A stretch of DNA of 64,000 bases, taken from positions 310,001 through 374,000 of the forward strand of contig NZ_CADFDK010000006.1 in the NCBI RefSeq assembly GCF_902832885.1, written 5' to 3'. Shown here one piece after another: positions 1 to 64,000 of the stretch (its first letter is position 1; every line of letters starts with the position of its first letter). Origin of the DNA: Burkholderia seminalis DSM 23518 (lineage in GTDB: Bacteria > Pseudomonadota > Gammaproteobacteria > Burkholderiales > Burkholderiaceae). The translations under genes and the position numbers were made by a program. The notes under the pieces were generated by a model. It saw only the letters and a program-made list of their open reading frames with translations. It was not told where the DNA came from and searched no databases.

Positions 1-737
1 GCAGGCGCCTTCCGCTTCGGAACGGTTTGCTTGTCCTTCGCCTTGCCGCCCACTCGATAGTAGCGATCGCCTTCCCAATACGACATCGGTACCGGAAGCG
101 CCGGGTCAGGCTTCGGGTTCGATTTCGCCTGTTCAATTGCTTTCTGATAGCCGGCCCAATCCATCGTGTGCATGTACAGGCTGAAGAACACGAGGGATTT
201 TTCGTTCGCCGGTTTGCCGTTGGACGGCGCGTTATTGGCAGGGGCGGCTGTCGGGGGCGCGGTGTCAGTCGATGCAGGCGCGGGGGCCGATGCGGGAGCC
301 GATTTCGCGGATTCCTTCGCGGCCGGCTTCGGCGGCAACTTCAGTTCGTGGCGGACCAGTACAAAGCCGGTCGAGTAGTGCGCCCGACCAGCATTGTTCG
401 GGTACGTCGTTTCCTCGTATTTCGCGTTCAGCCGATACGCCACGATTTTGCCGTCCGCAATCGCGCGCACGCCGCTGTCCTGCTTCAGCATTTCCGCGCT
501 GCCGTCGGCGAAGTGCACGCCACCGTGCCACATGCCGCTGACGCCGAGCGGATAAAAGCCGTTTTCGCACTTGGCCAGCGCCCTGAAATAGGTCATCGGG
601 TCGGCCGCGTCGTTCTTGCCTACCGGCGTGAACGGGTAGGCCCAGCTCAGTGGCGTATCCGCCGGTTCCGCAGGTTTGGTGGCCGATTTTGGGGCGGACG
701 CCGGATGGTGCTTCTTTTTAGGCATTGTCTTGCTCAT
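1..737 (-). CDS. M23-like protein encoded next to VgrG (C-terminus cut by window edge)
   Basis: Leftward frame open from ATG at 737 to the window edge (245 codons seen; the end is missing). It starts 60 bp after vgrG stops, so it is probably co-transcribed and a T6SS cargo or accessory protein (inference). The N-terminus is Lys/His/Pro-rich with no signal peptide. Residues 69-101 (WHGGVHF, then a VRAIADGKIVAY-like stretch), 120-130 and 181-195 (SLYMHTMDW) follow the order of the M23/LytM peptidase core. An Ala/Pro/Ser-rich insert lies at about 138-178. The usual H-x-G-x-D metal motif reads H-G-G-V-H (His71, His75) and the closing H-x-H is not intact, so it may be a variant or inactive peptidase. 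Family assignment rests on motif reading only. Confidence 0.65.
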   Translation of the reverse strand, partial: MSKTMPKKKHHPASAPKSATKPAEPADTPLSWAYPFTPVGKNDAADPMTYFRALAKCENGFYPLGVSGMWHGGVHFADGSAEMLKQDSGVRAIADGKIVAYRLNAKYEETTYPNNAGRAHYSTGFVLVRHELKLPPKPAAKESAKSAPASAPAPASTDTAPPTAAPANNAPSNGKPANEKSLVFFSLYMHTMDWAGYQKAIEQAKSNPKPDPALPVPMSYWEGDRYYRVGGKAKDKQTVPKRKAP

Positions 738-797
738 GATTCCCGACTCGGATTCGGTTTCAGGATTTTTTGTATTGGAACGATCCCGCCGCGCGGT

Positions 798-3302
798 TTA
801 ACCGGAGAACACGGTGAAACGACCGCCGTCGGCCGATACCGGCGACGAATGCAGCGGGTTTCGCAGCGCGCCGCTTGCCGCTCCCGCTTTCTCCCAATCC
901 GCACACTTTTCTACAATCTGGCCGGAGGTTGCGTTCTCGATCATGTTCGCCGTCAGTTTGATGTACGAACCATTTGCACCGATCCAGATTTCGTCAGCCG
1001 ACAGATACATCCTCTTACCCGCCGTAATTTTCACGTCTTGCGATGCGGCCAAGCTCATCGAATCGTTCTGCGCCTGAAGGTCTATCGGCCCGCTCCCCGC
1101 GTAGATCTTGACACCGAGTTTTTCCGCAAAGAGGCTGATTCGCTCCAGCACACTGGCGAGCAATGCTCGCCCGGCCGCGAGGTTGATGTTCTCGCCGGCA
1201 ACCACATTGGCTTGCTTGTTTGCCGTAACGTGTGCCGACCCTTGTGTCGATACGGCAATGCCTTCCGGACTCGACAGCAGCATGATCGGCTTCGCGAAGC
1301 CGTTCGCGTTGCCCGTGCCACCGCCTGCCGTGCGCCCACCCTTGATCGTGCCGGCCACCGGGTGCCGCGTTGCGTCCGTGAAAGTTTTCAGCGCATCGTG
1401 GCCGTCTTGCTGACTCTGCGCCCGATTCGTCTGGCTCGCCTGCGACGTCGTCGCCAGCATCGCTTCGGCGCGAGTAAGCTGTTCGGATGCCGCCGTCGCA
1501 CGCATCGGTTGCGTGGCTGCCGGTTGCGTCGACACATAGAGCCCTTGTTCGGCCCGCACCGCACCGTAGCCCAATGACTTGAGGTCGAAGCCCTGTCCGA
1601 TGAATGCACCGCGCGTGTTGCCCGAATGCTGGATCAGGTAGCCCAGGTGCAAATGCGAGCTGTAACTCGTCGAATACAAGTGCACGCGGTTCTGCCCGCT
1701 GGCGTCGTCCATCATCAGCTGGTTATAACCTTCGCCGCCGTATTCGCGTGACAGCAAGCCCGAGGTCAGCCCGTGCGTGTGCCATTCCGGCATGCTTTCG
1801 CCACCGTGCATTCTCGACAGAATCACGGGGCGATCGCAATCACCGTTAACGAAGCCGATCAGGACTTCGTCGTTCTTGCGCAGCGGAAACATGCCGCCGC
1901 GCTTGTGGCCCGCATCGGGCATCGCCGCGCGTATCCACGCCGAGACGTTCTGGTCGCCGTCATTGAGTCGATCGGATGTCAATCGAACCTTCGCTCGCAA
2001 CATCGCATCCGTATGGATTTCCTCGCTGCCCGGTCCGCCGACAATGCCGGTCTGAAGCTGCATGACGGGCCTCTTGTGTTCGAACGGACTGCGAAACGCG
2101 ACGCGACGCCGCTGCGCTTCGATTTCGACGTGGAAAAATCCAACGCCACCGTCGGTATGGCGCACCACCGAACCTGCACCATTCGTACGCACTTGCTCGA
2201 CCTCCGCGCGCACGCTCTTGCGAAAGCGCATCAGGTTTTCCAGCCCCGGCACGTTATTCTGGATGAGCCAGCTCACGGAAAGAATCGCCATCTCGCGATC
2301 CTGTTCCAACTGCGCATCGTGCACCGGGTGCCCGGTCAGCAGACCATAGCGACCCGGCCATGCGCAACGCAGCGCGCCCACTCCGTAGAAGCGCTGAGCG
2401 CGTGAGCGCCATTCCTCGGCGATAAAGTTCGCTTGAGCCTCGCCCATGTCGCGATCCGACCACGTGTGCGACCCCGTGTATTCGTATTGCTCGCCCAAGC
2501 CTGGAACATCGTCGAGATCGAATGCGGGCATCGTGACGTGTTTGGAAAGATCCGGACGCTTGTAATCGAACGTGCCCGTGTCGAGTTCGGCGGACTGGAT
2601 TTCTTGCGAATCGATCCATTCGCTCAGGCCGTCGAATTCCTCGTCCTGCACCGAACCGCTAAACGAGATGGTCCTGCGCTTCAATTCGGGAACTGAAAAA
2701 AGGTCGTCCATGATGACGACCCGATGCGACTTGCCGTCCGGTGCAATGTCGAAACGCGGAAACAGGCCGAGTTCCTCAAACGTGCGGTGGACGTAGTTCC
2801 AGTCGGATTCCCATTGCATGCGCTGAGAATACGAACGTAGCGCTCGACGCAATTGCCAGGTCACGTTACCGGATGCCTGCGGATACTTTGCGAGCACGTC
2901 GGACACGGTTTGCTGTGCGGGCGCCTCGACCCAGTCCCGACGGTCGCTGCCCAGCCGAAGCAGCGCGAGGAACGAATTGAACCGAAGCTGGTAGTAGGTG
3001 TTGGCACCGTCCGCGCCCAAGCGACTGAACGCAGTCACATAACCGTGAATCGGCATTTCGCTCCCGTCCGTCTGCCGAATCCACAGCGTCACGGATTGCC
3101 GAATCAGGGCCTTGGCCTGAATCAATTCGAGCCGGGTCGAGGTTGCATCGATCGTGAATTCGAAGTCTCGCCCCAAGCACGCACGCCCCCGGACATAGAG
3201 CGGGATCAACCGGTCTTCGCCAAGCGGCGTGTCAAGACGGACAATCCGTCCGTGTTGCGTGTATTGCGCGCGCAGCGCCTTGTTCAGCAAATCGGAAACC
3301 AT
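798..3302 (-). CDS. vgrG: Type VI secretion system tip protein VgrG
   Basis: An 834-residue spike protein that caps the Hcp tube of the type VI secretion system and carries effectors into target cells. The order is typical: gp27-like base (about residues 5-330), gp5-like OB region near 400-490, then the Gly/Asn-rich beta-helical DUF2345 region (about 560-800). The C-terminus ends shortly after DUF2345, so I see no fused effector; cargo is more likely encoded downstream at 737. The frame is open to 3353, but I chose ATG at 3302 because a GGGG stretch lies 8 nt upstream and the protein then begins like other VgrGs (MVSDLLNKALRAQ). No tss structural genes are in the window, so this is an orphan vgrG island. 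Confidence 0.93.
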   Translation of the reverse strand: MVSDLLNKALRAQYTQHGRIVRLDTPLGEDRLIPLYVRGRACLGRDFEFTIDATSTRLELIQAKALIRQSVTLWIRQTDGSEMPIHGYVTAFSRLGADGANTYYQLRFNSFLALLRLGSDRRDWVEAPAQQTVSDVLAKYPQASGNVTWQLRRALRSYSQRMQWESDWNYVHRTFEELGLFPRFDIAPDGKSHRVVIMDDLFSVPELKRRTISFSGSVQDEEFDGLSEWIDSQEIQSAELDTGTFDYKRPDLSKHVTMPAFDLDDVPGLGEQYEYTGSHTWSDRDMGEAQANFIAEEWRSRAQRFYGVGALRCAWPGRYGLLTGHPVHDAQLEQDREMAILSVSWLIQNNVPGLENLMRFRKSVRAEVEQVRTNGAGSVVRHTDGGVGFFHVEIEAQRRRVAFRSPFEHKRPVMQLQTGIVGGPGSEEIHTDAMLRAKVRLTSDRLNDGDQNVSAWIRAAMPDAGHKRGGMFPLRKNDEVLIGFVNGDCDRPVILSRMHGGESMPEWHTHGLTSGLLSREYGGEGYNQLMMDDASGQNRVHLYSTSYSSHLHLGYLIQHSGNTRGAFIGQGFDLKSLGYGAVRAEQGLYVSTQPAATQPMRATAASEQLTRAEAMLATTSQASQTNRAQSQQDGHDALKTFTDATRHPVAGTIKGGRTAGGGTGNANGFAKPIMLLSSPEGIAVSTQGSAHVTANKQANVVAGENINLAAGRALLASVLERISLFAEKLGVKIYAGSGPIDLQAQNDSMSLAASQDVKITAGKRMYLSADEIWIGANGSYIKLTANMIENATSGQIVEKCADWEKAGAASGALRNPLHSSPVSADGGRFTVFSG

Positions 3303-4033
3303 CAGGCTACCCCGTACCATGTAGTAACAGAAACGACCGCCGGGCAACGCCACGAGCTGATTGCTATCTCGTCAAAAGAGGAAAAGGCCCGGAATTGCGA
3401 CCACTGGTGAGAACCTTCGGGCACCGGCGCGATTCAAACCACTGAATCGGACCGAATCGGCATTCACCGCATCCAATCGTGATCCGTCCCGTCGTACGCT
3501 GATGATGCTTTCCCATTCAGCGTCGCAACGCGCCGGAATGAATCCCGCACAACTTACATCCTGCTTTCGATTGCGGCAATGTCGCGGGAAGCATCGGCTC
3601 GCGACTGGTCGAGCAGCTGCATTCGGCAGCGTCGGCAAAGTCGTGATTGCCGGGATGAAGATGGACATGGCATGCCGTACGGGCGCCAGCCTCGGTTTTC
3701 GTGCGGTAATGGTCGCCGGTGCACGATCTTCATGGACACGTCCGTGCTGTCGGCCGAACGGATCGAATAGTGGCGATATCAGTTGATAGCGACGAATCGC
3801 GGATCCGTTGTCTGCTTCGGATTTCCGGACCGTAAACGTTTCGGAGTGTGAATCCATCGAGTGCGCATCACCGGCAGCGCACTACTCAGGTACGCCATAC
3901 GCTATGAGCGAACCGATGGCCGCTCGATGTACGGCAGCGATATAACAGCCGTCCCGGCTCGCAAGATGCATTCGAATTCCGCGTCGACACCAATATGCTC
4001 GCCGCAATCATCTTCACAGTCGCCGTAAACGCA
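3303..4033. other. Non-coding stretch upstream of vgrG
   Basis: About 730 bases with no convincing gene. The ORFs here (for example 3372-3857 on minus and 3361-3786 on plus) have no recognisable motif, and base composition is less GC-skewed by codon position than in the flanking genes. It probably holds the vgrG promoter and may contain eroded coding remnants, but I could not identify any. Confidence 0.5.
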
Positions 4034-4067
4034 AAAAAGGCACGGGTGCGACCACCCGTGCCTTTTA
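4034..4067 (-). terminator. Rho-independent terminator of the porin gene
   Basis: A perfect stem of about 14 bp (AAAAGGCACGGGTG pairing 4035-4048 with 4053-4066) with a 4-nt loop. Read on the minus strand it is followed by a run of T, 20 bp after the porin stop codon. Confidence 0.85.
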
Positions 4068-4086
4068 CGTATCTGCCGTTGCCCGC

Positions 4087-5190
4087 TTAGAACGTATGCA
4101 TCATCCCCACATACGCACCCGTCTGCGACTCGCCCGCCAGCGGGCTCGTGCCCGACGTCGCATCGCGCGGCGTCGCGAGCAGCGAGAAGTTCGAATTCCC
4201 GCCGTTGCGCACATACGCGACCGTGCCGTACAGGAACGTGCGCTTCGACAGGTTGTACGTGGTGCCGAGCACGTACATCATCGCGTGCCCCGACGGATCG
4301 TGCGATGCGTCGCTGCCGCCGTCGCCCACCTTCACGTAATAGCCGCCGGCCGTCACGGCCCATTGCGGATTCGCCGCATAGGTCGCGCCGAGCCAGTAGT
4401 GATCAGCGCGATCGGCCACGCCGGCCGGGCTGTCCGGCGCCTGGTAGTGCGTATACGCGCCCTGGATCTTGAACTTCTGCACCTTCACGTTCGCGCCGAC
4501 GAAATACTCGCGCGACGCGGTGAAGATGTTGCTGAACTTGCCGTTGTTGTCGCGCAGTTCGTCGTAGATGCCGCGTACGTCGAGCACCGGCGAATGGTAC
4601 GAGATCATGATCCCGTCCGAGCGGCCGAAATCGTCGGCCGCGCCGTAGTTGAAGCCGCGCGACTGGTTGCCGAACGCATACTGCGCCTGCACGTCGAAGC
4701 CGCCGATCACCGGGCTATGATATTCGATGTTGTTGCTGCTCTGCTGCCAGTTGCGGCCACGCACGAGCGACGCCGACGAAAACGCCTGCTGAACGAACGG
4801 GTCGAATTCCCACACGCCGTCGCTGTCGATGAACAGGTTGCGGCCGGCCTGCAGCTGGCCCCACGTGTTGCTCTTCAGCCCGACATACGCGCGCCGCGAC
4901 CACATGCGACCGCCGCCGGTCGTGCCGTTCATCACCTGGAATGCGGTTTCCAGGTTGAAGACCGTCGACAGCCCGCCGCCGAGATCCTCGACGCCCTTCA
5001 GGCCGAACATGCTGGTGCCCCAGTCGCCGCCTTCCGCGCTCCAGCGCGACTTGCTGCCGTTCGGCGTCGCGATGTGATTCAGGTATTCGATGCCGCCGTC
5101 GATCCGGCCGTACAGCGTCACGCTCGTCTGTGCAAAGGCGGCCGCCGGTGTGGCGGCCGCGATCAGCCATGCGAAATGTTTAAGTCGCAA
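4087..5190 (-). CDS. Gram-negative porin (OmpC/Omp38-like)
   Basis: A 367-residue outer-membrane general porin expected to form a trimeric 16-strand barrel. It has a signal peptide (cleavage after AAAFAQ), then the classic start of Burkholderia porins (SVTLYGRIDGGIEY), alternating beta strands and a C-terminal Phe (GAYVGMMHTF) recognised by the BAM machinery. The start codon is TTG at 5190: GAGGGG lies 8 nt upstream and no ATG in frame gives a full signal peptide. A strong terminator follows at 4034-4067. DoxX lies 63 bp upstream on the same strand, so read-through is possible. Confidence 0.93.
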   Translation of the reverse strand: MRLKHFAWLIAAATPAAAFAQTSVTLYGRIDGGIEYLNHIATPNGSKSRWSAEGGDWGTSMFGLKGVEDLGGGLSTVFNLETAFQVMNGTTGGGRMWSRRAYVGLKSNTWGQLQAGRNLFIDSDGVWEFDPFVQQAFSSASLVRGRNWQQSSNNIEYHSPVIGGFDVQAQYAFGNQSRGFNYGAADDFGRSDGIMISYHSPVLDVRGIYDELRDNNGKFSNIFTASREYFVGANVKVQKFKIQGAYTHYQAPDSPAGVADRADHYWLGATYAANPQWAVTAGGYYVKVGDGGSDASHDPSGHAMMYVLGTTYNLSKRTFLYGTVAYVRNGGNSNFSLLATPRDATSGTSPLAGESQTGAYVGMMHTF

Positions 5191-5253
5191 AATGATGCCC
5201 CCTCGGAGTCTCGACCTTCCCGCGCGCGCCCCATGCGCGCGCCCAGGGTCCGT

Positions 5254-5673
5254 TTATCCGCGATCGATCGAATATCGGCCGGGGCCTGCTGCGCACAGTG
5301 CAAGCAAGCCGCCCGCGATCGCGATGTTCTTGTAGAAATGAATCATGTTGTTGATCTGCTCGCCGCCCGTCATCGTCCAGTAGTGGTGGCCGATGATGCC
5401 GGTGCCGATCGTATAGAGCGCCAGCAGCAGCGCGAGCGGGCGCGTCTGGAAGCCGACCAGGATCGCGATGCCGGCGAACAGCTCCATCACGACGGAGATC
5501 GCCGCGGACACGATCGGCGCGGGCGCGCCCTCCGAACCCATGAACGCGATCGTACCGGAGAAGTCGACGATCTTCTTCCAGCCGAACATCACGAACAGGA
5601 TCACGAGCAGGATTCGGGACAACAGCAGCAGCACATCGCGCTGGGACGCGAGAAACGGTTGATTCGGTGTCAT
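5254..5673 (-). CDS. DoxX family membrane protein
   Basis: A 139-residue inner-membrane protein with four predicted hydrophobic segments (about residues 13-32, 45-70, 73-92, 108-128), the length and topology of the DoxX family. The early FGWKKI segment and the GGEQINNMIHFYKNIAIAGGLL stretch (in parts) are typical. DoxX-like proteins are linked to quinone and redox processes, but no specific function can be assigned. The open frame reaches 5772, but ATG at 5673 gives the usual start (MTPNQPF) just before the first membrane segment. It sits between the glucose dehydrogenase operon and the porin, all leftward; co-transcription with either is not proven. Confidence 0.85.
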   Translation of the reverse strand: MTPNQPFLASQRDVLLLLSRILLVILFVMFGWKKIVDFSGTIAFMGSEGAPAPIVSAAISVVMELFAGIAILVGFQTRPLALLLALYTIGTGIIGHHYWTMTGGEQINNMIHFYKNIAIAGGLLALCAAGPGRYSIDRG

Positions 5674-5845
5674 GGTCTCGATCAACGAAAGCGATGCACG
5701 GTCTACGCGCACCGGATTGCCAACGATCCAGGACGGGCGGCCGCCTGCGCCGCCCGCCCCGCTCTGCAACAACCGGCATCGGGCCCGCCCGATGTGCTGT
5801 GCGCCTCCTCTTGTCTATTGTTGCCCTGCTTCGCCGCGCGCCGCG

Positions 5846-7123
5846 TCAGCGCAGCTTCGCGACGTCCTGCTCGGTCACCTTCGCGGCCGGATTGCCGAAC
5901 TGCCCGGTCAGGTAGTTCGTCAGCGCGGCGATCTGCGCATCCGACAGCTCGTGGCGGAATGCCGGCATCCCGACATCCTCACTGCCGGCCTTGCGCTGCA
6001 CGCCGTTCAGGATCACCTGCACGAGGTTGGTCGGATTCGGCGCGCCGACCGTCGAGTTGTGGAACAGCGGCGGGTAATAACCGTCCGGCGTGCCCTTGCC
6101 CTGCATCTGGTGGCACGTCGCGCAGTTGCCGAGGTACAGCCGCGCCGGATCGATGCCCGACGACGCGAGCGCGACGCCGCGCAGCTTCAGCCCGTCCTCG
6201 GCCGGCTTGCCCCACGACGAGCGCGACTGCTTCGCGTCGCCGCTGGCCACCGCCGGCACCGTGCGGATGTACGTCGAGATCGCGCCGATGTCCGCTTCCG
6301 TCATCTTCGAGAAGCTGTGCTCGATCGCCTCGGCCATCGGGCCGGCCGCCTGCGCGAGGCCCGGCACGCTGCCGGTGCGCAGGTACTGGACGAGCTGCTG
6401 CTGCGTCCATCCGCCGATCCCCGCGTTCGGGTCGGACGTGATGTTGTAGCCGTCCCAGCCTGCGAGTACCGAACCCGACAGGAAGCTGCCGCCGGTTTCG
6501 TCGAGCGATTTCTCCTGCATCGCGATGCCGCGCGGCGTGTGACATGTGCTGCAGTGCGCGAGGCCCTGCACCAGATACGCACCGCGGTTCCACTCGGCGC
6601 TTTGCGCCGGCTTCGGCTGGTACACGCCGTCCTTCAGGAACAGCCAGTTCCAGACCTTCAGCGGCCAGCGCATGCTCAGCAGCGCGGGGATCTCGTTCTT
6701 CGGCGGCGCCTGCTTGACCGGCTCGACGCCGTGCATGAAGTACGCATACAGCGCCTGCACGTCGTCGTCGTTGATCTTCGCGTACGACACGTACGGCATC
6801 GCCGGGTACAGGTTGTCGCCGTTCTTCGAGACGCCGTGGCGCACCGCGCGCTCGAAGTCGTCGAACGTCCAGTTGCCGATGCCGGTATCCGGATCGGGCG
6901 TGATGTTGCTCGTATAGATCTTGCCGAGCATCGGCACCGGCATGCCGAGACCGCCCGCGAACGGCTTGCCGCCCTTCGCGGTGTGGCACGCCATGCAGTC
7001 GCCCGCGATCGCGAGGTATTCGCCGCGCTTGACCTGCGCCGGATCGGCCGAGTCGGCCGCGCGTGCGAAACCCGGCAACGCGAGGCAGCCGGCAAGGAGG
7101 AAGGTGAGAGTAGATTTCCGCAC
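5846..7123 (-). CDS. FAD-glucose dehydrogenase cytochrome c (beta) subunit
   Basis: A 425-residue periplasmic, probably membrane-bound triheme cytochrome c that passes electrons from the flavoprotein subunit to ubiquinone. Three CxxCH heme sites are visible: CMACH (residues 43-47), CSTCH (about 190) and CATCH (about 340). A signal peptide ends near AGFARA/AD at residue 22. The start is GTG at 7123, three bases after the flavoprotein stop, with AAGGAAG inside the preceding gene as ribosome site. Size and place match the beta subunit of B. cepacia FAD-GDH and the related gluconate and alcohol dehydrogenase cytochromes. Confidence 0.93.
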   Translation of the reverse strand: MRKSTLTFLLAGCLALPGFARAADSADPAQVKRGEYLAIAGDCMACHTAKGGKPFAGGLGMPVPMLGKIYTSNITPDPDTGIGNWTFDDFERAVRHGVSKNGDNLYPAMPYVSYAKINDDDVQALYAYFMHGVEPVKQAPPKNEIPALLSMRWPLKVWNWLFLKDGVYQPKPAQSAEWNRGAYLVQGLAHCSTCHTPRGIAMQEKSLDETGGSFLSGSVLAGWDGYNITSDPNAGIGGWTQQQLVQYLRTGSVPGLAQAAGPMAEAIEHSFSKMTEADIGAISTYIRTVPAVASGDAKQSRSSWGKPAEDGLKLRGVALASSGIDPARLYLGNCATCHQMQGKGTPDGYYPPLFHNSTVGAPNPTNLVQVILNGVQRKAGSEDVGMPAFRHELSDAQIAALTNYLTGQFGNPAAKVTEQDVAKLR

Positions 7124-7125
7124 GG

Positions 7126-8745
7126 TCAGACTTCCTTCTTCAGCGTGTCCGACATCCGCAGCGCAAGCGCCGCGATCGTCAGCGTCACGTTCACCGTACC
7201 GACGGTCGGCATCGTCGAGCTGCTCGAGATGAACAGGTTCGGATGGTCGAACGTGCGGCAGTCCTTGTCGACGACCGAATCGCGTGCATCCGCGCCCATG
7301 ATCGTCGCGCCCGTGATGTGGTTGTTCGGCGCGAACTCGTCGTTGAAGACGACTTCGGTGCCGCCCAGCACCTTCGCGGCCGTCGCGTAGACCTCGCGCG
7401 TGTGCACGGCGCCGCGCTTCACGTAATCGTCGATCGCGTACGTGATCTCGGGGCGCGGGATGCCGATCGCGTCGGTGGCCGTCTTGCTCGGCACGATGCG
7501 GTTCTCGGGCTGCGGCAGGATTTCGTGGAAGCAGTCGAACTGCACGTAGCGCGCGGAGCGGTCGCGGATCTGCGCGTCGAGTTCCGCGGGCTTCATCAGC
7601 TTGCCGGCCTTGAAGATCTTCTGCGTCTCCTGGTTGATGCGCGACATGTTCGACAGGTGGATCTTCTTCGCGGCTTCGGTCGCGCGGAACGGGCCGTCGC
7701 GGAAACCGATCAACGAGGTCATCTCCTGCGGGCCGCGGCCCGGCCACAGCTTCTCGTTCGCGTAGAACGACACGCCGGTGCCCGGATGGTCCATCAGGTT
7801 GCGGCCGACCATGTCGGAGCTGTTCGCGACGCCGTTCGGGAAATCGCGGTTCGCGGACATCAGCAGGATCTTCGGCGTCTCGATGCCGTTCGCGGCCACG
7901 ACGAAGTACTTGCCCTCGACGCGATGGTCGGCACCCGTCTTGTCCTTGTAGATCGCGGCGACGATGCGCTTGTCCGGCCCGGTCTCAAGCTTGTAGACGA
8001 CCGCGCTGTCGATCAGCTTCGCGCCGGCCTGCTCGGCCTTCTCGACGTGAACGATGCCGTTGTACATCGCGCCGATCGGGCAGATCGGCATGCAGTTGTT
8101 GTTCCCGCAACAAGTGGGCCGGCCGTCGTACGGGCGGCTGTTGCGCGCGACGGGTTCGGTCACCACGTGGAACTTCGGGTCATAACCGTTGAGCGCGCTC
8201 TTGATCGTCTGCTCGTTGAACGACAACGGCAGCGGCGGCATCGGGTACGGCGCCTTGCGCGGCGAGTACAGGTCTTCCTCGGGGCCCGGGCCCCACACGC
8301 CGAGTTCCTCCTCGGCGCGCTGGTACCAATGCTCGAGGTCGTCGTACTGGATCGGCCAGTCGCGGCCGACGCCGTACACGGTCTTCATCTTGAAGTCGTT
8401 CGGGATGAAGCGCCACGCCGACGCGGCCCAGTGCCACGTCGTGCCGCCCACCGCACGGATGTACTGCGAGTTGAACTTGTGCTCGCCCTTCAGGATCAGG
8501 TAGTCGTTCGGCGGGCCGTATTCCGGATGCGGCGCCCATGCGCTCGACGGGTACGGCGCCATGAAATCGGTCTTGTCGACCTGGTTGCGAAAGCGCTCGA
8601 CAATGTCGCCGCGCGGCATGCGCGGGCCGGCTTCCAGCAGGATCACGGACTTGCCGGCCATCGCGAGCTGGTGGGCAACGATCGCGCCTGCGACACCCGA
8701 TCCGACGACGACGACGTCGGCTTTTTGCGTATCGGTATCGGCCAT
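7126..8745 (-). CDS. FAD-dependent glucose dehydrogenase alpha (GMC flavoprotein) subunit
   Basis: A 539-residue GMC oxidoreductase that oxidises glucose (or a related sugar or polyol) in the periplasm. The FAD-binding Rossmann motif is GSGVAGAIVAHQLA near residue 15. His476 in the NNH motif sits where the catalytic base of B. cepacia FAD-GDH is reported. A cysteine group C212, C213, C218, C222 (CCGNNNCMPIC) fits the iron-sulfur cluster described for this enzyme. It has no signal peptide of its own; export is presumably by hitch-hiking with the Tat-exported gamma subunit, whose stop overlaps this ATG by one base (TGATG). The sequence agrees closely with my memory of the B. cepacia alpha subunit. 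Confidence 0.95.
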   Translation of the reverse strand: MADTDTQKADVVVVGSGVAGAIVAHQLAMAGKSVILLEAGPRMPRGDIVERFRNQVDKTDFMAPYPSSAWAPHPEYGPPNDYLILKGEHKFNSQYIRAVGGTTWHWAASAWRFIPNDFKMKTVYGVGRDWPIQYDDLEHWYQRAEEELGVWGPGPEEDLYSPRKAPYPMPPLPLSFNEQTIKSALNGYDPKFHVVTEPVARNSRPYDGRPTCCGNNNCMPICPIGAMYNGIVHVEKAEQAGAKLIDSAVVYKLETGPDKRIVAAIYKDKTGADHRVEGKYFVVAANGIETPKILLMSANRDFPNGVANSSDMVGRNLMDHPGTGVSFYANEKLWPGRGPQEMTSLIGFRDGPFRATEAAKKIHLSNMSRINQETQKIFKAGKLMKPAELDAQIRDRSARYVQFDCFHEILPQPENRIVPSKTATDAIGIPRPEITYAIDDYVKRGAVHTREVYATAAKVLGGTEVVFNDEFAPNNHITGATIMGADARDSVVDKDCRTFDHPNLFISSSSTMPTVGTVNVTLTIAALALRMSDTLKKEV

Positions 8746-9251
8746 CAGGCTTGCCTCTCGATCGGTTTTTCGGCCCAGAAGCCGGGTTTGTTGGGGCAAT
8801 ACGAGGGAATCACGAGCGTATCGGAGACGACGCTGAACATTAATGCTTCTTCGTAGGTAATCACGACGTTGTCGACGATGCCGAGATACCACGCTTCAAG
8901 AATCTTCAGCGCGAGCGCTTCCTGATCGGGGTTCAGCGAACCGGACGCAAGTGCGCCGGCGAGTTGCGGCAGACTGTCGGCCGTCTTGAACGAGCCCTTC
9001 TGCAAGGCCTGCAGGAAGCGTTCGCCGAGCACGCGGCTCAGCCCCTTCTTGCCGGTCAATGCTTCCGAGAGCGTCATGAACGTATCGAGCGGCGCTGTGC
9101 CGGGATCGTCGGCCAGGGCCCGCAACGCCAGCGAGCCGGTGAGGCCCGCCGCCGTCAGCGCCAGTGCGCCCTGCAGCCATTGACGCCGTGTGATGCCGCT
9201 TGCGGTTGCGTCGCTTTCGCGACGCGAGTGGGGAGTGTTGTCGTTGTGCAT
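8745..9251 (-). CDS. FAD-glucose dehydrogenase gamma (chaperone/Tat) subunit
   Basis: A 168-residue small subunit of the gluconate 2-dehydrogenase subunit 3 family. It begins with a twin-arginine signal (TRRQWLQGALALTAAGL, residues 20-36) and forms a complex with the flavoprotein, helping it fold and leave the cell by the Tat route. The start ATG at 9251 has AGAAGGAA 3-4 nt upstream; the frame is open further back to 9335 but the added residues would precede the Tat signal and look non-coding. First gene of the gamma-alpha-beta operon, with translational coupling to alpha. Confidence 0.93.
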   Translation of the reverse strand: MHNDNTPHSRRESDATASGITRRQWLQGALALTAAGLTGSLALRALADDPGTAPLDTFMTLSEALTGKKGLSRVLGERFLQALQKGSFKTADSLPQLAGALASGSLNPDQEALALKILEAWYLGIVDNVVITYEEALMFSVVSDTLVIPSYCPNKPGFWAEKPIERQA

Positions 9252-9556
9252 GTTTCCTTCTCTCGAACACCGGATTCGGGAAAACCACGCTTGATATTTC
9301 TCAAACATTGGCGCGGACCTGAAATGTACGCGCACAAATCGGATCGAACAATCTTTTTATAGTCCATTTAATGTTCCGCAATCGGAGACAATCGAAATTT
9401 CGATGCATTTTTGTGTCGTCGGCGCGACAAATCTGCGGCGCGCAACCCCGGTGTCGCATGCCGGCGACACCCCGCGCGCCGCGATGCGCGCGCATGACGG
9501 TCGGTTAGAATCGCGTGCAATCAAACAGAAAGCTTCCCTCCGAGGGCAATCGAGCG
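9252..9556. other. Divergent promoter region, glucose dehydrogenase / alpha-2-macroglobulin
   Basis: About 305 bases between two divergent operons, notably AT-rich at 9340-9420. It contains the 14-bp perfect palindrome listed separately at 9391-9404 and a TATAAA-like element on the minus strand near 9355-9361 that could be a -10 box for the dehydrogenase operon. I could not place a convincing -35. Confidence 0.4.
9391..9404. promoter_or_regulatory. 14-bp perfect palindrome, possible operator
   Basis: ATCGAAATTTCGAT is its own reverse complement and lies 140 bp upstream of the dehydrogenase operon and 150 bp upstream of the macroglobulin gene. It could bind a dimeric regulator. No adjacent regulator gene exists, so the protein is unknown. 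Confidence 0.35.
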
Positions 9557-12500
9557 ATGAAGCAGCACGACAAACACAACAAAGCCGATCGAACCGACCG
9601 CACCATCCGGCTGCTCTGGCGCATCGGCGCCGTCGCGGCGCTCGGCGGCGCAACGGCGCTTTCGCTGCACGCGGGCGCGGCGCGCACGGTGAGCGTGTCG
9701 CCGCAAGGCACCGTCACCGAAGTCCGGCAGAGCGTCGTCAAGTTCGACGAACCGATGGTCGCGTTCGGCTCGGCCTCCGCGCCGAACCCCGCCCGCGTGA
9801 CCTGTAACGACTCGACGGCCGCGCGCGGCCAGGGTCACTGGCTCGACGACAAGACCTGGGTTTACGACTTCGAAAACGACCTGCCGCCCGGCGTGCGCTG
9901 CTCGGTCGCGCTCAACGACACGCTGCGCTCGGTCGCCGGCAATGCAGCCAGCGGCCCGCGCCGCTTCACGTTCCAGACGGGCGGCCCGTTCCCGGTGTCG
10001 GTGCGCCCCGGCTCGCGGGAAATCGAGGAACACCAGGTTTTCGTGTTGAAGCTGAACGGCCCGGCCGAGCCGCGTTCGGCGCTCGCGAACATCTGGTGCG
10101 AAGCGGCGGGCATCGGCAACCGCATTCCGGTCACGGCCGCCGACGACGATACGCGCAACGCGCTGCTCGATCATTTCGGGTTCAAGAAGGAAGCCGCGCG
10201 CGTGCTGACGCTGTCGTGCTCGCAGGCGCTGCCGGCCAGCGCGAAGATGCAGCTCGTCTACGGCAAGGGCGTCGCGAGCCCGAGCGGCATCGCGAACGAA
10301 ACCGAACGCCGCTTCGATTTCACCGTACGCGCGCCGTTCGCCGCGAGCTTCTCGTGCGAACGCGAGAACGCGAAGGCGCCCTGCACGCCGCTGCGCCCGC
10401 TCACGCTGTCGTTCAATGCGCCGATCTCGCGCAAGAACGCCGAAGCGATCAAGCTGCGCGGCCCCGACGGCTCGCTGAGCCCGACCTTCGCGGCCGACGA
10501 CCACAGCGAGGAAGTGACGACCGTCACGTTCAACCCGCCGCTGCCCGCGCAGGCCGGCCTGACGATCGAACTGCCGTCGGGCCTGCGCGACGTGACCGAC
10601 CGCTCGCTGTCCAACGCCGACCTGTTCCCGCTGGCGACACGCACCGCGCCGATGCCGCCGCTCGCGAAATTCTCGTCGGGCACGTTCGGGATCGTCGAGC
10701 GCTTCGCTGAACCCGACACGCCCGCGCTCGTGCCCGTCACGCTGCGCAACGTCGAGGCCGACCTGCATATCGCGGGCCTCAACGCGGGCGGCGCGCAATT
10801 CGCGAACCTGAAGGTCGAGAACGATACGGCGATCCGCCAGTGGATGCGCACCGTCGACCGCTTCGACAACTGGTCGATGACGGCCGGCTCGATCGACAGC
10901 CAGATTCCCGGCCTGCTCGACCGCAAGGGCCAGCACCCCGTCTACGTGCCGCTCGAAGCCGGCGAAAAACAGCCCGCGCCGAAGAATCGCCGCATCGACG
11001 TGCGCTCGCTGTCGCTGCTCGAGGGCGAGCCCGGCGCGCAAACGCTGACGCTGCCGCAGGCCGATCCGAAGACGCTGCGCCCGTTCGAGGTGGTCGGCGT
11101 GCCGATCGACAAGCCCGGCTTCTACGTGCTCGAACTCGCGTCGCCCGCGCTCGGCCGCTCGCTGCTCGCGAAGCCGTCGAGCATGTACGTGCGCACCACC
11201 GTGCTTGTGACGAACCTCGGCGTGCACCTCAAACAGGGCCGCGAGAACAATCTCGTCTGGGTCACGACGCTCGACAAGGGCAAGCCGGTGCCGAACGCGC
11301 AGATCCGCGTGTCGGACTGCAACGGCGACGAAATCGCGGCCGGCACGACCGATGCGCAGGGCCTGCTGAAGATCGACGGGCCGTTCGAGCCGAAGCGCGC
11401 ATGCAACTCGTCGGAGCAGCGCTTCGACGACTACTTCGTATCGGCGCGCGTCAACGATCCGAAAACGGGCCCCGACATGGCGTTCGTCAGCTCGGGCTGG
11501 AACCGCGGGATCGAATCGTGGCGCTTCAACGTGCCGACCGACACCGACAGCGCGCCGACCGTGCGTGCGCATACGGTGTTCGACCGCACGCTGCTGCGCG
11601 CCGGCGAAACCGTGTCGATGAAGCATTTCATCCGCACCGAGACGCTGCAGAGTCTCGCGTTCCCGTCGCAAACCCCGACGCGCGTGACGATCCGCCATCT
11701 CGGCACGGGCCAGACGTACAAGCTGCCGCTCACGTGGGCGGCCGACCATAGCGCGGACACGCAGTTCACGCTGCCGGCCGCCGCGAAGCTCGGCGAATAC
11801 AGCGTCGAACTCGAAGGCGGCCCGGAAGATGCACCGACCGCCACCTACTACAGCGGCAGCTTCCGCGTCGAGGCGTTTCGCCTGCCGGTGCTGAAAGGCT
11901 CGATCGGCGCGCGCGACGCGCAGAAGAGCCCGCTCGTCGCCGCGAAGGAAGCGCCGCTCGCGGTGCAGATCGACTACGTGTCGGGCGGCGGCGCATCGAA
12001 CCTGCCCGTGCAGGTGTCGGCGCTGATGAAATGGGCATCGCCGCCGTTCGCCGACCGCTTCGAGGATTTCAGCTTCACGCCGTACCGTCCCGACTCGAGC
12101 GACGGCAACGCCGACGACGATTCGCAGGACGGCGACAACGCGTCCTCGTCGAACCACGATCCCGACGCGACGAAGCTGATCGCCGACAAGCTGCCGCTGA
12201 CGCTCGACCGCAACGGCGCGGGCTCGGTCACGCTCAAGGGTCTGCCCGACGTCGACGCGCCGAAGCGCATCGCGCTGGAAGCGACGTTCGCCGATCCGAA
12301 CGGCGAAGTGCAGACGATCCGCGGCGACACGATCCTGTGGCCGGCCGCGGTGGTGGCCGGCATCAAGGCCGGCCGCTGGGTGTCGGTCGGCCAGCGCGTG
12401 CCCGTGCAGGCACTGGCGGTCGATTTGCAGGGCAAGCCGCGTGCGTCCGTGCCGATCGAGATCAAGGGCGTCGCGCACATCACGACCTCGTCGCGCAAGC

Positions 12501-15500
12501 GGATGGTCGGCGGCTTCTATGCGTACGACAACAAGAGCGACACGCGCGAGCTCGGCGTGCTGTGCTCGGGCAAGACCGACGACAAGGGCCGCATGGCCTG
12601 CGACGCGACGCTCGAACAGGCCGGCAACGTGCAGCTGATCGCGGTCGCGAAGGACGGCGACGGCCGCACGTCGAATGCGTCGACGTCGGTGTGGGTCACG
12701 CGCGAGGACGAACTCTGGTTCGGCGGCGACAACACCGACCGGATCGACGTGATCCCCGAGAAAACGTCGTACGAACCGGGCGAAACGGCCCGCTTCCAGG
12801 TGCGGATGCCGTTCCGCTATGCGACGGCGCTCGTCGCGGTCGAACGCGGCGGCGTGATGGAAACGCACATCGTCGAACTGAACGGCAAGAATCCGACCGT
12901 CGACCTGAAGGTCGGCGATTCGTGGGGGCCGAACGTGTACGTGTCGGTGCTCGCGCTGCGCGGCCGGATTCGCGAGGTGCCGTGGTATTCGTTCTTCACG
13001 TGGGGCTGGAAAGCGCCGGTCGAATGGGCGCGCGCGTTCTGGCGCGAAGGCCGCCACTATGAAGCGCCGACGGCGTTCGTCGACCTGTCGAAGCCCGCGT
13101 TCCGCTATGGTCTCGGCGAGATCAAGGTCGGCACGGGCGTCCATCGCCTCGGCGTGACCGTGACGACCGACGCGACGCGCTACACGGTGCGCGGCAAGGC
13201 GCAGGCGCACGTGAAGGTCACGCTGCCGAACGGCCAGCCTGCACCGGCCGGCACGCAGATCGCGGTCGCGGCCGTCGACGAGGCGCTGCTCGAACTGATG
13301 CCGAACAACAGCTGGGACCTGCTCGGCGCGATGCTGCGCCGGCGCGCGTACGGCGTCGAGACGGCCACCGCGCAGATGGAGATCGTCGGCCGCCGCCACT
13401 TCGGCCGCAAGGCCGTGCCGGCCGGCGGCGGAGGCGGCAGCGCGCCGACGCGCGAGCTGTTCGACACGCTGCTGCTGTGGAATCCGCGCGTGACGCTCGA
13501 TGCAAGCGGCAGCGCGACCGTCGAGGTGCCGCTGAACGACGCGCTCACGCGCTTCCGGATCGTCGCGATCGCGGCGGTCGGCCCCGACCGTTTCGGCACG
13601 GGCAGCACGTCGATCCGCAGCACGCAGGATCTGCAGCTGATCTCCGGCCTGCCGCCGCTCGTGCGCGAAGGCGACGCGTTCCGCGCGCAGGTCACGCTGC
13701 GCAACACGACCGACCGCGCGATGCAGGTCGTCGTGACGCCGCGCGTGACGGGTCTCGACGTCGCGCCGCAAACCGTGTCGCTCGCGGCCAATACGGCAAC
13801 CGAGGTTGCCTGGACCATCACCGTGCCCGAGCAGGCGCTCGATGCGGCCGGTGCGCTGAACTGGCGCATCGAGGCGGCCGAGCAAGGCGGCAAGCGCGCG
13901 TCCGACGCGCTGGCGGTCGCGCAGAAGGTCGTGCCGGCCCTGCCGGTGACCGTGCAGCAGGCCACGCTCGCCCAGGTCGACGGCACGCTGACGGTGCCCG
14001 TGTCGGCCCCGGCCGGCGCCGTGAACAACGCGCAGGGTTCGCCGCGCGGCGGCATCGCCGTCTCGCTGCAGTCGAAGCTCGCCGACGGCCTGCCCGGCGT
14101 GCGGCGCTGGTTCGAGCGTTATCCGTACCGTTGCCTCGAACAACAAACGTCGCGCGCGATCGGCCTGCGCGATCCGGCGCAATGGCAGGCGCTGATCGCC
14201 CGCATGCCGGTCTACCTCGACGGTGACGGGCTGGCGAGCTATTTCCCGCCGTCGTCCGACGATTCGCACCACGGCAGCCCGACGTTGTCGTCGTACCTGC
14301 TCGTGGTGTCGGACGAAGCCAGCCGCCTCGACCCGCGCTTCGCGCTGCCGGAAGACCTGCGCACGCAGCTCGAGGCCGGGCTTGCACGCTTCGTCGACGG
14401 CCGCATCGAGCGCAACGCGTGGGCGCCGCGCCAGGATCGCGACCTGCGCAAGCTCGCCGCGATCGAGGCGCTGTCGCGCTTCGGCGCCGCGCAGGGCCGC
14501 ATGCTCGGCTCGATCGAGATCGCGCCGAACCAGTGGCCGACGTCGGCGGTGATCGACTATCACGCGATCCTGACGCGCGTGAAGGACATCCCGCAGCGCG
14601 ACGAGAAACGCGCGCAGGTCGAACAGATCCTGCGGGCGCGCCTGACGTACCAGGGCACGCAGCTCGTGTTCTCGACCGCACGCGACGACGACCTGTGGTG
14701 GCTGATGACCAGCAACGAGACCAACGCCGCGCGTCTCGCGCTGGAATTCGCGGGCGACCCGGCATGGAAGGACGAGATGCCGCGGGTGACGGCCGGCCTG
14801 CTCGCGCTGCAGCGCCAGGGCGCATGGCAGACGACGACGTCGAACGCCCTCGGGCTGCTCGCGGTCGAGCGCTTCTCGCGCACCTACGAGAGCACGCCGG
14901 TCGCCGGCGCGACGAAGGTCGCGCTCGGCGGCGACGAGCGTTCGATCTCGTGGTCGCAGGCGCCGGCGCCTGCCGACGCACCGGTGTCGGCCACCGCCGC
15001 GACCCGCGCCGCCGCCGCGCGCAGCGTGATGCTGCCGTGGCCGCGTGCGTCGCAGGGGCCAGCCACGCTGTCCGTCACGCAGGACGGCACGGGCCGCCCG
15101 TGGGCGACGGTCGAGAGCCTCGCGGCCGTGCCGCTGCGTGCGCCGTTCGCGGCCGGCTACCGGATCACGAAGACCGTCACGCCCGTGTCGCCGGCCGTCA
15201 AGGGCGTGCTGACGCGCGGCGACGTCGTGCGCGTGCATCTCGACATCGATGCGCAGAGCGACATGACGTGGGTCGCCGTCAACGATCCGATCCCGGCCGG
15301 CGCGACGATCCTCGGCTCGGGCCTCGGCCGCGACTCCGAAGCGGCAACGCAGGGCGAGAAGACGCCGGACGGCGCATGGCCGGCATTCATCGAGCGCGAT
15401 TTCGACGGCTACCGCGCGTACTACGACTATCTGCCGAAGGGCAAATTCTCGGTCGAGTACACGGTGCGGCTGAACAACGTCGGCACGTTCGGGCTGCCGC

Positions 15501-15592
15501 CGACGCGCGTCGAGGCGCTGTACGCGCCGTCCGTCCACGGCCTGTGGCCGAACCCGCCGATGACCGTGAAGGCGCCCGACGCGGGCAAGTAA
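9557..15592 (+). CDS. Bacterial alpha-2-macroglobulin with thioester motif
   Basis: A 2011-residue periplasmic protease trap. A signal-anchor segment (about residues 21-42) is followed by repeated macroglobulin beta domains, a carboxypeptidase-regulatory-like segment near 560, an A2M core near 1300 and the thioester domain with CLEQ at Cys1526. The intact CLEQ places it in the group that can cross-link to attacking proteases, which is normally paired with PBP1C, as here. It is longer than the E. coli homologue (about 1650) and has no lipobox. An Asp/Ser/Asn-rich stretch at about 848-880 is a likely exposed loop. ATG at 9557 was preferred over GTG at 9515, which would add residues before the anchor. 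pbpC starts 10 bases after the stop. Confidence 0.93.
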   Translation: MKQHDKHNKADRTDRTIRLLWRIGAVAALGGATALSLHAGAARTVSVSPQGTVTEVRQSVVKFDEPMVAFGSASAPNPARVTCNDSTAARGQGHWLDDKTWVYDFENDLPPGVRCSVALNDTLRSVAGNAASGPRRFTFQTGGPFPVSVRPGSREIEEHQVFVLKLNGPAEPRSALANIWCEAAGIGNRIPVTAADDDTRNALLDHFGFKKEAARVLTLSCSQALPASAKMQLVYGKGVASPSGIANETERRFDFTVRAPFAASFSCERENAKAPCTPLRPLTLSFNAPISRKNAEAIKLRGPDGSLSPTFAADDHSEEVTTVTFNPPLPAQAGLTIELPSGLRDVTDRSLSNADLFPLATRTAPMPPLAKFSSGTFGIVERFAEPDTPALVPVTLRNVEADLHIAGLNAGGAQFANLKVENDTAIRQWMRTVDRFDNWSMTAGSIDSQIPGLLDRKGQHPVYVPLEAGEKQPAPKNRRIDVRSLSLLEGEPGAQTLTLPQADPKTLRPFEVVGVPIDKPGFYVLELASPALGRSLLAKPSSMYVRTTVLVTNLGVHLKQGRENNLVWVTTLDKGKPVPNAQIRVSDCNGDEIAAGTTDAQGLLKIDGPFEPKRACNSSEQRFDDYFVSARVNDPKTGPDMAFVSSGWNRGIESWRFNVPTDTDSAPTVRAHTVFDRTLLRAGETVSMKHFIRTETLQSLAFPSQTPTRVTIRHLGTGQTYKLPLTWAADHSADTQFTLPAAAKLGEYSVELEGGPEDAPTATYYSGSFRVEAFRLPVLKGSIGARDAQKSPLVAAKEAPLAVQIDYVSGGGASNLPVQVSALMKWASPPFADRFEDFSFTPYRPDSSDGNADDDSQDGDNASSSNHDPDATKLIADKLPLTLDRNGAGSVTLKGLPDVDAPKRIALEATFADPNGEVQTIRGDTILWPAAVVAGIKAGRWVSVGQRVPVQALAVDLQGKPRASVPIEIKGVAHITTSSRKRMVGGFYAYDNKSDTRELGVLCSGKTDDKGRMACDATLEQAGNVQLIAVAKDGDGRTSNASTSVWVTREDELWFGGDNTDRIDVIPEKTSYEPGETARFQVRMPFRYATALVAVERGGVMETHIVELNGKNPTVDLKVGDSWGPNVYVSVLALRGRIREVPWYSFFTWGWKAPVEWARAFWREGRHYEAPTAFVDLSKPAFRYGLGEIKVGTGVHRLGVTVTTDATRYTVRGKAQAHVKVTLPNGQPAPAGTQIAVAAVDEALLELMPNNSWDLLGAMLRRRAYGVETATAQMEIVGRRHFGRKAVPAGGGGGSAPTRELFDTLLLWNPRVTLDASGSATVEVPLNDALTRFRIVAIAAVGPDRFGTGSTSIRSTQDLQLISGLPPLVREGDAFRAQVTLRNTTDRAMQVVVTPRVTGLDVAPQTVSLAANTATEVAWTITVPEQALDAAGALNWRIEAAEQGGKRASDALAVAQKVVPALPVTVQQATLAQVDGTLTVPVSAPAGAVNNAQGSPRGGIAVSLQSKLADGLPGVRRWFERYPYRCLEQQTSRAIGLRDPAQWQALIARMPVYLDGDGLASYFPPSSDDSHHGSPTLSSYLLVVSDEASRLDPRFALPEDLRTQLEAGLARFVDGRIERNAWAPRQDRDLRKLAAIEALSRFGAAQGRMLGSIEIAPNQWPTSAVIDYHAILTRVKDIPQRDEKRAQVEQILRARLTYQGTQLVFSTARDDDLWWLMTSNETNAARLALEFAGDPAWKDEMPRVTAGLLALQRQGAWQTTTSNALGLLAVERFSRTYESTPVAGATKVALGGDERSISWSQAPAPADAPVSATAATRAAAARSVMLPWPRASQGPATLSVTQDGTGRPWATVESLAAVPLRAPFAAGYRITKTVTPVSPAVKGVLTRGDVVRVHLDIDAQSDMTWVAVNDPIPAGATILGSGLGRDSEAATQGEKTPDGAWPAFIERDFDGYRAYYDYLPKGKFSVEYTVRLNNVGTFGLPPTRVEALYAPSVHGLWPNPPMTVKAPDAGK

Positions 15593-15602
15593 CGAGACCG
15601 TG

Positions 15603-17840
15603 ATGATCGATCTGGCATGGCCGCGGCCGGCGCGTTTCGCCGGCCGCGTATTCGTCGCCGTCGTGCTGGCCGCACCGCTGGTTGCACATGCGCTGCCCGG
15701 CTACGACGACGTGCGCCGCAACTGGCGCAGTTCCGACTGGGTGCTGCTCGCGCGCGACGGCACGCCGTTGCAGCGCACGCGCGTCGACCTCGCCGAACGG
15801 CGCGGCGACTGGGTATCGCTCGCGGATGTCTCGCCCGCGTTCCGCGAGGCGATCGTCGTGTCCGAGGACAAGCGCTTCTACGAACACAGCGGCGTCGACT
15901 GGCGCGGGATCGCCGGCGCCGCGTGGGGCAACCTGTGGAACGAGCGCACGCGCGGCGCGTCGACCGTCACGATGCAGCTCGCCGGGCTGCTCAGCGATTC
16001 GCCGCGCCGCTCGGGCCAGCGTTCGCTGCCGCAAAAGGCCACGCAGGCGATGAACGCGCTGCTGCTCGAACGCGGCTGGCGCAAGGACCAGATTCTCGAG
16101 GCCTACCTGAACCTGGTGCCGTTCCGCGGCGAGACGGTCGGGCTCGGCGCGCTGTCGCAGGTGCTGTTCGGCAAGGCGCCGTCGGGCCTCGACGCGCGCG
16201 AGGCGGCGATCGCGGCTGCGCTCGTGCGTGCGCCGAACGCGGCGCCCGCGAAGATCGCCGAACGTGCGTGCCGGATCCTGCGCGACATGCACGCCGAACC
16301 GGCGTGCGCATCGCTCGACGGTTACGTGCAGCTCGTCGTTGCGCGCCCCGCCAGCGCCGTGCGCGATGACGGCGCCGCCCTCGCCCCGCACTTCGCACGG
16401 CGCATCGCGGCCGAGGTCAAACCGGCGGCCGGCGCGCAGGTCCGCACGACGCTCGATGCGCCGCTGCAGCGCTTCGCGCGCGACACGCTGATGCGCGCGC
16501 TGACCGAACTCAATGCGCCCGCGCACCGGCGCAACGTGCAGGACGGCGCGGTCGTCGTGATCGACAACGCGACCGGCGAGATTCGTGCATGGGTCGGGTC
16601 GTCGGGCGCACTGTCGAGCGCGCGCGACGTCGATGCCGTGCTCGCACCGCGCCAGGCCGGCTCGACGCTCAAGCCGTTCCTCTATGCGCAGGCGCTCGAC
16701 GAGAAACGGCTGACGGCCGCGTCGCTGCTCGACGATGCGCCGATCAACCTCGCCGCCGGCGGCGGCCTGTACATTCCGCAGAACTACGACAAGGATTTCA
16801 AGGGCTGGGTGAGCGTGCGCAGCGCGCTCGGCGGCTCGCTGAACGTGCCGGCCGTGCGCACGCTCGTGCTCGTCACGCCGCACCGCTTCGCGCGCACGCT
16901 GACCGCGCTCGGCCTGCCGCTCGCGCAGGAAGGCGACTACTACGGCTTCAGCCTCGCACTCGGCAGCGCCGACGTCACGCTGCTCTCGCTGACCAACGCC
17001 TATCGCGCGCTTGCGAACGGCGGCGTCGCGCGCAAGGTCGTCGACCTGCCGGCCGCGGCACCGGCATCCGGCGCATCGACGCCCGCCGGGACGAATGACG
17101 GCACGCGCGTGTTCAGCGAGGCGGCCAGCTTCATCGTCACCGACATCCTGTCCGACAACAACGCGCGCGTGCGCACGTTCGGCTTCGACAACCCGCTCGC
17201 GACGCGCTTCTTCTCCGCCGTCAAGACCGGCACGAGCAAGGACATGCGCGACAACTGGACCGTCGGCTACACGTCGCGCTATACGGTCGGCGTGTGGGTC
17301 GGCAATGCGGACGGCTCGCCGATGTGGGACGTGTCGGGTGTCACGGGCGCGTCGCCCGTGTGGTCGGCCGTCGTCGGTTATCTGCACCGCGACCTGCCGA
17401 GCCGCGCGCCGCGCGCGCCGGCCGGCGTCGAGACGCGCCGCATCGCGTTCGAGCGCGACATCGAGCCTGCACGCAACGAGTGGTTCCTCGCCGGGACGGC
17501 GGTCGACACGATCCGGCTCGCGGCGCCCGTCGCGCCGGGCAAGGACGGCGCGCGCGCGCCGCTGACGATCGGCGCGCCGACCGACGGCACGATCTTCGCG
17601 ATCGACCCGGACATTCCGCCGAGGAATCAGCGCATCTGGTTCGAGCGCTCGGCCGGGCGCGCGACGAAGTTCGCGTGGCGGCTCGACGACAAGGTGATCG
17701 GGCATGCCGACCGTATCGCATGGCTGCCGTGGCCGGGACGGCACCGGCTCGAGCTCGTCGACGCACGCGGCAACGTCGCGGATGCGATCAGCTTCGAGGT
17801 GCGCGGCGCGTTCGCGAAGACGGCCGCGCGCAAGCCCTGA
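15603..17840 (+). CDS. pbpC: Penicillin-binding protein 1C (bifunctional glycosyltransferase/transpeptidase)
   Basis: A 745-residue inner-membrane peptidoglycan synthase. After an N-terminal hydrophobic segment comes the GT51 glycosyltransferase domain (SEDKRFYEHSGVDW, catalytic Glu near residue 88; GASTVTMQLAGLL). The transpeptidase domain follows with STLK (Ser354, Lys357), SLN in GGSLNVP and KTG at about 541. The C-terminal 90 residues are the PBP1C-specific C domain (PTDGTIFAIDPDIPP). It follows the alpha-2-macroglobulin gene by 10 bases, the conserved pair thought to repair the wall and trap proteases after envelope breach. GTG at 15600 directly precedes the ATG and could also serve as start. 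Confidence 0.95.
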   Translation: MIDLAWPRPARFAGRVFVAVVLAAPLVAHALPGYDDVRRNWRSSDWVLLARDGTPLQRTRVDLAERRGDWVSLADVSPAFREAIVVSEDKRFYEHSGVDWRGIAGAAWGNLWNERTRGASTVTMQLAGLLSDSPRRSGQRSLPQKATQAMNALLLERGWRKDQILEAYLNLVPFRGETVGLGALSQVLFGKAPSGLDAREAAIAAALVRAPNAAPAKIAERACRILRDMHAEPACASLDGYVQLVVARPASAVRDDGAALAPHFARRIAAEVKPAAGAQVRTTLDAPLQRFARDTLMRALTELNAPAHRRNVQDGAVVVIDNATGEIRAWVGSSGALSSARDVDAVLAPRQAGSTLKPFLYAQALDEKRLTAASLLDDAPINLAAGGGLYIPQNYDKDFKGWVSVRSALGGSLNVPAVRTLVLVTPHRFARTLTALGLPLAQEGDYYGFSLALGSADVTLLSLTNAYRALANGGVARKVVDLPAAAPASGASTPAGTNDGTRVFSEAASFIVTDILSDNNARVRTFGFDNPLATRFFSAVKTGTSKDMRDNWTVGYTSRYTVGVWVGNADGSPMWDVSGVTGASPVWSAVVGYLHRDLPSRAPRAPAGVETRRIAFERDIEPARNEWFLAGTAVDTIRLAAPVAPGKDGARAPLTIGAPTDGTIFAIDPDIPPRNQRIWFERSAGRATKFAWRLDDKVIGHADRIAWLPWPGRHRLELVDARGNVADAISFEVRGAFAKTAARKP

Positions 17841-17999
17841 GCACGTGAACCGGCCAACCCCGGTGCAGAGGCATGTGCGTCGCTGTCGTCGCGACCGGGT
17901 CAAACGAGCCAGCAGCGCGCCGATCCGGGGCCTAGAATGAGAACAGCGCCGCCTTCCCGACGCGCACCGGTTGCCCCATTCTTCCGATCGTCCGCGACC

Positions 18000-18689
18000 A
18001 TGAACATTCGCCACGAACGCTTCACCCGCCCCGCGCTGGGCGTCTTGTGCGTCGCAACGCTCGCCGCCCTCCAGGCGTGCAACGGCGATGCCTGCTTCGG
18101 CGTCGATGTCTGCTTCAACAACAATACGCAAACCGTCGCGCTGTCGGGTACGGCCGCGACGGGCGGCGCGCTCGCGAGCGCGCAGGTGACGGTCAGCTGC
18201 GCGGCCGGCTCGGCGACGATGCTGACGGACGGCGGCGGCAACTACCGCGTGACGCTCAACGCGACGCTGCCGTGCGTGATCACCGTGGCGTCGGGCGGCA
18301 CGAGCCTTCATTCGCTCGCGTATGCAGGCGGCACCTTCAATACGACGCCCGAGACCGAGTTGATGCTGGTCTATCTCGCGGCCCAGCTCGGCACGAACAC
18401 GGCCGGGCTGATCGGTCATTTCCAGGGCAGCCTGCACGATCAGCAGGTGATGAACGACCCGAACGCGGTCCAGGCCGCGCAATCGGCCGTCGTGTCGAAC
18501 CTGCAGCAGCGCTATGCGGTCACGCTCGCGGCGCCGGCGTTCCTGACCACATCGTTCGTGGTCGGGCAACCGGGCGTCGACAGCGACCTCGTCGCACTGG
18601 CCAAGGCCGGCGCGATCGACTCGAACGGACAGCCGGATCCGGTTGCCGTTTCGCTGTTGCAGCAGGCCGGCGCCGCGCATCCGCTGTAA
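18000..18689 (+). CDS. Putative lipoprotein of unknown function
   Basis: A 229-residue exported protein. The signal peptide ends in a lipobox (LAALQAC, Cys at about 26), so the mature protein should be lipid-anchored. The mature part starts with a Cys-rich bit (CNGDACFGVDVCF), then a beta-rich region (about 40-95) that looks like a carboxypeptidase-regulatory or Ig-like fold, then a helical half. I do not recognise a specific family. ATG at 18000 was chosen because it places the signal peptide at the N-terminus; the open frame goes back to 17937. Convergent with the acetyltransferase gene, 22 bases apart. Confidence 0.75.
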   Translation: MNIRHERFTRPALGVLCVATLAALQACNGDACFGVDVCFNNNTQTVALSGTAATGGALASAQVTVSCAAGSATMLTDGGGNYRVTLNATLPCVITVASGGTSLHSLAYAGGTFNTTPETELMLVYLAAQLGTNTAGLIGHFQGSLHDQQVMNDPNAVQAAQSAVVSNLQQRYAVTLAAPAFLTTSFVVGQPGVDSDLVALAKAGAIDSNGQPDPVAVSLLQQAGAAHPL

Positions 18690-18711
18690 CGGGCGCGACG
18701 GGAATCAGCCG

Positions 18712-19233
18712 TCAGGTGCCGGCTTCGCGCGCGTCGTCCGCCAGCAGCGCCCAGCGCTCGTGGTCGCGCCATTCGCCGCCGATGCGCAGATAGCGCGGCG
18801 AAAAGCCCTCTTTCGCGAAGCCGAGCCGCCGCACCAGCGCGATCGACGCGTGGTTGCCGGGCTGGATGTTCGCTTCGAGCCGATGCAGTCCCAGCTCGCC
18901 GAATGCGACGGCGATCGCCGCGCGCAGCGCATCCGTCATCAGCCCCTTGCGGCTGAAATCCGCCATCCCGTAGTACGCGAGATACGCGCTCTGGAACACG
19001 CCGCCGACGATCTCGTTGAGGTTCACGACACCGACCACCGCGCCGGACGCCTGCTCGCGCGCGACGAGGCCGACGTTCGGCCCCGTCAGGCAGCGGGCGA
19101 ACCATGGGTCGAAACCCGCCTGATCGACGAACGAGTCGACCCACGGCAGATGATGATTGCGGCTTGCGCGATTGGCGGCGATCAGGTCGGCGGCGTCGGA
19201 TCGGGCGACGCGGTTCAGCAGGATTCGGCTCAT
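18712..19233 (-). CDS. GNAT family N-acetyltransferase (RimJ/RimL-like)
   Basis: A 173-residue acetyl-CoA-dependent acetyltransferase. The core is visible as VGVVNLNEIVGG, then YLAYYGMADFSRKGLMTDALRAAI (acetyl-CoA loop region) and the LHRLEANIQPGNHASIALVRRLGFAKEG signature (in parts) typical of the Acetyltransf_3 group that modifies ribosomal proteins or antibiotics. The substrate is unknown. ATG at 19233 begins MSRILLNR. It follows the Bcr/CflA-type transporter gene by 17 bases and is likely co-transcribed with it; such pairs often serve drug resistance (inference). Confidence 0.85.
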   Translation of the reverse strand: MSRILLNRVARSDAADLIAANRASRNHHLPWVDSFVDQAGFDPWFARCLTGPNVGLVAREQASGAVVGVVNLNEIVGGVFQSAYLAYYGMADFSRKGLMTDALRAAIAVAFGELGLHRLEANIQPGNHASIALVRRLGFAKEGFSPRYLRIGGEWRDHERWALLADDAREAGT

Positions 19234-19250
19234 GGGTCGGCCGGCCGCGC

Positions 19251-20499
19251 TTACGCGGCCTCCCCGCGCCCGCAAACGACCGGCGCGGCCTGTTGCTGCG
19301 ACAGGTAGCGCAGCAGCTTCGTCACCATCCACACGACGATGAACGACAGCGCGACGAAGAACACCGCAAGCGGCGTCAGCACATGGATCGACACGAAGCC
19401 GGCCAGCCCCATCATCGCGGACGACACGAGCAGCAGCGCGCAGCCGAGGATCGCGCTCGTCAGCCCGGCGATATGCGGAAACAGCGAATTGCCCTTGGCC
19501 ATCAGCGTCGGGTACATCGCGCCCGCGCAGAAACCCATCACGAGTACCGGGGTCGCGAGCGTCCACACGCGCAGGCCGACGGTCAGCGCGAGCACCAGCA
19601 TCGTGACCGATGCGCCGGCCATCACGCGCGCGCCGATGCGCAGCCGTTGCTCGGCGCTCGGCAGCCCGCGCCCGTGAATCCGGTTCGACAGCCCGCCGAG
19701 GAAATACATCAAGCCGATCCCGAGCGCGAGATAACCGAAGAAGGTCGGCGGCTTGTGCAGCGTCGTCTGCACCATGAACGGCCCGACGATGTTGAACACG
19801 AGGAGGATGCTGTAGCACAGCCCCTGGGCGAGGAAGCAGCTCTGGAACACCGGGCTCGCCAGCACCTTGCCCGCGTTCGTCATCAGCGTGCGCGGCTCGA
19901 GATGCACCGGCTTCGGCAAGGTTTCGCGGTAGTGCCACAGCAGCGCCCACATCACCAGCGAGTAGACGAGCAGGAACACGAGGCACGCCCGCCAGCCGAA
20001 CCATTCCTGCAGGTGCGCGCCGATCACCGGGGCGATGATCGGTGCGAGCCCCCCACGCGATCGACATGTACGTGAACGCGTGCATCAGCGCCTGGCCCGA
20101 GAACGAATCGGTGATGATCGCCTTCGCCAGCAGGTTGGTGGTCGCGATCCCGAAGCCCTGCAGGCAGCGCGCCAGGATGAACGTCTCGAGGTTCGGCGCG
20201 CCGAGCGACAGCAGGCAGCCGATCGTGTAGATCACGAGCCCGAACGCGAGCACGCGCTTGCGCCCGTACGCGTCCGCGATCGGGCCGAAGATCAGCTGGC
20301 CGAGCGCATAGGCCGCCATGTAGCCGGACACGCTCGACTGGATCGCCTGCGGCGTGGTCGCGAACGAGCGCGCCATGTCGGGCAGCGCGGGCACGTAGAT
20401 GTCGATCGCGAGCTGGCCGGCGGATGCGAACAGACAGATCAGGAACAGCAGGAAGCGCGGCGAATTCGACTCGCGCGCGGGAGTGAGCGTGGCGTTCAT
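19251..20499 (-). pseudogene. Bcr/CflA family multidrug transporter, frameshifted
   Basis: An MFS drug transporter of the Bcr/CflA type (12 membrane segments expected). The first about 150 residues from ATG 20499 read normally (LAIDIYVPALPDMARSF; GPIADAYGRKRVL), then the frame breaks at a run of six C (plus strand 20049-20054). Downstream the rest of the protein continues in another frame to TAA at 19251 (GAHLQEWFGWRACLVFLL onward). Removing one base from the run restores a continuous 415-residue protein of normal family length with the expected AWGLAPIIAPVIGAH joint. So this is either a sequencing error, a recent loss of function or a slippage switch. The unshifted frame happens to stay open into the acetyltransferase gene. 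Confidence 0.85.
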
Positions 20500-20794
20500 G
20501 ACGACTGGGAAGGAGATCGGGCAGCGGTGCCGCACCGTCGATGTTCGAATGTCGAACAGGCGTGCGATCGTGGCGAATCCCGTATTGTGCCTGTTGTGGC
20601 GCCAGGCGACCGGATTCCCCCTGGCGCGGGCGAGGTTGAATGCCGCGCGGCCCTTCCGGAAAGGCGCTGACCGGGGCGGCCGGCCGCGGTTTTAATGTTG
20701 ATTTAAGCCGACGGCGGCATTGTCCCGGATGGCTCACTCCGTGAGCCGCACGTCATTGTTGATTCGATCAGTCTCGTTTGATGGAGATACGAAG
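20500..20794. other. Divergent intergenic region, transporter / exported protein
   Basis: About 295 bases between the divergent transporter and exported-protein genes. The stretch near 20690-20760 is relatively AT-rich and probably holds promoters. No inverted repeat or gene stands out. Confidence 0.4.
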
Positions 20795-21328
20795 ATGCGA
20801 TTCCGTTCGTACATGGCGGCGGGCGCGCTGGCACTGGTGCCCGTGCTCGCCTTGGCCGGCCAGGCCGGCGCGGCAGCCGCCGCCCAACCGATGTTCGTCG
20901 ACGTCGACGGGCAGGCCGTGCCCGTGAAAGCCGAAACGCGCGTCGTCCAGACGGCCGTCGGCCCGATGAAGGTCAGCACGTGGAGCTGGCACGGCCCGCA
21001 AGGCGGCGCGAGCTTCGAGATGCAGACGTCGTCGTCGGGCGGCATTCCGCCTGCGGCAGCGTTGCGGCAGATGCAGGCCGTGCAGTACCGGATGCAGGCA
21101 GCCCAGGCGCAGATGGTCGCGATGCAGCAGCAGATGCTGGCACTCCAGCACATCGCGCTCGCCAACGCGTTCGCCATGCCGATGCCGCAACCGGTCGGGT
21201 TCGCGATGCCGGCGTGGGCCGTGCCCCAACCGGTGCTCGTCATCGTGCCGGCGCGGCCTTCGGTGCCGTCGGCGGCGCCGTCGGCACCGGCCCGGCCGGC
21301 TGCGCGCGGGCCCGAAATCAAGGCCTGA
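20795..21328 (+). CDS. Met/Gln-rich exported protein of unknown function
   Basis: A 177-residue protein with a clear signal peptide (MRFRSYMAAGALALVPVLALAGQAGA). Residues about 28-80 form a beta-like segment (FVDVDGQAVPVKAETRVVQT). Residues 88-125 are a Met/Gln-rich helix (MQAVQYRMQAAQAQMVAMQQQ in parts), followed by a Met/Pro-rich stretch and an Ala/Pro-rich tail. The Met clusters could bind copper or silver, but that is a guess. ATG at 20795 has GGAG 9 nt upstream; earlier in-frame starts would hide the signal peptide. A terminator follows at 21366-21396. Confidence 0.7.
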   Translation: MRFRSYMAAGALALVPVLALAGQAGAAAAAQPMFVDVDGQAVPVKAETRVVQTAVGPMKVSTWSWHGPQGGASFEMQTSSSGGIPPAAALRQMQAVQYRMQAAQAQMVAMQQQMLALQHIALANAFAMPMPQPVGFAMPAWAVPQPVLVIVPARPSVPSAAPSAPARPAARGPEIKA

Positions 21329-21365
21329 CGCGCGACGCCGGCGCACGAGCGACCGGGCTGCAAAA

Positions 21366-21396
21366 CAAAACCGCCGGCATGTGCCGGCGGTTTTTC
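21366..21396 (+). terminator. Rho-independent terminator (copy 1 of a 53-bp repeat)
   Basis: Stem CCGCCGGCA/TGCCGGCGG with a 2-nt loop, flanked by AAAA and TTTTT. It lies 38 bp after the exported-protein gene. The hairpin and its flanks (21355-21407) recur at 27956-28009 with two mismatches and one extra T. Confidence 0.85.
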
Positions 21397-21468
21397 ATGT
21401 GCGGCGCCCGACGTGTCGCCAGAGGCGGCGCGCGCGCCGCCGCCCCGATCCTCCGGACTTTCCTCCGA

Positions 21469-21499
21469 TTGACACACCTCCCCGCCTTCCCCCTATACT
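21469..21499 (+). promoter_or_regulatory. Candidate sigma-70 promoter of the DUF1989 operon
   Basis: TTGACA (21469-21474) and TATACT (21494-21499) with a 19-nt spacer. The predicted start of transcription is near 21506, so the 13-bp inverted repeat at 21517-21529 would lie just downstream, where a bound repressor would block the polymerase. Confidence 0.5.
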
Positions 21500-21516
21500 C
21501 CCCGGAGCGCCAATCA

Positions 21517-21529
21517 ATTGTTGAACAAT
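21517..21529. promoter_or_regulatory. Candidate GntR/FCD operator, copy 1
   Basis: ATTGTTGAACAAT, an inverted repeat with a central G. The TTGT-N3-ACAA form fits operators of FCD-type GntR regulators. The identical 13-mer occurs at 27630-27642 upstream of the binding-protein gene, and a GntR/FCD gene lies between the two sites (22565-23239). Confidence 0.6.
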
Positions 21530-21618
21530 CAATCATGCGAATTGACGCCTGACCGGCCACCATAAAGGGTTACAGCCGGATCGACGCATCTGCCAACCTT
21601 TCCCGAGAGTACCGCGTC

Positions 21619-22479
21619 ATGTCGAACTATCCCGCTGCCTACCAGGTCACCAAGGGCTCCGTCCTGAACGTCGACGAAGCCTTTTATTCCGCGATTGCCC
21701 GGCGCCAGGACGCGCGCGAACGGATTGCCTCGCACGTCGTGCCGATCCGCAGCGGCTTCGCTTGGACAGTGCCGGCCGGCCACGTATTCCGGATCGTCAC
21801 GCTCGAGGGCCCGCAAGTCGCGGATTTCAACATCTGGAACCTGCACAATCCGCGCGAACGCATGTGGGCGTCGCGCACGCGCCAGTTGCAGGCCGCGCAC
21901 GTGACGACGTTCGACCGGCTCTGGTCGACACTACCGTATCTGCGCCCGATGGTCACGATCACCGACGACACGCTCGCCGGTTACGGCGTCGACGGCGACG
22001 GCGGCCGCGTGCACGACCTGCTCGGCACGCGCTGCGACCCGTACGTGAACAAGCTGCTGACCGGCGAGGATTTTCATTTCCACTGCCACTCGAACCTCGT
22101 GCGCGCGGTCGCGCCATACGGGCTCACCGAATTCGACGTGCACGACGTGCTCAACGTGTTCCAGTGCACGGGCCTGAACGACGACGACAAGTACTTCATG
22201 AAGGCGTGCCCCGCGAAACCGGGCGACTACCTCGAATTCTTCGCCGAAATCGACGTGCTGTGCGCGATGTCCACCTGCCCCGGCGGCGATCTGTCGGTGC
22301 CGATGTGGGGGCCCGGCGCGCGCGATCCGATCGACGTGTGCCGGCCACTCGGCGTCGAGGTGTACCGGCTCGACCCGAGCCTGCTCGAAGGCTGGTCGTC
22401 GCCGTCCGTCGCGCCGTACCGCGGCCAGCACGGCATGCAGCAGCCGCAGGCCGGCTGGCAGCACGGCGAAACGGCGTAA
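21619..22479 (+). CDS. DUF1989 family protein (urea-carboxylase-associated type)
   Basis: A 286-residue cytoplasmic protein of the DUF1989 family, whose members often sit with urea or guanidine carboxylase genes and in amino-acid breakdown clusters; the reaction is not known to me. Visible family features are IRSGFAWTVPAGHVFRIV (residues about 44-61), the QVADFNIWN core, an RMWASRTRQLQ stretch, the His-rich FHFHCHSNL segment and conserved Cys in LCAMSTCPGGD, which could bind metal. The start ATG at 21619 has GAGAG 10 nt upstream. It heads the rightward operon and is followed after 85 bases by the GntR regulator. Confidence 0.85.
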   Translation: MSNYPAAYQVTKGSVLNVDEAFYSAIARRQDARERIASHVVPIRSGFAWTVPAGHVFRIVTLEGPQVADFNIWNLHNPRERMWASRTRQLQAAHVTTFDRLWSTLPYLRPMVTITDDTLAGYGVDGDGGRVHDLLGTRCDPYVNKLLTGEDFHFHCHSNLVRAVAPYGLTEFDVHDVLNVFQCTGLNDDDKYFMKACPAKPGDYLEFFAEIDVLCAMSTCPGGDLSVPMWGPGARDPIDVCRPLGVEVYRLDPSLLEGWSSPSVAPYRGQHGMQQPQAGWQHGETA

Positions 22480-22564
22480 CCCGAGCCGCAGCCCGTAGAA
22501 TGGCGAAACGCCGCCGGCCGGCCACGCCGGCGGCGCACGATCAGGAGAGGAGCGAACGAACGGA

Positions 22565-23239
22565 ATGGCAAGCGAAAAAGCGAGAGGACAGTCGGTCGCC
22601 GACCGGATCAGCCATCAACTGCGCGAGCACATCATCAGCGGCAAGCTGCCGCCCGGCACGGCGCTGATCGAGATGGACCTCGCCGCCGAATACGACACGT
22701 CGCGCAACTCGCTTCGCGAAGTCCTGCATCAGCTCGGCCGTGAAGGGCTCGTCACGTTCGTGCGGCACAAGGGCGTCGTCGTGCGCACGCTCAACCGCCA
22801 GGACGTGCGCGATCTCTATGTCGCGCGCCGGACGCTCGAACTGCATGCGCTGAACACGGCCGAACTCGCCCAGCCGGCGCTGCTCGAAAAGATGCAGACC
22901 GCCATTCGCGCGGCCGAGCGGGAACTCGACAAGGAAAACTGGCAAGCCGTCGGCACGCACAGCCTGCGGTTTCACCAGCACATCGTCGCGCTTCAGAAGT
23001 CGGCGCTGCTCGACGAATTCTTCCGGACCATCTCGGCGCAGTTGCGTCTCGTCTTTGCGGCCGATCCCGACGAGAAGCGCGTGCAAACGCCTGACTGGAT
23101 CCAGCGCGAATACCAGATCTACGACCTGCTCACGCAGAACCGCCGCAGCGAAGCCGTTACCACGCTGGCGCGTTATCTCGACGATTCCGAACGGATGCTC
23201 GTCGAAGCGATCAAGCGCGGCCATCGCGACGCAGCCTGA
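22565..23239 (+). CDS. GntR family transcriptional regulator, FCD (FadR/VanR) type
   Basis: A 224-residue DNA-binding regulator. The N-terminal winged helix (about residues 10-75: ISHQLREHIISGKLPPG, LAAEYDTSRNSLREVLHQL) is the GntR motif. The C-terminal helical FCD domain (about 85-215) normally binds a small acid, sometimes with a metal. GAGGAG lies upstream of ATG 22565. Lying between two convergent operons that each carry the same 13-bp inverted repeat, it most likely controls both, including itself, in response to the imported compound (inference). Confidence 0.92.
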   Translation: MASEKARGQSVADRISHQLREHIISGKLPPGTALIEMDLAAEYDTSRNSLREVLHQLGREGLVTFVRHKGVVVRTLNRQDVRDLYVARRTLELHALNTAELAQPALLEKMQTAIRAAERELDKENWQAVGTHSLRFHQHIVALQKSALLDEFFRTISAQLRLVFAADPDEKRVQTPDWIQREYQIYDLLTQNRRSEAVTTLARYLDDSERMLVEAIKRGHRDAA

Positions 23240-23244
23240 CGCCA

Positions 23245-23265
23245 CGCACCGCACGATGCGGTGCG
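23245..23265. terminator. Hairpin between convergent GntR and EctC-like genes
   Basis: CGCACCGCA pairs with TGCGGTGCG (9 bp, loop CGA), 5 bases after the GntR stop and 23 bases after the end of the EctC-like gene on the other strand. No clear T-run on either side, so it may be a weak two-way terminator. Confidence 0.5.
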
Positions 23266-23288
23266 CAACGGCCCGACCGCACACGGGG

Positions 23289-23687
23289 TCAGGCTTGCCG
23301 TTCAGCCGGAAGCGCGTAGCTGCCGTCTTCCCGATGCGTCTCGAGCCCCGTCAGCGGCGGATTGAACACGCACACGAGATGCAGGTCGCCGCGCGTCGCA
23401 CGCAGGATATGCGGATCGTTCAGGTTCAGCGCATAGATCGTTCCGGGCGTGATCCGATGCACGGTGCCGGTCGCCGTGTCGACCACCTCGCCCTCCCCGG
23501 CCACGCAGTAGTTGGTCTCGAAGTGGTTCTTGTAATGCAGATGCAGTTCCGCGCCTTCATGCACGCGCGTTTCGTGGACGGAGTAGCCAACGCCGTCCTG
23601 CCTGACGATCATGCGCTTGCTGTCCCAGCCCGGGCCGCGCGCATGGCGTTCGGTATTGGCAATATCGGCCGATCTCACGACGATCAT
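23289..23687 (-). CDS. Solitary ectoine synthase (EctC)-like cupin
   Basis: A 132-residue single-domain cupin with the length and sequence course of ectoine synthase (starts MIVVRS, ends near NPPLTGLETHREDGSYALP). The three residues reported as iron ligands in EctC (Glu57, Tyr85, His93) are at the same numbers here, and Trp21, Arg25, Thr40, Tyr52 and His55, part of the reported substrate pocket, are also kept. EctC closes the ring of N-acetyl-diaminobutyrate to ectoine, but no ectA or ectB is in the window. Lone EctC proteins are known, and EctC can also act on glutamine in side reactions. Here, beside an amidase and amino-acid transporter, it probably acts on another substrate. AGAGGT precedes the ATG. 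Confidence 0.88.
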   Translation of the reverse strand: MIVVRSADIANTERHARGPGWDSKRMIVRQDGVGYSVHETRVHEGAELHLHYKNHFETNYCVAGEGEVVDTATGTVHRITPGTIYALNLNDPHILRATRGDLHLVCVFNPPLTGLETHREDGSYALPAERQA

Positions 23688-23748
23688 AAGTACCTCTGAA
23701 TAGTGACGATGAAAGATGACAAGGCGATCCTTGCCGCGGGGAAACGCG

Positions 23749-25116
23749 TCATGCGAAACCGGTCAGCGTCCGTTCGACCGTGGCCGCGACATCGAAGAGC
23801 CATGCGTCTTCGCCGCGGCGCCCGGTGATCAGCAAGCCGACAGGCTGCCTGTTCCGCAGGTCGCCCGGCACACTGATGCTCGGCAGATCGAGCCGGTTGG
23901 CGAATTCGGTCAGCCTGAACGCCCGCGCATTCTGTGCGAGATACACGGCTTCGTCGGCCAGATCGGCCAGGCGCGGCGGCAGCATCGGCACCGTCGGCGT
24001 CAACACCGCATCCGCGTCGCCGAGTTCGGCGTGGTATGTATCGGCAAGCGCGGCGAGACGCAGCAAAGCCGCCGCGTAGTCGTGCGCGCGCACGTGCTCG
24101 CCCGCCGCGATGCGCGGCCCGACCAGCGGATCGTAGCGGTCCGCGGCCGTTGCGAGGCGCGCGCGATGCAGCATGAACGCCTCCGCGGCGATGATGCCGC
24201 CCGTGCGGGCGACGGCACCGGCCTCGGCCACGCAATCGAGCCGCTTGCGCAGGATGCGCGCACCCTGCGCGGACAGCCGGGACAACCATCCGTCGAACGC
24301 GCGGCCGACCACGGGATCGAGGTCGTCGGTCGCAAATGGCTCGGGCACGATGAACGTGAAGTCGCGAATGGTTGCCGGCGCCGCCCGTTGCAGGCCGCGT
24401 CCGTGCAGCACCGCGTCCGCACGCCGGCACAGGCGGACCGTCGCGGCCAGCAAGCCCGGTACGTCGAAGCTGGTCGACAGAAGCTGCATGCCGCCGGTCG
24501 CATAGCGTCCGCGCGACGGCTTGAATCCGGTCACACCGCAGAATGCGGCTGGAATGCGCGCGGAACCGCTCGTATCGGAACCCAGCGACAGCTCGGCCGC
24601 GCCGAGCGCCAACGATACGGCCGCGCCCGAACTCGATCCGCCGGCGACCCGCTCGCGCCGTGCATCGAGTGGCGTCATCGGCGTGCCGTACGCGTGGTTC
24701 ACGCCGAGCGCGCCATACGCGAACTCGGTCATCGCCGTCTGCGCCACCACGACGGCACCGGCACGGCGCAGCGCCGCTACCGGTGGGGCGTCGGCGCGCG
24801 CCGGCAGCGCGTCCGCCAGCACGCGCGAACCGGCATGCGTGACCCAGCCTTCGCAATCGAAACAGGCCTTCACCGCCAGTACGGCCCCGGCCAGCGGCGC
24901 ATCGGCCGTCCCGGCGCGCAACGACGCGTCCATTGCCCGCGCTTCGCGGGTCGCCGCGTCGTCACGACGCGCGAGCCATGCCGTTTCGATGTCGCCGGGA
25001 TGCGCGTTCGCGCGTTCCAGACAGGCGAGCAGTCGCTCGGCACACGCATGATCGTGCATGTCGCTCAGCCGGAAAGCCGTCGGGTCCATTCCTGCTCCGA
25101 TCCAGTGGTCCGTCAT
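23749..25116 (-). CDS. Amidase signature family hydrolase
   Basis: A 455-residue cytoplasmic amidase that hydrolyses a C-N amide bond. The Ser-cisSer-Lys triad region is intact: Lys in AVLAVKACFDCEG (about residue 83), GGSSSG (about 158) and the nucleophile Ser in LGSDTSGSARIPA. The substrate cannot be read from sequence; GatA-like, urea- or amino-acid-amide-cleaving enzymes share this fold. ATG at 25116 overlaps the transporter stop by four bases (ATGA), so the gene is translationally coupled to uptake. The EctC-like gene follows 61 bases later. Confidence 0.9.
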   Translation of the reverse strand: MTDHWIGAGMDPTAFRLSDMHDHACAERLLACLERANAHPGDIETAWLARRDDAATREARAMDASLRAGTADAPLAGAVLAVKACFDCEGWVTHAGSRVLADALPARADAPPVAALRRAGAVVVAQTAMTEFAYGALGVNHAYGTPMTPLDARRERVAGGSSSGAAVSLALGAAELSLGSDTSGSARIPAAFCGVTGFKPSRGRYATGGMQLLSTSFDVPGLLAATVRLCRRADAVLHGRGLQRAAPATIRDFTFIVPEPFATDDLDPVVGRAFDGWLSRLSAQGARILRKRLDCVAEAGAVARTGGIIAAEAFMLHRARLATAADRYDPLVGPRIAAGEHVRAHDYAAALLRLAALADTYHAELGDADAVLTPTVPMLPPRLADLADEAVYLAQNARAFRLTEFANRLDLPSISVPGDLRNRQPVGLLITGRRGEDAWLFDVAATVERTLTGFA

Positions 25117-26615
25117 GCAAAGTGAACGTGCTTCAGAAAATCCTTCACGCGCGCGTCCGCGCTGCCGCGGATCCGCTCCGGCGGCACGTCGTACAGGATG
25201 CGTCCGTTCTCCATGAACACAATCCGATCGGAAACCTTGAACGCGAAATTCATTTCGTGGGTCACGATGACCATCGTCATCCCTTCTGCTGCCAGCGTCT
25301 CGACGACCTTCAACACTTCACCGACGAGTTCGGGATCGAGCGCCGATGTCGGCTCGTCGAACAACATGATCGACGGCCGTGTCGCGAGCGCACGCGCAAT
25401 CGCGACACGCTGCTGCTGGCCACCCGACAACTGGTGCGGATACTTGTTCGCATGTTCGAGCATCCCGACCTTCGACAGCAGCGACAGTGCCTGCAGCCGG
25501 ACCGCCGCCGTATCGGCCTGCCGGTGATAGCACGGCGCCATCGTCACGTTCTGCAGCGCGGTGCGATGCGGAAACAGGTTGAAGCCCTGGAACACCATGC
25601 CGATATCCAGGATGCGCGCGTCCGACACGCGCGGCGGATGCGAAGCGGACGCGCGGATGAACGATACGCCGTACAGGTCGATCTCGCCGGCACTCACCGG
25701 CGCGAGGCCGTTGATGGTACGGATCAGCGAGGTCTTGCCGGAGCCGGACGGGCCGATGATCGACACGACCTGCCCGGGCGCGACGTCGAGATGAATATCC
25801 TTCAGCACCTCGTGGCGGCCGTAGCGCTGCTGCACGCCTTTCACGCGCAGTGCGAATTCCGCGCTCGCCCGCGGTCTGGGCTCGACAGCAGGCACCGACA
25901 GCGGCAGTTCGAGATCCGCGTGGCCTGACTGCGCGGGCGTGCGGCGGCTGACGTCGAGGTGCCTCTCGAGATAACCCAGCAGCCGGCTGAACACCGTGAC
26001 GATCAGCACGTAGTAGAACGCGACGGCCAGCATCGTTTCGAACACAAGGAAGTTCTGCGTGTAAAGCCGTTGTCCGACGAGCAGGATCTCGGCAAGCGAT
26101 ATCACGGACACCAGCGACGTGAGCTTGACGATCGTGATGAACTCGTTCGCGAGCGCGGGCAGCGCAATGCGGATCGCCTGCGGCATCACGATCAGCCGCT
26201 GGATGCCGGTAAAGCGGATCCCGAGCGCGCGCCCCGCCTCGATTTGCCCGGGCGGCACCGACAGAATCCCGCCGCGATGGATTTCCGCGAAATACGCGGT
26301 TTCGCTCAGCACCATCGCGATCAGGCCGGCCGTGAACGGATCGGACAGCACCACGCTGGTCGCGGGGAAGACCTGCGGGAGGTTGTAGATGAAGACCAGC
26401 AGCACGAGCAGCGGCAGGCTGCGGAAGAACCAGATGTACCCGGCCGCCGCGCGCTTCAGCAGCGGCCGGTGCGACTGCCTCGCGAGCGCCACCGGAAACC
26501 CGAGCAACACGCCGAGCCCCCACGTGGCGACACTGAGTTCGACGACCACGACGCACGCGCGCCAGAAATCCGTGTCCCGCAACAGTTGAAACGCATAGTG
26601 CCAATCGAACTGCAT
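25113..26615 (-). CDS. Fused polar amino acid ABC transporter permease-ATPase
   Basis: A 500-residue single-chain fusion. Residues 1-225 are a HisM/GlnP-type permease (five hydrophobic segments, EAA-like loop EAGRALGIRFTGIQRLIVMPQA). Residues about 255-500 are the ATPase: Walker A GPSGSGKT, Q-loop MVFQGFNLF, signature LSGGQQQR, Walker B IMLFDEPTSALD, H-loop THE. Usually these are separate proteins; here a short linker rich in Pro and Glu joins them. ATG at 26615 has GAGGAG 6 nt upstream. It lies 77 bases after the binding-protein gene and is coupled to the amidase. Confidence 0.93.
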   Translation of the reverse strand: MQFDWHYAFQLLRDTDFWRACVVVVELSVATWGLGVLLGFPVALARQSHRPLLKRAAAGYIWFFRSLPLLVLLVFIYNLPQVFPATSVVLSDPFTAGLIAMVLSETAYFAEIHRGGILSVPPGQIEAGRALGIRFTGIQRLIVMPQAIRIALPALANEFITIVKLTSLVSVISLAEILLVGQRLYTQNFLVFETMLAVAFYYVLIVTVFSRLLGYLERHLDVSRRTPAQSGHADLELPLSVPAVEPRPRASAEFALRVKGVQQRYGRHEVLKDIHLDVAPGQVVSIIGPSGSGKTSLIRTINGLAPVSAGEIDLYGVSFIRASASHPPRVSDARILDIGMVFQGFNLFPHRTALQNVTMAPCYHRQADTAAVRLQALSLLSKVGMLEHANKYPHQLSGGQQQRVAIARALATRPSIMLFDEPTSALDPELVGEVLKVVETLAAEGMTMVIVTHEMNFAFKVSDRIVFMENGRILYDVPPERIRGSADARVKDFLKHVHFA

Positions 26616-26692
26616 CGAAGACTCCTCAACCCCGAAGGGCGATGCGGCCGCACCGAGCGGCACGCGATGGTCGGGTCGTGCCTGCTTCGCGC

Positions 26693-27535
26693 TTATTTCG
26701 CGGCGCCCAGCGCCCCGGCAACGTCGGCCGGCGTGGGCTCCTGCAACCCGTATTTCTTCACGAGGCTGCCGTATTCGCCGCTGCGTTTCGCGTCGCTCAG
26801 CGCGCCTTCGAGCGCGCCCTGCAGGCCGCTGTCGCCCTTCGTCACGCCCAGGCCGATCACGATCGGATACAGCAGCGTCGTCGAGCTGATTTCGATGCGC
26901 TCGTTCGTCTGCTTCGTGATCCCCTGCGCGACGGCCGCATCCTCGATCTGGACGTCGACCGCCTTTGCCATCAGCGCGGACGTCGCTTCCGGCGACGTCG
27001 GGAACTCGAGGATCGCGATCTCGCCGCGGCCGGCCGGCTTGCAGGTGTCCTGCGAGACCGCGCGCAGCTTCGGCGTCCAGGACGCGCCCTTGATCGAGCC
27101 GACCCGCTTGCCGCACAGGTCCTGCGGCGTCTTCGGCAGAAATGCGCTGCCTTTTGCGACGAGCAGCGACGCGCCCGTCTTCAGGTACGGCACGAAATCG
27201 ACCTGCTTCACGCGATCGGGCGTCACATAGAGCGCGGACGCGACGACATCGAAGCGGCGCGCCTTCATCCCGAGGATGAGGTCCGGAAAGCGTGTATCGA
27301 GGAACACCGGCTCCAGTTGCAGGTGGTGCGCCAGCATCCGCGAGAACTCGGCGTCGAAGCCGGCGGGCTTGCCGGCATCCAGGTACGCGTACGGCGGATA
27401 CGTGAGATCCGATCCCACCAGCAGCGTGCCGGACCGCACCGTCTGCAGCGGCGACGCCGCTGCGAGCGAGCACGCGAAGGCCAGCGGCACAAGCGCGCCG
27501 CGGAGGAAACGTCGAAGCGGAAGACGAGCGGACAT
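26693..27535 (-). CDS. Amino acid ABC transporter periplasmic binding protein
   Basis: A 280-residue family-3 solute-binding protein. A signal peptide (about residues 1-27) is followed by the lobe 1 start LLVGSDLTYPPYAYLD, the substrate-site stretch DVVASALYVTPDRVKQVDFVPY and the hinge and lobe 2 region. Members bind polar amino acids and opine-like compounds; the ligand here is unknown. AGGAG lies 8 nt upstream of ATG 27535. First gene of the leftward operon with the fused permease-ATPase, amidase and EctC-like protein. The candidate operator lies about 95 bases upstream of the start. Confidence 0.93.
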   Translation of the reverse strand: MSARLPLRRFLRGALVPLAFACSLAAASPLQTVRSGTLLVGSDLTYPPYAYLDAGKPAGFDAEFSRMLAHHLQLEPVFLDTRFPDLILGMKARRFDVVASALYVTPDRVKQVDFVPYLKTGASLLVAKGSAFLPKTPQDLCGKRVGSIKGASWTPKLRAVSQDTCKPAGRGEIAILEFPTSPEATSALMAKAVDVQIEDAAVAQGITKQTNERIEISSTTLLYPIVIGLGVTKGDSGLQGALEGALSDAKRSGEYGSLVKKYGLQEPTPADVAGALGAAK

Positions 27536-27955
27536 GGCGAAGCTCCTGGGTTATTCGGCTCCCGCGCTGAAACGCCACAACGCCTCCCGCACGCCGCCCT
27601 GCGCGGCTTTTCGGGATTTTTCGCCGAAGATTGTTGAACAATTTCGGCCGATTCTGACCAGTTCAAATTGAAATCTGAATTCGGGTTTACGCGGCACACG
27701 GCGTCGGCGGACACGCCACGGGCGTGCACGCACAGCCGGTCGCCCGGCGCATGGAACGGGTCATCAAAAAGGAGCAAGGAACTCGCACGGACGAGGCCTG
27801 GGACGGCGTCCGTCGAGATACGGCGCCGCGGGCACGACGCGTGTTGCGGGGATCAGGAGGCGGGTTTCGGCATCCGGCACGGACGGCGCCGAGCGGGTTC
27901 GCGGCCTCCGCCGCCGCTGCTTCGCAGGCCGGGAGGCCAGCGGATCCGGGCACCG
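27536..27955. other. Intergenic region upstream of the binding-protein operon
   Basis: About 420 bases without a gene. It carries the second copy of the GntR-type inverted repeat (27630-27642). The interval 27643-27700 is AT-rich and likely holds the leftward promoter (a TTGAAC on the minus strand near 27668). The remainder shows only shadow ORFs. Confidence 0.45.
27630..27642. promoter_or_regulatory. Candidate GntR/FCD operator, copy 2
   Basis: ATTGTTGAACAAT, identical over 13 bases to the repeat at 21517-21529. It lies about 95 bases upstream of the binding-protein start. Two identical sites at the outer ends of two convergent operons support joint control by the GntR protein at 22565-23239. 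Confidence 0.6.
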
Positions 27956-27966
27956 GGGCTGCAACG

Positions 27967-27998
27967 CAAAACCGCCGGCATGTGCCGGCGGTTTTTTC
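27967..27998 (-). terminator. Rho-independent terminator (copy 2 of a 53-bp repeat)
   Basis: Same CCGCCGGCA/TGCCGGCGG hairpin as at 21366-21396, with AAAA and TTTTTT flanks that can end transcription in either direction. Here it lies 33 bases after the end of the leftward Glu/Asp-type binding-protein gene. The conserved unit spans 27956-28009. Confidence 0.85.
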
Positions 27999-28030
27999 AT
28001 GTGCGGCGCGATACCGCCACGATGCGGCGA

Positions 28031-28927
28031 TCAGTACTGCGCCTGGTCCGTCGGATTCTTGAACAGCTGCTTCATCTCCGGCGACAGCGGATAGTTGAGG
28101 CTCACGCCCTTCGGCGGAATCGGCTGCATGAACCACTGGTCGTAGAGCTTCTCGGCCGCGCCCGACGTCTGCATCTTCGCGATCACGCCGTCGACGACCC
28201 GCTTGAACGCCGGATCGTCCCTGCGCATCATGCACGCGTAGTTTTCGTGGACGAGCGGCGTGCCCGACACCGTGTACGCGCCCGGGTTGCGGTCCTTCGC
28301 GATCTCGCCGTACAGCAGCGGCTCGTCCATCACGAACGCCACCGCGCGCCCGGTCGTGACGTTCATGAACGCTTCGGCGTGATCCTTGGCGCTGATGATC
28401 GTCATGTTCATCGCCTTCTCTTCGTTGAGCTTGCGCAGCAGGCGCTCGTCCGACGTGCCGGCCGTCGTCGCGACCGTCTTGCCGGCCAGGTCCGCGAAAT
28501 CCTTCACGCCCGAGTCCTTGCGCGTGCTGAAGCGAATGCCGTACAGAAAAATGCTGTTCGAGAACGCGGCCTGCTTCTGCCGTTCGAGCGTGTTCGTCGT
28601 CGACCCGCACTCGAAATCGATCGTCCCGTTCTGCAGCAGCGGAATCCGGTTCTGCGACGTGATCGGGATTTCCTTCACCGTGAGGTTCGGCGCATTCAGA
28701 TCCGTCTTCAGTTGATCGATGATGCGCGACGCGATGTCCCGCGAGTAGCCGATGTTCTTCTGCTGGTTGTCCGAATACGAGAACGGCACCGACGACTCGC
28801 GAATGCCGAGCGACACGACGCCCGTCTCCTTGATCTTCTTCAGCGTACCGGTAAGGGCCTGTGCGTGCGCGGCGCCCGCCAGCGCGCAGGACAGCGCGAC
28901 AGCCAGCCAACGGAAACGGCGATCCAT
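28031..28927 (-). CDS. Glutamate/aspartate-type ABC transporter binding protein (GltI-like)
   Basis: A 298-residue periplasmic binding protein. A signal peptide ends at AAHAQA (about residue 23). The mature protein shows GltI/AatJ features: IKETGVVSLGIRESSVPFSY, GYSRDIASRIID, CGSTTNTLERQKQAAFSNSIF (in parts) and VSGTPLVHENYACMMRRDDPAF. It is alone: no permease or ATPase gene lies next to it, so it must use a transporter encoded elsewhere or be a leftover. AGGAGATACGC precedes the ATG. It is separated from the amidase operon by a terminator and lacks the 13-bp operator. Confidence 0.92.
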   Translation of the reverse strand: MDRRFRWLAVALSCALAGAAHAQALTGTLKKIKETGVVSLGIRESSVPFSYSDNQQKNIGYSRDIASRIIDQLKTDLNAPNLTVKEIPITSQNRIPLLQNGTIDFECGSTTNTLERQKQAAFSNSIFLYGIRFSTRKDSGVKDFADLAGKTVATTAGTSDERLLRKLNEEKAMNMTIISAKDHAEAFMNVTTGRAVAFVMDEPLLYGEIAKDRNPGAYTVSGTPLVHENYACMMRRDDPAFKRVVDGVIAKMQTSGAAEKLYDQWFMQPIPPKGVSLNYPLSPEMKQLFKNPTDQAQY

Positions 28928-29350
28928 GCGTATCTCCTGACGAAACGTTGATCGAACCGCGATCGTACGCCCGACAATATTCGCGTCACATCAGGGCAAG
29001 CGTAAGCGACTTTCAACACCGGCCGGACCGTGAAAGAGGTTTTCCGTGCCGCGCCAATCGCTTCCGCGCCGTACGGTCACCCCGACCGGCCTCGCACGGG
29101 CTCGCCCCCGCCCTTTGTGCCACCCGTTCCAAACGCGCGTTCATGCTGCGCCGCACCGACGAAATCGTTTGCGGCACCCCCTGTTTTTCTCGCGAAACGC
29201 ACTCAAGAAGCCGCCGCGCACGCCGTTACCCAGTGCATGGCGCGTCGCAGCAACCCTGCTGCAACCGTCAGACAAAAAAGACTAGGTCCGGATCAGCCGG
29301 ACCAGCGCCACCGCCGGCACGACGGTTATCTACGAGGATCGAGTTTCAAC
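28928..29350. other. Divergent intergenic region, GltI-like / protease
   Basis: About 420 bases between divergent genes. An AT-richer patch at 28965-29015 likely serves the leftward gene and 29265-29345 the protease. I see no strong palindrome or small gene. Confidence 0.4.
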
Positions 29351-31012
29351 ATGAGAGCCAAACGTTTCAATTCTGCGCTGGCGCGCTCCGCACACGCGCG
29401 CATGCTCGCCGGCATGCTATCCGCCGCCGCCCTCCTGCCTCTCGCCGGTTGCGGCGGCGGAGGCGGCGGCGACGGCAGCAACCCCTCCTCCTCCAATGCT
29501 GCACCGGCGCCGACACCGACGCCGACGCCGGCCCCCACGCCCACGCCCCCCGCGACCCCGCCCGCCTCGTCAGGCGGCAATGCATGCACCACGCAGCAGG
29601 CCGCCGTGCAGATGGCTGCGCAGACGGCACCGGCCGAGCCGCCGGTCGATCACCTGATCGTCAAGCTGAAGACGCTGACGGCCACGCGTGCGATGTCGGC
29701 CATCGACAACGGGACGCGGCTCGACGCGGTCATCCAGCGCGCGATGACGCGCTGGACGGCGCCGGTGGCCGGCAGCGCGCGCGCCTATGCGAGCACGGTC
29801 GCGCAAGCGCCGGTGAACGTGCAGGTCGAACGGACGATCTCGAACGGCGCGGCCGTGCTGTCGCTCGGCCAGCGCATGGCGGCCACCGACGCAGCCGCAC
29901 TCGCGCAGGCATTCGCGGCCGACAGCGATGTCGACTACGCGGAACCGGATCACCCGATGCAGATTCGCGACACGCCGAGCGACCCGCTCTACAACCAGCA
30001 GTGGTACCTGTCCGACCCGACGGCCGGGATCGACCTGCCGCCCGCCTGGAACGTAAGCAAGGGTTCACCGACCGTCGTCACGGCCGTGCTCGACACGGGC
30101 TACCGGCCGCACGCCGACCTCGTGGGCAACCTGCTGTCCGGCTACAGCTTCATCAGCAACGTCAACACCAGCAACAACGGCATGACGCGCGGCCCCGACG
30201 CAACCGATCCGGGCGACTGGGTCACGCAGCAGGAACTCGACAACGCGAACGGCCCGTACTATCACTGCGCGAGCCAGCCGAGCGACAGCAGCTGGCACGG
30301 CACGCGCGTGATGGGCGTGATCGGCGCGACCGCCAACAACGGCACGGGTATCGCGGGCGTGTCGTGGCTCGGCCAGATCCTGCCGGTGCGCGTCCTCGGC
30401 AAGTGCGGCGGCGTGACGAGCGACATCGCGGACGGCATGCGCTGGGCAGCCGGCATTGCGGTGAACGGCGTCCCGACGAACCCGCGGCCGGCGAAGGTCA
30501 TCAACCTGAGCCTCGGCGGCGTCGGCGCATGCAGCACGACGTTCCAGCAGGCGATCGACGACGTCACCGCGAAAGGGGTGACCGTGGTCGTCGCGGCCGG
30601 CAACGACGGCCTGTCGACCGGCCTCGACCAGCCCGCGAACTGCCGCGGCGTGATCACCGTCGGCGCGACCGACGCGACGGGCCGCCGCGCATCGTTCAGC
30701 AACTTCGGCGCCGATGTCTCGCTGAGCGCACCGGGCGTCAACATCCTGTCGACGTCGAACACCGGCACGACGACGCCGGGCACGGACACCTACGGCCCCG
30801 CGAACGGCACCAGCCTCGCGACGCCGCAAGTGTCGGGGGTCGCCGCGCTGATGCTGTCGGTGAACGGCAACCTCACGCCCGCGCAGATCCAGCAGAAGCT
30901 GCAAGGCGGCACGCGCGCGGCGAAGCTGGCAGCCGGGACGTCGTGCACCGCGATGCCGGCAGGCTCGGGCATCCTCGATGCGGGGGCGGCCATCGCGTCG
31001 GCGAACCAGTAA
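29351..31012 (+). CDS. S8 family (subtilisin-like) serine protease lipoprotein
   Basis: A 553-residue secreted protease. The signal peptide ends in a lipobox (PLAGC), followed by a Gly run and a Pro/Thr linker (about residues 45-75), an inhibitor-like propeptide (about 95-205) and the S8 domain. The triad is visible: Asp248 in VLDTGY, His316 in WHGTRV and Ser488 in GTSLATP, with the oxyanion Asn in VVVAAGND. This resembles the secreted subtilases (MprA-like) of Burkholderia. ATG at 29351 was chosen because it is the only start giving the signal peptide; the frame is open to 29030. A strong hairpin follows. Confidence 0.92.
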   Translation: MRAKRFNSALARSAHARMLAGMLSAAALLPLAGCGGGGGGDGSNPSSSNAAPAPTPTPTPAPTPTPPATPPASSGGNACTTQQAAVQMAAQTAPAEPPVDHLIVKLKTLTATRAMSAIDNGTRLDAVIQRAMTRWTAPVAGSARAYASTVAQAPVNVQVERTISNGAAVLSLGQRMAATDAAALAQAFAADSDVDYAEPDHPMQIRDTPSDPLYNQQWYLSDPTAGIDLPPAWNVSKGSPTVVTAVLDTGYRPHADLVGNLLSGYSFISNVNTSNNGMTRGPDATDPGDWVTQQELDNANGPYYHCASQPSDSSWHGTRVMGVIGATANNGTGIAGVSWLGQILPVRVLGKCGGVTSDIADGMRWAAGIAVNGVPTNPRPAKVINLSLGGVGACSTTFQQAIDDVTAKGVTVVVAAGNDGLSTGLDQPANCRGVITVGATDATGRRASFSNFGADVSLSAPGVNILSTSNTGTTTPGTDTYGPANGTSLATPQVSGVAALMLSVNGNLTPAQIQQKLQGGTRAAKLAAGTSCTAMPAGSGILDAGAAIASANQ

Positions 31013-31030
31013 CCGGCGCGCTGACCGACG

Positions 31031-31070
31031 CGGCCGCGCGCATGCCCGCATGGCGTGCGCGCGGCCGTTT
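31031..31070 (+). terminator. Hairpin terminator after the protease gene
   Basis: A 12-bp stem (CGGCCGCGCGCA with TGCGCGCGGCCG, 31031-31042 and 31056-31067) followed by TTT, starting 19 bases after the protease stop. Confidence 0.65.
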
Positions 31071-31147
31071 CGTTGCCGTCCGTCCGGCGATTCCGCGCAC
31101 CCACGCCGGCCCGGTCAAGCATCTCGAAATAACGCCTGACAAAAGGG

Positions 31148-31177
31148 TTGACGCTTCGCACGACGAGCCATTACCAT
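31148..31177 (+). promoter_or_regulatory. Candidate promoter of the mgtA leader
   Basis: TTGACG (31148-31153) and TACCAT (31172-31177) with an 18-nt spacer. Transcription would begin near 31185, giving an untranslated leader of about 540 nt before mgtA. Confidence 0.45.
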
Positions 31178-31206
31178 CGCTCCCGTCTCAATACATGGAG
31201 TGTTCT

Positions 31207-31260
31207 GTGAACACCGATGCGAGTTGTAGTTGGTGCTCGACCAACTTGACTGCTGCCTGA
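31207..31260 (+). CDS. Possible 17-residue leader peptide upstream of mgtA
   Basis: GTG at 31207 has GGAG 6 nt upstream and opens a 17-codon frame (MNTDASCSWCSTNLTAA) ending in TGA. An in-frame ATG at 31195 would give 21 residues but has no ribosome site. A 7-bp hairpin (AGTTGGT/ACCAACT, 31228-31246) lies inside the frame and a 9-bp one (31287-31313) just after it. This layout recalls the short mgtL leader ORF before Salmonella mgtA, though the peptide differs. Coding is unproven. Confidence 0.4.
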   Translation: MNTDASCSWCSTNLTAA

Positions 31261-31286
31261 GGAAAACGCGCAGAGCCTCGTCTTCT

Positions 31287-31313
31287 GCCGCATCCCGGGA
31301 AGCAGGATGCGGC
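31287..31313 (+). promoter_or_regulatory. Leader hairpin between the short ORF and mgtA
   Basis: GCCGCATCC pairs with GGATGCGGC (9 bp, 9-nt loop), 26 bases after the leader ORF stop. No T-run follows, so if it regulates mgtA it may act with Rho or by alternative pairing rather than as an intrinsic terminator. Further downstream the 16-base string CGTTGCGCGCGGCGCC occurs twice (near 31405 and 31467). Confidence 0.4.
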
Positions 31314-31522
31314 GTCCTTCCGGCCTGACTACCGGCCCGATCTCCCGCCGAATTTTTCGATATCGTCGAATGCACGCGACGCGCCATTGCGCGCGTGCGT
31401 TCACGTTGCGCGCGGCGCCAGCCGCGCGCGCTCTCCGTTCGCGTGCCGTCCGGCCGCGCGCCTCGTTGCGCGCGGCGCCGCCGATCGCCCGTGCCGATTA
31501 TCCGCAACCGACAGGAGTGCAG

Positions 31523-31681
31523 ATGAACTCAGACGACAGTAGTCGATTACCGCTCGCCGGTGCGACGCCGCGCATCGACACGCCGACCGCTTCACGCGCG
31601 CCGGCGAGCGTTCCCGCCTTTTCCGATCCACAGCCGATCGCGCCTGACGCGACGCGGCGGGGAGCGCTCGTGCGTCGATAA
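31523..31681 (+). CDS. Possible 52-residue small protein before mgtA
   Basis: ATG at 31523 with AGGAG 6 nt upstream opens 52 codons ending 47 bases before mgtA. The product (MNSDDSSRLPLAG start) is rich in Pro, Ala, Ser and Arg and has no membrane segment or known motif. A Pro-rich upstream ORF could sense translation speed, as Pro codons in mgtL do, or it may be a plain small protein. The ribosome site is the main support. Confidence 0.4.
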   Translation: MNSDDSSRLPLAGATPRIDTPTASRAPASVPAFSDPQPIAPDATRRGALVRR

Positions 31682-31728
31682 CGTCACGGTCGCTCCCCGC
31701 CCGCCGCCTCGTGCGCAAGGAGCGACTC

Positions 31729-34494
31729 ATGACAACACGACACAACCCATCGCAGAAGAAACAGCGCGGCTTCATCAAGAGCGGCGCCGGCCAGCAGAAC
31801 GCGCCGCGCATCATGCGCGCGGCACAGGAAGCGGCCCGCCCGCTCGAGGACACGCTGAAGACGCTGCACACCAGCACGCGCGGCCTCACCTACGACCAGG
31901 CCGCCGACCGCCTGCAGCACTACGGCCCGAACGAGATCGCGCACGACAAGCCGCCGCACTGGACCCGCCAGTTGCTGCTCTCGTTCCACAATCCGTTCGT
32001 CTACGTGCTGCTGGTGCTCGCCACCATCAGCTTCTTCACCGACGTCTACTTCGCGGCGCCCGACGATCGCGACTATGTCGGCATGACGATCCTGCTGACG
32101 ATGGTCACGATCAGCGCGCTGCTGCGCTTCGTGCAGGAATTCCGTTCGTTGCGCGCGGCCGAGAAGCTCAAGGCGATGGTCCGCACGACGGCCACCGTGC
32201 AGCGCGCGATGACCGACACGTCCGAGCCGACCCGGCGCGAGGTGCCGATGCGCGAGGTCGTGACCGGCGACATCGTGCACCTGTCGGCCGGCGACATGAT
32301 CCCCGCCGACGTCCGCCTGCTCGCATCGCGCGACCTGTTCATCAGCCAGGCCGTACTGACCGGCGAAGCGCTGCCCGTCGAGAAGTACGACACGCTCGGC
32401 GCGGTGGCCGGCAAGTCCGCGGGTACACCGGCCGCCGGCTCGGCGCCCGACGCGTCGGCGTCGCTGCTCGATCTCGAGAACGTCTGCTTCATGGGCACCA
32501 ACGTCGTCAGCGGCACGGCGACGGCCGTCGTCGTCGCGACCGGAGAAGACACGTACTTCGGCTCGCTCGCGCGCAACGTCGTGAGCCACAAGCGCATCGA
32601 GACGAGCTTCGACCGCGGCGTCGCGAGCGTGAGCTGGCTGCTGATCAAGTTCATGTTCGTGATGGTGCCGATCGTGTTCATGATCAACGGGCTGACCAAG
32701 GGCGACTGGCTGAGCGCGCTCACGTTCGCGCTCGCCGTGGCCGTCGGCCTGACGCCCGAGATGCTGCCGATGATCGTCAGTGCGAACCTCGCGCGCGGCG
32801 CGGTGGCGATGGCACGCCGCAAGGTCGTGGTCAAGCGGCTGAATTCGGTGCAGAACTTCGGCGCGATGGACGTGCTGTGCACCGACAAGACCGGCACGCT
32901 CACGCAGGACAAGATCATCCTCGAACATCACCTCGACCTGTCCGGTCACAAGAACGAGGAAATCCTGCGGCTCGGCTGGCTGAACAGCTTTCACCAGAGC
33001 GGCCAGAAGAACCTGATCGACATCGCGGTCGTCGCGCGCGCCGACGAGATCGGCGAACGCGTGAAGCCGCAGGGCTACAAGAAGATCGACGAGCTGCCGT
33101 TCGACTTCGTGCGGCGCCGCCTGTCGGTCGTCGTCGAGGACCGGCACGGCACGCATCTGCTGATCTGCAAGGGTGCGGTCGAGGAAATGCTCGCCGTGTC
33201 GACCCACGTGCAGGACGAAGACGGCGTACGCCCGCTCGACTTCGTCGCGCGCAAGCGGCTGCTCGAACAGGCGACCGCCTACAACGAGGACGGCTTCCGC
33301 GTGCTCGTGCTCGCGACGCGTACGATTGCACGCGGCGACGAGCGCGCGCAGTATCGCACCGCCGACGAACACGATCTCGTCGTGCGCGGCTTCCTGACCT
33401 TCCTCGATCCGCCGAAGGAATCGGCCGCGCCGGCCCTCGCCGCGCTGCGCGAAAACGGCGTCGCGGTCAAGGTGCTGACGGGCGACAACCCGACCGTCAC
33501 GATGAAGGTGTGCCGCCAGGTCGGCCTCGAACCCGGCAAGCCGATGCTCGGCACGGAAATCGAAGCGCTCGACGACGCGACGCTCGCGCAGGTCGTCGAA
33601 CGCACGACCGTGTTCGCGAAGCTCACGCCGCTGCAGAAGGCGCGCATCGTCAAGGCGCTGCAGGCGAACGGCCACACGGTCGGCTTCCTTGGCGACGGCA
33701 TCAACGATGCGCCCGCGCTGCGCGACGCCGACGTCGGCATCTCGGTCGACAGCGGCGCCGACATCGCGAAGGAAACCGCCGACATCATCCTGCTCGAAAA
33801 GAGCCTGATGGTGCTCGAGGAAGGCGTGATCAAGGGCCGCGAGACGTTCGGCAACATCCTGAAGTACCTGAACATGACCGCCAGCTCGAACTTCGGCAAC
33901 GTGTTCTCGGTGCTCGTCGCCAGCGCGTTCCTGCCGTGGGAGCCGATGCTCGCGACCCAGCTGCTCGTGCTGAACCTGATCTACGACACGTCGCAGATGC
34001 TGCTGCCGTGGGACCGGATGGACCCCGAGTTCCTGAAGAAGCCGCGCAAGTGGGAAGCCGGCAACATCAGCCGCTTCATGCTGTGGGTCGGGCCGACCTC
34101 GTCGGTATTCGACATCACGACGTACGTCCTGATGTGGACCGTGTTCGGCGCGGGCGCGCTGTATCACCTGAACGGCGGTACGGGCGGCCAGGTCGTGATG
34201 AACTCCGGCTGGTTCATCGAGAGCCTCGTGTCGCAAACGCTCGTCGTGCACCTGCTGCGCACGCAGAAGATCCCGTTCCTGCAGAGCACGGCGTCGCTGC
34301 CGGTGCTGCTGTCGACCTTCACCGCGATCGCGATCGGCTGCTGGCTGCCGTTCTCGCCGTTCGCGGAAGCGATCGGCTTCATGCACCTGCCGGGCACCTA
34401 CTGGCTGTGGCTCGCCGCGACGATGATCGGCTACATCCTGCTCGCGCAGATCGTCAAGACGATCTACGTGCGCCGCTACAAGCAGTGGTTCTGA
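31729..34494 (+). CDS. mgtA: Magnesium-translocating P-type ATPase MgtA/MgtB
   Basis: A 921-residue inner-membrane P3B ATPase that brings Mg2+ into the cell. It shows the TGE actuator loop (LTGEALPVEK), the phosphorylated Asp386 in DKTGTLT, the hinge GDGINDAPALRDAD and the P3B-type segment PEMLPMIV in the membrane domain; the C-terminal third has the extra helices of the family. The length fits E. coli MgtA (898). AAGGAG lies 8 nt before ATG 31729. The long upstream leader suggests regulation by transcript elongation or translation, as in enterobacteria. A very stable hairpin follows the stop. Confidence 0.95.
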   Translation: MTTRHNPSQKKQRGFIKSGAGQQNAPRIMRAAQEAARPLEDTLKTLHTSTRGLTYDQAADRLQHYGPNEIAHDKPPHWTRQLLLSFHNPFVYVLLVLATISFFTDVYFAAPDDRDYVGMTILLTMVTISALLRFVQEFRSLRAAEKLKAMVRTTATVQRAMTDTSEPTRREVPMREVVTGDIVHLSAGDMIPADVRLLASRDLFISQAVLTGEALPVEKYDTLGAVAGKSAGTPAAGSAPDASASLLDLENVCFMGTNVVSGTATAVVVATGEDTYFGSLARNVVSHKRIETSFDRGVASVSWLLIKFMFVMVPIVFMINGLTKGDWLSALTFALAVAVGLTPEMLPMIVSANLARGAVAMARRKVVVKRLNSVQNFGAMDVLCTDKTGTLTQDKIILEHHLDLSGHKNEEILRLGWLNSFHQSGQKNLIDIAVVARADEIGERVKPQGYKKIDELPFDFVRRRLSVVVEDRHGTHLLICKGAVEEMLAVSTHVQDEDGVRPLDFVARKRLLEQATAYNEDGFRVLVLATRTIARGDERAQYRTADEHDLVVRGFLTFLDPPKESAAPALAALRENGVAVKVLTGDNPTVTMKVCRQVGLEPGKPMLGTEIEALDDATLAQVVERTTVFAKLTPLQKARIVKALQANGHTVGFLGDGINDAPALRDADVGISVDSGADIAKETADIILLEKSLMVLEEGVIKGRETFGNILKYLNMTASSNFGNVFSVLVASAFLPWEPMLATQLLVLNLIYDTSQMLLPWDRMDPEFLKKPRKWEAGNISRFMLWVGPTSSVFDITTYVLMWTVFGAGALYHLNGGTGGQVVMNSGWFIESLVSQTLVVHLLRTQKIPFLQSTASLPVLLSTFTAIAIGCWLPFSPFAEAIGFMHLPGTYWLWLAATMIGYILLAQIVKTIYVRRYKQWF

Positions 34495-34533
34495 TCCGTT
34501 CAGGATCGGTACCGGTTCCGTCCGGATGACGAC

Positions 34534-34565
34534 GTGCCGGCCCGCGCCACGCCGCGGGCCGGCAC
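34534..34565. terminator. Very stable hairpin after mgtA
   Basis: A perfect 13-bp GC-rich stem (GTGCCGGCCCGCG with CGCGGGCCGGCAC) and a 6-nt loop, 40 bases after mgtA and 26 bases before the next start. No T-run follows. It may end or protect the mgtA transcript, or separate its level from the downstream gene. Confidence 0.5.
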
Positions 34566-34591
34566 ACTCACGACGCTCCACGGGTAATGTG

Positions 34592-35335
34592 ATGAAAAGA
34601 ATCCTTCCGCTCGCCGCCGCGAGCGCCCTCCTTGCGCCCCTCGAAGCCCATGCCGCCCATCCGCTCGTCAGCGACGACACGGGCACGCAGGGCAACGCGA
34701 ACTGGCAGGTCGAGTTCAACGGCGAGGAAACCTCGAAACAGGAAGACAGCGGCCGCCACCAGTTGTGGAACGCGACGCTCACGCGCGGGTTCGGCGAACA
34801 CGCCGACGTGTACGTCAACGCGCCGTACACGCATCTGCAAACACGCACCGACGAGAACGGCGCCGGCATCGGCGATGTCGAAATCGGCATGAAATGGCGC
34901 TTCTTCGAACGCGGGCCGCTGTCGCTCGCGCTGAAGCCGAAAGTGACGATGCCGACCGGCAACGACAGCCGCGGGCTCGGCACGGGCCGCGTCGGCACCG
35001 GTGCGACGTTGCTCGCGCAGGCCGACGTCGCGCGTGTCTCGCTGCTCGCGAACGCGGGCATCGCGTACCAGCCGAATCGCCAGGGCGACCTGACGTCGGC
35101 CTGGGCCGTGTCGGCCGCCGCGATCTACAAGGCGACCGACCGGCTGCAACTCGTGGCCGACATCGGCACGTCGCGCAACACGGAAACCACCGCCGGCGCG
35201 AATCCGGCATTCGTGCTCGCGGGCGCGATCTATTCGCCGACGCGCTGGCTCGATCTCGACATCGGCTACCGGCGCGGGCTGAACGATCAGACCTATCGTC
35301 ATTCGGTGATGGGCGGCGTGACGGCGCGCTGGTAA
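34592..35335 (+). CDS. Putative outer-membrane protein (phenol MetA-pathway/transporter family)
   Basis: A 247-residue exported protein with a signal peptide (MKRILPLAAASALLAPLEAHA) and alternating beta strands that end in an aromatic residue (VMGGVTARW), consistent with a 10-12 strand outer-membrane barrel. The mature start HPLVSDDTGTQG and the GDVEIGMKWRF and KVTMPTGND stretches look like the family once tied to phenol MetA degradation. A role in this context is unknown; it follows mgtA but a strong hairpin separates them. No good ribosome site is seen before ATG 34592. Confidence 0.75.
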   Translation: MKRILPLAAASALLAPLEAHAAHPLVSDDTGTQGNANWQVEFNGEETSKQEDSGRHQLWNATLTRGFGEHADVYVNAPYTHLQTRTDENGAGIGDVEIGMKWRFFERGPLSLALKPKVTMPTGNDSRGLGTGRVGTGATLLAQADVARVSLLANAGIAYQPNRQGDLTSAWAVSAAAIYKATDRLQLVADIGTSRNTETTAGANPAFVLAGAIYSPTRWLDLDIGYRRGLNDQTYRHSVMGGVTARW

Positions 35336-35374
35336 TACGCGGCATGGCGCCGCGCACGCGCGGGCAGCCATTCG

Positions 35375-35400
35375 ACGGGCCGCATCGGCGGCCCGTTCTT
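35375..35400. terminator. Two-way terminator between convergent genes
   Basis: ACGGGCCGC pairs with GCGGCCCGT (9 bp, loop ATCG), followed by TCTTCATT on plus. It lies between the outer-membrane gene (ends 35335) and the leftward HTH gene (ends 35404). Confidence 0.7.
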
Positions 35401-35403
35401 CAT

Positions 35404-35727
35404 TCACGGGCCGTCGTTCGCGCCGAACAGTTGCGCGCACACCGCGCGCCCTTCGTCGGTCAGCGCGGCGCTACCGGTGCCGTCCTCGTTCAACGTCGTG
35501 GCGCTCAGGCCCGCGGCGTCGAGCTGCGTCAGCACGCGGCGCAGCGTACTCATCGGCAGTTGCGTGCGCTTCGCGATCTTCGGCAGCGACCACGTCTTGC
35601 CGGCCGGATCGCTCGCGGCCTCGTGCAGCGTCGCGAGCGTCGCAACGAGCGCGGGATCGAGCGGGGATTCGTCGGATTCTGAAGTCATCGGTTCGGGTGC
35701 GTCGGCCGGCGCCGGGCCGGCCTTCAT
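35404..35727 (-). CDS. Small winged-helix (MarR-like) regulator
   Basis: A 107-residue protein with one winged helix-turn-helix at about residues 45-95 (WSLPKIAKRTQLPMSTLRRVLTQL, in parts, then a wing EDGTGSAALTDEG). The first 25 residues are Pro/Ser/Asp-rich. It is too short for a full MarR dimerisation helix set. The start is uncertain: ATG 35727 or ATG 35688 (MTSESDES). It lies 34 bases after the LysR gene on the same strand. Confidence 0.75.
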   Translation of the reverse strand: MKAGPAPADAPEPMTSESDESPLDPALVATLATLHEAASDPAGKTWSLPKIAKRTQLPMSTLRRVLTQLDAAGLSATTLNEDGTGSAALTDEGRAVCAQLFGANDGP

Positions 35728-35761
35728 TCAGGAAAGGCGATCGCGGATACTATACGCCGCG

Positions 35762-36637
35762 TCACGCGCCCTTGAGCGCGGTGCGCATGAACGACACGAA
35801 ACGCGTGGTGACGGGATCGTCGCGATCCGACAACCATGCGAGCCCCACGCGCCACTTCGCGTCCCGGCCGTCGAGCGGTATCACCGTCGCATCGCGCAGC
35901 AGATATCGCGCACTCGACGGGATGAACGCGACGCCGACGCCGGCCGCGACCGACGTCAGCACCGACTGCACGTCCTCCGCCTGCTGCATCACGTGCGGCA
36001 CGAAGCGGCGCTCGACGCACCACCGGTCGATCTGGGCGGCCAGCCCGGGGCCGCGCGCACGCTGCAGTGCGATGAAGCCGATTTCGTTGAGCACGTCGAG
36101 GTCGGCCGGCACGCGTTTGAAGCCGAGATGCGGCGGCACCGCGAGCGCGAGCGCTTCGTCGACCACCTTGAACGACGACAATCCTTCGTCGGACGGCAAA
36201 CGCAGAAACCCGACGTCGAGCTTGCCCGCGCGCAGCCGGCGCGTCTGCTCGGACGACGACAGGTCGCTCAGCGTGACGGCAATGCCCGGATTGCGCCGCC
36301 GGAACTCGGCGATGAGCTTCGGCACGAGCATCAGCACCGACAGGCAGATACCGAGCCGCAGATGCCCGCGCTGCCCGCTGGTCGCTTCCCTCGCGCGCGC
36401 AAGGATCTCGTCGGCGTCTCGCACGAGCGCCTGCGCATCGGGCAGGAAGCGTTCGCCGAACGGCGTCAGCTCCGCGCCGTGCCGGCCGCGCTCGAACAGC
36501 TTGCCGCCCAGGCTCGCCTCGAGCGCGCCGATCTGCTTGCTCAGCGCCGGCTGGCTCATGTGCAGCGCATCGGCCGCGCGGCTGAAATGGCACAGCTCGG
36601 TCACCGTCAGGAACGTGCGCAGCAGTTTCAGTTCCAT
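35762..36637 (-). CDS. LysR family transcriptional regulator
   Basis: A 291-residue LTTR. The N-terminal helix-turn-helix is clear (LRTFLTVTELCHFSRAADAL, MSQPALSKQIGALE, residues 5-45). The periplasmic-binding-like effector domain runs from about 90 to 290 (RLGICLSVLMLVPKLIAEFR; GVGVAFIPSSA). It resembles the CbnR/BenM-like branch with aromatic effectors, but that is a loose guess. There is no divergent enzyme operon; upstream lies a region with only a weak small ORF. Confidence 0.92.
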   Translation of the reverse strand: MELKLLRTFLTVTELCHFSRAADALHMSQPALSKQIGALEASLGGKLFERGRHGAELTPFGERFLPDAQALVRDADEILARAREATSGQRGHLRLGICLSVLMLVPKLIAEFRRRNPGIAVTLSDLSSSEQTRRLRAGKLDVGFLRLPSDEGLSSFKVVDEALALAVPPHLGFKRVPADLDVLNEIGFIALQRARGPGLAAQIDRWCVERRFVPHVMQQAEDVQSVLTSVAAGVGVAFIPSSARYLLRDATVIPLDGRDAKWRVGLAWLSDRDDPVTTRFVSFMRTALKGA

Positions 36638-37150
36638 TCTTGAAAGGAATCAGATCGATTGAAATATTCATTTTACTGATTGAACGCGGTGACGTTCAAT
36701 ACGGACATGCCCTTCCCGGAATTCACCGTCATGTCTTTCGATCAAGCCGTTGATTGTGTGGCCGAGCCGTCATGCGACGGTGCGGACGCAAACGAACACG
36801 CTGCCGCAACCGATGCGCGCGCACCGAAACGTCGTGCCGAACGCGCCGACGGCCGCACCCGGCGTTTCCGCTTCGGCGATGCGATCGAAGACCCGCCGCC
36901 GCGCACCATGACGGGCTCGATCGCGATCAGTTTCGCGGTCGTGTCGCGACGGAACTGGCCGCGCTGAACGGCTTTCACCCCGCGCGCCGCGCCGACGAGC
37001 GGCACGAAAACGATCGGAATCCGCCCACATCACGCGTCATTGCGACTCGTCCCCTCTCATCGCCACGCGATCGACCGTATAATTTCCCGCACCCGCCGAC
37101 CGCCCACGCATTCCGCGCAGCCGCATTGCGCGTGAAAAGGAGACTTTCGC
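36638..37150. other. Intergenic region between LysR and pbpG
   Basis: About 510 bases. The part next to the LysR start (36640-36690) is AT-rich and probably holds its promoter. A weak small ORF is listed at 36707-36967. An AT-rich patch at 37075-37090 (ACCGTATAATTTCCC) contains a good -10 (TATAAT) 60-70 bases before pbpG. Confidence 0.45.
36707..36967 (+). CDS. Doubtful small ORF, 86 residues
   Basis: Open frame from ATG 36707 (or TTG 36680) with the product MPFPEFTVMSFDQAVDC..., rich in Ala, Arg and Asp, without known motif. No ribosome site is visible before either start. It lies in a 513-base gap and could be a real small protein or chance. Confidence 0.25.
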   Translation: MPFPEFTVMSFDQAVDCVAEPSCDGADANEHAAATDARAPKRRAERADGRTRRFRFGDAIEDPPPRTMTGSIAISFAVVSRRNWPR

Positions 37151-38233
37151 TTGACCGGCCTCATCGCGCGCCTGCCTCGCGCCCGGACCTCCCTGATCCT
37201 CGCCCTCTCGTTCCTGCTGCTCGCGTTCGCCGCGAAGGCGTCCGCGCAGCACGTGCAGCCGCATCGCACCGCACACGCCCAGGCGCACGCGCACTCGAAG
37301 GCCGTCAAGAAGAAGCCTCACCGCACGAAAAAGGCCGTCAAGCACCGTCGCCCGCGCGTCAAGCATCAAGCCGTCAAGCGTCACGCCGCACCCGCGCCGC
37401 AACAGCGGCGCGCGCAGCGCACGACCGCGGTGCGGCCGCGCCCGGCCGCAAAACCCAGGCTGCTCGCCAGTTGCGGCTACACGCCGCGCGCGGTCAGGGC
37501 GCTGCATTCACGCGCGGCCTACGTGCTCGACGTCGACTCCGGCACACCGCTGCTGGCGCGCAACGCGCGCGCCGTGCGGCCGATCGCGTCGATCTCGAAG
37601 CTGATGACGGCCGTCGTCGCGCGTGACGCCGATCGCCCGCTGAACGGCGTGCTGCGCGTCACCGCGCACGATCGCGACACGATCAAGTTCACCGGCTCGC
37701 GCCTGCAGGTCGGCTCGGCACTGTCGCGCCGCGACATGTTCCATATCGCGCTGATGTCGTCGGAGAACCGCGCGGCCGCCGCGCTGAGCCGCGACTATCC
37801 GGGCGGGCGCGCCGCGTTCGTCAACGCGATGAACCGCGAAGCGCGCCGGCTCGGCATGCGCCATACGCACTTCCGCGAGCCGACCGGGTTGTCGCCGCAC
37901 AACGTGTCGACGGCGGAAGATCTCGCTCGGCTCGTCGGCGCGGCCGCACGGGATCCGCTGATCCGCTATTTCTCGACGGACACGTCGACCACCGTGCGCC
38001 CCGGCGACGGCGAACTCGTGTACGTGAATTCCGACCCGCTCGTCCGCTACCGCCGCCTGCCGATCCGGCTGCAGAAAACCGGCTTCATCAACGAATCCGG
38101 GCACGGGGTCGTGATGCGCATGCGCGTGAAGGGCCGCCGCGAAACGGTCGTGCTGCTCGGCGCGCCGACACGGGCCGGCGTCTCGAGCGACGCGCTCAAG
38201 ATCCACCGCTGGCTGTCCTGCTCGATCCAGTAA
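37151..38233 (+). CDS. pbpG: D-alanyl-D-alanine endopeptidase (PBP7-type, S11 family)
   Basis: A 360-residue periplasmic enzyme that cleaves peptide cross-links in the wall. After the signal peptide (about residues 12-32) comes a strikingly basic His/Lys/Arg/Pro linker (33-105), then the S11 domain with SxxK (SISK, in the RPIASISKLM stretch), SxN (SSEN) and KTG (QKTGFINESG). The start is TTG at 37151, with AGGAGA 7-8 nt upstream and no suitable ATG. A TATAAT box lies at 37078-37083. The basic linker may hold the protein to teichoic-like or LPS phosphate or to the wall (inference). Confidence 0.93.
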   Translation: MTGLIARLPRARTSLILALSFLLLAFAAKASAQHVQPHRTAHAQAHAHSKAVKKKPHRTKKAVKHRRPRVKHQAVKRHAAPAPQQRRAQRTTAVRPRPAAKPRLLASCGYTPRAVRALHSRAAYVLDVDSGTPLLARNARAVRPIASISKLMTAVVARDADRPLNGVLRVTAHDRDTIKFTGSRLQVGSALSRRDMFHIALMSSENRAAAALSRDYPGGRAAFVNAMNREARRLGMRHTHFREPTGLSPHNVSTAEDLARLVGAAARDPLIRYFSTDTSTTVRPGDGELVYVNSDPLVRYRRLPIRLQKTGFINESGHGVVMRMRVKGRRETVVLLGAPTRAGVSSDALKIHRWLSCSIQ

Positions 38234-38275
38234 GCGCGCGGGCAGCCGGCGCGCCCAACCGACGGGAGCGACGCC

Positions 38276-38509
38276 ATGCAGGACGAATACCGCTTCAACG
38301 CCTTCGGACGGCTGCTCGCCGTCGTACGCAAGAATGACTGCTGGGCCGTGTTCGATCTCGGCGCCGAAGGCAAGCGGCGCCCCGCCGGCCTGCATGTCCC
38401 GTCCGCCCTCGGCGCGGACGAACTCGCGCAATACCTCGGCGACCTGCTGCACGAGAGCGCGACCCCGAAATACAACGAAGTCGTCCCGATCGCGCCGCGC
38501 GACGCGTAA
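38276..38509 (+). CDS. Conserved hypothetical protein, 77 residues
   Basis: A small cytoplasmic protein (MQDEYRFNAFGRLLAVVRKND start in parts, ends VVPIAPRDA). It has a short beta-rich first half and a helix (GADELAQYLGDLLHE). GGGAG lies 7 nt before the ATG and the codon bias matches the neighbours, so I think it is real. Similar small proteins occur widely in Burkholderia without known function. It follows pbpG by 42 bases and may share its transcript. Confidence 0.75.
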   Translation: MQDEYRFNAFGRLLAVVRKNDCWAVFDLGAEGKRRPAGLHVPSALGADELAQYLGDLLHESATPKYNEVVPIAPRDA

Positions 38510-38554
38510 TCGCGCGCCGGGGCGCGCAGTCGTCTCGCGGATAATTGAACAGTT

Positions 38555-38568
38555 AAACTTGCAAGTTT
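38555..38568. promoter_or_regulatory. 14-bp palindrome, candidate MarR operator
   Basis: AAACTTGCAAGTTT is a perfect palindrome 27 bases before the MarR start. It overlaps TTGCAA, a possible -35 (38559-38564) spaced 18 nt from TAAGAT (38583-38588). A regulator bound here would block its own promoter, the usual MarR arrangement. Confidence 0.55.
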
Positions 38569-38594
38569 TCCTGTCGTATTCTAAGATTCGCCGC

Positions 38595-39038
38595 ATGAAC
38601 CCGCCACGCAAACCCGGCGCTTCCGCCGAAACCGTCGCCGCCGACCTGACCCTCGCGGTCGGCCAGCTCATCCGCCGTCTGCGCTCCGGGATCGAATCCG
38701 ATGGGCTCGGCATGTCCCAGACGAGCGCGCTCGCGCGGCTCGAACGGCACGGGCCGATGACGACCGCCGATCTCGCGCGCGCCGAGGCGATGAAGCCGCA
38801 GTCGATGAAGGCGATTCTCGCGAGCCTGGAGGAAGACGCGCTCGTCGAGCGCGAACCGCATCCGACCGACGGCCGCCAGATCCTGTTCAAGCTGACCGCG
38901 GCCGGCCTCGACGCCCGGCGCAAGCGCAACGCCGCGAAACACAAGTGGCTCGGCGCCGCGATCGAGAAGCTCGAGCCCGCGGACATCGACACGCTCGCCG
39001 CCGCGATCCCGCTGATCCGCCGCCTCGGCGAGCAATGA
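38595..39038 (+). CDS. MarR family transcriptional regulator
   Basis: A 147-residue regulator with the MarR winged helix (about residues 35-105: MSQTSALARLERHGPMTTADLARAE, in parts, then the wing REPHPTDGRQILFKLT) and flanking dimerisation helices. MarR proteins of this kind repress efflux or enzyme genes until a phenolic or other ligand binds. It heads a unit with an isochorismatase-like hydrolase and a DHA2 efflux pump, and a palindrome at 38555-38568 is the likely operator. No ribosome site is obvious; the predicted transcript would begin at or near the ATG. Confidence 0.92.
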   Translation: MNPPRKPGASAETVAADLTLAVGQLIRRLRSGIESDGLGMSQTSALARLERHGPMTTADLARAEAMKPQSMKAILASLEEDALVEREPHPTDGRQILFKLTAAGLDARRKRNAAKHKWLGAAIEKLEPADIDTLAAAIPLIRRLGEQ

Positions 39039-39106
39039 ATCCCGCCGGCGCGCCGCGCGGCATCCGCGCGTCCGGTGTTCCCCGCCCTTTCCCACGGAGC
39101 CCCATC

Positions 39107-39670
39107 ATGAGCGCAACCCGCCTCGACACGAACACGGCACTGGTCGTCATCGACCTGCAGAAAGGCATCGTCGCCCTGCCCACGGCGCACCCGGTCGCCC
39201 CGGTGATCGCACACGCGCGCACGCTGCTCGACGCATTCCGCAGCCGCGGCCTGCCGGTCGTGCTCGTCAACGTCGCCGGCGGTGCGCCGGGACGCACGCA
39301 GCAGCCGGCGCGACGGGACGCGCTGCCCGCCGACTGGACCGAGCTCGTGCCCGAGCTGAACCGGCAACCCGGCGACCATGTCGTGACGAAGAAGACCTGG
39401 GGCGCATTCACCGGCACGGATCTCGACGCGCACCTGAAGGCCGCCGGCGTCACGCAGATCGTGCTGACCGGCGTCGCGACGAGCATCGGCGTCGAATCGA
39501 CCGCGCGGCAGGCCCACGAACTCGGCTACAACGTGACGCTCGCGGTCGATGCGATGACCGACCTCAACGCGGACGCACACGTGAACAGCATCGAGCGCCT
39601 GTTCCCGCGCCTCGGCGAGACCGGCACGACGCAGGACATCGTCGCGCTGCTCGACCGGCGCGGCGCGTGA
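39107..39670 (+). CDS. Isochorismatase-like hydrolase with Gly at the nucleophile site
   Basis: A 187-residue protein of the isochorismatase/cysteine-hydrolase fold. Asp of ALVVIDLQKGI (about residue 17) and Lys in VTKKTWGAF are kept. The segment that in cysteine hydrolases carries the nucleophile Cys reads GVATSIGVESTAR, with Gly in its place, as in true isochorismatases such as EntB. So amide hydrolysis by Cys is unlikely and vinyl-ether or isochorismate-type hydrolysis is possible. It sits between MarR and a DHA2 pump and overlaps the pump start by four bases (GTGA). GGAG precedes ATG 39107. Confidence 0.88.
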   Translation: MSATRLDTNTALVVIDLQKGIVALPTAHPVAPVIAHARTLLDAFRSRGLPVVLVNVAGGAPGRTQQPARRDALPADWTELVPELNRQPGDHVVTKKTWGAFTGTDLDAHLKAAGVTQIVLTGVATSIGVESTARQAHELGYNVTLAVDAMTDLNADAHVNSIERLFPRLGETGTTQDIVALLDRRGA

Positions 39671-41121
39671 GCGACGAACGCGCGCAGCCGGCGCCGGGCC
39701 TCGCGGCGGGCCGGCTCGATCCGTCGATCTGGAAGGTCAGCGCGGTCGCGACGCTCGGTTCGCTGCTGTCGCAGCTCGATGCGACGATCGTCAACGTGTC
39801 GCTGTCGAACCTCGCGACCGATCTGCATGCCGGCCTGTCGACGATCCAGTGGGTGACGAGCGGCTACCTGCTCGCGCTGACGCTGGTGCTGCCGCTGAAC
39901 GGCTGGCTCGTCGACCGCATCGGCGCGAAAGCGCTGTACCTGTGGTGTTTCTCGGCGTTCACGCTCACGTCGGCGCTGTGCGGGCTCGCGTGGTCCGCGC
40001 CGTCGCTGATCGCATTCCGCGTGCTGCAAGGCGTCAGCGGCGGGCTGCTCGCGCCGATGGCGCAGATGATGATCGCGCGCGTCGCCGGGCAGCAGATGGC
40101 GCGCGTGATCGGCTACGCGGCGGTGCCCGTGCTGCTTGCGCCGATCCTCGGGCCGGTCGTGGCCGGCGCGATCCTGCAGCACGCGTCGTGGCGCTGGCTG
40201 TTTCTCGTGAACCTGCCCGTCGGCGTGCTCGCACTCGCCCTGGCCGTGCGATTCCTGCCGGGCGACCACGACGATGTCCAGCCGCGCGCACTCGACTGGA
40301 TCGGCCTCGCGTTGCTGTCGCCGGGCCTCGTGCTGTTCCTGTACGGCGCCGAACGAATCGGCTCGGCACCCGGCATCGCCGCGCTCGCGTGCTCGGCGCT
40401 GCTGCTCGCCGCGTTCCTGCGCTTCGAGCGCCGCCAGGGCGAGCACGCGCTGATCGATCTCGCGCTGTTTCGCTCGCGCGTGTTCGGCGCGGCGGCCGGC
40501 ACGCAGTTCCTGTCGAACGGCGCGATGTACGCGGGCCAGATGCTGATTCCCGTGTTCCTGATCCAGGCGTGCGGCCGCTCGCCGGGCGAGATGGGGTGGC
40601 TGCTCGCGCCGCTCGGGCTCGGCATGCTCGTCACCTATCCGTCGATGGGCGCGCTGACGGGCCGGTTCGGCGTGCGCCGGCTGGCCGCCGCCGGCGCGTT
40701 GCTCGCGCTGGCGGCGACGCTGCCGTTCGTGTTCCTCGCGCTGACCGGCTACGATCCGCTGGTGCTCGTTCCCGCGCTGTTCCTGCGCGGCATGGGCCAG
40801 AGCGCGATCGGCGCGCCGTCGATCTCGGCCGCGTATGCATCGGTCGAACGCCGCAACCTGCCGATGGCGACCACCTCGCTCAATATCGTGCAGCGCCTCG
40901 GCGGCCCGACGTTCACGACGATCTGCACGCTGTTCCTCGCGTGGCGGCTGCAGGCCGAATCGATGTCGCCCGGTGGCACGCCGGCCGTCGCGTATGCATG
41001 GGCGTTTGGCCTGCTGTGCGCGCTGCATGCGGCGAGCTTCGTCACGACGCTGCGGCTGCCGTTGAGGTCGAGCGCTGCCGGGGGCCAGCCTGCCGGCGCC
41101 GCGCGGGCCGGCTCGCGTTGA
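39667..41121 (+). CDS. DHA2 family MFS multidrug efflux transporter (EmrB/QacA-like)
   Basis: A 484-residue inner-membrane drug/proton antiporter with 14 hydrophobic segments. DHA2 marks are QLDATIVNVSLSNLA near residue 37, the motif-A-like LVDRIGAKALYLW and motif C in GYAAVPVLLAPILGPVVAG. GTG at 39667 overlaps the hydrolase stop (GTGA), so the two are coupled. It has no adjacent membrane-fusion partner. Control by the upstream MarR protein is likely. The substrate is unknown; the hydrolase suggests a natural aromatic compound. Confidence 0.92.
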   Translation: MSDERAQPAPGLAAGRLDPSIWKVSAVATLGSLLSQLDATIVNVSLSNLATDLHAGLSTIQWVTSGYLLALTLVLPLNGWLVDRIGAKALYLWCFSAFTLTSALCGLAWSAPSLIAFRVLQGVSGGLLAPMAQMMIARVAGQQMARVIGYAAVPVLLAPILGPVVAGAILQHASWRWLFLVNLPVGVLALALAVRFLPGDHDDVQPRALDWIGLALLSPGLVLFLYGAERIGSAPGIAALACSALLLAAFLRFERRQGEHALIDLALFRSRVFGAAAGTQFLSNGAMYAGQMLIPVFLIQACGRSPGEMGWLLAPLGLGMLVTYPSMGALTGRFGVRRLAAAGALLALAATLPFVFLALTGYDPLVLVPALFLRGMGQSAIGAPSISAAYASVERRNLPMATTSLNIVQRLGGPTFTTICTLFLAWRLQAESMSPGGTPAVAYAWAFGLLCALHAASFVTTLRLPLRSSAAGGQPAGAARAGSR

Positions 41122-41157
41122 ACCCGGGGCGCGTCGCGCGACAGGCGCGGCGGCCCG

Positions 41158-41757
41158 CTACGGCAGCCACATCGGCACGATCGACATCACGAGCAGCAGC
41201 CCCAGTCCCGCATTCAGGCAACGCCACTGCCGCTCGGTGCGCAACACGCGTGCGAACAGCAGCCCGGCGAAACACCATAACGACAACGACGCCATCGCGG
41301 CCACGCCGAATGCCAGCCCGAGCAGCACGCCAAGCCGGGCCGGGCCGGACGCGAGCGCGGCAAACGACGCGGCCGCGCCGAGCGTCATCGCCCAGCCTTT
41401 CGGGTTGTGCCACAGCATCCACACCCCGCTGACGAACCCTTGCGGCCGGTGCACGGCGGCGTCGAGCCGCGGCTTGCCGCCGCGCCCGATGCGGACGGCC
41501 AGCCACACGAGGTACAGCGAACCGGCTGCTTTCATCGCAAGCTGCAACGTCGGCAGCGCGAGCAGCACACTGCCGAGCCCGGCCGCCGCCGCGGCCGCCA
41601 TCGACGCCAGGCCGGCCGCGATCCCGGCCATCAGCGGCAGCGATCGCCGGTAGCCGAAATGGGCGCCCGACGCGGTCGCGAGCGTCGTCGCGCCGCCCGG
41701 CGTCACGGTGGACACGATCACGAACAGCATCAGCGCCAGGTAGTCGTGAAGCGGCAC
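41158..41757 (-). CDS. LysE/RhtB family amino acid exporter
   Basis: A 199-residue inner-membrane protein with six hydrophobic segments. The family motif near the N-terminus is TPGGATTLATASGAHFG (usually TPGPN/A), and MLWHNPKGWAMTLGA matches the conserved NPK region. GTG at 41757 (GGGAG 6 nt upstream) gives the normal family length; the ATG at 41811 would add 18 residues and has no ribosome site. It is divergent from a LysR gene, the common ArgP-like arrangement for exporters. Confidence 0.9.
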   Translation of the reverse strand: MPLHDYLALMLFVIVSTVTPGGATTLATASGAHFGYRRSLPLMAGIAAGLASMAAAAAAGLGSVLLALPTLQLAMKAAGSLYLVWLAVRIGRGGKPRLDAAVHRPQGFVSGVWMLWHNPKGWAMTLGAAASFAALASGPARLGVLLGLAFGVAAMASLSLWCFAGLLFARVLRTERQWRCLNAGLGLLLVMSIVPMWLP

Positions 41758-41862
41758 GGCGGCTCCCGGTTGTCGTCGTCGAAGCCCCGTTTTTACCCGC
41801 GATCCCTCCATTACGACAGCGAAAGCTTTTTATGCCAGCCATTAGCGTACATAATGCGACGC

Positions 41863-42729
41863 ATGGCACGCAATCTCGACATCGCGCTGTTGCGCGCATT
41901 CGTCTCGGTCGCCGATCATCGCAGCATGACGGCGGCCGGCCACGCGCTGCACCTGACGCAAGGCGCGATCAGCCAGCAGGTCGCGCGGCTCGAGGCGCTG
42001 TCCGGCCCGTTGTTCGTCCGCGAGCATCGCAACCTGCTGCTCACGGCGGCCGGCGAGCGGCTGCTCGAACAGGCGCGCCGGCTGCTCGCCGTACACGATG
42101 CGCTGCTCACCGACATGACGGCGGGCGCCGTGGAAGGTGCGGTCCGTCTCGGTGCGCCGCAGGACCTGGTCGGCACCTGTCTCGCGCCGATCCTGAAAAA
42201 CTATGCACAGGCGCATCCGCAGGTCGCGCTCACGCTCGTGTGCGCGGCGTCGCCGGAACTGCGCCGGGGGCTCACGCGGGGCGACCTCGACGTCGCGCTG
42301 ATCGAGGCGCCGGTCGGGTCGTCGCGCGGCGAGTGCATTGCCGTCGACCGGCTGGTCTGGGTCGGCGCGAAAGGCGGCACCGCGCACCGCAACACGCCGC
42401 TGCCGGTGTCGATGGTCGCGCAGACCTGCGCGTTCCGCCCGACCGTGCTCGACGCGCTGCGCGGCTGCGATCGCGCCTGGCGCACCGTGTTCGAGAACGG
42501 CAGCTTCGATGCCACGGCCGCGACCGTGCGCTCCGATCTCGCCGTGACCGTCTGGCTCGCGTCCACCGTCCCGACCGACCTCGATATCCTGCCGGCTGGC
42601 AGCGGCCTGCCCGCGCTGCCGAACTTCTCGATCGACCTGCATGTGCCGCGCGGCCAGCGCACCCCGGCCGCGACGGAACTGGCCCGCTATCTGCGCAACG
42701 GGTTCGCGCGCTTGCGCGCGGCCGCCTAG
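41863..42729 (+). CDS. LysR family transcriptional regulator (next to LysE exporter)
   Basis: A 288-residue LTTR with the helix-turn-helix at residues 4-60 (LLRAFVSVADHRSMTAAGHALH in parts; TQGAISQQVARLE) and effector domain from about 88 (GAVRLGAPQDLVGTCLAPIL). ATG at 41854 is also possible (adds three residues). It is divergent from the LysE-type gene with 105 bases between the start codons, so it is the probable regulator of that exporter. It ends 12 bases from the convergent SulP gene. Confidence 0.92.
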   Translation: MARNLDIALLRAFVSVADHRSMTAAGHALHLTQGAISQQVARLEALSGPLFVREHRNLLLTAAGERLLEQARRLLAVHDALLTDMTAGAVEGAVRLGAPQDLVGTCLAPILKNYAQAHPQVALTLVCAASPELRRGLTRGDLDVALIEAPVGSSRGECIAVDRLVWVGAKGGTAHRNTPLPVSMVAQTCAFRPTVLDALRGCDRAWRTVFENGSFDATAATVRSDLAVTVWLASTVPTDLDILPAGSGLPALPNFSIDLHVPRGQRTPAATELARYLRNGFARLRAAA

Positions 42730-42741
42730 CGCCCGTTCGCG

Positions 42742-44463
42742 CTACACCGTGCCCGGCTCCTGCGGCGCCGGCGGCGTCGTGCCCGCCGCCTCCAGCGCCT
42801 GATGCAGCGTCGCGAAGATGCACGATGCGCCGACGACGTCGGTGATCCCGTGGCGATCCATGTCCGCGCGCAGGTAGCGGTTCACCCGCCCGAACAGCAC
42901 GCCGATCCCGCGCGCGTGCAACGTCTTGACGAGATCGGTCAGCGTGCGCGCGGCCGAATAGTCGACATCGGTGATCGCCCCCGCATCGATCACGAACCAG
43001 CGCGGCGGCACCGGCGCCGTGTCGACGAGTTCGATGATTTCGCCGGCGAACAGATGGTCGTTCGCGAAGAACAGGTCGGAACCGAACCGGTAGACGATCA
43101 GCCCCGGCGCCGTCATCGCACCGCGCCGCGTGGGCACCGGCAGCCAGCGCCCGTTGCCCGCGACAGGCTCGAGCACCATCGTATGCGGCTGGTAGCTGTG
43201 GCGCACGTGCCGCATCAGCGACAGCGCGACGGCCAGCAGGATGCCGTGCTCGACACCGACGGTCACGACGGCCGTGGCCGTCACGAGCGCGAGCGTGAAT
43301 TCGCCGGGGCTTTCCTGGCGGATCGCCGCGAGGCTGCGCACGTTGATCAGCCCGAGCGCGATCGTGAACACGATGCCGGCCAGCACCGCATGCGGGAGGT
43401 ACTGCAGGAACGTGCTGAAGAACAGCAGCACGACGGCCACCACGGCGGCGAACGCGAGATGGCCGATCTGGCTGCGCACGCCCGCGCCATCCGCCATTGC
43501 CGTCTGCGTCGGGCTGCCGTTGACGACGAACGCGCCGCCTACCGCCGCCGCCGCGTTCGCGGCCGCGAGGCCGAGGATATCGGCGTTGGTGTCGACGTCT
43601 TCGCCGTACTGCTGCGCGAACACCCGCGCGGCGGCCGCGCTCTGCGCGATGATCATCACGAAACACGAGGCGGCGACCGGCACGAGATCGAGGAACTGCT
43701 GCCACGTGACGGACGGCCAGCGCAGCGACGGCAACCCGCCCGCGACGGGCCCGAGCACCGCAACGCCCTGCGCGGCGAAGTCGAACGCCGCGCTCGCCGC
43801 GATGCTCCCCACGACGACGATCATCGGCATCGGCACGCGCGGCGCGAACCGCTTGCACGCGAGGATCGCGACGACCACGAGCGCCGCGAGCGCGAGCGTC
43901 GGCCGGTTCGCGTGGACGAGATGCGTGACGACGTAGTCGAGTTGCGCAAGGCTGCGCGACGCCGGGTACGGCACCGACAACCCGAGCATGTCGCCGAGCA
44001 TCGCGATCGACACCTGCACGCCGACGCCGGCGAGAAAGCCGACCAGCACCGTGCGCGACAGGAAATCGGCGAGAAAACCGAGCTTGAAGATGCGCGCGAG
44101 CAGCAGCATCGCGCCGGTCAGCAGCGCGACCATGCCGGCCAGTGCCGCATATTCCGCGCTGCCGGCAGGTGCCATCGACGACAGCCGGCTCGCGAAGATC
44201 GTCGCGGTCGCGGAGTCGGCGGCGACGACAAGATGGCGCGACGCACCGAAGCACGCGAATGCAATGAGCGGCAGGAACACCGTGTAGAGGCCCGTGACGG
44301 CCGGCATCCCGGCGATGCGCGCGTAGCCGAGCACCTGCGGGATGTCCATCGAGGCGAGCGAGAGGCCCGCGAACACGTCGCGGATGGCGCCTGCCCGGCG
44401 GATCGGGAGCAGGCCTTTCAACAGCCGCACGCCCGACGGGCGGTTTTCGTTGGAATCTTGCAT
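42742..44463 (-). CDS. SulP family anion transporter with STAS domain
   Basis: A 573-residue inner-membrane transporter for sulfate, bicarbonate or dicarboxylate. The SulP start is clear (RDVFAGLSLASMDIPQVLGYARIAGMP), with about 12 membrane segments to residue 440. A STAS domain follows (about 455-560: IVYRFGSDLFFANDHLF; WFVIDAGAITDVDYSAARTL). The substrate cannot be told. ATG at 44463 has a weak ribosome site; the frame runs open to 44769 but the extra residues are Arg/Ala-rich and unlike the family. Confidence 0.9.
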   Translation of the reverse strand: MQDSNENRPSGVRLLKGLLPIRRAGAIRDVFAGLSLASMDIPQVLGYARIAGMPAVTGLYTVFLPLIAFACFGASRHLVVAADSATATIFASRLSSMAPAGSAEYAALAGMVALLTGAMLLLARIFKLGFLADFLSRTVLVGFLAGVGVQVSIAMLGDMLGLSVPYPASRSLAQLDYVVTHLVHANRPTLALAALVVVAILACKRFAPRVPMPMIVVVGSIAASAAFDFAAQGVAVLGPVAGGLPSLRWPSVTWQQFLDLVPVAASCFVMIIAQSAAAARVFAQQYGEDVDTNADILGLAAANAAAAVGGAFVVNGSPTQTAMADGAGVRSQIGHLAFAAVVAVVLLFFSTFLQYLPHAVLAGIVFTIALGLINVRSLAAIRQESPGEFTLALVTATAVVTVGVEHGILLAVALSLMRHVRHSYQPHTMVLEPVAGNGRWLPVPTRRGAMTAPGLIVYRFGSDLFFANDHLFAGEIIELVDTAPVPPRWFVIDAGAITDVDYSAARTLTDLVKTLHARGIGVLFGRVNRYLRADMDRHGITDVVGASCIFATLHQALEAAGTTPPAPQEPGTV

Positions 44464-44959
44464 GCGTGAAATGCGTGAGGTCGAAGAAGTGGCGAGGATC
44501 GCGAAGCCGTTCGCGCATCGTGCCCCGGGCGGGCCTTGCCTGGCAAGTGCGCGAACGCGGCGCGCGGCGCTCACCGTTGACGCACCGCTCGCACGCCGGC
44601 GCGTGCGGCATGCCGGCAACACCCGCGACGCTCGCATGATTGCATGGATCGCCGACCATGCGCGTCGACGCGCGAAGGCCCGCCACGCCGGGTTCGAGCC
44701 GATCGCAGCCGTGCGTGCGAGGCATCCGGCAACAGACTCGCGCACCGGCTTGCGGTGACGCGGATTCACCGCCCGCCCTCACTTCGATGCGAAGGACACC
44801 TGCACAATGGTGAGCGTATTCGGGAGCCGTTCGACCCGCCGTCACCCCACGCGTCCGGAACCCGATGGCACAATCACGGTCCCTTTCATGTGCCCTTCAC
44901 CGGGCGCGCGCCGCGTCGCGGCGCCGATTCAACGCACAAGAAGGTCCCTGTTTTCCGCC
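44464..44959. other. Divergent intergenic region, SulP / mechanosensitive channel
   Basis: About 495 bases with only shadow ORFs. An ATG at 44807 is in frame with the channel gene but the added 51 residues are basic and Pro-rich and do not look like a signal or membrane segment, so I left them out. No repeat or strong promoter is seen. Confidence 0.4.
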
Positions 44960-46171
44960 ATGACACTGAACGAATCCTGGTTGACGCCGCTCGTCGGCAT
45001 CCTCATTCTGCTTGCCACCGCCGGCGCGATCACCGCCGCCGTCCATTTCCTGCTGTTTCGCGTGGTCGCGCGCCTCGCGCGGCTGTCCGCCACGCGCATC
45101 GACGACGCGCTGTTCGAGTTCGGCGCCTTCAAATGGCTGAACCGCATCGTCCCGTTCGTCGTGGTCAAGCTCGGGCTCGGCGCGGTGCCCGGCATTCCGG
45201 AGCGCGTCACGCAGGTCGCCGACAAGGTGCTGTTCGCGCTGATCGTGTTCCTCGTGACGATGACCATCAGCGCGACGCTGTCCGCGCTCGAGCACACCCA
45301 CCGCACGCACCAGCGCGACCAGCCGCGCCTGTCGCTGAAAGGCGCGATGCAACTCGTCAAGCTCGTGATGTTCATCACCGCCGCGCTCGTCGTGATCGGC
45401 GATGCGACCGGCAAGCAGATCGGCCTGCTGCTGTCCGGCATCGGCGCGATGTCGGCGGTGCTGATGCTGATCTTCAAGGACACGCTGCTCGGCCTCGTCG
45501 CCGGCGTGCAGCTGTCGTCGAACGACATGCTGCGGATCGGCGACTGGATCACGATGCCGTCGGCCGGTGCGGACGGCACCGTCATCGACATCACGCTGAA
45601 CACCGTCAAGGTCGCGAACTTCGATCACACGATCATCACGGTGCCGACGTGGAAGCTGATCACCGAGAGCTACCAGAACTGGCGCGGGATGACCGAAGCG
45701 GGCGGCCGCCGCATCAAGCGCGCGCTGTTCGTCGACGCGACGAGCGTGCGTTTTCTATCGAACGACGAGATCGAACGGCTCGAACGCCTGACGCTGCTGA
45801 GGGAGTATCTCGAGGACAAGGTCGACGCGATCGAGCAATGGAACGGCACGCTCGGCGCGGCCGGCGACTGCCCGGCGAACCGCCGCCAGCTGACGAATCT
45901 GGGCACGTTCCGCGCGTACGTCGCGAACTACCTGAAGGGTCATCCGCGCATCCGCCGCGACATGACCTGCATGGCGCGGCAGTTGCCGCTCACCGCCGAA
46001 GGCATTCCGCTCGAACTGTACTGCTTCACCGATACGACGACGTGGGTCGACTACGAGGCCATCCAGGCCGACCTGTTCGATCACCTGATCGCGGTGCTGC
46101 CGGAGTTCGGGCTGCGCGTGTACCAGCATCCGTCGGGTTTCGACATGCGGCAGATGGTCCGCGCGGCGTAA
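44960..46171 (+). CDS. MscS family mechanosensitive channel (YbdG/MscM-like)
   Basis: A 403-residue inner-membrane channel that opens under membrane tension to release solutes. It has about five hydrophobic segments, then the pore helix and beta domain of MscS (GIGAMSAVLMLIFKDTLLGLVAGVQL, in parts; IGDWITMPSAGADGTVIDITL; TVPTWKLITESYQNW). The length and large C-terminal domain with an insert match YbdG (415) rather than the small MscS. ATG at 44960 begins MTLNESWL before the first membrane segment. Convergent with the MocR gene, 48 bases apart. Confidence 0.9.
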   Translation: MTLNESWLTPLVGILILLATAGAITAAVHFLLFRVVARLARLSATRIDDALFEFGAFKWLNRIVPFVVVKLGLGAVPGIPERVTQVADKVLFALIVFLVTMTISATLSALEHTHRTHQRDQPRLSLKGAMQLVKLVMFITAALVVIGDATGKQIGLLLSGIGAMSAVLMLIFKDTLLGLVAGVQLSSNDMLRIGDWITMPSAGADGTVIDITLNTVKVANFDHTIITVPTWKLITESYQNWRGMTEAGGRRIKRALFVDATSVRFLSNDEIERLERLTLLREYLEDKVDAIEQWNGTLGAAGDCPANRRQLTNLGTFRAYVANYLKGHPRIRRDMTCMARQLPLTAEGIPLELYCFTDTTTWVDYEAIQADLFDHLIAVLPEFGLRVYQHPSGFDMRQMVRAA

Positions 46172-46219
46172 GCCGGCGCGCGGGCGCCGCGGACGGGTCG
46201 ATGCGCGACGCGGCCGCGC

Positions 46220-47641
46220 CTATCGCGCCGCGCACTCCGATGCGAGCCGCCCGAGCACCTTCAAGGCGTCCTCGATCTGGCGCGACCACGGATAGCTGTA
46301 GTTGAGCCGGATGAAATGCCGGTAGTCGGTGCCCGCCGAGAACATGTGGCCGGGGCCGACCGTGATCCGCTGCGCGAGCGCGAGCGTGTACAGCTTCATC
46401 GCATCGACCTGCCGCGGCAGCTCGACCCACAGCACATACCCGCCCTGCGGCTGCGACAGCCGTGTGCCTTCCGGGAAGAACCGGCGCACCATCGCGCTCA
46501 TCAGGCTCGCCTGCTGCGCGTACAGCTTGCGCATGCGCCGCAGGTGGAAATCGTAGCCGTCGTATTTCAGGTACTCGGCGATCGCGAGCTGCTCGATCGC
46601 GGGCGTCGCGAGCGTGTTGAGGAATTTCAGCTTCTCGACCTGGTCGCGATAGCGGCCCGGCATCGCCCAGCCGATCCGGTAACGCGGCGACAGGCTCTTC
46701 GTGAACGACGCGCAATGCAGCACGAGGCCGTCACGGTCGAACGATTTCAGCGCGCTCGGGGTCGTGTCACCGAAATGCAGCTCGTGATACACGTCGCTCT
46801 CGATCGCCGGCACGCCGTGCTTCGCGAGCAGTTCGACGAGCGCGCGCTTGCGCGCATCGGGCATCTGGAAGCCGAGCGGATTCTGGAAATTCGGCATCAC
46901 CATGCACGCGGCGATGCGCTCGCGCTCGAGGACCCGTTCGAGCGCGTCAAGATCGATGCCGTCGCCCGGGTGCGTCGCGACTTCCAGCGCGCGCATGCCC
47001 ATCCGCTCGATCGCGTGCAGCATCGCGTAGAACGTCGGCGACTCCACCGCGATCGTGTCGCCCGGCTTCGCGACGGCCTGCAGGCACAGGTTGATCGCTT
47101 CGGTCGCGCCGATCGTCATCACGATCTCGCCCGGCTCGACGGCGACCCCGCGTTCCGCGTAGCGCCGCGCGATCTGGCGGATCAGTTCCTGGTTGCCCGG
47201 CGGCAGGTCGTCGATCACGCCCCAGCGCGTGCGGCGTCGCCCGATCGTCTGCGCATAGCGTGCGAGACGCTGCACCGGAAACTGCGACGCGTCGGGATAC
47301 GGCGAACCGAGCGGCACCGCGTCGTCGCGCGCGATCGAGCGCAGCGTCGACAGCACGAGCCGGCTCACGTCCACCGCCGACGGCTCGGCCGTCGGCGCCG
47401 ACGTATGCAGCTCGGCCTCGGCCGGCGCCGCCGCGCGTGCCCGCACGAAGTAGCCCGACTGCGGCCGGCTTTCGATCAGGCCGCGGCTTTCCAGCACGAG
47501 GTAGGCGCGCAGCACGGTCGTCACGCTGAGCTGCTGCTGCCGGCTCGCCTGCCGCACCGACGGAATCCGTTCGCCCGGCCGGTACACGCCACGCTCGATC
47601 TGCGCCTGGAGATCGTCGGCCAGTTGTTCGTAACGCTTCAC
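46220..47641 (-). CDS. MocR-type regulator (GntR winged helix + aminotransferase domain)
   Basis: A 473-residue regulator that uses PLP. The GntR winged helix is at residues 1-72 (YEQLADDLQAQIERGVYRPGERIPSVR in parts). The fold-type I aminotransferase domain runs from about 110 to 470, with the PLP Lys at about 315 (SFTKSLSPRYRIGW), the NPLGF stretch and the ESDVYHEL Asp site. GTG at 47641 has GGGAGG 5 nt upstream. It is divergent from the YdeP-type gene (155 bases between starts), so it may regulate it; MocR proteins otherwise control vitamin B6, GABA or taurine genes. Confidence 0.92.
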   Translation of the reverse strand: MKRYEQLADDLQAQIERGVYRPGERIPSVRQASRQQQLSVTTVLRAYLVLESRGLIESRPQSGYFVRARAAAPAEAELHTSAPTAEPSAVDVSRLVLSTLRSIARDDAVPLGSPYPDASQFPVQRLARYAQTIGRRRTRWGVIDDLPPGNQELIRQIARRYAERGVAVEPGEIVMTIGATEAINLCLQAVAKPGDTIAVESPTFYAMLHAIERMGMRALEVATHPGDGIDLDALERVLERERIAACMVMPNFQNPLGFQMPDARKRALVELLAKHGVPAIESDVYHELHFGDTTPSALKSFDRDGLVLHCASFTKSLSPRYRIGWAMPGRYRDQVEKLKFLNTLATPAIEQLAIAEYLKYDGYDFHLRRMRKLYAQQASLMSAMVRRFFPEGTRLSQPQGGYVLWVELPRQVDAMKLYTLALAQRITVGPGHMFSAGTDYRHFIRLNYSYPWSRQIEDALKVLGRLASECAAR

Positions 47642-47796
47642 GCGCCTCCCTTTCAACTTCCCTTCAACAACACAGTTGCGATCCGCACCGTGCGAATGGC
47701 CGAAACTGTACTCTTTTTTGAAGCGAACAGGTGTACACACAGCGGCACGGGTGCCGCGCGTACTCTGCACCCATCGACCCCGACACCCGCTGCACC

Positions 47797-50121
47797 ATGA
47801 AAAAGAAATCCGCCACCGCGCGCATCGAACCGTACACTCACCCGGCCGCCGGCTGGGGTGCGCTGAAAGCCGTCACGATCAACCTGATCAAGGAAAAGGT
47901 CGCAGGCGGCAACTACCGTACGCTGCTGCGCCAGAACCAGCCGGACGGCTTCGACTGCCCCGGCTGCGCGTGGCCCGACCGCCAGCACGCATCGACGTTC
48001 GAATTCTGCGAGAACGGCGTGAAGGCGGTGGCCGCCGAGGCGACGAGCAAGCGCGTGACGCCCGAATTCTTCGCCGCGCACACGGTCACCGAGTTGCTCG
48101 AACAGTCGGATTTCGAACTCGAACAGCACGGCCGCCTCACCGACCCGATGGTGTACGACGCGCAAACCGACCGCTACGTGCCGATCGCGTGGGACGACGC
48201 GTTCGACCTGATCGCGCGCCACCTGCGCGCGCTGCCCGACCCGAACCAGGCCGCGTTCTACACGTCCGGCCGCGCGAGCAACGAAGCGGCGTTCCTGTAC
48301 CAGTTGCTGGTGCGGCTGTACGGCACGAACAACTTCCCCGACTGCTCGAACATGTGCCACGAGGCGACGAGCCGCGGGCTGCCGGCCTCGGTCGGCGTCG
48401 GCAAGGGCACCGTCACGCTCGACGATTTCGAGCACGCGGACATGCTGCTGATCTTCGGCCAGAACCCCGCGACCAACCACCCCCGGATGATGGGCGAGCT
48501 GCGCGAATGCGCGAAGCGCGGCGCGACGATCGTGTCGATCAACCCGCTCAAGGAGCGCGGCCTCGAACGCTTCGCCGATCCGCAAAGCCCGATCGAGATG
48601 CTGACGATGTCGGGCACCCGGATCGCATCGACGTTCATCCAGCCGACGATCGGCGGCGATTTCGCGCTGATCAAGGGGATGGCGAAGCGGGTGCTCGAAC
48701 TCGACGACGCCGCGCGCGCCGCCGGTGCGCCGCGCGTCGTCGACACCGCGTTCATCGTCGAGCACACGGCCGGTTTCGACGCCTTCGCCGACGACCTGCG
48801 CAACGAAAGCTGGTCCGCGCTGACCGCCGAAAGCGGCGTGCCGTACGAGCAGATCGACAGCCTCGCGCAACGCTATGCGCGCAGCGAACGCGTGATCGCG
48901 ACGTGGGGCATGGGCATCACGCAGCACAAGCATTCGGTCGCGACCGTGCAGATGCTGACGAACCTGATGCTGATGCGCGGCAACATCGGCCGCCCCGGCG
49001 CCGGCCTGTGCCCGGTGCGCGGCCACTCGAACGTGCAGGGCAACCGCACGGTCGGCATCGAGGAAAAGCCGTCGCAGGCGTTCCTCGACCGCCTCGGCCA
49101 CGTGTTCGACTTCGAACCGCCGCGCCACCACGGCTACGACGTCGTCGAGACGATCGAGGGGATGCTCGAAGGCCGCGTGAAGGTGCTGATCGGCCTCGGC
49201 GGCAACTTCGCGATGGCGACGCCCGATACGCCGCGCACGTGGGAAGGCATGCGACGCTGCGACCTGTCGGTGCACATCACGACGAAGCTGAACCGCAGCC
49301 ACCTGATCCACGGCCGCGACGCGCTGATCCTGCCGACGCTCGGCCGCACCGAAATCGACCTGCAGGACAACGTCGCGCAAGGCGTGACGGTCGAGGATTC
49401 GATGAGCATGGTCCACGTGTCGTACGGGATGAACAAACCGGCGTCGCCGAACCTGATGTCGGAGCCCGCGATCGTCGCGCACATCGGCCATGCGCTGTTC
49501 GGCAGCGGCAAGATCGACTGGCTCGCGTACAAGGACGATTACGCGAAGATCCGCGATGCGATCGAGGCGACGCTCGACGGCTTCTACGACTACAACACGC
49601 GCATCGCGCGGCCGGGCGGCTTCCACCTGCGCGTCGCGTCGCGCGATCGCGAGTGGCTCACGCCGACGGGCAAGGCGAACTTCATCGCGCACGCGTTGCC
49701 GACCGACACGCCGATCCAGCGCGCCCGCGAGCTGCACGGCGAACGGCTGATGACGCTGATGACGACCCGTTCGCACGACCAGTACAACACGACCGTCTAC
49801 GGGCTCGACGACCGCTATCGCGGCGTGTTCGGCCAGCGCCGCGTGGTGTTCGTCAACCGCGACGATCTCGCGATGCTCGGCCTGAAGGCCGGCGAATGGG
49901 TCGACATGGAAACCGTGTGGCACGACGGGATCGAGCGGCGCGCGGACGGCTTCCTGCTCGTCGAGTACGACATCCCGCGCGGCTGCATCGGCGCGTATTA
50001 CCCGGAAACCAACCCGCTCGTGCCGCTCGACAGCGTCGGCGACGTGTGCAACACGCCGACGTCGAAGTCGGTGCCCGTGCTGCTGCATCGCGCGGCCGCG
50101 CCGGCCTCGATCGCCGCCTGA
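47797..50121 (+). CDS. FdhF/YdeP family molybdopterin oxidoreductase
   Basis: A 774-residue enzyme of the molybdopterin (bis-MGD) family, of the YdeP type tied to acid resistance in E. coli (YdeP is about 759 long). The N-terminal CPGCAWPD motif (about residue 54) replaces the CxxCxxxC cluster site of formate dehydrogenase. ASNEAAFLYQLLVRLYGTNNFPDCSNMCHEAT (in parts) and GQNPATNHPRMM are the MGD core, and the C-terminal molybdopterin dinucleotide-binding domain begins near 640. No signal peptide: it is cytoplasmic. The bestrophin-like gene follows after 12 bases. Substrate unknown. Confidence 0.9.
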   Translation: MKKKSATARIEPYTHPAAGWGALKAVTINLIKEKVAGGNYRTLLRQNQPDGFDCPGCAWPDRQHASTFEFCENGVKAVAAEATSKRVTPEFFAAHTVTELLEQSDFELEQHGRLTDPMVYDAQTDRYVPIAWDDAFDLIARHLRALPDPNQAAFYTSGRASNEAAFLYQLLVRLYGTNNFPDCSNMCHEATSRGLPASVGVGKGTVTLDDFEHADMLLIFGQNPATNHPRMMGELRECAKRGATIVSINPLKERGLERFADPQSPIEMLTMSGTRIASTFIQPTIGGDFALIKGMAKRVLELDDAARAAGAPRVVDTAFIVEHTAGFDAFADDLRNESWSALTAESGVPYEQIDSLAQRYARSERVIATWGMGITQHKHSVATVQMLTNLMLMRGNIGRPGAGLCPVRGHSNVQGNRTVGIEEKPSQAFLDRLGHVFDFEPPRHHGYDVVETIEGMLEGRVKVLIGLGGNFAMATPDTPRTWEGMRRCDLSVHITTKLNRSHLIHGRDALILPTLGRTEIDLQDNVAQGVTVEDSMSMVHVSYGMNKPASPNLMSEPAIVAHIGHALFGSGKIDWLAYKDDYAKIRDAIEATLDGFYDYNTRIARPGGFHLRVASRDREWLTPTGKANFIAHALPTDTPIQRARELHGERLMTLMTTRSHDQYNTTVYGLDDRYRGVFGQRRVVFVNRDDLAMLGLKAGEWVDMETVWHDGIERRADGFLLVEYDIPRGCIGAYYPETNPLVPLDSVGDVCNTPTSKSVPVLLHRAAAPASIAA

Positions 50122-50133
50122 CGGAGCGCGACG

Positions 50134-51054
50134 ATGATCGTTCGTCCGCGCGAGCACTGGCTGCGGATGCTGCTCGTGTGGAACGGCTCGGTGCTGCCCA
50201 CCATCCTGCCGCAGCTCGTGCTGACGCTCGCGATCAGCCTCGTCGCGGTGTGGGGCGGCGGCCGCGTGCTCGGCGAGAAGGTGCCGCTGAACCCGACGCC
50301 ATTCACGCTGATCGGGCTCACGCTGGCGATCTTCGCGGGGTTTCGCAATAACGCGAGCTACGAACGCTACCGCGAGGGCCGGCAACTGTGGGGCGGCGTC
50401 CTGACCGCCGCGCGCACGCTGGTCTCGCAGGCGCTCTGCTACGGTGCGGTCGACCGCGACGACGCATCGCGGCGCGCCTTCGTGCGGCAGGTCGTCGCCT
50501 TCGTCTATGCGCTCAAGCATCAACTGCGCGGCACCGATCCGGCCGCCGACCTGCGCGGGCTGCTCGACGAGGCCACTCATGCGCGTGTCGCCGGCTCCCG
50601 GTTCCGCCCGATCGTCATCGTGCACGCGCTGCGCGAAGCGTTCGCCGCACGCGCCGACGCGGGCCGCCTCGCCGATACGCGCCTGTGGATGCTCGACGCG
50701 CGCCTCGACGATCTCGTCGCGATGGTGAGCGGCTGCGAACGGATCGCGTCGACGCCGATCCCGTTTTCCTACGACGTGCTGCTGCACCGGACCATCTACG
50801 CGTACTGCGTGCTGCTGCCGTTCGGCCTCGTCGACTCGATCGGCGCGGCGACACCGTTCGTCACCGTGTTCGTCGCCTATACGCTGATCGCGCTCGACGC
50901 GATCGCGCATGCGATCGCCGAGCCGTTCGGCGACGGGCCGAACCATCTCGCGCTCGATGCGATGACGCGCCAGATCGAACGCACGCTGCTCGAACTGAAC
51001 CGCGAGCCGCTGCCGGCCGAAGTGACGCCCGGCCGCGCATACCGCCTCACCTGA
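50134..51054 (+). CDS. Bestrophin family (YneE-type) membrane channel
   Basis: A 306-residue membrane protein of the bestrophin/UPF0187 family. It starts MIVRPREHWLRMLLVWNGSVLP, has hydrophobic segments at about 20-42, 55-70 and 225-262, and the family motif FRNNASYERYREGRQLWGG at about 71-89. Bacterial bestrophins form pentameric ion channels. It starts 12 bases after the molybdoenzyme stop, so the two are one operon; the pairing may couple ion flow to acid stress (inference). It ends 5 bases from the convergent FUSC gene. Confidence 0.9.
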   Translation: MIVRPREHWLRMLLVWNGSVLPTILPQLVLTLAISLVAVWGGGRVLGEKVPLNPTPFTLIGLTLAIFAGFRNNASYERYREGRQLWGGVLTAARTLVSQALCYGAVDRDDASRRAFVRQVVAFVYALKHQLRGTDPAADLRGLLDEATHARVAGSRFRPIVIVHALREAFAARADAGRLADTRLWMLDARLDDLVAMVSGCERIASTPIPFSYDVLLHRTIYAYCVLLPFGLVDSIGAATPFVTVFVAYTLIALDAIAHAIAEPFGDGPNHLALDAMTRQIERTLLELNREPLPAEVTPGRAYRLT

Positions 51055-51059
51055 ACCGC

Positions 51060-53090
51060 TCAGTCGCCGAGGCCGCGCAGGAAACGGCCGTGCTCGGCGG
51101 CTGCGTCGGCGATCCGCCGCACCAGCACGACACCGCGCAGCATCGCCTGCGCGGCATCGCCTGCGCGACCGGCCGCGCGCCGCCGCAGCACGCGCGCCGC
51201 CGCGTCGCAGGTCCGGTCGAGCCGCGCGAATTCCGCCCGCGCGACGCGGCCGCGCACCACGGCCGCCGCGCGGCGCACGGTCGGCTCGCGCGAGGCCAGT
51301 GCGGCGAGCGACAGCAGGCTGTCGCCGATTCCCCAGATCGCGAGCAGGTCGCGCATGTCGCGCTCGATCAGCGTCTGCGGCAGGCTGCCCGCGAAACCGA
51401 GTTCGCGCGCGAGACGGTCGGCCGTCCGGCTCAGCCACACGCTCTCCGACCAGGCACGCGGGTCGCGTGCGATGCCGGCCAGGTCGCGGCGCACCGCACG
51501 ATGCAGCCGCCGCCGGCTCGTGCCGGGATCGCCGGGAAACACCAGCGCGAAGATCAGCGCGCCGAACGCGATGCCGAGCATGGTGGCGAGCGCGCTGTTC
51601 AGGAACGCGGCATCGCCGATGCGCGCGGTATTGTCCGGCGACGTGAAATTCCAGAAGAAGATCGCGAATGCGCTGCCCATCGCGGCCGTGCGCGGATGAC
51701 GCATCGCGACGCCGTTGGCGACCAGGAACACGCCGAGGATGGTCGCGAGCATCTCGAAGCCCGACACCGCGGGCAACAGGACGAAGTTGCAGACGACGCC
51801 GGCGGCCGCCGCGCATGCCGTGCCTTTCAGGAAACCGACGGCCGCGCGCACCGAGTTCGGCCGCGTCGAGAACAGCGCGCCGACCACGGCCGTGATCGCG
51901 ACGAAGCCGGCGCCCGACGGCCACGCCGTGACGATCCAGATCGCCGATGCGGCCAGCACCGCGATGAACGCGCGGATCCCGTTGTGCCACGCGAGCACCG
52001 GATCGTGGTGAAAGGCATAGCGCACGCGCGAAGGCGGCGGCTCCGGCCGGTCGAGCAGCGCCCGGCTCGCGAACGCGCGCTCGAACCCGGCGAGCAGCGC
52101 CGCCAGCCGGTCGAGCGTGAGCAGGCGCGACGTGTCCGGGCCGCGCTGCGCGGCGGCCGCCGCGTGCAGTGCGTCGTCCACGCGCGCGCGCAGCGCCGCG
52201 ATCGCGTGCCCCGGGGTGTCCGATGCAGCGACGCCGTCCAGCACGCGCGCGACTTCGTCGATCAGCGGATCCGGCGCGTCGCCGGCGCGCGCCGCATGCT
52301 CGCGGATCGCCTGCCCGGCGGCCTGCGCGGTGAGCACGCCCAGCGCCGCCGCGCGCAGATGGCCGATCGCGTTGCGCACCGGCGGCGCGCCGGCCGCGGC
52401 ATACTCGGCCGCCGTGTCGAGTTCGAGCGCATCCGCGAACAGGCGGTGCACGGCCGCCCCGTTCGGCTCACGGCGCAGCGCGCCCGCGCCGAGCGTCACC
52501 GCGCGGTCGAGATAGCGCGCGAGCCGCGTGCGGACATCGTTCAGCGGCGCGCCCGGCGCAAACACCGTTTCGAACAGCGCGCCGCACAGGATGCCGACGA
52601 CCACATACAGGAATCGCGCCACCGCGATGTCGAACGCATGCAGCGGCGCGGACACCGCATCCATCGCGATGATCGCGGCCGTATAGCCGGCGAGCACCGC
52701 CGCATATGCGCGGAAATTCCGCTGGAACGTCGCGACGCCCGCGCACAGCCCGATCCACGCGGCGAGCGCCGGCAGGAACAGCTCGGGCGTCTGCGCGAAC
52801 GCACCGGTCAGCGCGAGCGCGACGGCCGCGCCGATCGCGGTGCCGAGAATCCGGTACTGGCTCTTCGACAGCCCCATCCCGCGGCTGCCCTGCGCGACGA
52901 TCCACACGGTCGACGCGGCCCATTTCGGATCGTCGAGATTCATCCGGAACGCGATATAGAGTGCGAGCAACGACGCGGCGGTATTGCGCAGCGCGAACGC
53001 GAGCGCGCCGGGCGGCAACGTCGGGCGCGCGTCGCGCAGCGCGGCCCGGACGGCCGCGAACGGCGGCACGCTGGGGAAAGCGAATTTCAT
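51060..53090 (-). CDS. FUSC family inner-membrane transporter (AaeB-like)
   Basis: A 676-residue membrane protein with two sets of hydrophobic segments (about residues 20-170 and 355-500) around soluble domains, the layout of FUSC and aromatic-acid exporters such as AaeB. LALYIAFRMNLDDPKWAASTVWIVAQ (in parts) near residue 40 is typical. No HlyD-type partner lies beside it, unlike AaeA/AaeB. ATG at 53090 has a weak ribosome site. It is divergent from a LysR gene 146 bases away that probably controls it. Confidence 0.88.
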   Translation of the reverse strand: MKFAFPSVPPFAAVRAALRDARPTLPPGALAFALRNTAASLLALYIAFRMNLDDPKWAASTVWIVAQGSRGMGLSKSQYRILGTAIGAAVALALTGAFAQTPELFLPALAAWIGLCAGVATFQRNFRAYAAVLAGYTAAIIAMDAVSAPLHAFDIAVARFLYVVVGILCGALFETVFAPGAPLNDVRTRLARYLDRAVTLGAGALRREPNGAAVHRLFADALELDTAAEYAAAGAPPVRNAIGHLRAAALGVLTAQAAGQAIREHAARAGDAPDPLIDEVARVLDGVAASDTPGHAIAALRARVDDALHAAAAAQRGPDTSRLLTLDRLAALLAGFERAFASRALLDRPEPPPSRVRYAFHHDPVLAWHNGIRAFIAVLAASAIWIVTAWPSGAGFVAITAVVGALFSTRPNSVRAAVGFLKGTACAAAAGVVCNFVLLPAVSGFEMLATILGVFLVANGVAMRHPRTAAMGSAFAIFFWNFTSPDNTARIGDAAFLNSALATMLGIAFGALIFALVFPGDPGTSRRRLHRAVRRDLAGIARDPRAWSESVWLSRTADRLARELGFAGSLPQTLIERDMRDLLAIWGIGDSLLSLAALASREPTVRRAAAVVRGRVARAEFARLDRTCDAAARVLRRRAAGRAGDAAQAMLRGVVLVRRIADAAAEHGRFLRGLGD

Positions 53091-53236
53091 CCGGCGAGCA
53101 TACGATCGCGCGCGGGCCGCCACTACGGGGCGGCGGCGGGATGCGTTATTGCACCGGGCAGGATAATCGGCACGATCCGCTGCGATCCGGCGCGCGACGG
53201 TAAGATGCGCGCAGGCCGAACCCTGAAACGCCCCGT

Positions 53237-54139
53237 ATGGACCTCGAAAGCATCCGGATATTCTTGCGCGTGGTGGAACGCGGCAGCTTCACCGCCGCCG
53301 CCACGCAACTCGACATGCCGCTCAGCCGCGTGAGCCGCAAGGTCAGGCAGCTCGAGGACGATCTCGGCGTCCAGCTGCTGTACCGCACGACGCGCCGCGT
53401 GTCCGTCACCGAAGCGGGGCGCGACTATTACGAACGCTGCCTGCGCGCCGAGGAAATCCTGCTCGACGCGGACCGCCAGGCGCGGGCGCTGCGCACCGAG
53501 CCCGAGGGCACGCTGCGCGTGCTGGTGCCCTACGCGATCGGCCTGCTGGAACTGGAGCCGGCGCTCGCCGAGTTTCGCCGGCGCTACCCGCTGGTGCAGC
53601 TCGTGCTGATCTACGACAACAGCGCGCTCGACCTCGTCGAGCACGGCTTCGACGTCGCGCTGCGCACGGGCGTGCTGACCGATTCCGGCTATGTCGCGCG
53701 CTCGCTCGGCTGGTCGCACGCGAAACTCGCGGCCAGCCCGCACTATCTCGACCGTGCCGGCCGGCCGCAGACACCACAGGACCTCGCCGATCACGACATC
53801 CTGTTCGTCGGCCGCGACACGCCCGGCCTGACGCTGCGGCTCACCAACGCGGCCGGCGACGTGGCCGATGTGCCGGTGCAGCCCGTGCTGATCTCGAACG
53901 AATCGGTCACGGTGCTGCGCCAGGCCGCGAGCGGCGGCGGCATCGCGTTGATCTCCACGCACTTCACCACGCGGCGGCTCGCGAACAACGAACTCGAAAT
54001 CGTGCTGCCCGACTGGCACCGCACCGACGACGTCGAACTGCACGCGCTGTATCCGAAGCGCGCGACGCTCGACAGCAAGGTGCGCGCATTCGTCGAATTC
54101 CTGACGGAAGTCTTCACCGCGTGGCGCGCGTCGCCGTAA
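53237..54139 (+). CDS. LysR family regulator (CrgA/DsdC-like branch)
   Basis: A 300-residue LTTR. MDLESIRIFLRVVERGSFTAAATQL (in parts) and MPLSRVSRKVRQLEDDLGVQLLYRTTRRVSVTEAG mark the large LTTR group seen beside efflux and oxidoreductase genes. The effector domain starts at about 93 (GTLRVLVPYAIGLLELEP). It is divergent from the FUSC transporter, the usual place for its regulator (as AaeR to AaeB). Confidence 0.92.
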   Translation: MDLESIRIFLRVVERGSFTAAATQLDMPLSRVSRKVRQLEDDLGVQLLYRTTRRVSVTEAGRDYYERCLRAEEILLDADRQARALRTEPEGTLRVLVPYAIGLLELEPALAEFRRRYPLVQLVLIYDNSALDLVEHGFDVALRTGVLTDSGYVARSLGWSHAKLAASPHYLDRAGRPQTPQDLADHDILFVGRDTPGLTLRLTNAAGDVADVPVQPVLISNESVTVLRQAASGGGIALISTHFTTRRLANNELEIVLPDWHRTDDVELHALYPKRATLDSKVRAFVEFLTEVFTAWRASP

Positions 54140-54538
54140 CCGGCATCGCGCGACCGGCCATCGAGGCGGGCCGGCTGCATTATTGCGGCGCACGAAAGGA
54201 ATTAATGAGCGCGCGAGCGTTGATCGCCGTTCGCCGCATCGTTAGCCTGTGCCCATGAAAAATCGCCACACACGCTACGGCAGCCACGCGAGCGCTGCCC
54301 GCCGCCGCGTCACGCGCGTCGCGCCTTCCTGACCGGCCTGCCCGCGCCCCGAAGCCCGTCATGGCTTCGCCGATCCGATCGAACGCCTGAACCGCACGCC
54401 GCGCGCGGACGGCCCCGTTTGCCGGGCCGCCCGCGCGTGGTGCATCGCGCCGTCCGCTTCGCGGCCCGCCCGCGCACGCGGCGCGCGCGCGGCCGACGGC
54501 GCGCGCCGCCCGGCCACCTTTCATCACGCAGGAACACC
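54140..54538. other. Intergenic region upstream of the DHA2 transporter
   Basis: About 400 bases, AT-richer at 54180-54290, where a promoter probably lies, then very GC-rich up to the gene. Only shadow ORFs; no repeat seen. Confidence 0.4.
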
Positions 54539-56098
54539 ATGTCATCTCCGTCACCCCAGGCGCCGCTGTCGGGCGGCAAGCTCGCGATCGGCACGATCGC
54601 GGTATCGCTCGCCATGTTCATGAACGTGCTCGACTCGTCGATCGCGAACGTCGCGATCCCGACGATCTCGGGCGACCTCGGCGTCTCGGTCGACGAAGGC
54701 ACGTGGGTGATCACGATCTTCGCGGCCGCGAACGCGGTGTCGATTCCGCTGACCGGCTGGCTCACGCAGCGCTTCGGCCAGGTGCGCCTGTTCGTCACGT
54801 CGATCCTGCTGTTCGTGTTCGCGTCGTGGCTGTGCGGGATCGCGCCGAACCTGCCGACGCTGCTCGCCGCACGGATCCTGCAGGGCGCGGTCGCGGGGCC
54901 GCTCGCGCCGCTGTCGCAGGCGCTGCTGCTTGGCGCCTGGCCGCGGCAGAAATCGTCGAGCGCGCTCGCGCTGTGGTCGATGACCGCGCTCGTCGGCCCG
55001 ATCGCGGGGCCGTCGCTCGGCGGCTGGATCACGTACGACTACAACTGGTCGTGGATCTTCTACATCAACATTCCGGTCGGCTTCTTCGCGGCGGCCGTCA
55101 CGTGGATCGTGTTCCGCGACCGCGAATCGGCCACGCGCCGCCTGCCGATCGATACGGTCGGCCTGCTGCTGCTCGTGCTGTGGGTCGCGTCGCTGCAGAT
55201 CATGCTCGACAAGGGCAAGGATCTCGACTGGTTCAACTCGCCCGTCGTCGTCGCGCTCGGCATCGTCGCGCTGATCGGCTTTGCGTTCTTCCTCGTGTGG
55301 GAGCTGTACGAGGCCAACCCGATCGTGGACTTGCGGCTGTTCACGCAGCGCAACTTCGCGGGCGGCACGATCGCGATCTCGGTCGCGTACGGGATGTTCT
55401 TCGGCACGCTCGTGCTGCTGCCGCAATGGATGCAGGGTTATCTCGGCTACCGCGCGGTCGATTCGGGGCTCGCGACCGCGCCGCTCGGGCTGTTCGCGAT
55501 CCTGCTCACGCCGGTCATGGGACGCCTGCTGCCGCGCACCGACCCGCGTTATATCGCGACGCTCGCGTTCGTCGGCTTCGCGGTCGTGTTCATGATGCGC
55601 ACGACGTTCTACACCGACGTGTCGCGCTGGGACCTCGTGCTGCCGACGCTGCTGCAAGGCATTCCGATGGCGATGTTCTTCGTGCCGCTGACGTCGATCA
55701 TCCTGTCCGGGCTGCCGCCCGAAAAGATCCCGGCCGCGGCCGGCCTGTCGAATTTCGGCCGCACGTTCTGCGGCGCGGTGGGCACGTCGCTGATCAGCAA
55801 CGCGTGGAACGACCGCACGATCCTGCATCACGTGCGGCTCACCGAACAGGCGAGCGTCACCAACCCGGTCTTCACGCAACAGGTCGACACGACACGCTCG
55901 CTGCTGCACCTGAGCCCCGATTCGGCGCTCGCGTTCTTCAACGCATCGGTCGATTCGCAGGCGGCCGTGATGGGGTTGAACGACATCTTCTACGTGTCGG
56001 CGATCATCTTCATCGCGATCATCCCGCTCATCTGGATCACGAAACCGGCGCGCTCGGGCGGCGGCGATGCCGATGCGGCGGCGGCCGGCGCGCATTGA
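54539..56098 (+). CDS. DHA2 family MFS transporter (EmrB-like)
   Basis: A 519-residue inner-membrane efflux transporter with 14 hydrophobic segments. DHA2 marks are NVLDSSIANVAIPTISGDLG (about residue 29), LTGWLTQRFGQVRLF (motif A) and GPIAGPSLGGWITYDYNWSWIFYINIP (in parts, motif C and after). EmrB usually works with EmrA and an outer-membrane channel; neither gene is next to it. AGGA precedes ATG 54539; longer in-frame starts lie in low-complexity Arg-rich sequence. Confidence 0.93.
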   Translation: MSSPSPQAPLSGGKLAIGTIAVSLAMFMNVLDSSIANVAIPTISGDLGVSVDEGTWVITIFAAANAVSIPLTGWLTQRFGQVRLFVTSILLFVFASWLCGIAPNLPTLLAARILQGAVAGPLAPLSQALLLGAWPRQKSSSALALWSMTALVGPIAGPSLGGWITYDYNWSWIFYINIPVGFFAAAVTWIVFRDRESATRRLPIDTVGLLLLVLWVASLQIMLDKGKDLDWFNSPVVVALGIVALIGFAFFLVWELYEANPIVDLRLFTQRNFAGGTIAISVAYGMFFGTLVLLPQWMQGYLGYRAVDSGLATAPLGLFAILLTPVMGRLLPRTDPRYIATLAFVGFAVVFMMRTTFYTDVSRWDLVLPTLLQGIPMAMFFVPLTSIILSGLPPEKIPAAAGLSNFGRTFCGAVGTSLISNAWNDRTILHHVRLTEQASVTNPVFTQQVDTTRSLLHLSPDSALAFFNASVDSQAAVMGLNDIFYVSAIIFIAIIPLIWITKPARSGGGDADAAAAGAH

Positions 56099-56278
56099 TC
56101 CGCGGCCGTTGCGGCCGACCCTCGCGCCACGCACGCCGGGGCCGGCCAGCTCCCCCTGCGACGTAATAAAGACTTGCAATCGATACAGGCGGAAACGTCA
56201 ACAGCCGGCGCCCGTACCGCGTTTTTTCGTCATGCGCCGCTCCTCCAGAGGGACGGCGCAACGACAGGAGAAAACACG

Positions 56279-56608
56279 ATGCGAGCCCTGACCCGCCAAA
56301 TCGCGATTGCCGCCGCCCTGATGTCGGTCCTGACCGGCACCGCGTTCGCCGAGACGCCGTGGCAACAGGCGCATCCGCGCCGCGAAGCGGTCAACCGGCG
56401 CCTCGCGAACCAGCATCGCCGCATCCATCACGAAGTGACGGAAGGCGAGATGTCGCACGCCCGGGCCGCGCGCCTGCACCGTGACGACCGCAAGATCCGC
56501 CGGGAAGAGCGGGACATGGCCGCGCAGGATCACGGCCACATCACGAAGAGCGAAAAGCACGTGCTGAACCAGCAGGACAATGCGGTCGGCAACAAGATCG
56601 GCCAATAA
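56279..56608 (+). CDS. Small basic exported protein, 109 residues
   Basis: A signal peptide (about residues 1-24, ending GTAFAE) is followed by a strongly charged helical protein rich in Arg, His, Glu and Asp (HPRREAVNRRLANQHRRIHHE) and a final KHVLNQQDNAVGNKIGQ. I know no function; similar small periplasmic proteins occur across Burkholderia. AGGAG lies 9 nt before ATG 56279. A hairpin follows. Confidence 0.8.
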   Translation: MRALTRQIAIAAALMSVLTGTAFAETPWQQAHPRREAVNRRLANQHRRIHHEVTEGEMSHARAARLHRDDRKIRREERDMAAQDHGHITKSEKHVLNQQDNAVGNKIGQ

Positions 56609-56652
56609 CAGCGACAACACCGGCAAGCGCCCATTCGCCATCACCTGAAACG

Positions 56653-56677
56653 CCCGCTGCCGCGATGCGGCAGCGGG
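56653..56677 (+). terminator. Hairpin terminator after the small exported protein
   Basis: CCCGCTGCCGC pairs with GCGGCAGCGGG (11 bp, loop GAT), 44 bases after the stop; only a weak T-rich tail (TGCTTGTTC). Confidence 0.65.
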
Positions 56678-56876
56678 TGCTTGTTCGATCGGCTGGTTGT
56701 ATCGAATCGTTTCAACGCGCGAACGGCGTCAGATGCTGCGGGTATACTCCGTCGTCAGCCGCCTGTCGCATCGTCGTCCGTCAAAAACGGCCCGATTCCG
56801 GGCGGTTTCGTCGCGAAGCTTCGCGTTTCGCCTACCCCGCGCCCCAGCCTCGATACGAGACACCCGACGACCGACC

Positions 56877-57209
56877 ATGAAACGATTCCTGCTGCTCCTT
56901 CCCGCCGCCCTGCTCGCCGCCTGCGGTTCCGCGCCCTCGTCCGACTCGGCCTCGTCGGGTGCCGCACCGATGATCTACGTGTCGTCGCAACGTCCGGCCT
57001 ACGCCATCGCGAACTGCCTCGACAGCCGCCTGTCGGGCACCGAGCAATCGCAGCACAACGGCGTGACCGATATCGCCGTCGGCTCGAATTCCTACTTCGT
57101 CACGCTGACGCCGTCGGGCAACGGCTCGGTCGTCAAGGTCGTGCGCGGCTCGGGCAACGAACCGGCCGAGGAAGCCATGCGCTTCGCGATCGCGCGCTGC
57201 GCGATCTGA
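56877..57209 (+). CDS. Small lipoprotein of unknown function
   Basis: A 110-residue protein with a lipobox (LLAACGS, Cys at about 16), then a Ser/Ala linker and a compact domain (MIYVSSQRPAYAIANCLDSRLSG; YFVTLTPSGNGSVVKVVRG) ending ARCAI. Two Cys in the mature part may form a disulfide. Such proteins in Burkholderia have at times been labelled sugar-ABC ATPase in error; nothing here supports that. ATG 56877 gives the only signal peptide. Confidence 0.8.
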   Translation: MKRFLLLLPAALLAACGSAPSSDSASSGAAPMIYVSSQRPAYAIANCLDSRLSGTEQSQHNGVTDIAVGSNSYFVTLTPSGNGSVVKVVRGSGNEPAEEAMRFAIARCAI

Positions 57210-57333
57210 CGCCCCCCGCGCCGGGCACCCGCCCGGCCGACTGCCGCGCGCCGCACCGCGCGCGCCGAATATTTTCATCCGGACGGCCGTCGATGAGAGA
57301 ATCGCACCACGATTCCCTCTCGATGGAGCCCGC

Positions 57334-58923
57334 ATGAAGCACCTGCTGTCCCGGCTGTTCGTCAGCGCCGCGCTCGTCGCGCTTGTTCCGGCGCTGCCGG
57401 CGCAGGCTGCCACGCCGCCCGGCATCTTCGTCGTCGCCACGCAACTCGGCGAATTCACGACCCTCGACCCGAGCGGGATCTACGAGCTGGTGCCGTCCGA
57501 ATACGTGGCGAACACCTACGAGCGGCTGGTGCGGGTCGACCTGAAGGATCCGACGCGCTTCGACGGACAGATCGCGCAATCGTGGACGGTCGGCGCAGAC
57601 GGCACGACCTACACGTTCAAGCTGCGCCCCGGCCTCACGTTCCATTCCGGCAACCCCGTCACCGCCGACGACGTCGCATGGTCGCTGCAGCGCACCATCC
57701 TGCTCGACAAGGGGCCGGCCGGCGTGCTCGCCGATCTCGGCCTCACGAAGGCGAACGTGATGCAGAAGGTGCGCGTGGTCGATCCGCAGACCGTCGTGCT
57801 CGAAACCGACCGCAAGTACGCGCCGAGCTTCGTGCTCAACGTGCTCAGCGCGTGCCCGGCCTCGGTGTTCGACAAGAAGCTGCTGCTGTCGCACCAGCAG
57901 GGCAACGATTTCGGCAGCGCCTGGCTGCGGACCAACGATGCGGGCTCGGGCCCGTACCAGCTCGTCAAGTGGACGCCGAACGAGAGCATCGTGCTGCAGC
58001 GTTTCGAGAAATACCGCACGCCGTACCCGATGAAGCGCGTCGTGCTCCGCCACGTGCCCGAAGCGTCCGCGCAGCGGCTGCTGCTGGAGAACGGCGACGC
58101 CGACGCCGCGCGCAACCTGAGCCCCGACAGCCTCGCCGCGCTGTCGAAGGCCGGCAAGATCAAGGTCGCGTCGTGGCCGGTATCCGCGCTGCTGTACCTG
58201 AGCCTGAACACGAAGAACCCGAACCTCGCGAAACCCGAGGTGCAGCAGGCGATGAAATGGCTCGTCGACTACGACGGCATCCAGCGCAACATCGTCAGCA
58301 CGACCTACAAGGTGCATCAGACCTTCCTGCCCGAAGGCTTCCTCGGCACGTCGAACGCGCGGCCGTACAAGCAGGACGTCGCGAAGGCGAAGGCGCTGCT
58401 CGCGAAGGCCGGCTTGCCGAACGGCTTCGACGTGACGATGGACATGCCGAACGACTATCCGTACCTCGAGATCGCGCAGGCGCTGCAGGCGAACTTCGCG
58501 CAGGGCGGCATCCGCGTGAAGCTGATCCCCGGCGATGCGAAGCAGGCGATCGGCAAGTACCGCGCGCGCCAGCACGACATCTTCATCGGCGAATGGTCGC
58601 CCGACTACATGGACCCGAACAGCAACGCGCGCGGCTTCGCATGGAATCCGGACAACTCGGATCAATCGCCGACGAAGATGCTCGCGTGGCGCAACAGCTG
58701 GGATATTCCGCAACTGACGAAAGACACCGAGGCCGCGCTCGTCGAGCCGTCGCCCGCGAAGCGCGCGCAGCGCTACGAAGCACTGCAGAAGGCCGTGCTC
58801 GCGAACTCGCCGTTCATCATCATGTTCGAGAAGGTCGTGCAGGTCGCGACGCGCCCCGGTGCGACCGGGCCGGAAATCGGGCCGATCAACGACCTCGTGT
58901 CATACCGCACTCTCGCGAAATAA
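57334..58923 (+). CDS. Family 5 ABC transporter binding protein (peptide/opine type)
   Basis: A 529-residue periplasmic binding protein. A signal peptide ends at PAQA (about residue 26). Family-5 features are TLDPSGIYELVPSEYVANTYERLV, IAQSWTVGADGTTYTFKLRPGLTFHSGNPVTADDV (in parts) and FIGEWSPDYMDPN. Members bind di- and oligopeptides, nickel or opines; the ligand cannot be told. It has no permease or ATPase neighbours, so it is an orphan. TGGAG lies 5 nt before the ATG. Confidence 0.92.
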   Translation: MKHLLSRLFVSAALVALVPALPAQAATPPGIFVVATQLGEFTTLDPSGIYELVPSEYVANTYERLVRVDLKDPTRFDGQIAQSWTVGADGTTYTFKLRPGLTFHSGNPVTADDVAWSLQRTILLDKGPAGVLADLGLTKANVMQKVRVVDPQTVVLETDRKYAPSFVLNVLSACPASVFDKKLLLSHQQGNDFGSAWLRTNDAGSGPYQLVKWTPNESIVLQRFEKYRTPYPMKRVVLRHVPEASAQRLLLENGDADAARNLSPDSLAALSKAGKIKVASWPVSALLYLSLNTKNPNLAKPEVQQAMKWLVDYDGIQRNIVSTTYKVHQTFLPEGFLGTSNARPYKQDVAKAKALLAKAGLPNGFDVTMDMPNDYPYLEIAQALQANFAQGGIRVKLIPGDAKQAIGKYRARQHDIFIGEWSPDYMDPNSNARGFAWNPDNSDQSPTKMLAWRNSWDIPQLTKDTEAALVEPSPAKRAQRYEALQKAVLANSPFIIMFEKVVQVATRPGATGPEIGPINDLVSYRTLAK

Positions 58924-59120
58924 TCGCGGCGGCTCGCGCGCCCGGCCCTGCCGGCGCGCGGGTAATCGCCATGGGCCGCGGCGCCGGCGCTATGTCGCGC
59001 GGCGGCGCCGATCTACAATGACCGGGGCCGGCGGCGCCCGGCGGTGATCCACGTCACCGGATTCGCGTCACCAACCAGGACAGGATGCGCACGCCCGAGT
59101 GCGCACAACGGGAACCGAAC

Positions 59121-60374
59121 ATGCATCCGAGCGAGCACGCGGTCTGCGTAGCGATCAACGACAACAACCGCGCGTGGTACGAAATGCTCGTGCCGTTCCT
59201 GCTGTCGCTCCGGCAGACCGGCTACGACGGACGGATCGCGGTGATCGGCTACGGGCTGTCCGAGCGCAAGCGGCAGATCCTCGCGAGCCAGTCGGTCGAC
59301 GTCATCGACGCGTCGGATGCGTATGCGCTGCCGGTCGGCCGCTTCATCGAGGCGGCCGGGTATTGCGCGCGCAACCCGCAGATCCGCAAGCTCGCGCTCT
59401 ACGATGCCGACATCTGGTTCTGTGCGCCGCAATTCGACCTGTTCTCGCGGATCGGCGACGACCGGATTCACGTGTGCCCCGACCCGCTGTTCTGCACGTT
59501 CGTCGTCACGCCGCTGATCGGCGAGCGGCGCGACCATCACTGGCGTCTCGTCGTCGACGCGGTCACCGCCCGCCACGGCGGTGCGCTGCAGGCCGGGCTC
59601 GTGGCCGGGACCGCCGACGCATGGGCACGCTATGCCGCTCACCTGCGCGACTGCCTCGCGCGCGTCGGCACCGATTTCCAGGCGTGCTTCGGGATCGACA
59701 CGACGTTCCTGCATCCGTGGAGCGCCCAGGGCGAAACGGCGCTGCTCGACCCGGTCCAGAACTTCGTCAGCAAGTACGGCATTCACGAATCGTTCGACGC
59801 GGGCAGCGGTACGACGACGCTCCGTTACCAGGACGAACCGATCCGCGCGCTGCACATGACCGGCGACATCCGCTTCCTCGACCGGTGGCGCTACTACGCG
59901 AACCACACCGACGCCGCGCTGCGCGACGGCGCGCCGTTCGCGCTGTCGGACGGCACCCCGGTGCCCTCCGGCGCGGTCGCCGCACGCATCGCCGCGGCGG
60001 ACTACGTGCGATCGGCCGGGCTGACCGTTTCGTCCGCCGCGATCGAGGGCAGCGCGGGCGCCTACCTGCAGGCAATCGACGAACCGGGCGGCACGATGCT
60101 CGTCGGCAGCGGCAACCACGAAGTCGTGTTCACCGCGACCCGCGACATCGCGCGCCTGAACGTCTACGTCACGCACCCGTCCGGTTCGCCGTCGCCGCTG
60201 CGGTGCGAAGTGCTGGTCGACGGGCAGGCGCAGCGCAAAGGCACCGAGCTGATGGCGCATTTCTGGTATCAGGTCGCCGCCGGCACCGTCGTCACGCTAC
60301 GCGCGACGAGCCTCGGCGGCCAGCAGTGCAACGCGATCTGGCGGCTGCGCGAGGCGCCGGACATGCAGCAGTAG
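59121..60374 (+). CDS. Glycosyltransferase-like protein with C-terminal beta domain
   Basis: A 417-residue cytoplasmic protein. Residues 1-235 look like a GT-A nucleotide-sugar transferase: AINDNNRAWYEMLVPFLLSLRQTGYDGRIAVIGYG (in parts) and a DxD-type motif in LALYDADIWFCAP (about residue 98). Residues about 290-415 are a beta-rich region with repeats of the Ig or carbohydrate-binding sort (GTMLVGSGNHEVVFTA; LNVYVTHPSGSPSPLR). No known family comes to mind and the acceptor is unknown. GGGAA lies before ATG 59121. It is alone, convergent with mntH. Confidence 0.65.
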   Translation: MHPSEHAVCVAINDNNRAWYEMLVPFLLSLRQTGYDGRIAVIGYGLSERKRQILASQSVDVIDASDAYALPVGRFIEAAGYCARNPQIRKLALYDADIWFCAPQFDLFSRIGDDRIHVCPDPLFCTFVVTPLIGERRDHHWRLVVDAVTARHGGALQAGLVAGTADAWARYAAHLRDCLARVGTDFQACFGIDTTFLHPWSAQGETALLDPVQNFVSKYGIHESFDAGSGTTTLRYQDEPIRALHMTGDIRFLDRWRYYANHTDAALRDGAPFALSDGTPVPSGAVAARIAAADYVRSAGLTVSSAAIEGSAGAYLQAIDEPGGTMLVGSGNHEVVFTATRDIARLNVYVTHPSGSPSPLRCEVLVDGQAQRKGTELMAHFWYQVAAGTVVTLRATSLGGQQCNAIWRLREAPDMQQ

Positions 60375-60389
60375 CCGCCCCGCCGCCGC

Positions 60390-61697
60390 TCAGTTGAACA
60401 CCGCCCACACCAGGTACGCATTCAACCCGACGATCACGACCGTCGCCGCGCCGGCGACGATCCGCAGCGGCATCCGCATCGCATAAGCGCCCATCACGTC
60501 CTCGCGCGCCGACAGCATCAACAGCGCGATCATCGGTATCGGCAACACGAAACTGAGCACGACCTGACTCGCGACCATCGCGCGCGTGACGTCGCAGCCG
60601 AGTGCGACCACCGCGAACGCGGGCGCGATCGTCACCGCGCGGCGCACCCACACCGGCAGGCGGCGATGGATGAAGCCCTGCATCACGACCTGCCCGGCCA
60701 TCGTGCCGACCACCGAACTCGATACGCCCGACGTCAGCAGCGCGACGAGGAACAGCACGCCGGCGGCCGGCCCGAGCACCGGGATCAGCGTGTGATACGC
60801 GTCGCCGATGTCGGTCATGCCCGGCGCATTCGCATGGAACGCCGACGACGCCATCATCACCATCGCGAGATTCACGAACCCGGCGAGCCCGAGGGCGACG
60901 ACGACCTCGCGGTTCGAAAAACGCACGAGCCGCCGCCGTTCCACGTCGTCGCGCGGCGCGGCGCGATCCTGCGTCAGGCCCGAATGCAGATACAGCGTGT
61001 GCGGCATGATCGTCGCGCCGATGATCCCGACCGCGATCGTCAGCGCCGCGTGATCCGGAATCTGCGGGACGACCAGATGAAACGCCGCGGCATGCCAGTC
61101 CTGCGGCGCGATCAGCAGTTCGCCGAGATAACACGCGCCGATCACGCCGACCAGCGCCGCGATCGCGGCTTCCAGCGGCCGGAAGCCGCGCTTCTCGAGT
61201 GCGAGGATCGCGCAGGTCGCCAGCGCCGTCGCGATCATCCCGGCGAACAGCGACAGGTGGCACAGCAGCCCGAATGCGAGCGCGCCACCGAGGAATTCGG
61301 CGAGATCGGTCGCCATCGCGGCGATTTCCGACGCGATCCACATGCCCAGCACGACCGGCGCGGGGAAACGGTCGCGGCACAGCTCGGCGAGGTTGCGGCC
61401 GGTCACGATGCCGAGTTTCGCGGACATCGCCTGGAACAGCATCGCGATCGCGTTCGCGGCCAGCACGACCCACAGCAGCCGGTAGCCGTACGCGGCGCCG
61501 GCCTGGATGTTGGTCGCGAAGTTGCCGGGGTCCATGTAGCCGATCGACGCGATCACGGCCGGGCCGACGAACGGCAGCAGCGCGGCGATACCGGTGCGAC
61601 GGCCTTCCAGCGCGGCGCGCGCCGCGCCGTCGATGCGTTCGGGAGACGCGCCCGGCAGCGCGAAGCCGCCGGCGGTTTTGCTCGTAACGGGAATCAT
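60390..61697 (-). CDS. mntH: Nramp family manganese/divalent metal transporter MntH
   Basis: A 435-residue inner-membrane proton-coupled importer of Mn2+ (also Fe2+). The metal site motifs are DPGN (residues 56-59, YMDPGNFATN) and MPH in GATIMPHTLYLHS. About 11 membrane segments. It lies 111 bases after the oxalate decarboxylase gene on the same strand; that enzyme uses Mn, so the pair makes sense as metal supply plus metalloenzyme. A hexanucleotide repeat sits 30-65 bases before its ATG. GGAACC is a weak ribosome site. Confidence 0.93.
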   Translation of the reverse strand: MIPVTSKTAGGFALPGASPERIDGAARAALEGRRTGIAALLPFVGPAVIASIGYMDPGNFATNIQAGAAYGYRLLWVVLAANAIAMLFQAMSAKLGIVTGRNLAELCRDRFPAPVVLGMWIASEIAAMATDLAEFLGGALAFGLLCHLSLFAGMIATALATCAILALEKRGFRPLEAAIAALVGVIGACYLGELLIAPQDWHAAAFHLVVPQIPDHAALTIAVGIIGATIMPHTLYLHSGLTQDRAAPRDDVERRRLVRFSNREVVVALGLAGFVNLAMVMMASSAFHANAPGMTDIGDAYHTLIPVLGPAAGVLFLVALLTSGVSSSVVGTMAGQVVMQGFIHRRLPVWVRRAVTIAPAFAVVALGCDVTRAMVASQVVLSFVLPIPMIALLMLSAREDVMGAYAMRMPLRIVAGAATVVIVGLNAYLVWAVFN

Positions 61698-61726
61698 GGT
61701 GAGGTTCCGTTCGGATAGGGGCTTAC

Positions 61727-61762
61727 GTGGAAGTGGAAGTGGAAGTGGAAGCGGAAGCGGAC
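61727..61762. repeat. Hexanucleotide tandem repeat between oxdC and mntH
   Basis: Four perfect GTGGAA units followed by two variants (GCGGAA, GCGGAC), 36 bases in all. It lies in the spacer, 30-65 bases upstream of the mntH start on the minus strand, where a change in unit number could alter mntH expression. Confidence 0.85.
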
Positions 61763-61808
61763 GCCACGGCCGGCCTGCCGCCCGCCGGCCGCGGCGGCGC
61801 CGGCCGCT

Positions 61809-63065
61809 TTACAGCGGCACGACGTCGGGACGGTTGCGCGGAAACCGCGCGATCACGTCGGGCGCGACGTTCAGGTGCGCTTCGACGAGCTTCGGCGGCG
61901 TATGCGCGAGCCAGTCGGACAACGACACCTCCGCATACCGGTCGGTCTTGAAGATCTCCAGGAACACGAGATCGGTCTTGCCGGTGTTCTGCACGTAGTG
62001 CCCGAGGCTCTTCTTCACGTAGCCCACGTCGCCCGCGCGGAAGTCGGCTGTCTGCGCCTTCGGCCCCGTGTCGAACACGGTCATCCGCGCCTCGCCCTGC
62101 AGGTAGTACTGCCATTCGTCCGCGTTCGGATGCCAGTGCAACTCGCGCATGCCGCCCGGATGGACCGTGACGAGCGCCGCCGCGACCGTCGTCGAGATGT
62201 TGAAGTTGGTGCTGTCCGCGATCCGCACTTCGCCGCCGCGCGTCTTCTTGACGGGTTTCATGTCGCCGAGCGAGAAGATGAACGGATGCGGCGGCGCGCC
62301 GGCCGACGAGGCCGATGCGCGCTGCGCGTCCGCGAGCGGGCCCGGTTCGTCGCCCTGGAAGATCCACAGGTTGTCGAGCGGAATGTTCCTGAACGCGTCG
62401 GCCGGCACGCCGAAGTTGAGCGCGAGCACGTCCGGCGGCGTATGCGCGACCCAGTCGGTCAGCAGCAGCGTATTGAATTCCGATGCGCGGCCGTTATCGA
62501 ACGCGAGCAGGAATTCGGCGCCGTCGGTGCCGAGGCCCTGCAGCGAATGCGGCAGGCCCGGCGGGAAATACCAGAGATCGCCGGTCTTGACGTCCTGCAC
62601 CGACGGCCGCCCGAGTTCGTCGAGCACGGTGATCCGGCAGCGGCCGTCAAGCATGATTGCCCACTCGGCCTGCTGGTGCCAGTGCATCTCGCGAATGCCG
62701 CCGCGCGTGAGGCGCATATTGACGCCGGAAATGGTTTCGGAAATCGCAAAATCGTCCTGCGTGACCTCGCGCGCCCACCCGCCGTTTTGAATGCGTTTAT
62801 GGGCATTATTGAAAGACGCCCAGAATAACGGCATCCCGTTGATATCGGTGGCAGGCGGATCCTGAAAAGACGGGAATTGATTCGCCAATGCGGGATTTTG
62901 TGGCCCCGGGTCGGTCAATCCCTGTGTGTTGCGCGCGTTGATCGCCCCTTCCGGCGGACTGTCCGGATTGCCGAACGACGCGGCTTTGGCCGTTACGGCA
63001 AGGCCTGCGGCGGCAATGGCGCCAGCCGTATTCGCCAGCATCTTGCGTCGAGAAAGATTCGTCAT
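61809..63065 (-). CDS. oxdC: Tat-exported bicupin oxalate decarboxylase
   Basis: A 418-residue enzyme that turns oxalate into formate and CO2 using Mn. A twin-arginine signal (LSRRKMLANTAGAIAAAGLAV, in parts, residues 4-26) precedes two cupin domains, each with an HWH metal motif (MHWHQQAEWAIML near 128; LHWHPNADEWQYYL near 306). The lid loop that is SENST in B. subtilis OxdC reads SEFNT here: the key Glu is kept, so decarboxylase rather than oxidase activity is expected, but two lid residues differ. GAGG lies 5 nt before ATG 63065. mntH follows downstream. Confidence 0.93.
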   Translation of the reverse strand: MTNLSRRKMLANTAGAIAAAGLAVTAKAASFGNPDSPPEGAINARNTQGLTDPGPQNPALANQFPSFQDPPATDINGMPLFWASFNNAHKRIQNGGWAREVTQDDFAISETISGVNMRLTRGGIREMHWHQQAEWAIMLDGRCRITVLDELGRPSVQDVKTGDLWYFPPGLPHSLQGLGTDGAEFLLAFDNGRASEFNTLLLTDWVAHTPPDVLALNFGVPADAFRNIPLDNLWIFQGDEPGPLADAQRASASSAGAPPHPFIFSLGDMKPVKKTRGGEVRIADSTNFNISTTVAAALVTVHPGGMRELHWHPNADEWQYYLQGEARMTVFDTGPKAQTADFRAGDVGYVKKSLGHYVQNTGKTDLVFLEIFKTDRYAEVSLSDWLAHTPPKLVEAHLNVAPDVIARFPRNRPDVVPL

Positions 63066-63464
63066 GATTGCCTCTTCATTATTTCGATTGAGCGAATTTC
63101 CATTACGGAATACATGCCGTTTTCTGATTATCGAAAATCGAACATCCCGTCACGCAAGTTAAATCCAAATCGACGCAAAACTTAAATGAATTATTGACCT
63201 GAATTAATGATTTAATGTGATTCGCTTTAATTTTGTAATGATCGCGATACCGCGGGACACGACTGGCGGAACGGCTCACCGCGACATTCAAGGCGAACGA
63301 TCCGCCAATCGATCGGCGATTCAGGGGTTGAGCCGTGCGAACGCCGGTTCGTCGCGCACCTATCACCCATCCTCACACCATAGTTTTTATCCGCTGGCGC
63401 GAATGATTTTGGCTTTGTCAGATAGATGACATTCGATCACCAAACGACAACGATCTAACAGCCG
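63066..63464. other. AT-rich divergent region, oxdC / RpiR
   Basis: About 400 bases; 63085-63260 is the most AT-rich stretch of the window and surely holds the oxdC promoter region. Repeated ATTAAT/TTAAT-type strings occur at 63190-63235. No clear palindrome was found. No gene. Confidence 0.5.
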
Positions 63465-64000
63465 ATGACTTGCGCGTTCGCCCGTACCGTCGAATCCCGC
63501 TACGCGGAGCTGACACCGACCGCCAAGCGCATCGCGAGCTACATGCTCGCGAACCTCGACCGTCTGGGGCTCGAGACTGCCGACCAGATCGCGCAGCAGG
63601 CCGGCACCAGCGGCATCTCGGTCGGGCGCTTCCTGCGCAGCGTGGGCTACCGCAATCTCGACGACCTGAAGCGCGAGCTGCGCGGCGGCAGCGATCGTCC
63701 GTGGATGATCACCGACCGGCTCGACGAATACCGCCGCACGGTGGGCACGCACTCGGTCGACGGCGATGTCGGCGGCAACGACGGCGCCCGCCGCGGCGAA
63801 CGCGCGCTCGCGTTGTCGCTCGAACGCGAGCTCGATGCGATCCGCCACGTGTACCGGCTCGCCGAAGGCCCGGTGTTCGCGCAGGTCGCCGACCGGATCG
63901 CACAGGCCGACGCGGTGTTCATCCTCGGCATCCAGTCGACGCGCGGCATCAGCAACGCCTTCAGCAGCTACCTCGAATACTTGCGCCCGCGCGTGTTCTA
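63465..64000 (+). CDS. MurR/RpiR family transcriptional regulator (runs off window end)
   Basis: The first 178 residues of an RpiR-type regulator. The N-terminal helix-turn-helix is at about residues 8-75 (RYAELTPTAKRIASYMLANLD; QAGTSGISVGRFLRSVGY). The SIS sugar-phosphate-binding domain starts at about 150 (AQADAVFILGIQSTRGISNAF) and is cut by the edge. ATG at 63465 begins MTCAFARTVESR. It is divergent from the oxalate decarboxylase gene and may regulate it or an unseen downstream operon. Confidence 0.9.
   Translation, partial: MTCAFARTVESRYAELTPTAKRIASYMLANLDRLGLETADQIAQQAGTSGISVGRFLRSVGYRNLDDLKRELRGGSDRPWMITDRLDEYRRTVGTHSVDGDVGGNDGARRGERALALSLERELDAIRHVYRLAEGPVFAQVADRIAQADAVFILGIQSTRGISNAFSSYLEYLRPRVF

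Follow-up and report, generated by a model that had tools for sequence, protein, structure and literature searches.

Gene content of the locus

Six genes lie in two convergent operons of the 64 kb window (the whole stretch of DNA that was analysed), one on the + strand (21619-23239) and one on the - strand (27535-23289), with facing ends at 23239 and 23289. The + operon encodes a DUF1989 protein of 286 aa (21619-22479), a predicted zinc enzyme, and a GntR/FCD transcriptional regulator of 224 aa (22565-23239). The - operon encodes, in this order, a family 3 solute-binding protein (280 aa, 26693-27535), an ABC permease and ATPase of the polar amino acid type fused into one 500-aa protein (25113-26615), an amidase-signature family amidase (455 aa, 23749-25116) and an EctC-like cupin (132 aa, 23289-23687). 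The permease-ATPase gene starts with an ATG at 26615, has 501 codons including the stop, and overlaps the amidase gene by 4 bases. Pfam searches recovered all six genes in the order and on the strands given by a first-pass annotation of this DNA. The locus that it had delimited was confirmed as well; the right end, 27642, turned out to be the end of a palindrome left unnamed there. A scan for sigma-70 promoters and terminators returned nothing above chance level.

The DUF1989 protein scored 199.9 bits against PF09347 (cut-off 27), and its closest PDB entry is 3di4 (E=4.8e-76). The regulator scored 58.6 for the GntR domain (cut-off 27) and 45.8 for FCD (cut-off 24.3), and is not a MocR protein of the EnuR/EhuR type. 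For the amidase, the PF01425 score was 218.8 bits (cut-off 27); a GGSSSG motif at 159 and a lysine at 83 presumably have the catalytic role. The permease-ATPase combines in a single chain BPD_transp_1 (69.9, cut-off 26.4) and ABC_tran (109.5, cut-off 25), and the binding protein matches SBP_bac_3 (97.7 bits, cut-off 26.4). Aligned with E. coli and Ehu-type proteins, the latter keeps Arg and Asp where amino-acid-binding proteins have them, together with a Tyr and a Trp characteristic of its group. This alignment and the enzyme families agree with the earlier proposal that the cluster may import an amino-acid-like nitrogen compound and act on it chemically. Three cysteines of the DUF1989 protein, predicted to bind zinc (Cys139, Cys156 and Cys220), align with cysteines of TMAO demethylase, for which zinc ligands with a spacing of similar kind are named (available text of PMC12560246).

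The EctC-like protein and its clade

The cupin scored 176.2 bits against Ectoine_synth (PF06339, cut-off 27) and 180.6 bits against NCBIfam PRK13290 (cut-off 128). Its AlphaFold model (pLDDT 87.9), in which residues 56-70 form a single strand, has 5bxx, 5by5 and 5onn as top PDB matches. Alignment bore out the three iron ligands noted earlier, Glu57, Tyr85 and His93 (window numbering). P. lautus EctC has ten residues that contact iron, substrate or product, and the window protein retains them all (W21, S23, R25, H38, T40, Y52, E57, Y85, H93 and F108), except at position 38, which is Asn in P. lautus and His in the window protein and in 73 of 76 ectB-linked enzymes. Since the active-site residues are retained, ring closure by the window protein is possible.

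Residue 59, two positions after the iron ligand Glu57, sets the protein apart. It is Val in all 76 sampled ectB-linked EctCs and Asn in the window protein, as in every member of its clade (26/26). This clade of 26 rows is well separated in the EctC tree (SH-aLRT 98); 21 members adjoin an amidase gene, five have none directly adjoining, and none adjoins ectB. Outside it, there are three further amidase-adjacent EctCs, two with Asn59 and one with Cys59, and 14 other rows also having Asn59.

A profile search of the window genome found this single EctC. It gave no EctA at E<=0.001, and for EctB only aminotransferase matches below the cut-off (best 231.8 bits versus 552.2). Ectoine biosynthesis with ectAB elsewhere in the genome was rejected on these grounds. 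Nor did an EctA pass the cut-off in any of the 19 genomes that carry related EctC loci (clade members in 18 of them), so that the absence of ectA first noted for the window extends to the genome and to these relatives. Compared with the EctC of the EctABC pathway, the window protein has the same fold, iron ligands, catalytic-core residues and family models over the cut-off. It differs by the lack of ectA and ectB, by Asn59 instead of Val59, by its separate clade, by its amidase partner and by its predicted GntR/FCD regulon.

Solitary EctCs are already known, among others from Burkholderia multivorans and B. cepacia (PMC5924519, available text), and no consensus on their function has emerged since their first mention (available text of PMC3979721 and PMC5924519). 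The window EctC belongs to this solitary or orphan group, whose function is called unresolved in the available passages of PMC3979721, PMC5924519 and PMC6344544; an amidase partner, a residue-59 signature, an operator or a DUF1989 link is not reported in those passages. Among open-licence full-text papers, titles and abstract starts revealed no link of EctC to an amidase or to DUF1989, and no paper combined “ectoine synthase-like” with “amidase”, other descriptions being possible. The present context was not found in literature searches. The first-pass view that no described pathway has this exact gene set needs two corrections: solitary ectC is known, and the set is one of several versions, as shown below.

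Conservation of the gene set and a shared palindrome

All six genes occur together in 7/8 Burkholderia loci, and the set is also found in Paracoccus, in Brucella tritici and in one further betaproteobacterium. This recurrence rules out chance adjacency; the neighbours, as a search of other genomes was expected to tell, are conserved together in Burkholderia and in these other Proteobacteria. Amidase and EctC are the most closely linked of the genes, adjoining in 18 of 30 related loci. In plasmid records having this amidase at E<=1e-60, EctC adjoined it in 5/5, three of these five being examined as regions. Among the best five amidase places in 397 genomes of one order (E<=1e-90), four have EctC next to the amidase; in the fifth genome, an Asn59 EctC sits on another contig. 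Other versions exist: DUF1989 is also found without EctC or amidase, and the amidase-EctC pair is found with an EnuR-like regulator and an Ehu-like transporter replacing GntR and DUF1989. The contexts of other solitary EctC groups (loci L178-L191) had no partner common to all.

A palindrome, ATTGTTSAACAAT, not described in the first-pass annotation, is common to both operons and lies about 100 bp before each. One copy (ATTGTTGAACAAT, 21517-21529) precedes the DUF1989 start and the other (27630-27642) the binding-protein start. These are the only two exact matches in the 64 kb window (expected, 0.00). The palindrome stands ahead of both operons in all seven Burkholderia loci showing both promoters, and also in locus L173; in other genera it precedes homologous operons, some of them without EctC. 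No site was present in 214 other loci (1,394,649 bases). It was absent from 7 of the 11 plasmid DUF1989 regions examined. Operons of the order LamB/YcsF (PxpA) - carboxyltransferase - biotin carboxylase - DUF1989 also have the palindrome upstream in S. meliloti AK83 and R. leguminosarum, the S. meliloti gene identities coming from domain matches. A GntR gene beside the R. leguminosarum operon encodes a protein only 29% identical to the window regulator, and the S. meliloti stretch examined yielded no homologue.

We predict from these sequence patterns that the palindrome is the operator of the GntR/FCD regulator for both operons. As both share one likely operator, the description of the cluster as self-contained and GntR-controlled gains sequence evidence.

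Beside DUF1989, EctC and amidase genes alternate with 5-oxoprolinase-like genes. Together with the palindrome, this alternation helps to focus the search for the natural nitrogen source on cyclic amidines, acylated diamino acids and related compounds.

Possible functions of the module

We find it somewhat more probable than otherwise that the locus is a substrate-inducible module for scavenging nitrogen, perhaps carbon, with EctC as ring opener and the amidase as its partner. The binding protein and the permease-ATPase would take up an amino-acid-like compound that holds or forms a cyclic amidine, or an acylated diamino acid. Once the compound is in the cytoplasm, the iron cupin, which has Asn59 for Val, would interconvert amidine and amide, most likely hydrolysing the ring to an amide, and the amidase would split the amide into an amino acid and a small acid, carbamate or ammonia. 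The DUF1989 protein, a predicted zinc C-N hydrolase, may act in parallel on this compound or on a relative of it. Both operons would be repressed by GntR/FCD through the palindrome at each promoter until substrate or product releases it. In favour of this module stand the recurrent amidase-EctC pair, the clade with its Asn59/Val59 split, the lack of EctA, the predicted operator before both operons and a sister version tied to an EhuR relative. Several observations speak against it: the ring-closing residues are kept, the solitary EctC of P. syringae B728a can yield ectoine, 5/26 clade members are without a directly adjoining amidase, Asn59 and amidase-adjacent EctCs also occur outside the clade, the palindrome has gaps in its distribution, the R. 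leguminosarum GntR is distant from that of the window, and the cluster contains no transaminase or dehydrogenase to complete a catabolic route.

The plan is the same as that of EutD/EutE with EnuR and Ehu/TRAP, namely an importer, a ring-opening enzyme, an amide hydrolase and a dedicated regulator. In the cluster, however, the ring would be opened by an iron cupin and not by an M24 protein, and the amide hydrolase is of the amidase-signature family. More tentatively, and with rather less than even confidence, the branch of “ectoine synthases” with Asn or Cys59 might consist of amidine hydrolases that open rings in nitrogen-catabolic pathways not yet described. The clade with the dedicated amidase would be its best-marked part, DUF1989 an alternative entry, and GntR/FCD and EhuR-like MocR unrelated regulators both recruited to it. 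If the scavenging module with a ring-opening EctC is right, a cupin known for ring closure opens a ring in nature, and the “ectoine synthase” annotation is wrong in many bacteria. EctC serves as the diagnostic gene of ectoine producers; residue 59 and the adjacent amidase would then help to tell ectoine makers from breakers. An EctC that seems tied, through its amidase partner and common control sites, to an uptake-and-breakdown set and not to the making of ectoine offers a testable answer on the role of solitary ectoine synthases.

Known EctC side reactions favour a ring-opening role. H. elongata EctC hydrolyses ADPC (to glutamine), homoectoine and DHMICA, and barely hydrolyses ectoine (PMC5924519, available text). 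An ADPC-like substrate could be opened to glutamine by EctC and deiminated to 5-oxoproline by DUF1989, with the amidase or 5-oxoprolinase yielding glutamate. The palindrome before the PxpA-containing operons of S. meliloti AK83 and R. leguminosarum points that way, as does the adjacency of DUF1989 and pyroglutamyl peptidase on two Azospirillum plasmids. Yet this is guilt by association, and the Azospirillum regions lack the palindrome. Glutaminases are common, so that glutamine would hardly call for an amidase of its own. ADPC, moreover, is a synthetic solute (available text of PMC5924519), for which literature searches found no natural source. We regard this route as unlikely.

Quite unlikely as well is a cyclic guanidine or carbamoyl amino acid, handled in the style of guanidine or creatinine: DUF1989 would make a cyclic urea by deiminating the guanidine, EctC would open a ring and the amidase would remove the carbamoyl group. 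The system of guanidine carboxylase, CgdAB and allophanate hydrolase likewise directs a DUF1989 protein and an amidase-signature hydrolase at nitrogen-rich carbon, with a different transporter and regulator and no counterpart of EctC. DUF1989 is also found with carboxyltransferase and biotin carboxylase genes, and biuret hydrolase (1.8e-32) and allophanate hydrolase (9.6e-32) are among the amidase relatives whose structure is known. However, the best PDB match of the amidase is an uncharacterised amidase (5.3e-42), GatA scores level with the ureido hydrolases, and no allophanate or biuret model reached its cut-off (TIGR02713, 186.5 versus 511.05; AtzE family, 188.4 versus 425.75). The window DUF1989 protein stays far below the cut-offs of the urea-amidolyase-associated equivalogs TIGR03424 and TIGR03425 (66.6 of 284.7 and 46.8 of 205.95 bits), which we take to be the CgdAB (UAAP1/UAAP2) models. 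We know of no precedent for EctC acting on a guanidine ring. The DUF1989 family does include a carboxyguanidine deiminase (PMC11271267, available text).

Ectoine salvage, in which imported N-gamma-acetyl-diaminobutyrate, for example from plants, is closed by EctC into the osmoprotectant ectoine, appears improbable. It would agree with the retained catalytic core and with P. syringae, where ectoine is produced only with added leaves and the solitary EctC of strain B728a yields ectoine, with partial activity, in an H. elongata ectC mutant; but fed precursor was imported by P. syringae and no ectoine was produced (available text of PMC5924519 and PMC3979721). The frequent amidase partner could destroy an acyl-diamino acid, and GntR control as well as the strict Asn59/Val59 split also argue against salvage.

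An alternative degradation of ectoine or hydroxyectoine, with EctC and amidase in place of EutD and EutE, is just as improbable. The best EutE match in the window genome is 234.7 bits (cut-off 402.7). In favour of the route, this genome has no EutD at E<=1e-20, and sister clusters associate amidase and EctC with an EhuR relative (363.6 bits versus a cut-off of 480) and transporters annotated EhuB/C/D/A, components like those of EutD/EutE clusters. The sole PDB match of the EhuB-like protein at E<=1e-20 is 2q88/2q89, presumably the ectoine-binding EhuB. But EutD and EutE over the cut-offs are also present in 9/22 genomes examined, and in 6 of 17 with a clade EctC and adjacent amidase. This co-occurrence makes ectoine itself an unlikely substrate, and EctC plus amidase unlikely as a plain EutD/EutE replacement; the near inability of H. 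elongata EctC to hydrolyse ectoine adds to this. Nor does the name “EhuB” in Rhizobium records prove ectoine uptake, the L206 protein being 33-38% identical to the eutDE-side EhuB-like proteins of four genomes. More generally, the EhuB-like proteins of the amidase-EctC clusters share 33-38% identity with those of eutDE clusters and about 65-79% among most of themselves; for the MocR proteins, the values are 26-30% and about 47-65%, the Caballeronia MocR standing at 36%.

Conservation of the gene set

The cluster of six genes described in the first-pass annotation is real, and its order and strands were found on the DNA. Genes for a DUF1989 protein (21619-22479, +) and a GntR/FCD regulator (22565-23239, +) lie next to a minus-strand operon, running from 27535 down to 23289, which encodes a family 3 binding protein, a fused permease-ATPase, an amidase-signature amidase and an EctC-like cupin. 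Four bases are shared between the amidase gene and that of the permease-ATPase. The iron ligands named for the cupin (Glu57, Tyr85, His93) were correct as well. The genome (8.0 Mb, 55 contigs) holds one EctC copy and no match to EctA; the nearest named EctC match in the collection searched is that of Burkholderia sp. BCC0506 (98%). Upstream of the cluster, a gene for a glutamate/aspartate-type binding protein (28031-28927, -; 405.5 bits to PRK10797) holds the same place in 7 Burkholderia loci.

Scanning 84,980 species genomes once for the EctC protein, by a pattern-based method, yielded the best 30 loci, one of them (L039) a partial match only (36%). Among these, the six genes are together in seven of eight Burkholderia loci, the eighth (L015) being a 3.9 kb contig on which four are visible. 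All six are also together in Paracoccus (L022) and Brucella tritici (L021), and Shinella (L018) has all except DUF1989. The set was found again in a betaproteobacterium of another family (L151/L173), with identities to the window of 75% for EctC, 86% for DUF1989, 60% for GntR and 59% for the amidase. The neighbours are conserved together, and the cluster is more tightly bound together than could be seen from the window alone. In L173 the binding-protein gene (13467-14300, -) has an in-frame stop near its end, from sequencing error or decay. Within the genus, a close EctC (90% or more) occurs in 14 of 65 genomes and a distant EctC-like protein (44-53% identity) in 8, alone in seven and together with the close kind in one of the 14.

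The amidase adjoins EctC in 18 of the 30 best loci. Used as the query on plasmids, it gave 5 records at E<=1e-60, all with EctC adjacent. Across 397 genomes of Shinella's order, where at most 4 candidates per genome were scored, five amidases stood out (E<=1e-90) before the score dropped; four adjoin EctC, and the genome of the fifth has, on another contig, an EctC with Asn at residue 59 (window EctC numbering). The same two further genes follow EctC in Pseudomonas and Caballeronia (L030:7549-9538, L031:10410-12386, L205:8440-10426). The Caballeronia annotation calls them DUF2817 and VOC family; the Pseudomonas pairs cluster together, and their likeness to the Caballeronia pair was judged by eye.

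A palindrome shared by the promoters

A 13-base palindrome, ATTGTTSAACAAT, lies about 100 bases before the starts of both the DUF1989 and the binding-protein genes. It occurs twice in the 64 kb window versus 0.00 expected, and allowing two mismatches recovers the same two sites. The pair is present at both promoters in all 7 other Burkholderia loci showing both, and in L173. Exact copies of TTGTTNAACAA precede the binding-protein gene in Shinella, Brucella tritici and a Klebsiella plasmid, and twice in a Paraburkholderia plasmid; the Paracoccus copy has one mismatch. In L018, L021 and L173 the longest open frames span the palindrome; for these, the first ATG downstream of it is taken as the start. 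One more copy, inside a permease gene of L030, is probably there by chance. No copy occurs in the remaining 214 fetched loci (1,394,649 bases, partly overlapping, and including seven of the DUF1989 regions below and some amidase-EctC loci lacking GntR).

DUF1989 is separable from EctC and the amidase. It occurs on Klebsiella, Enterobacter and Citrobacter plasmids (71% identity) and in Paraburkholderia (84%); one Klebsiella and one Paraburkholderia region carry the operon binding protein, permease-ATPase, GntR and DUF1989, with neither EctC nor amidase. Elsewhere it lies behind LamB/YcsF, carboxyltransferase and biotin carboxylase genes, behind an Ehu-type transporter, or ahead of a pyroglutamyl peptidase or of M24 and M20 hydrolases; three other regions read had no such partner beside it. 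Counting against the pattern of sites above, seven of the 11 plasmid DUF1989 regions read lack the palindrome. Copies precede the LamB/YcsF gene in two rhizobial operons ending in DUF1989. Such operons under the same palindrome (L242:2686-7759, L249:2719-7762; LamB/YcsF, fused carboxyltransferase, biotin carboxylase, DUF1989) may be an ATP-driven substitute for the EctC-amidase pair. Carboxyguanidine deiminase (PMC11271267) and TMAO demethylase, through its zinc domain (PMC12560246), belong to the DUF1989 family. The window protein scores far below the curated cut-offs for urea-amidolyase-associated proteins and TMAO demethylase.

A second version of the module, found in Rhizobium, Kaistia, Pseudomonas and Neorhizobium, combines the amidase-EctC pair with a MocR regulator and a transporter made of separate subunits. 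No palindrome was found at the promoters of these MocR-type loci, as expected if GntR is its binder. The regulator of the Pseudomonas locus L031 matches the model of the ectoine regulator EhuR best, at 363.6 bits against a cut-off of 480 (the second-ranked model reaches 207.4), and two Rhizobium records give the transporter Ehu names. Two MocR-type binding proteins had a single PDB match at E<=1e-20, 2q88, which we take to be EhuB. These Ehu-like and MocR proteins nevertheless form their own group, well apart from those encoded beside eutDE. An alignment in which the L173 sequence is incomplete suggests that the two types take different ligand heads. E. coli amino-acid-binding proteins hold the carboxylate with an Arg and the alpha-amino group with an Asp. 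Both residues are retained in the GntR-type binding proteins, that of the window included; in the Ehu and Ehu-like proteins the Arg is present and the Asp absent. A Tyr and a Trp of the GntR type were likewise not seen at those places in the five E. coli proteins aligned.

The EctC branch and its possible substrate

A tree of 147 rows was built from the 163 EctC sequences of the fetched loci, less 16 that were near-copies or shorter than 100 residues; each search kept its best 30 loci, so the sample is biased towards window-like proteins. The window EctC belongs to a 26-row clade (SH-aLRT 98; 132 columns, many inner forks unresolved), 21 with an adjacent amidase and 5 without. None of the 26 has an ectB neighbour, and all 76 ectB-linked EctCs lie outside, as do three amidase-adjacent ones (L062, L067, L108). 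Residue 59 is Asn in 26/26 clade members versus Val in 76/76 ectB-linked EctCs; among the other 45 rows, 16 have Val, 15 Cys and 14 Asn. Because a single strand spans residues 56-70 in the structure model, residue 59 is expected to point the same way as Glu57, towards the metal cavity. The eight best PDB matches of this model are all ectoine synthases. Solitary EctCs have been described before; what is new is the gene context.

The locus is best read as a regulated module for scavenging; its EctC-like enzyme would open, rather than close, a cyclic amidine and the resulting amide would be passed to the amidase. None of the 19 genomes that carry related EctC loci has EctA over cut-off. EutD and EutE are both over cut-off in 9 of 22 genomes, and in 6 of the 17 among these with a clade EctC and adjacent amidase; in the window genome neither is. 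That one cell should keep two systems for one compound, the second with a transporter and a regulator of its own, is less likely than that the module handles a related compound. P. syringae is reported to import the precursor and to form no ectoine (PMC5924519, PMC3979721); this puzzle would be explained if an amidase there were to destroy the imported precursor.

Other EctC-like proteins have different surroundings. Position 59 of the distant Burkholderia protein is Cys in 7 of 8 and Val in one, and three regions read (L187, L188, L191) show no adjacent amidase. A solitary clade keeping Val59 has 14 rows, 13 from the order of L031 and one from that of L022; in both of its regions read (L185:8482-11569, L186:8069-11241) the EctC lies between genes for a CynX/NimT-like MFS transporter and a DUF3482 GTPase, a candidate importer plus synthase for an ectoine precursor. 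EctC-like genes of actinobacterial and Chloroflexi MAGs (L020, L023, L024, L033, L034, L038) have an aspartyl-tRNA-synthetase-like gene nearby, at most some 2 kb away, and a histidyl-tRNA-synthetase-like gene comes next after it in 4 of the 6; these genes were recognised by eye and by clustering.
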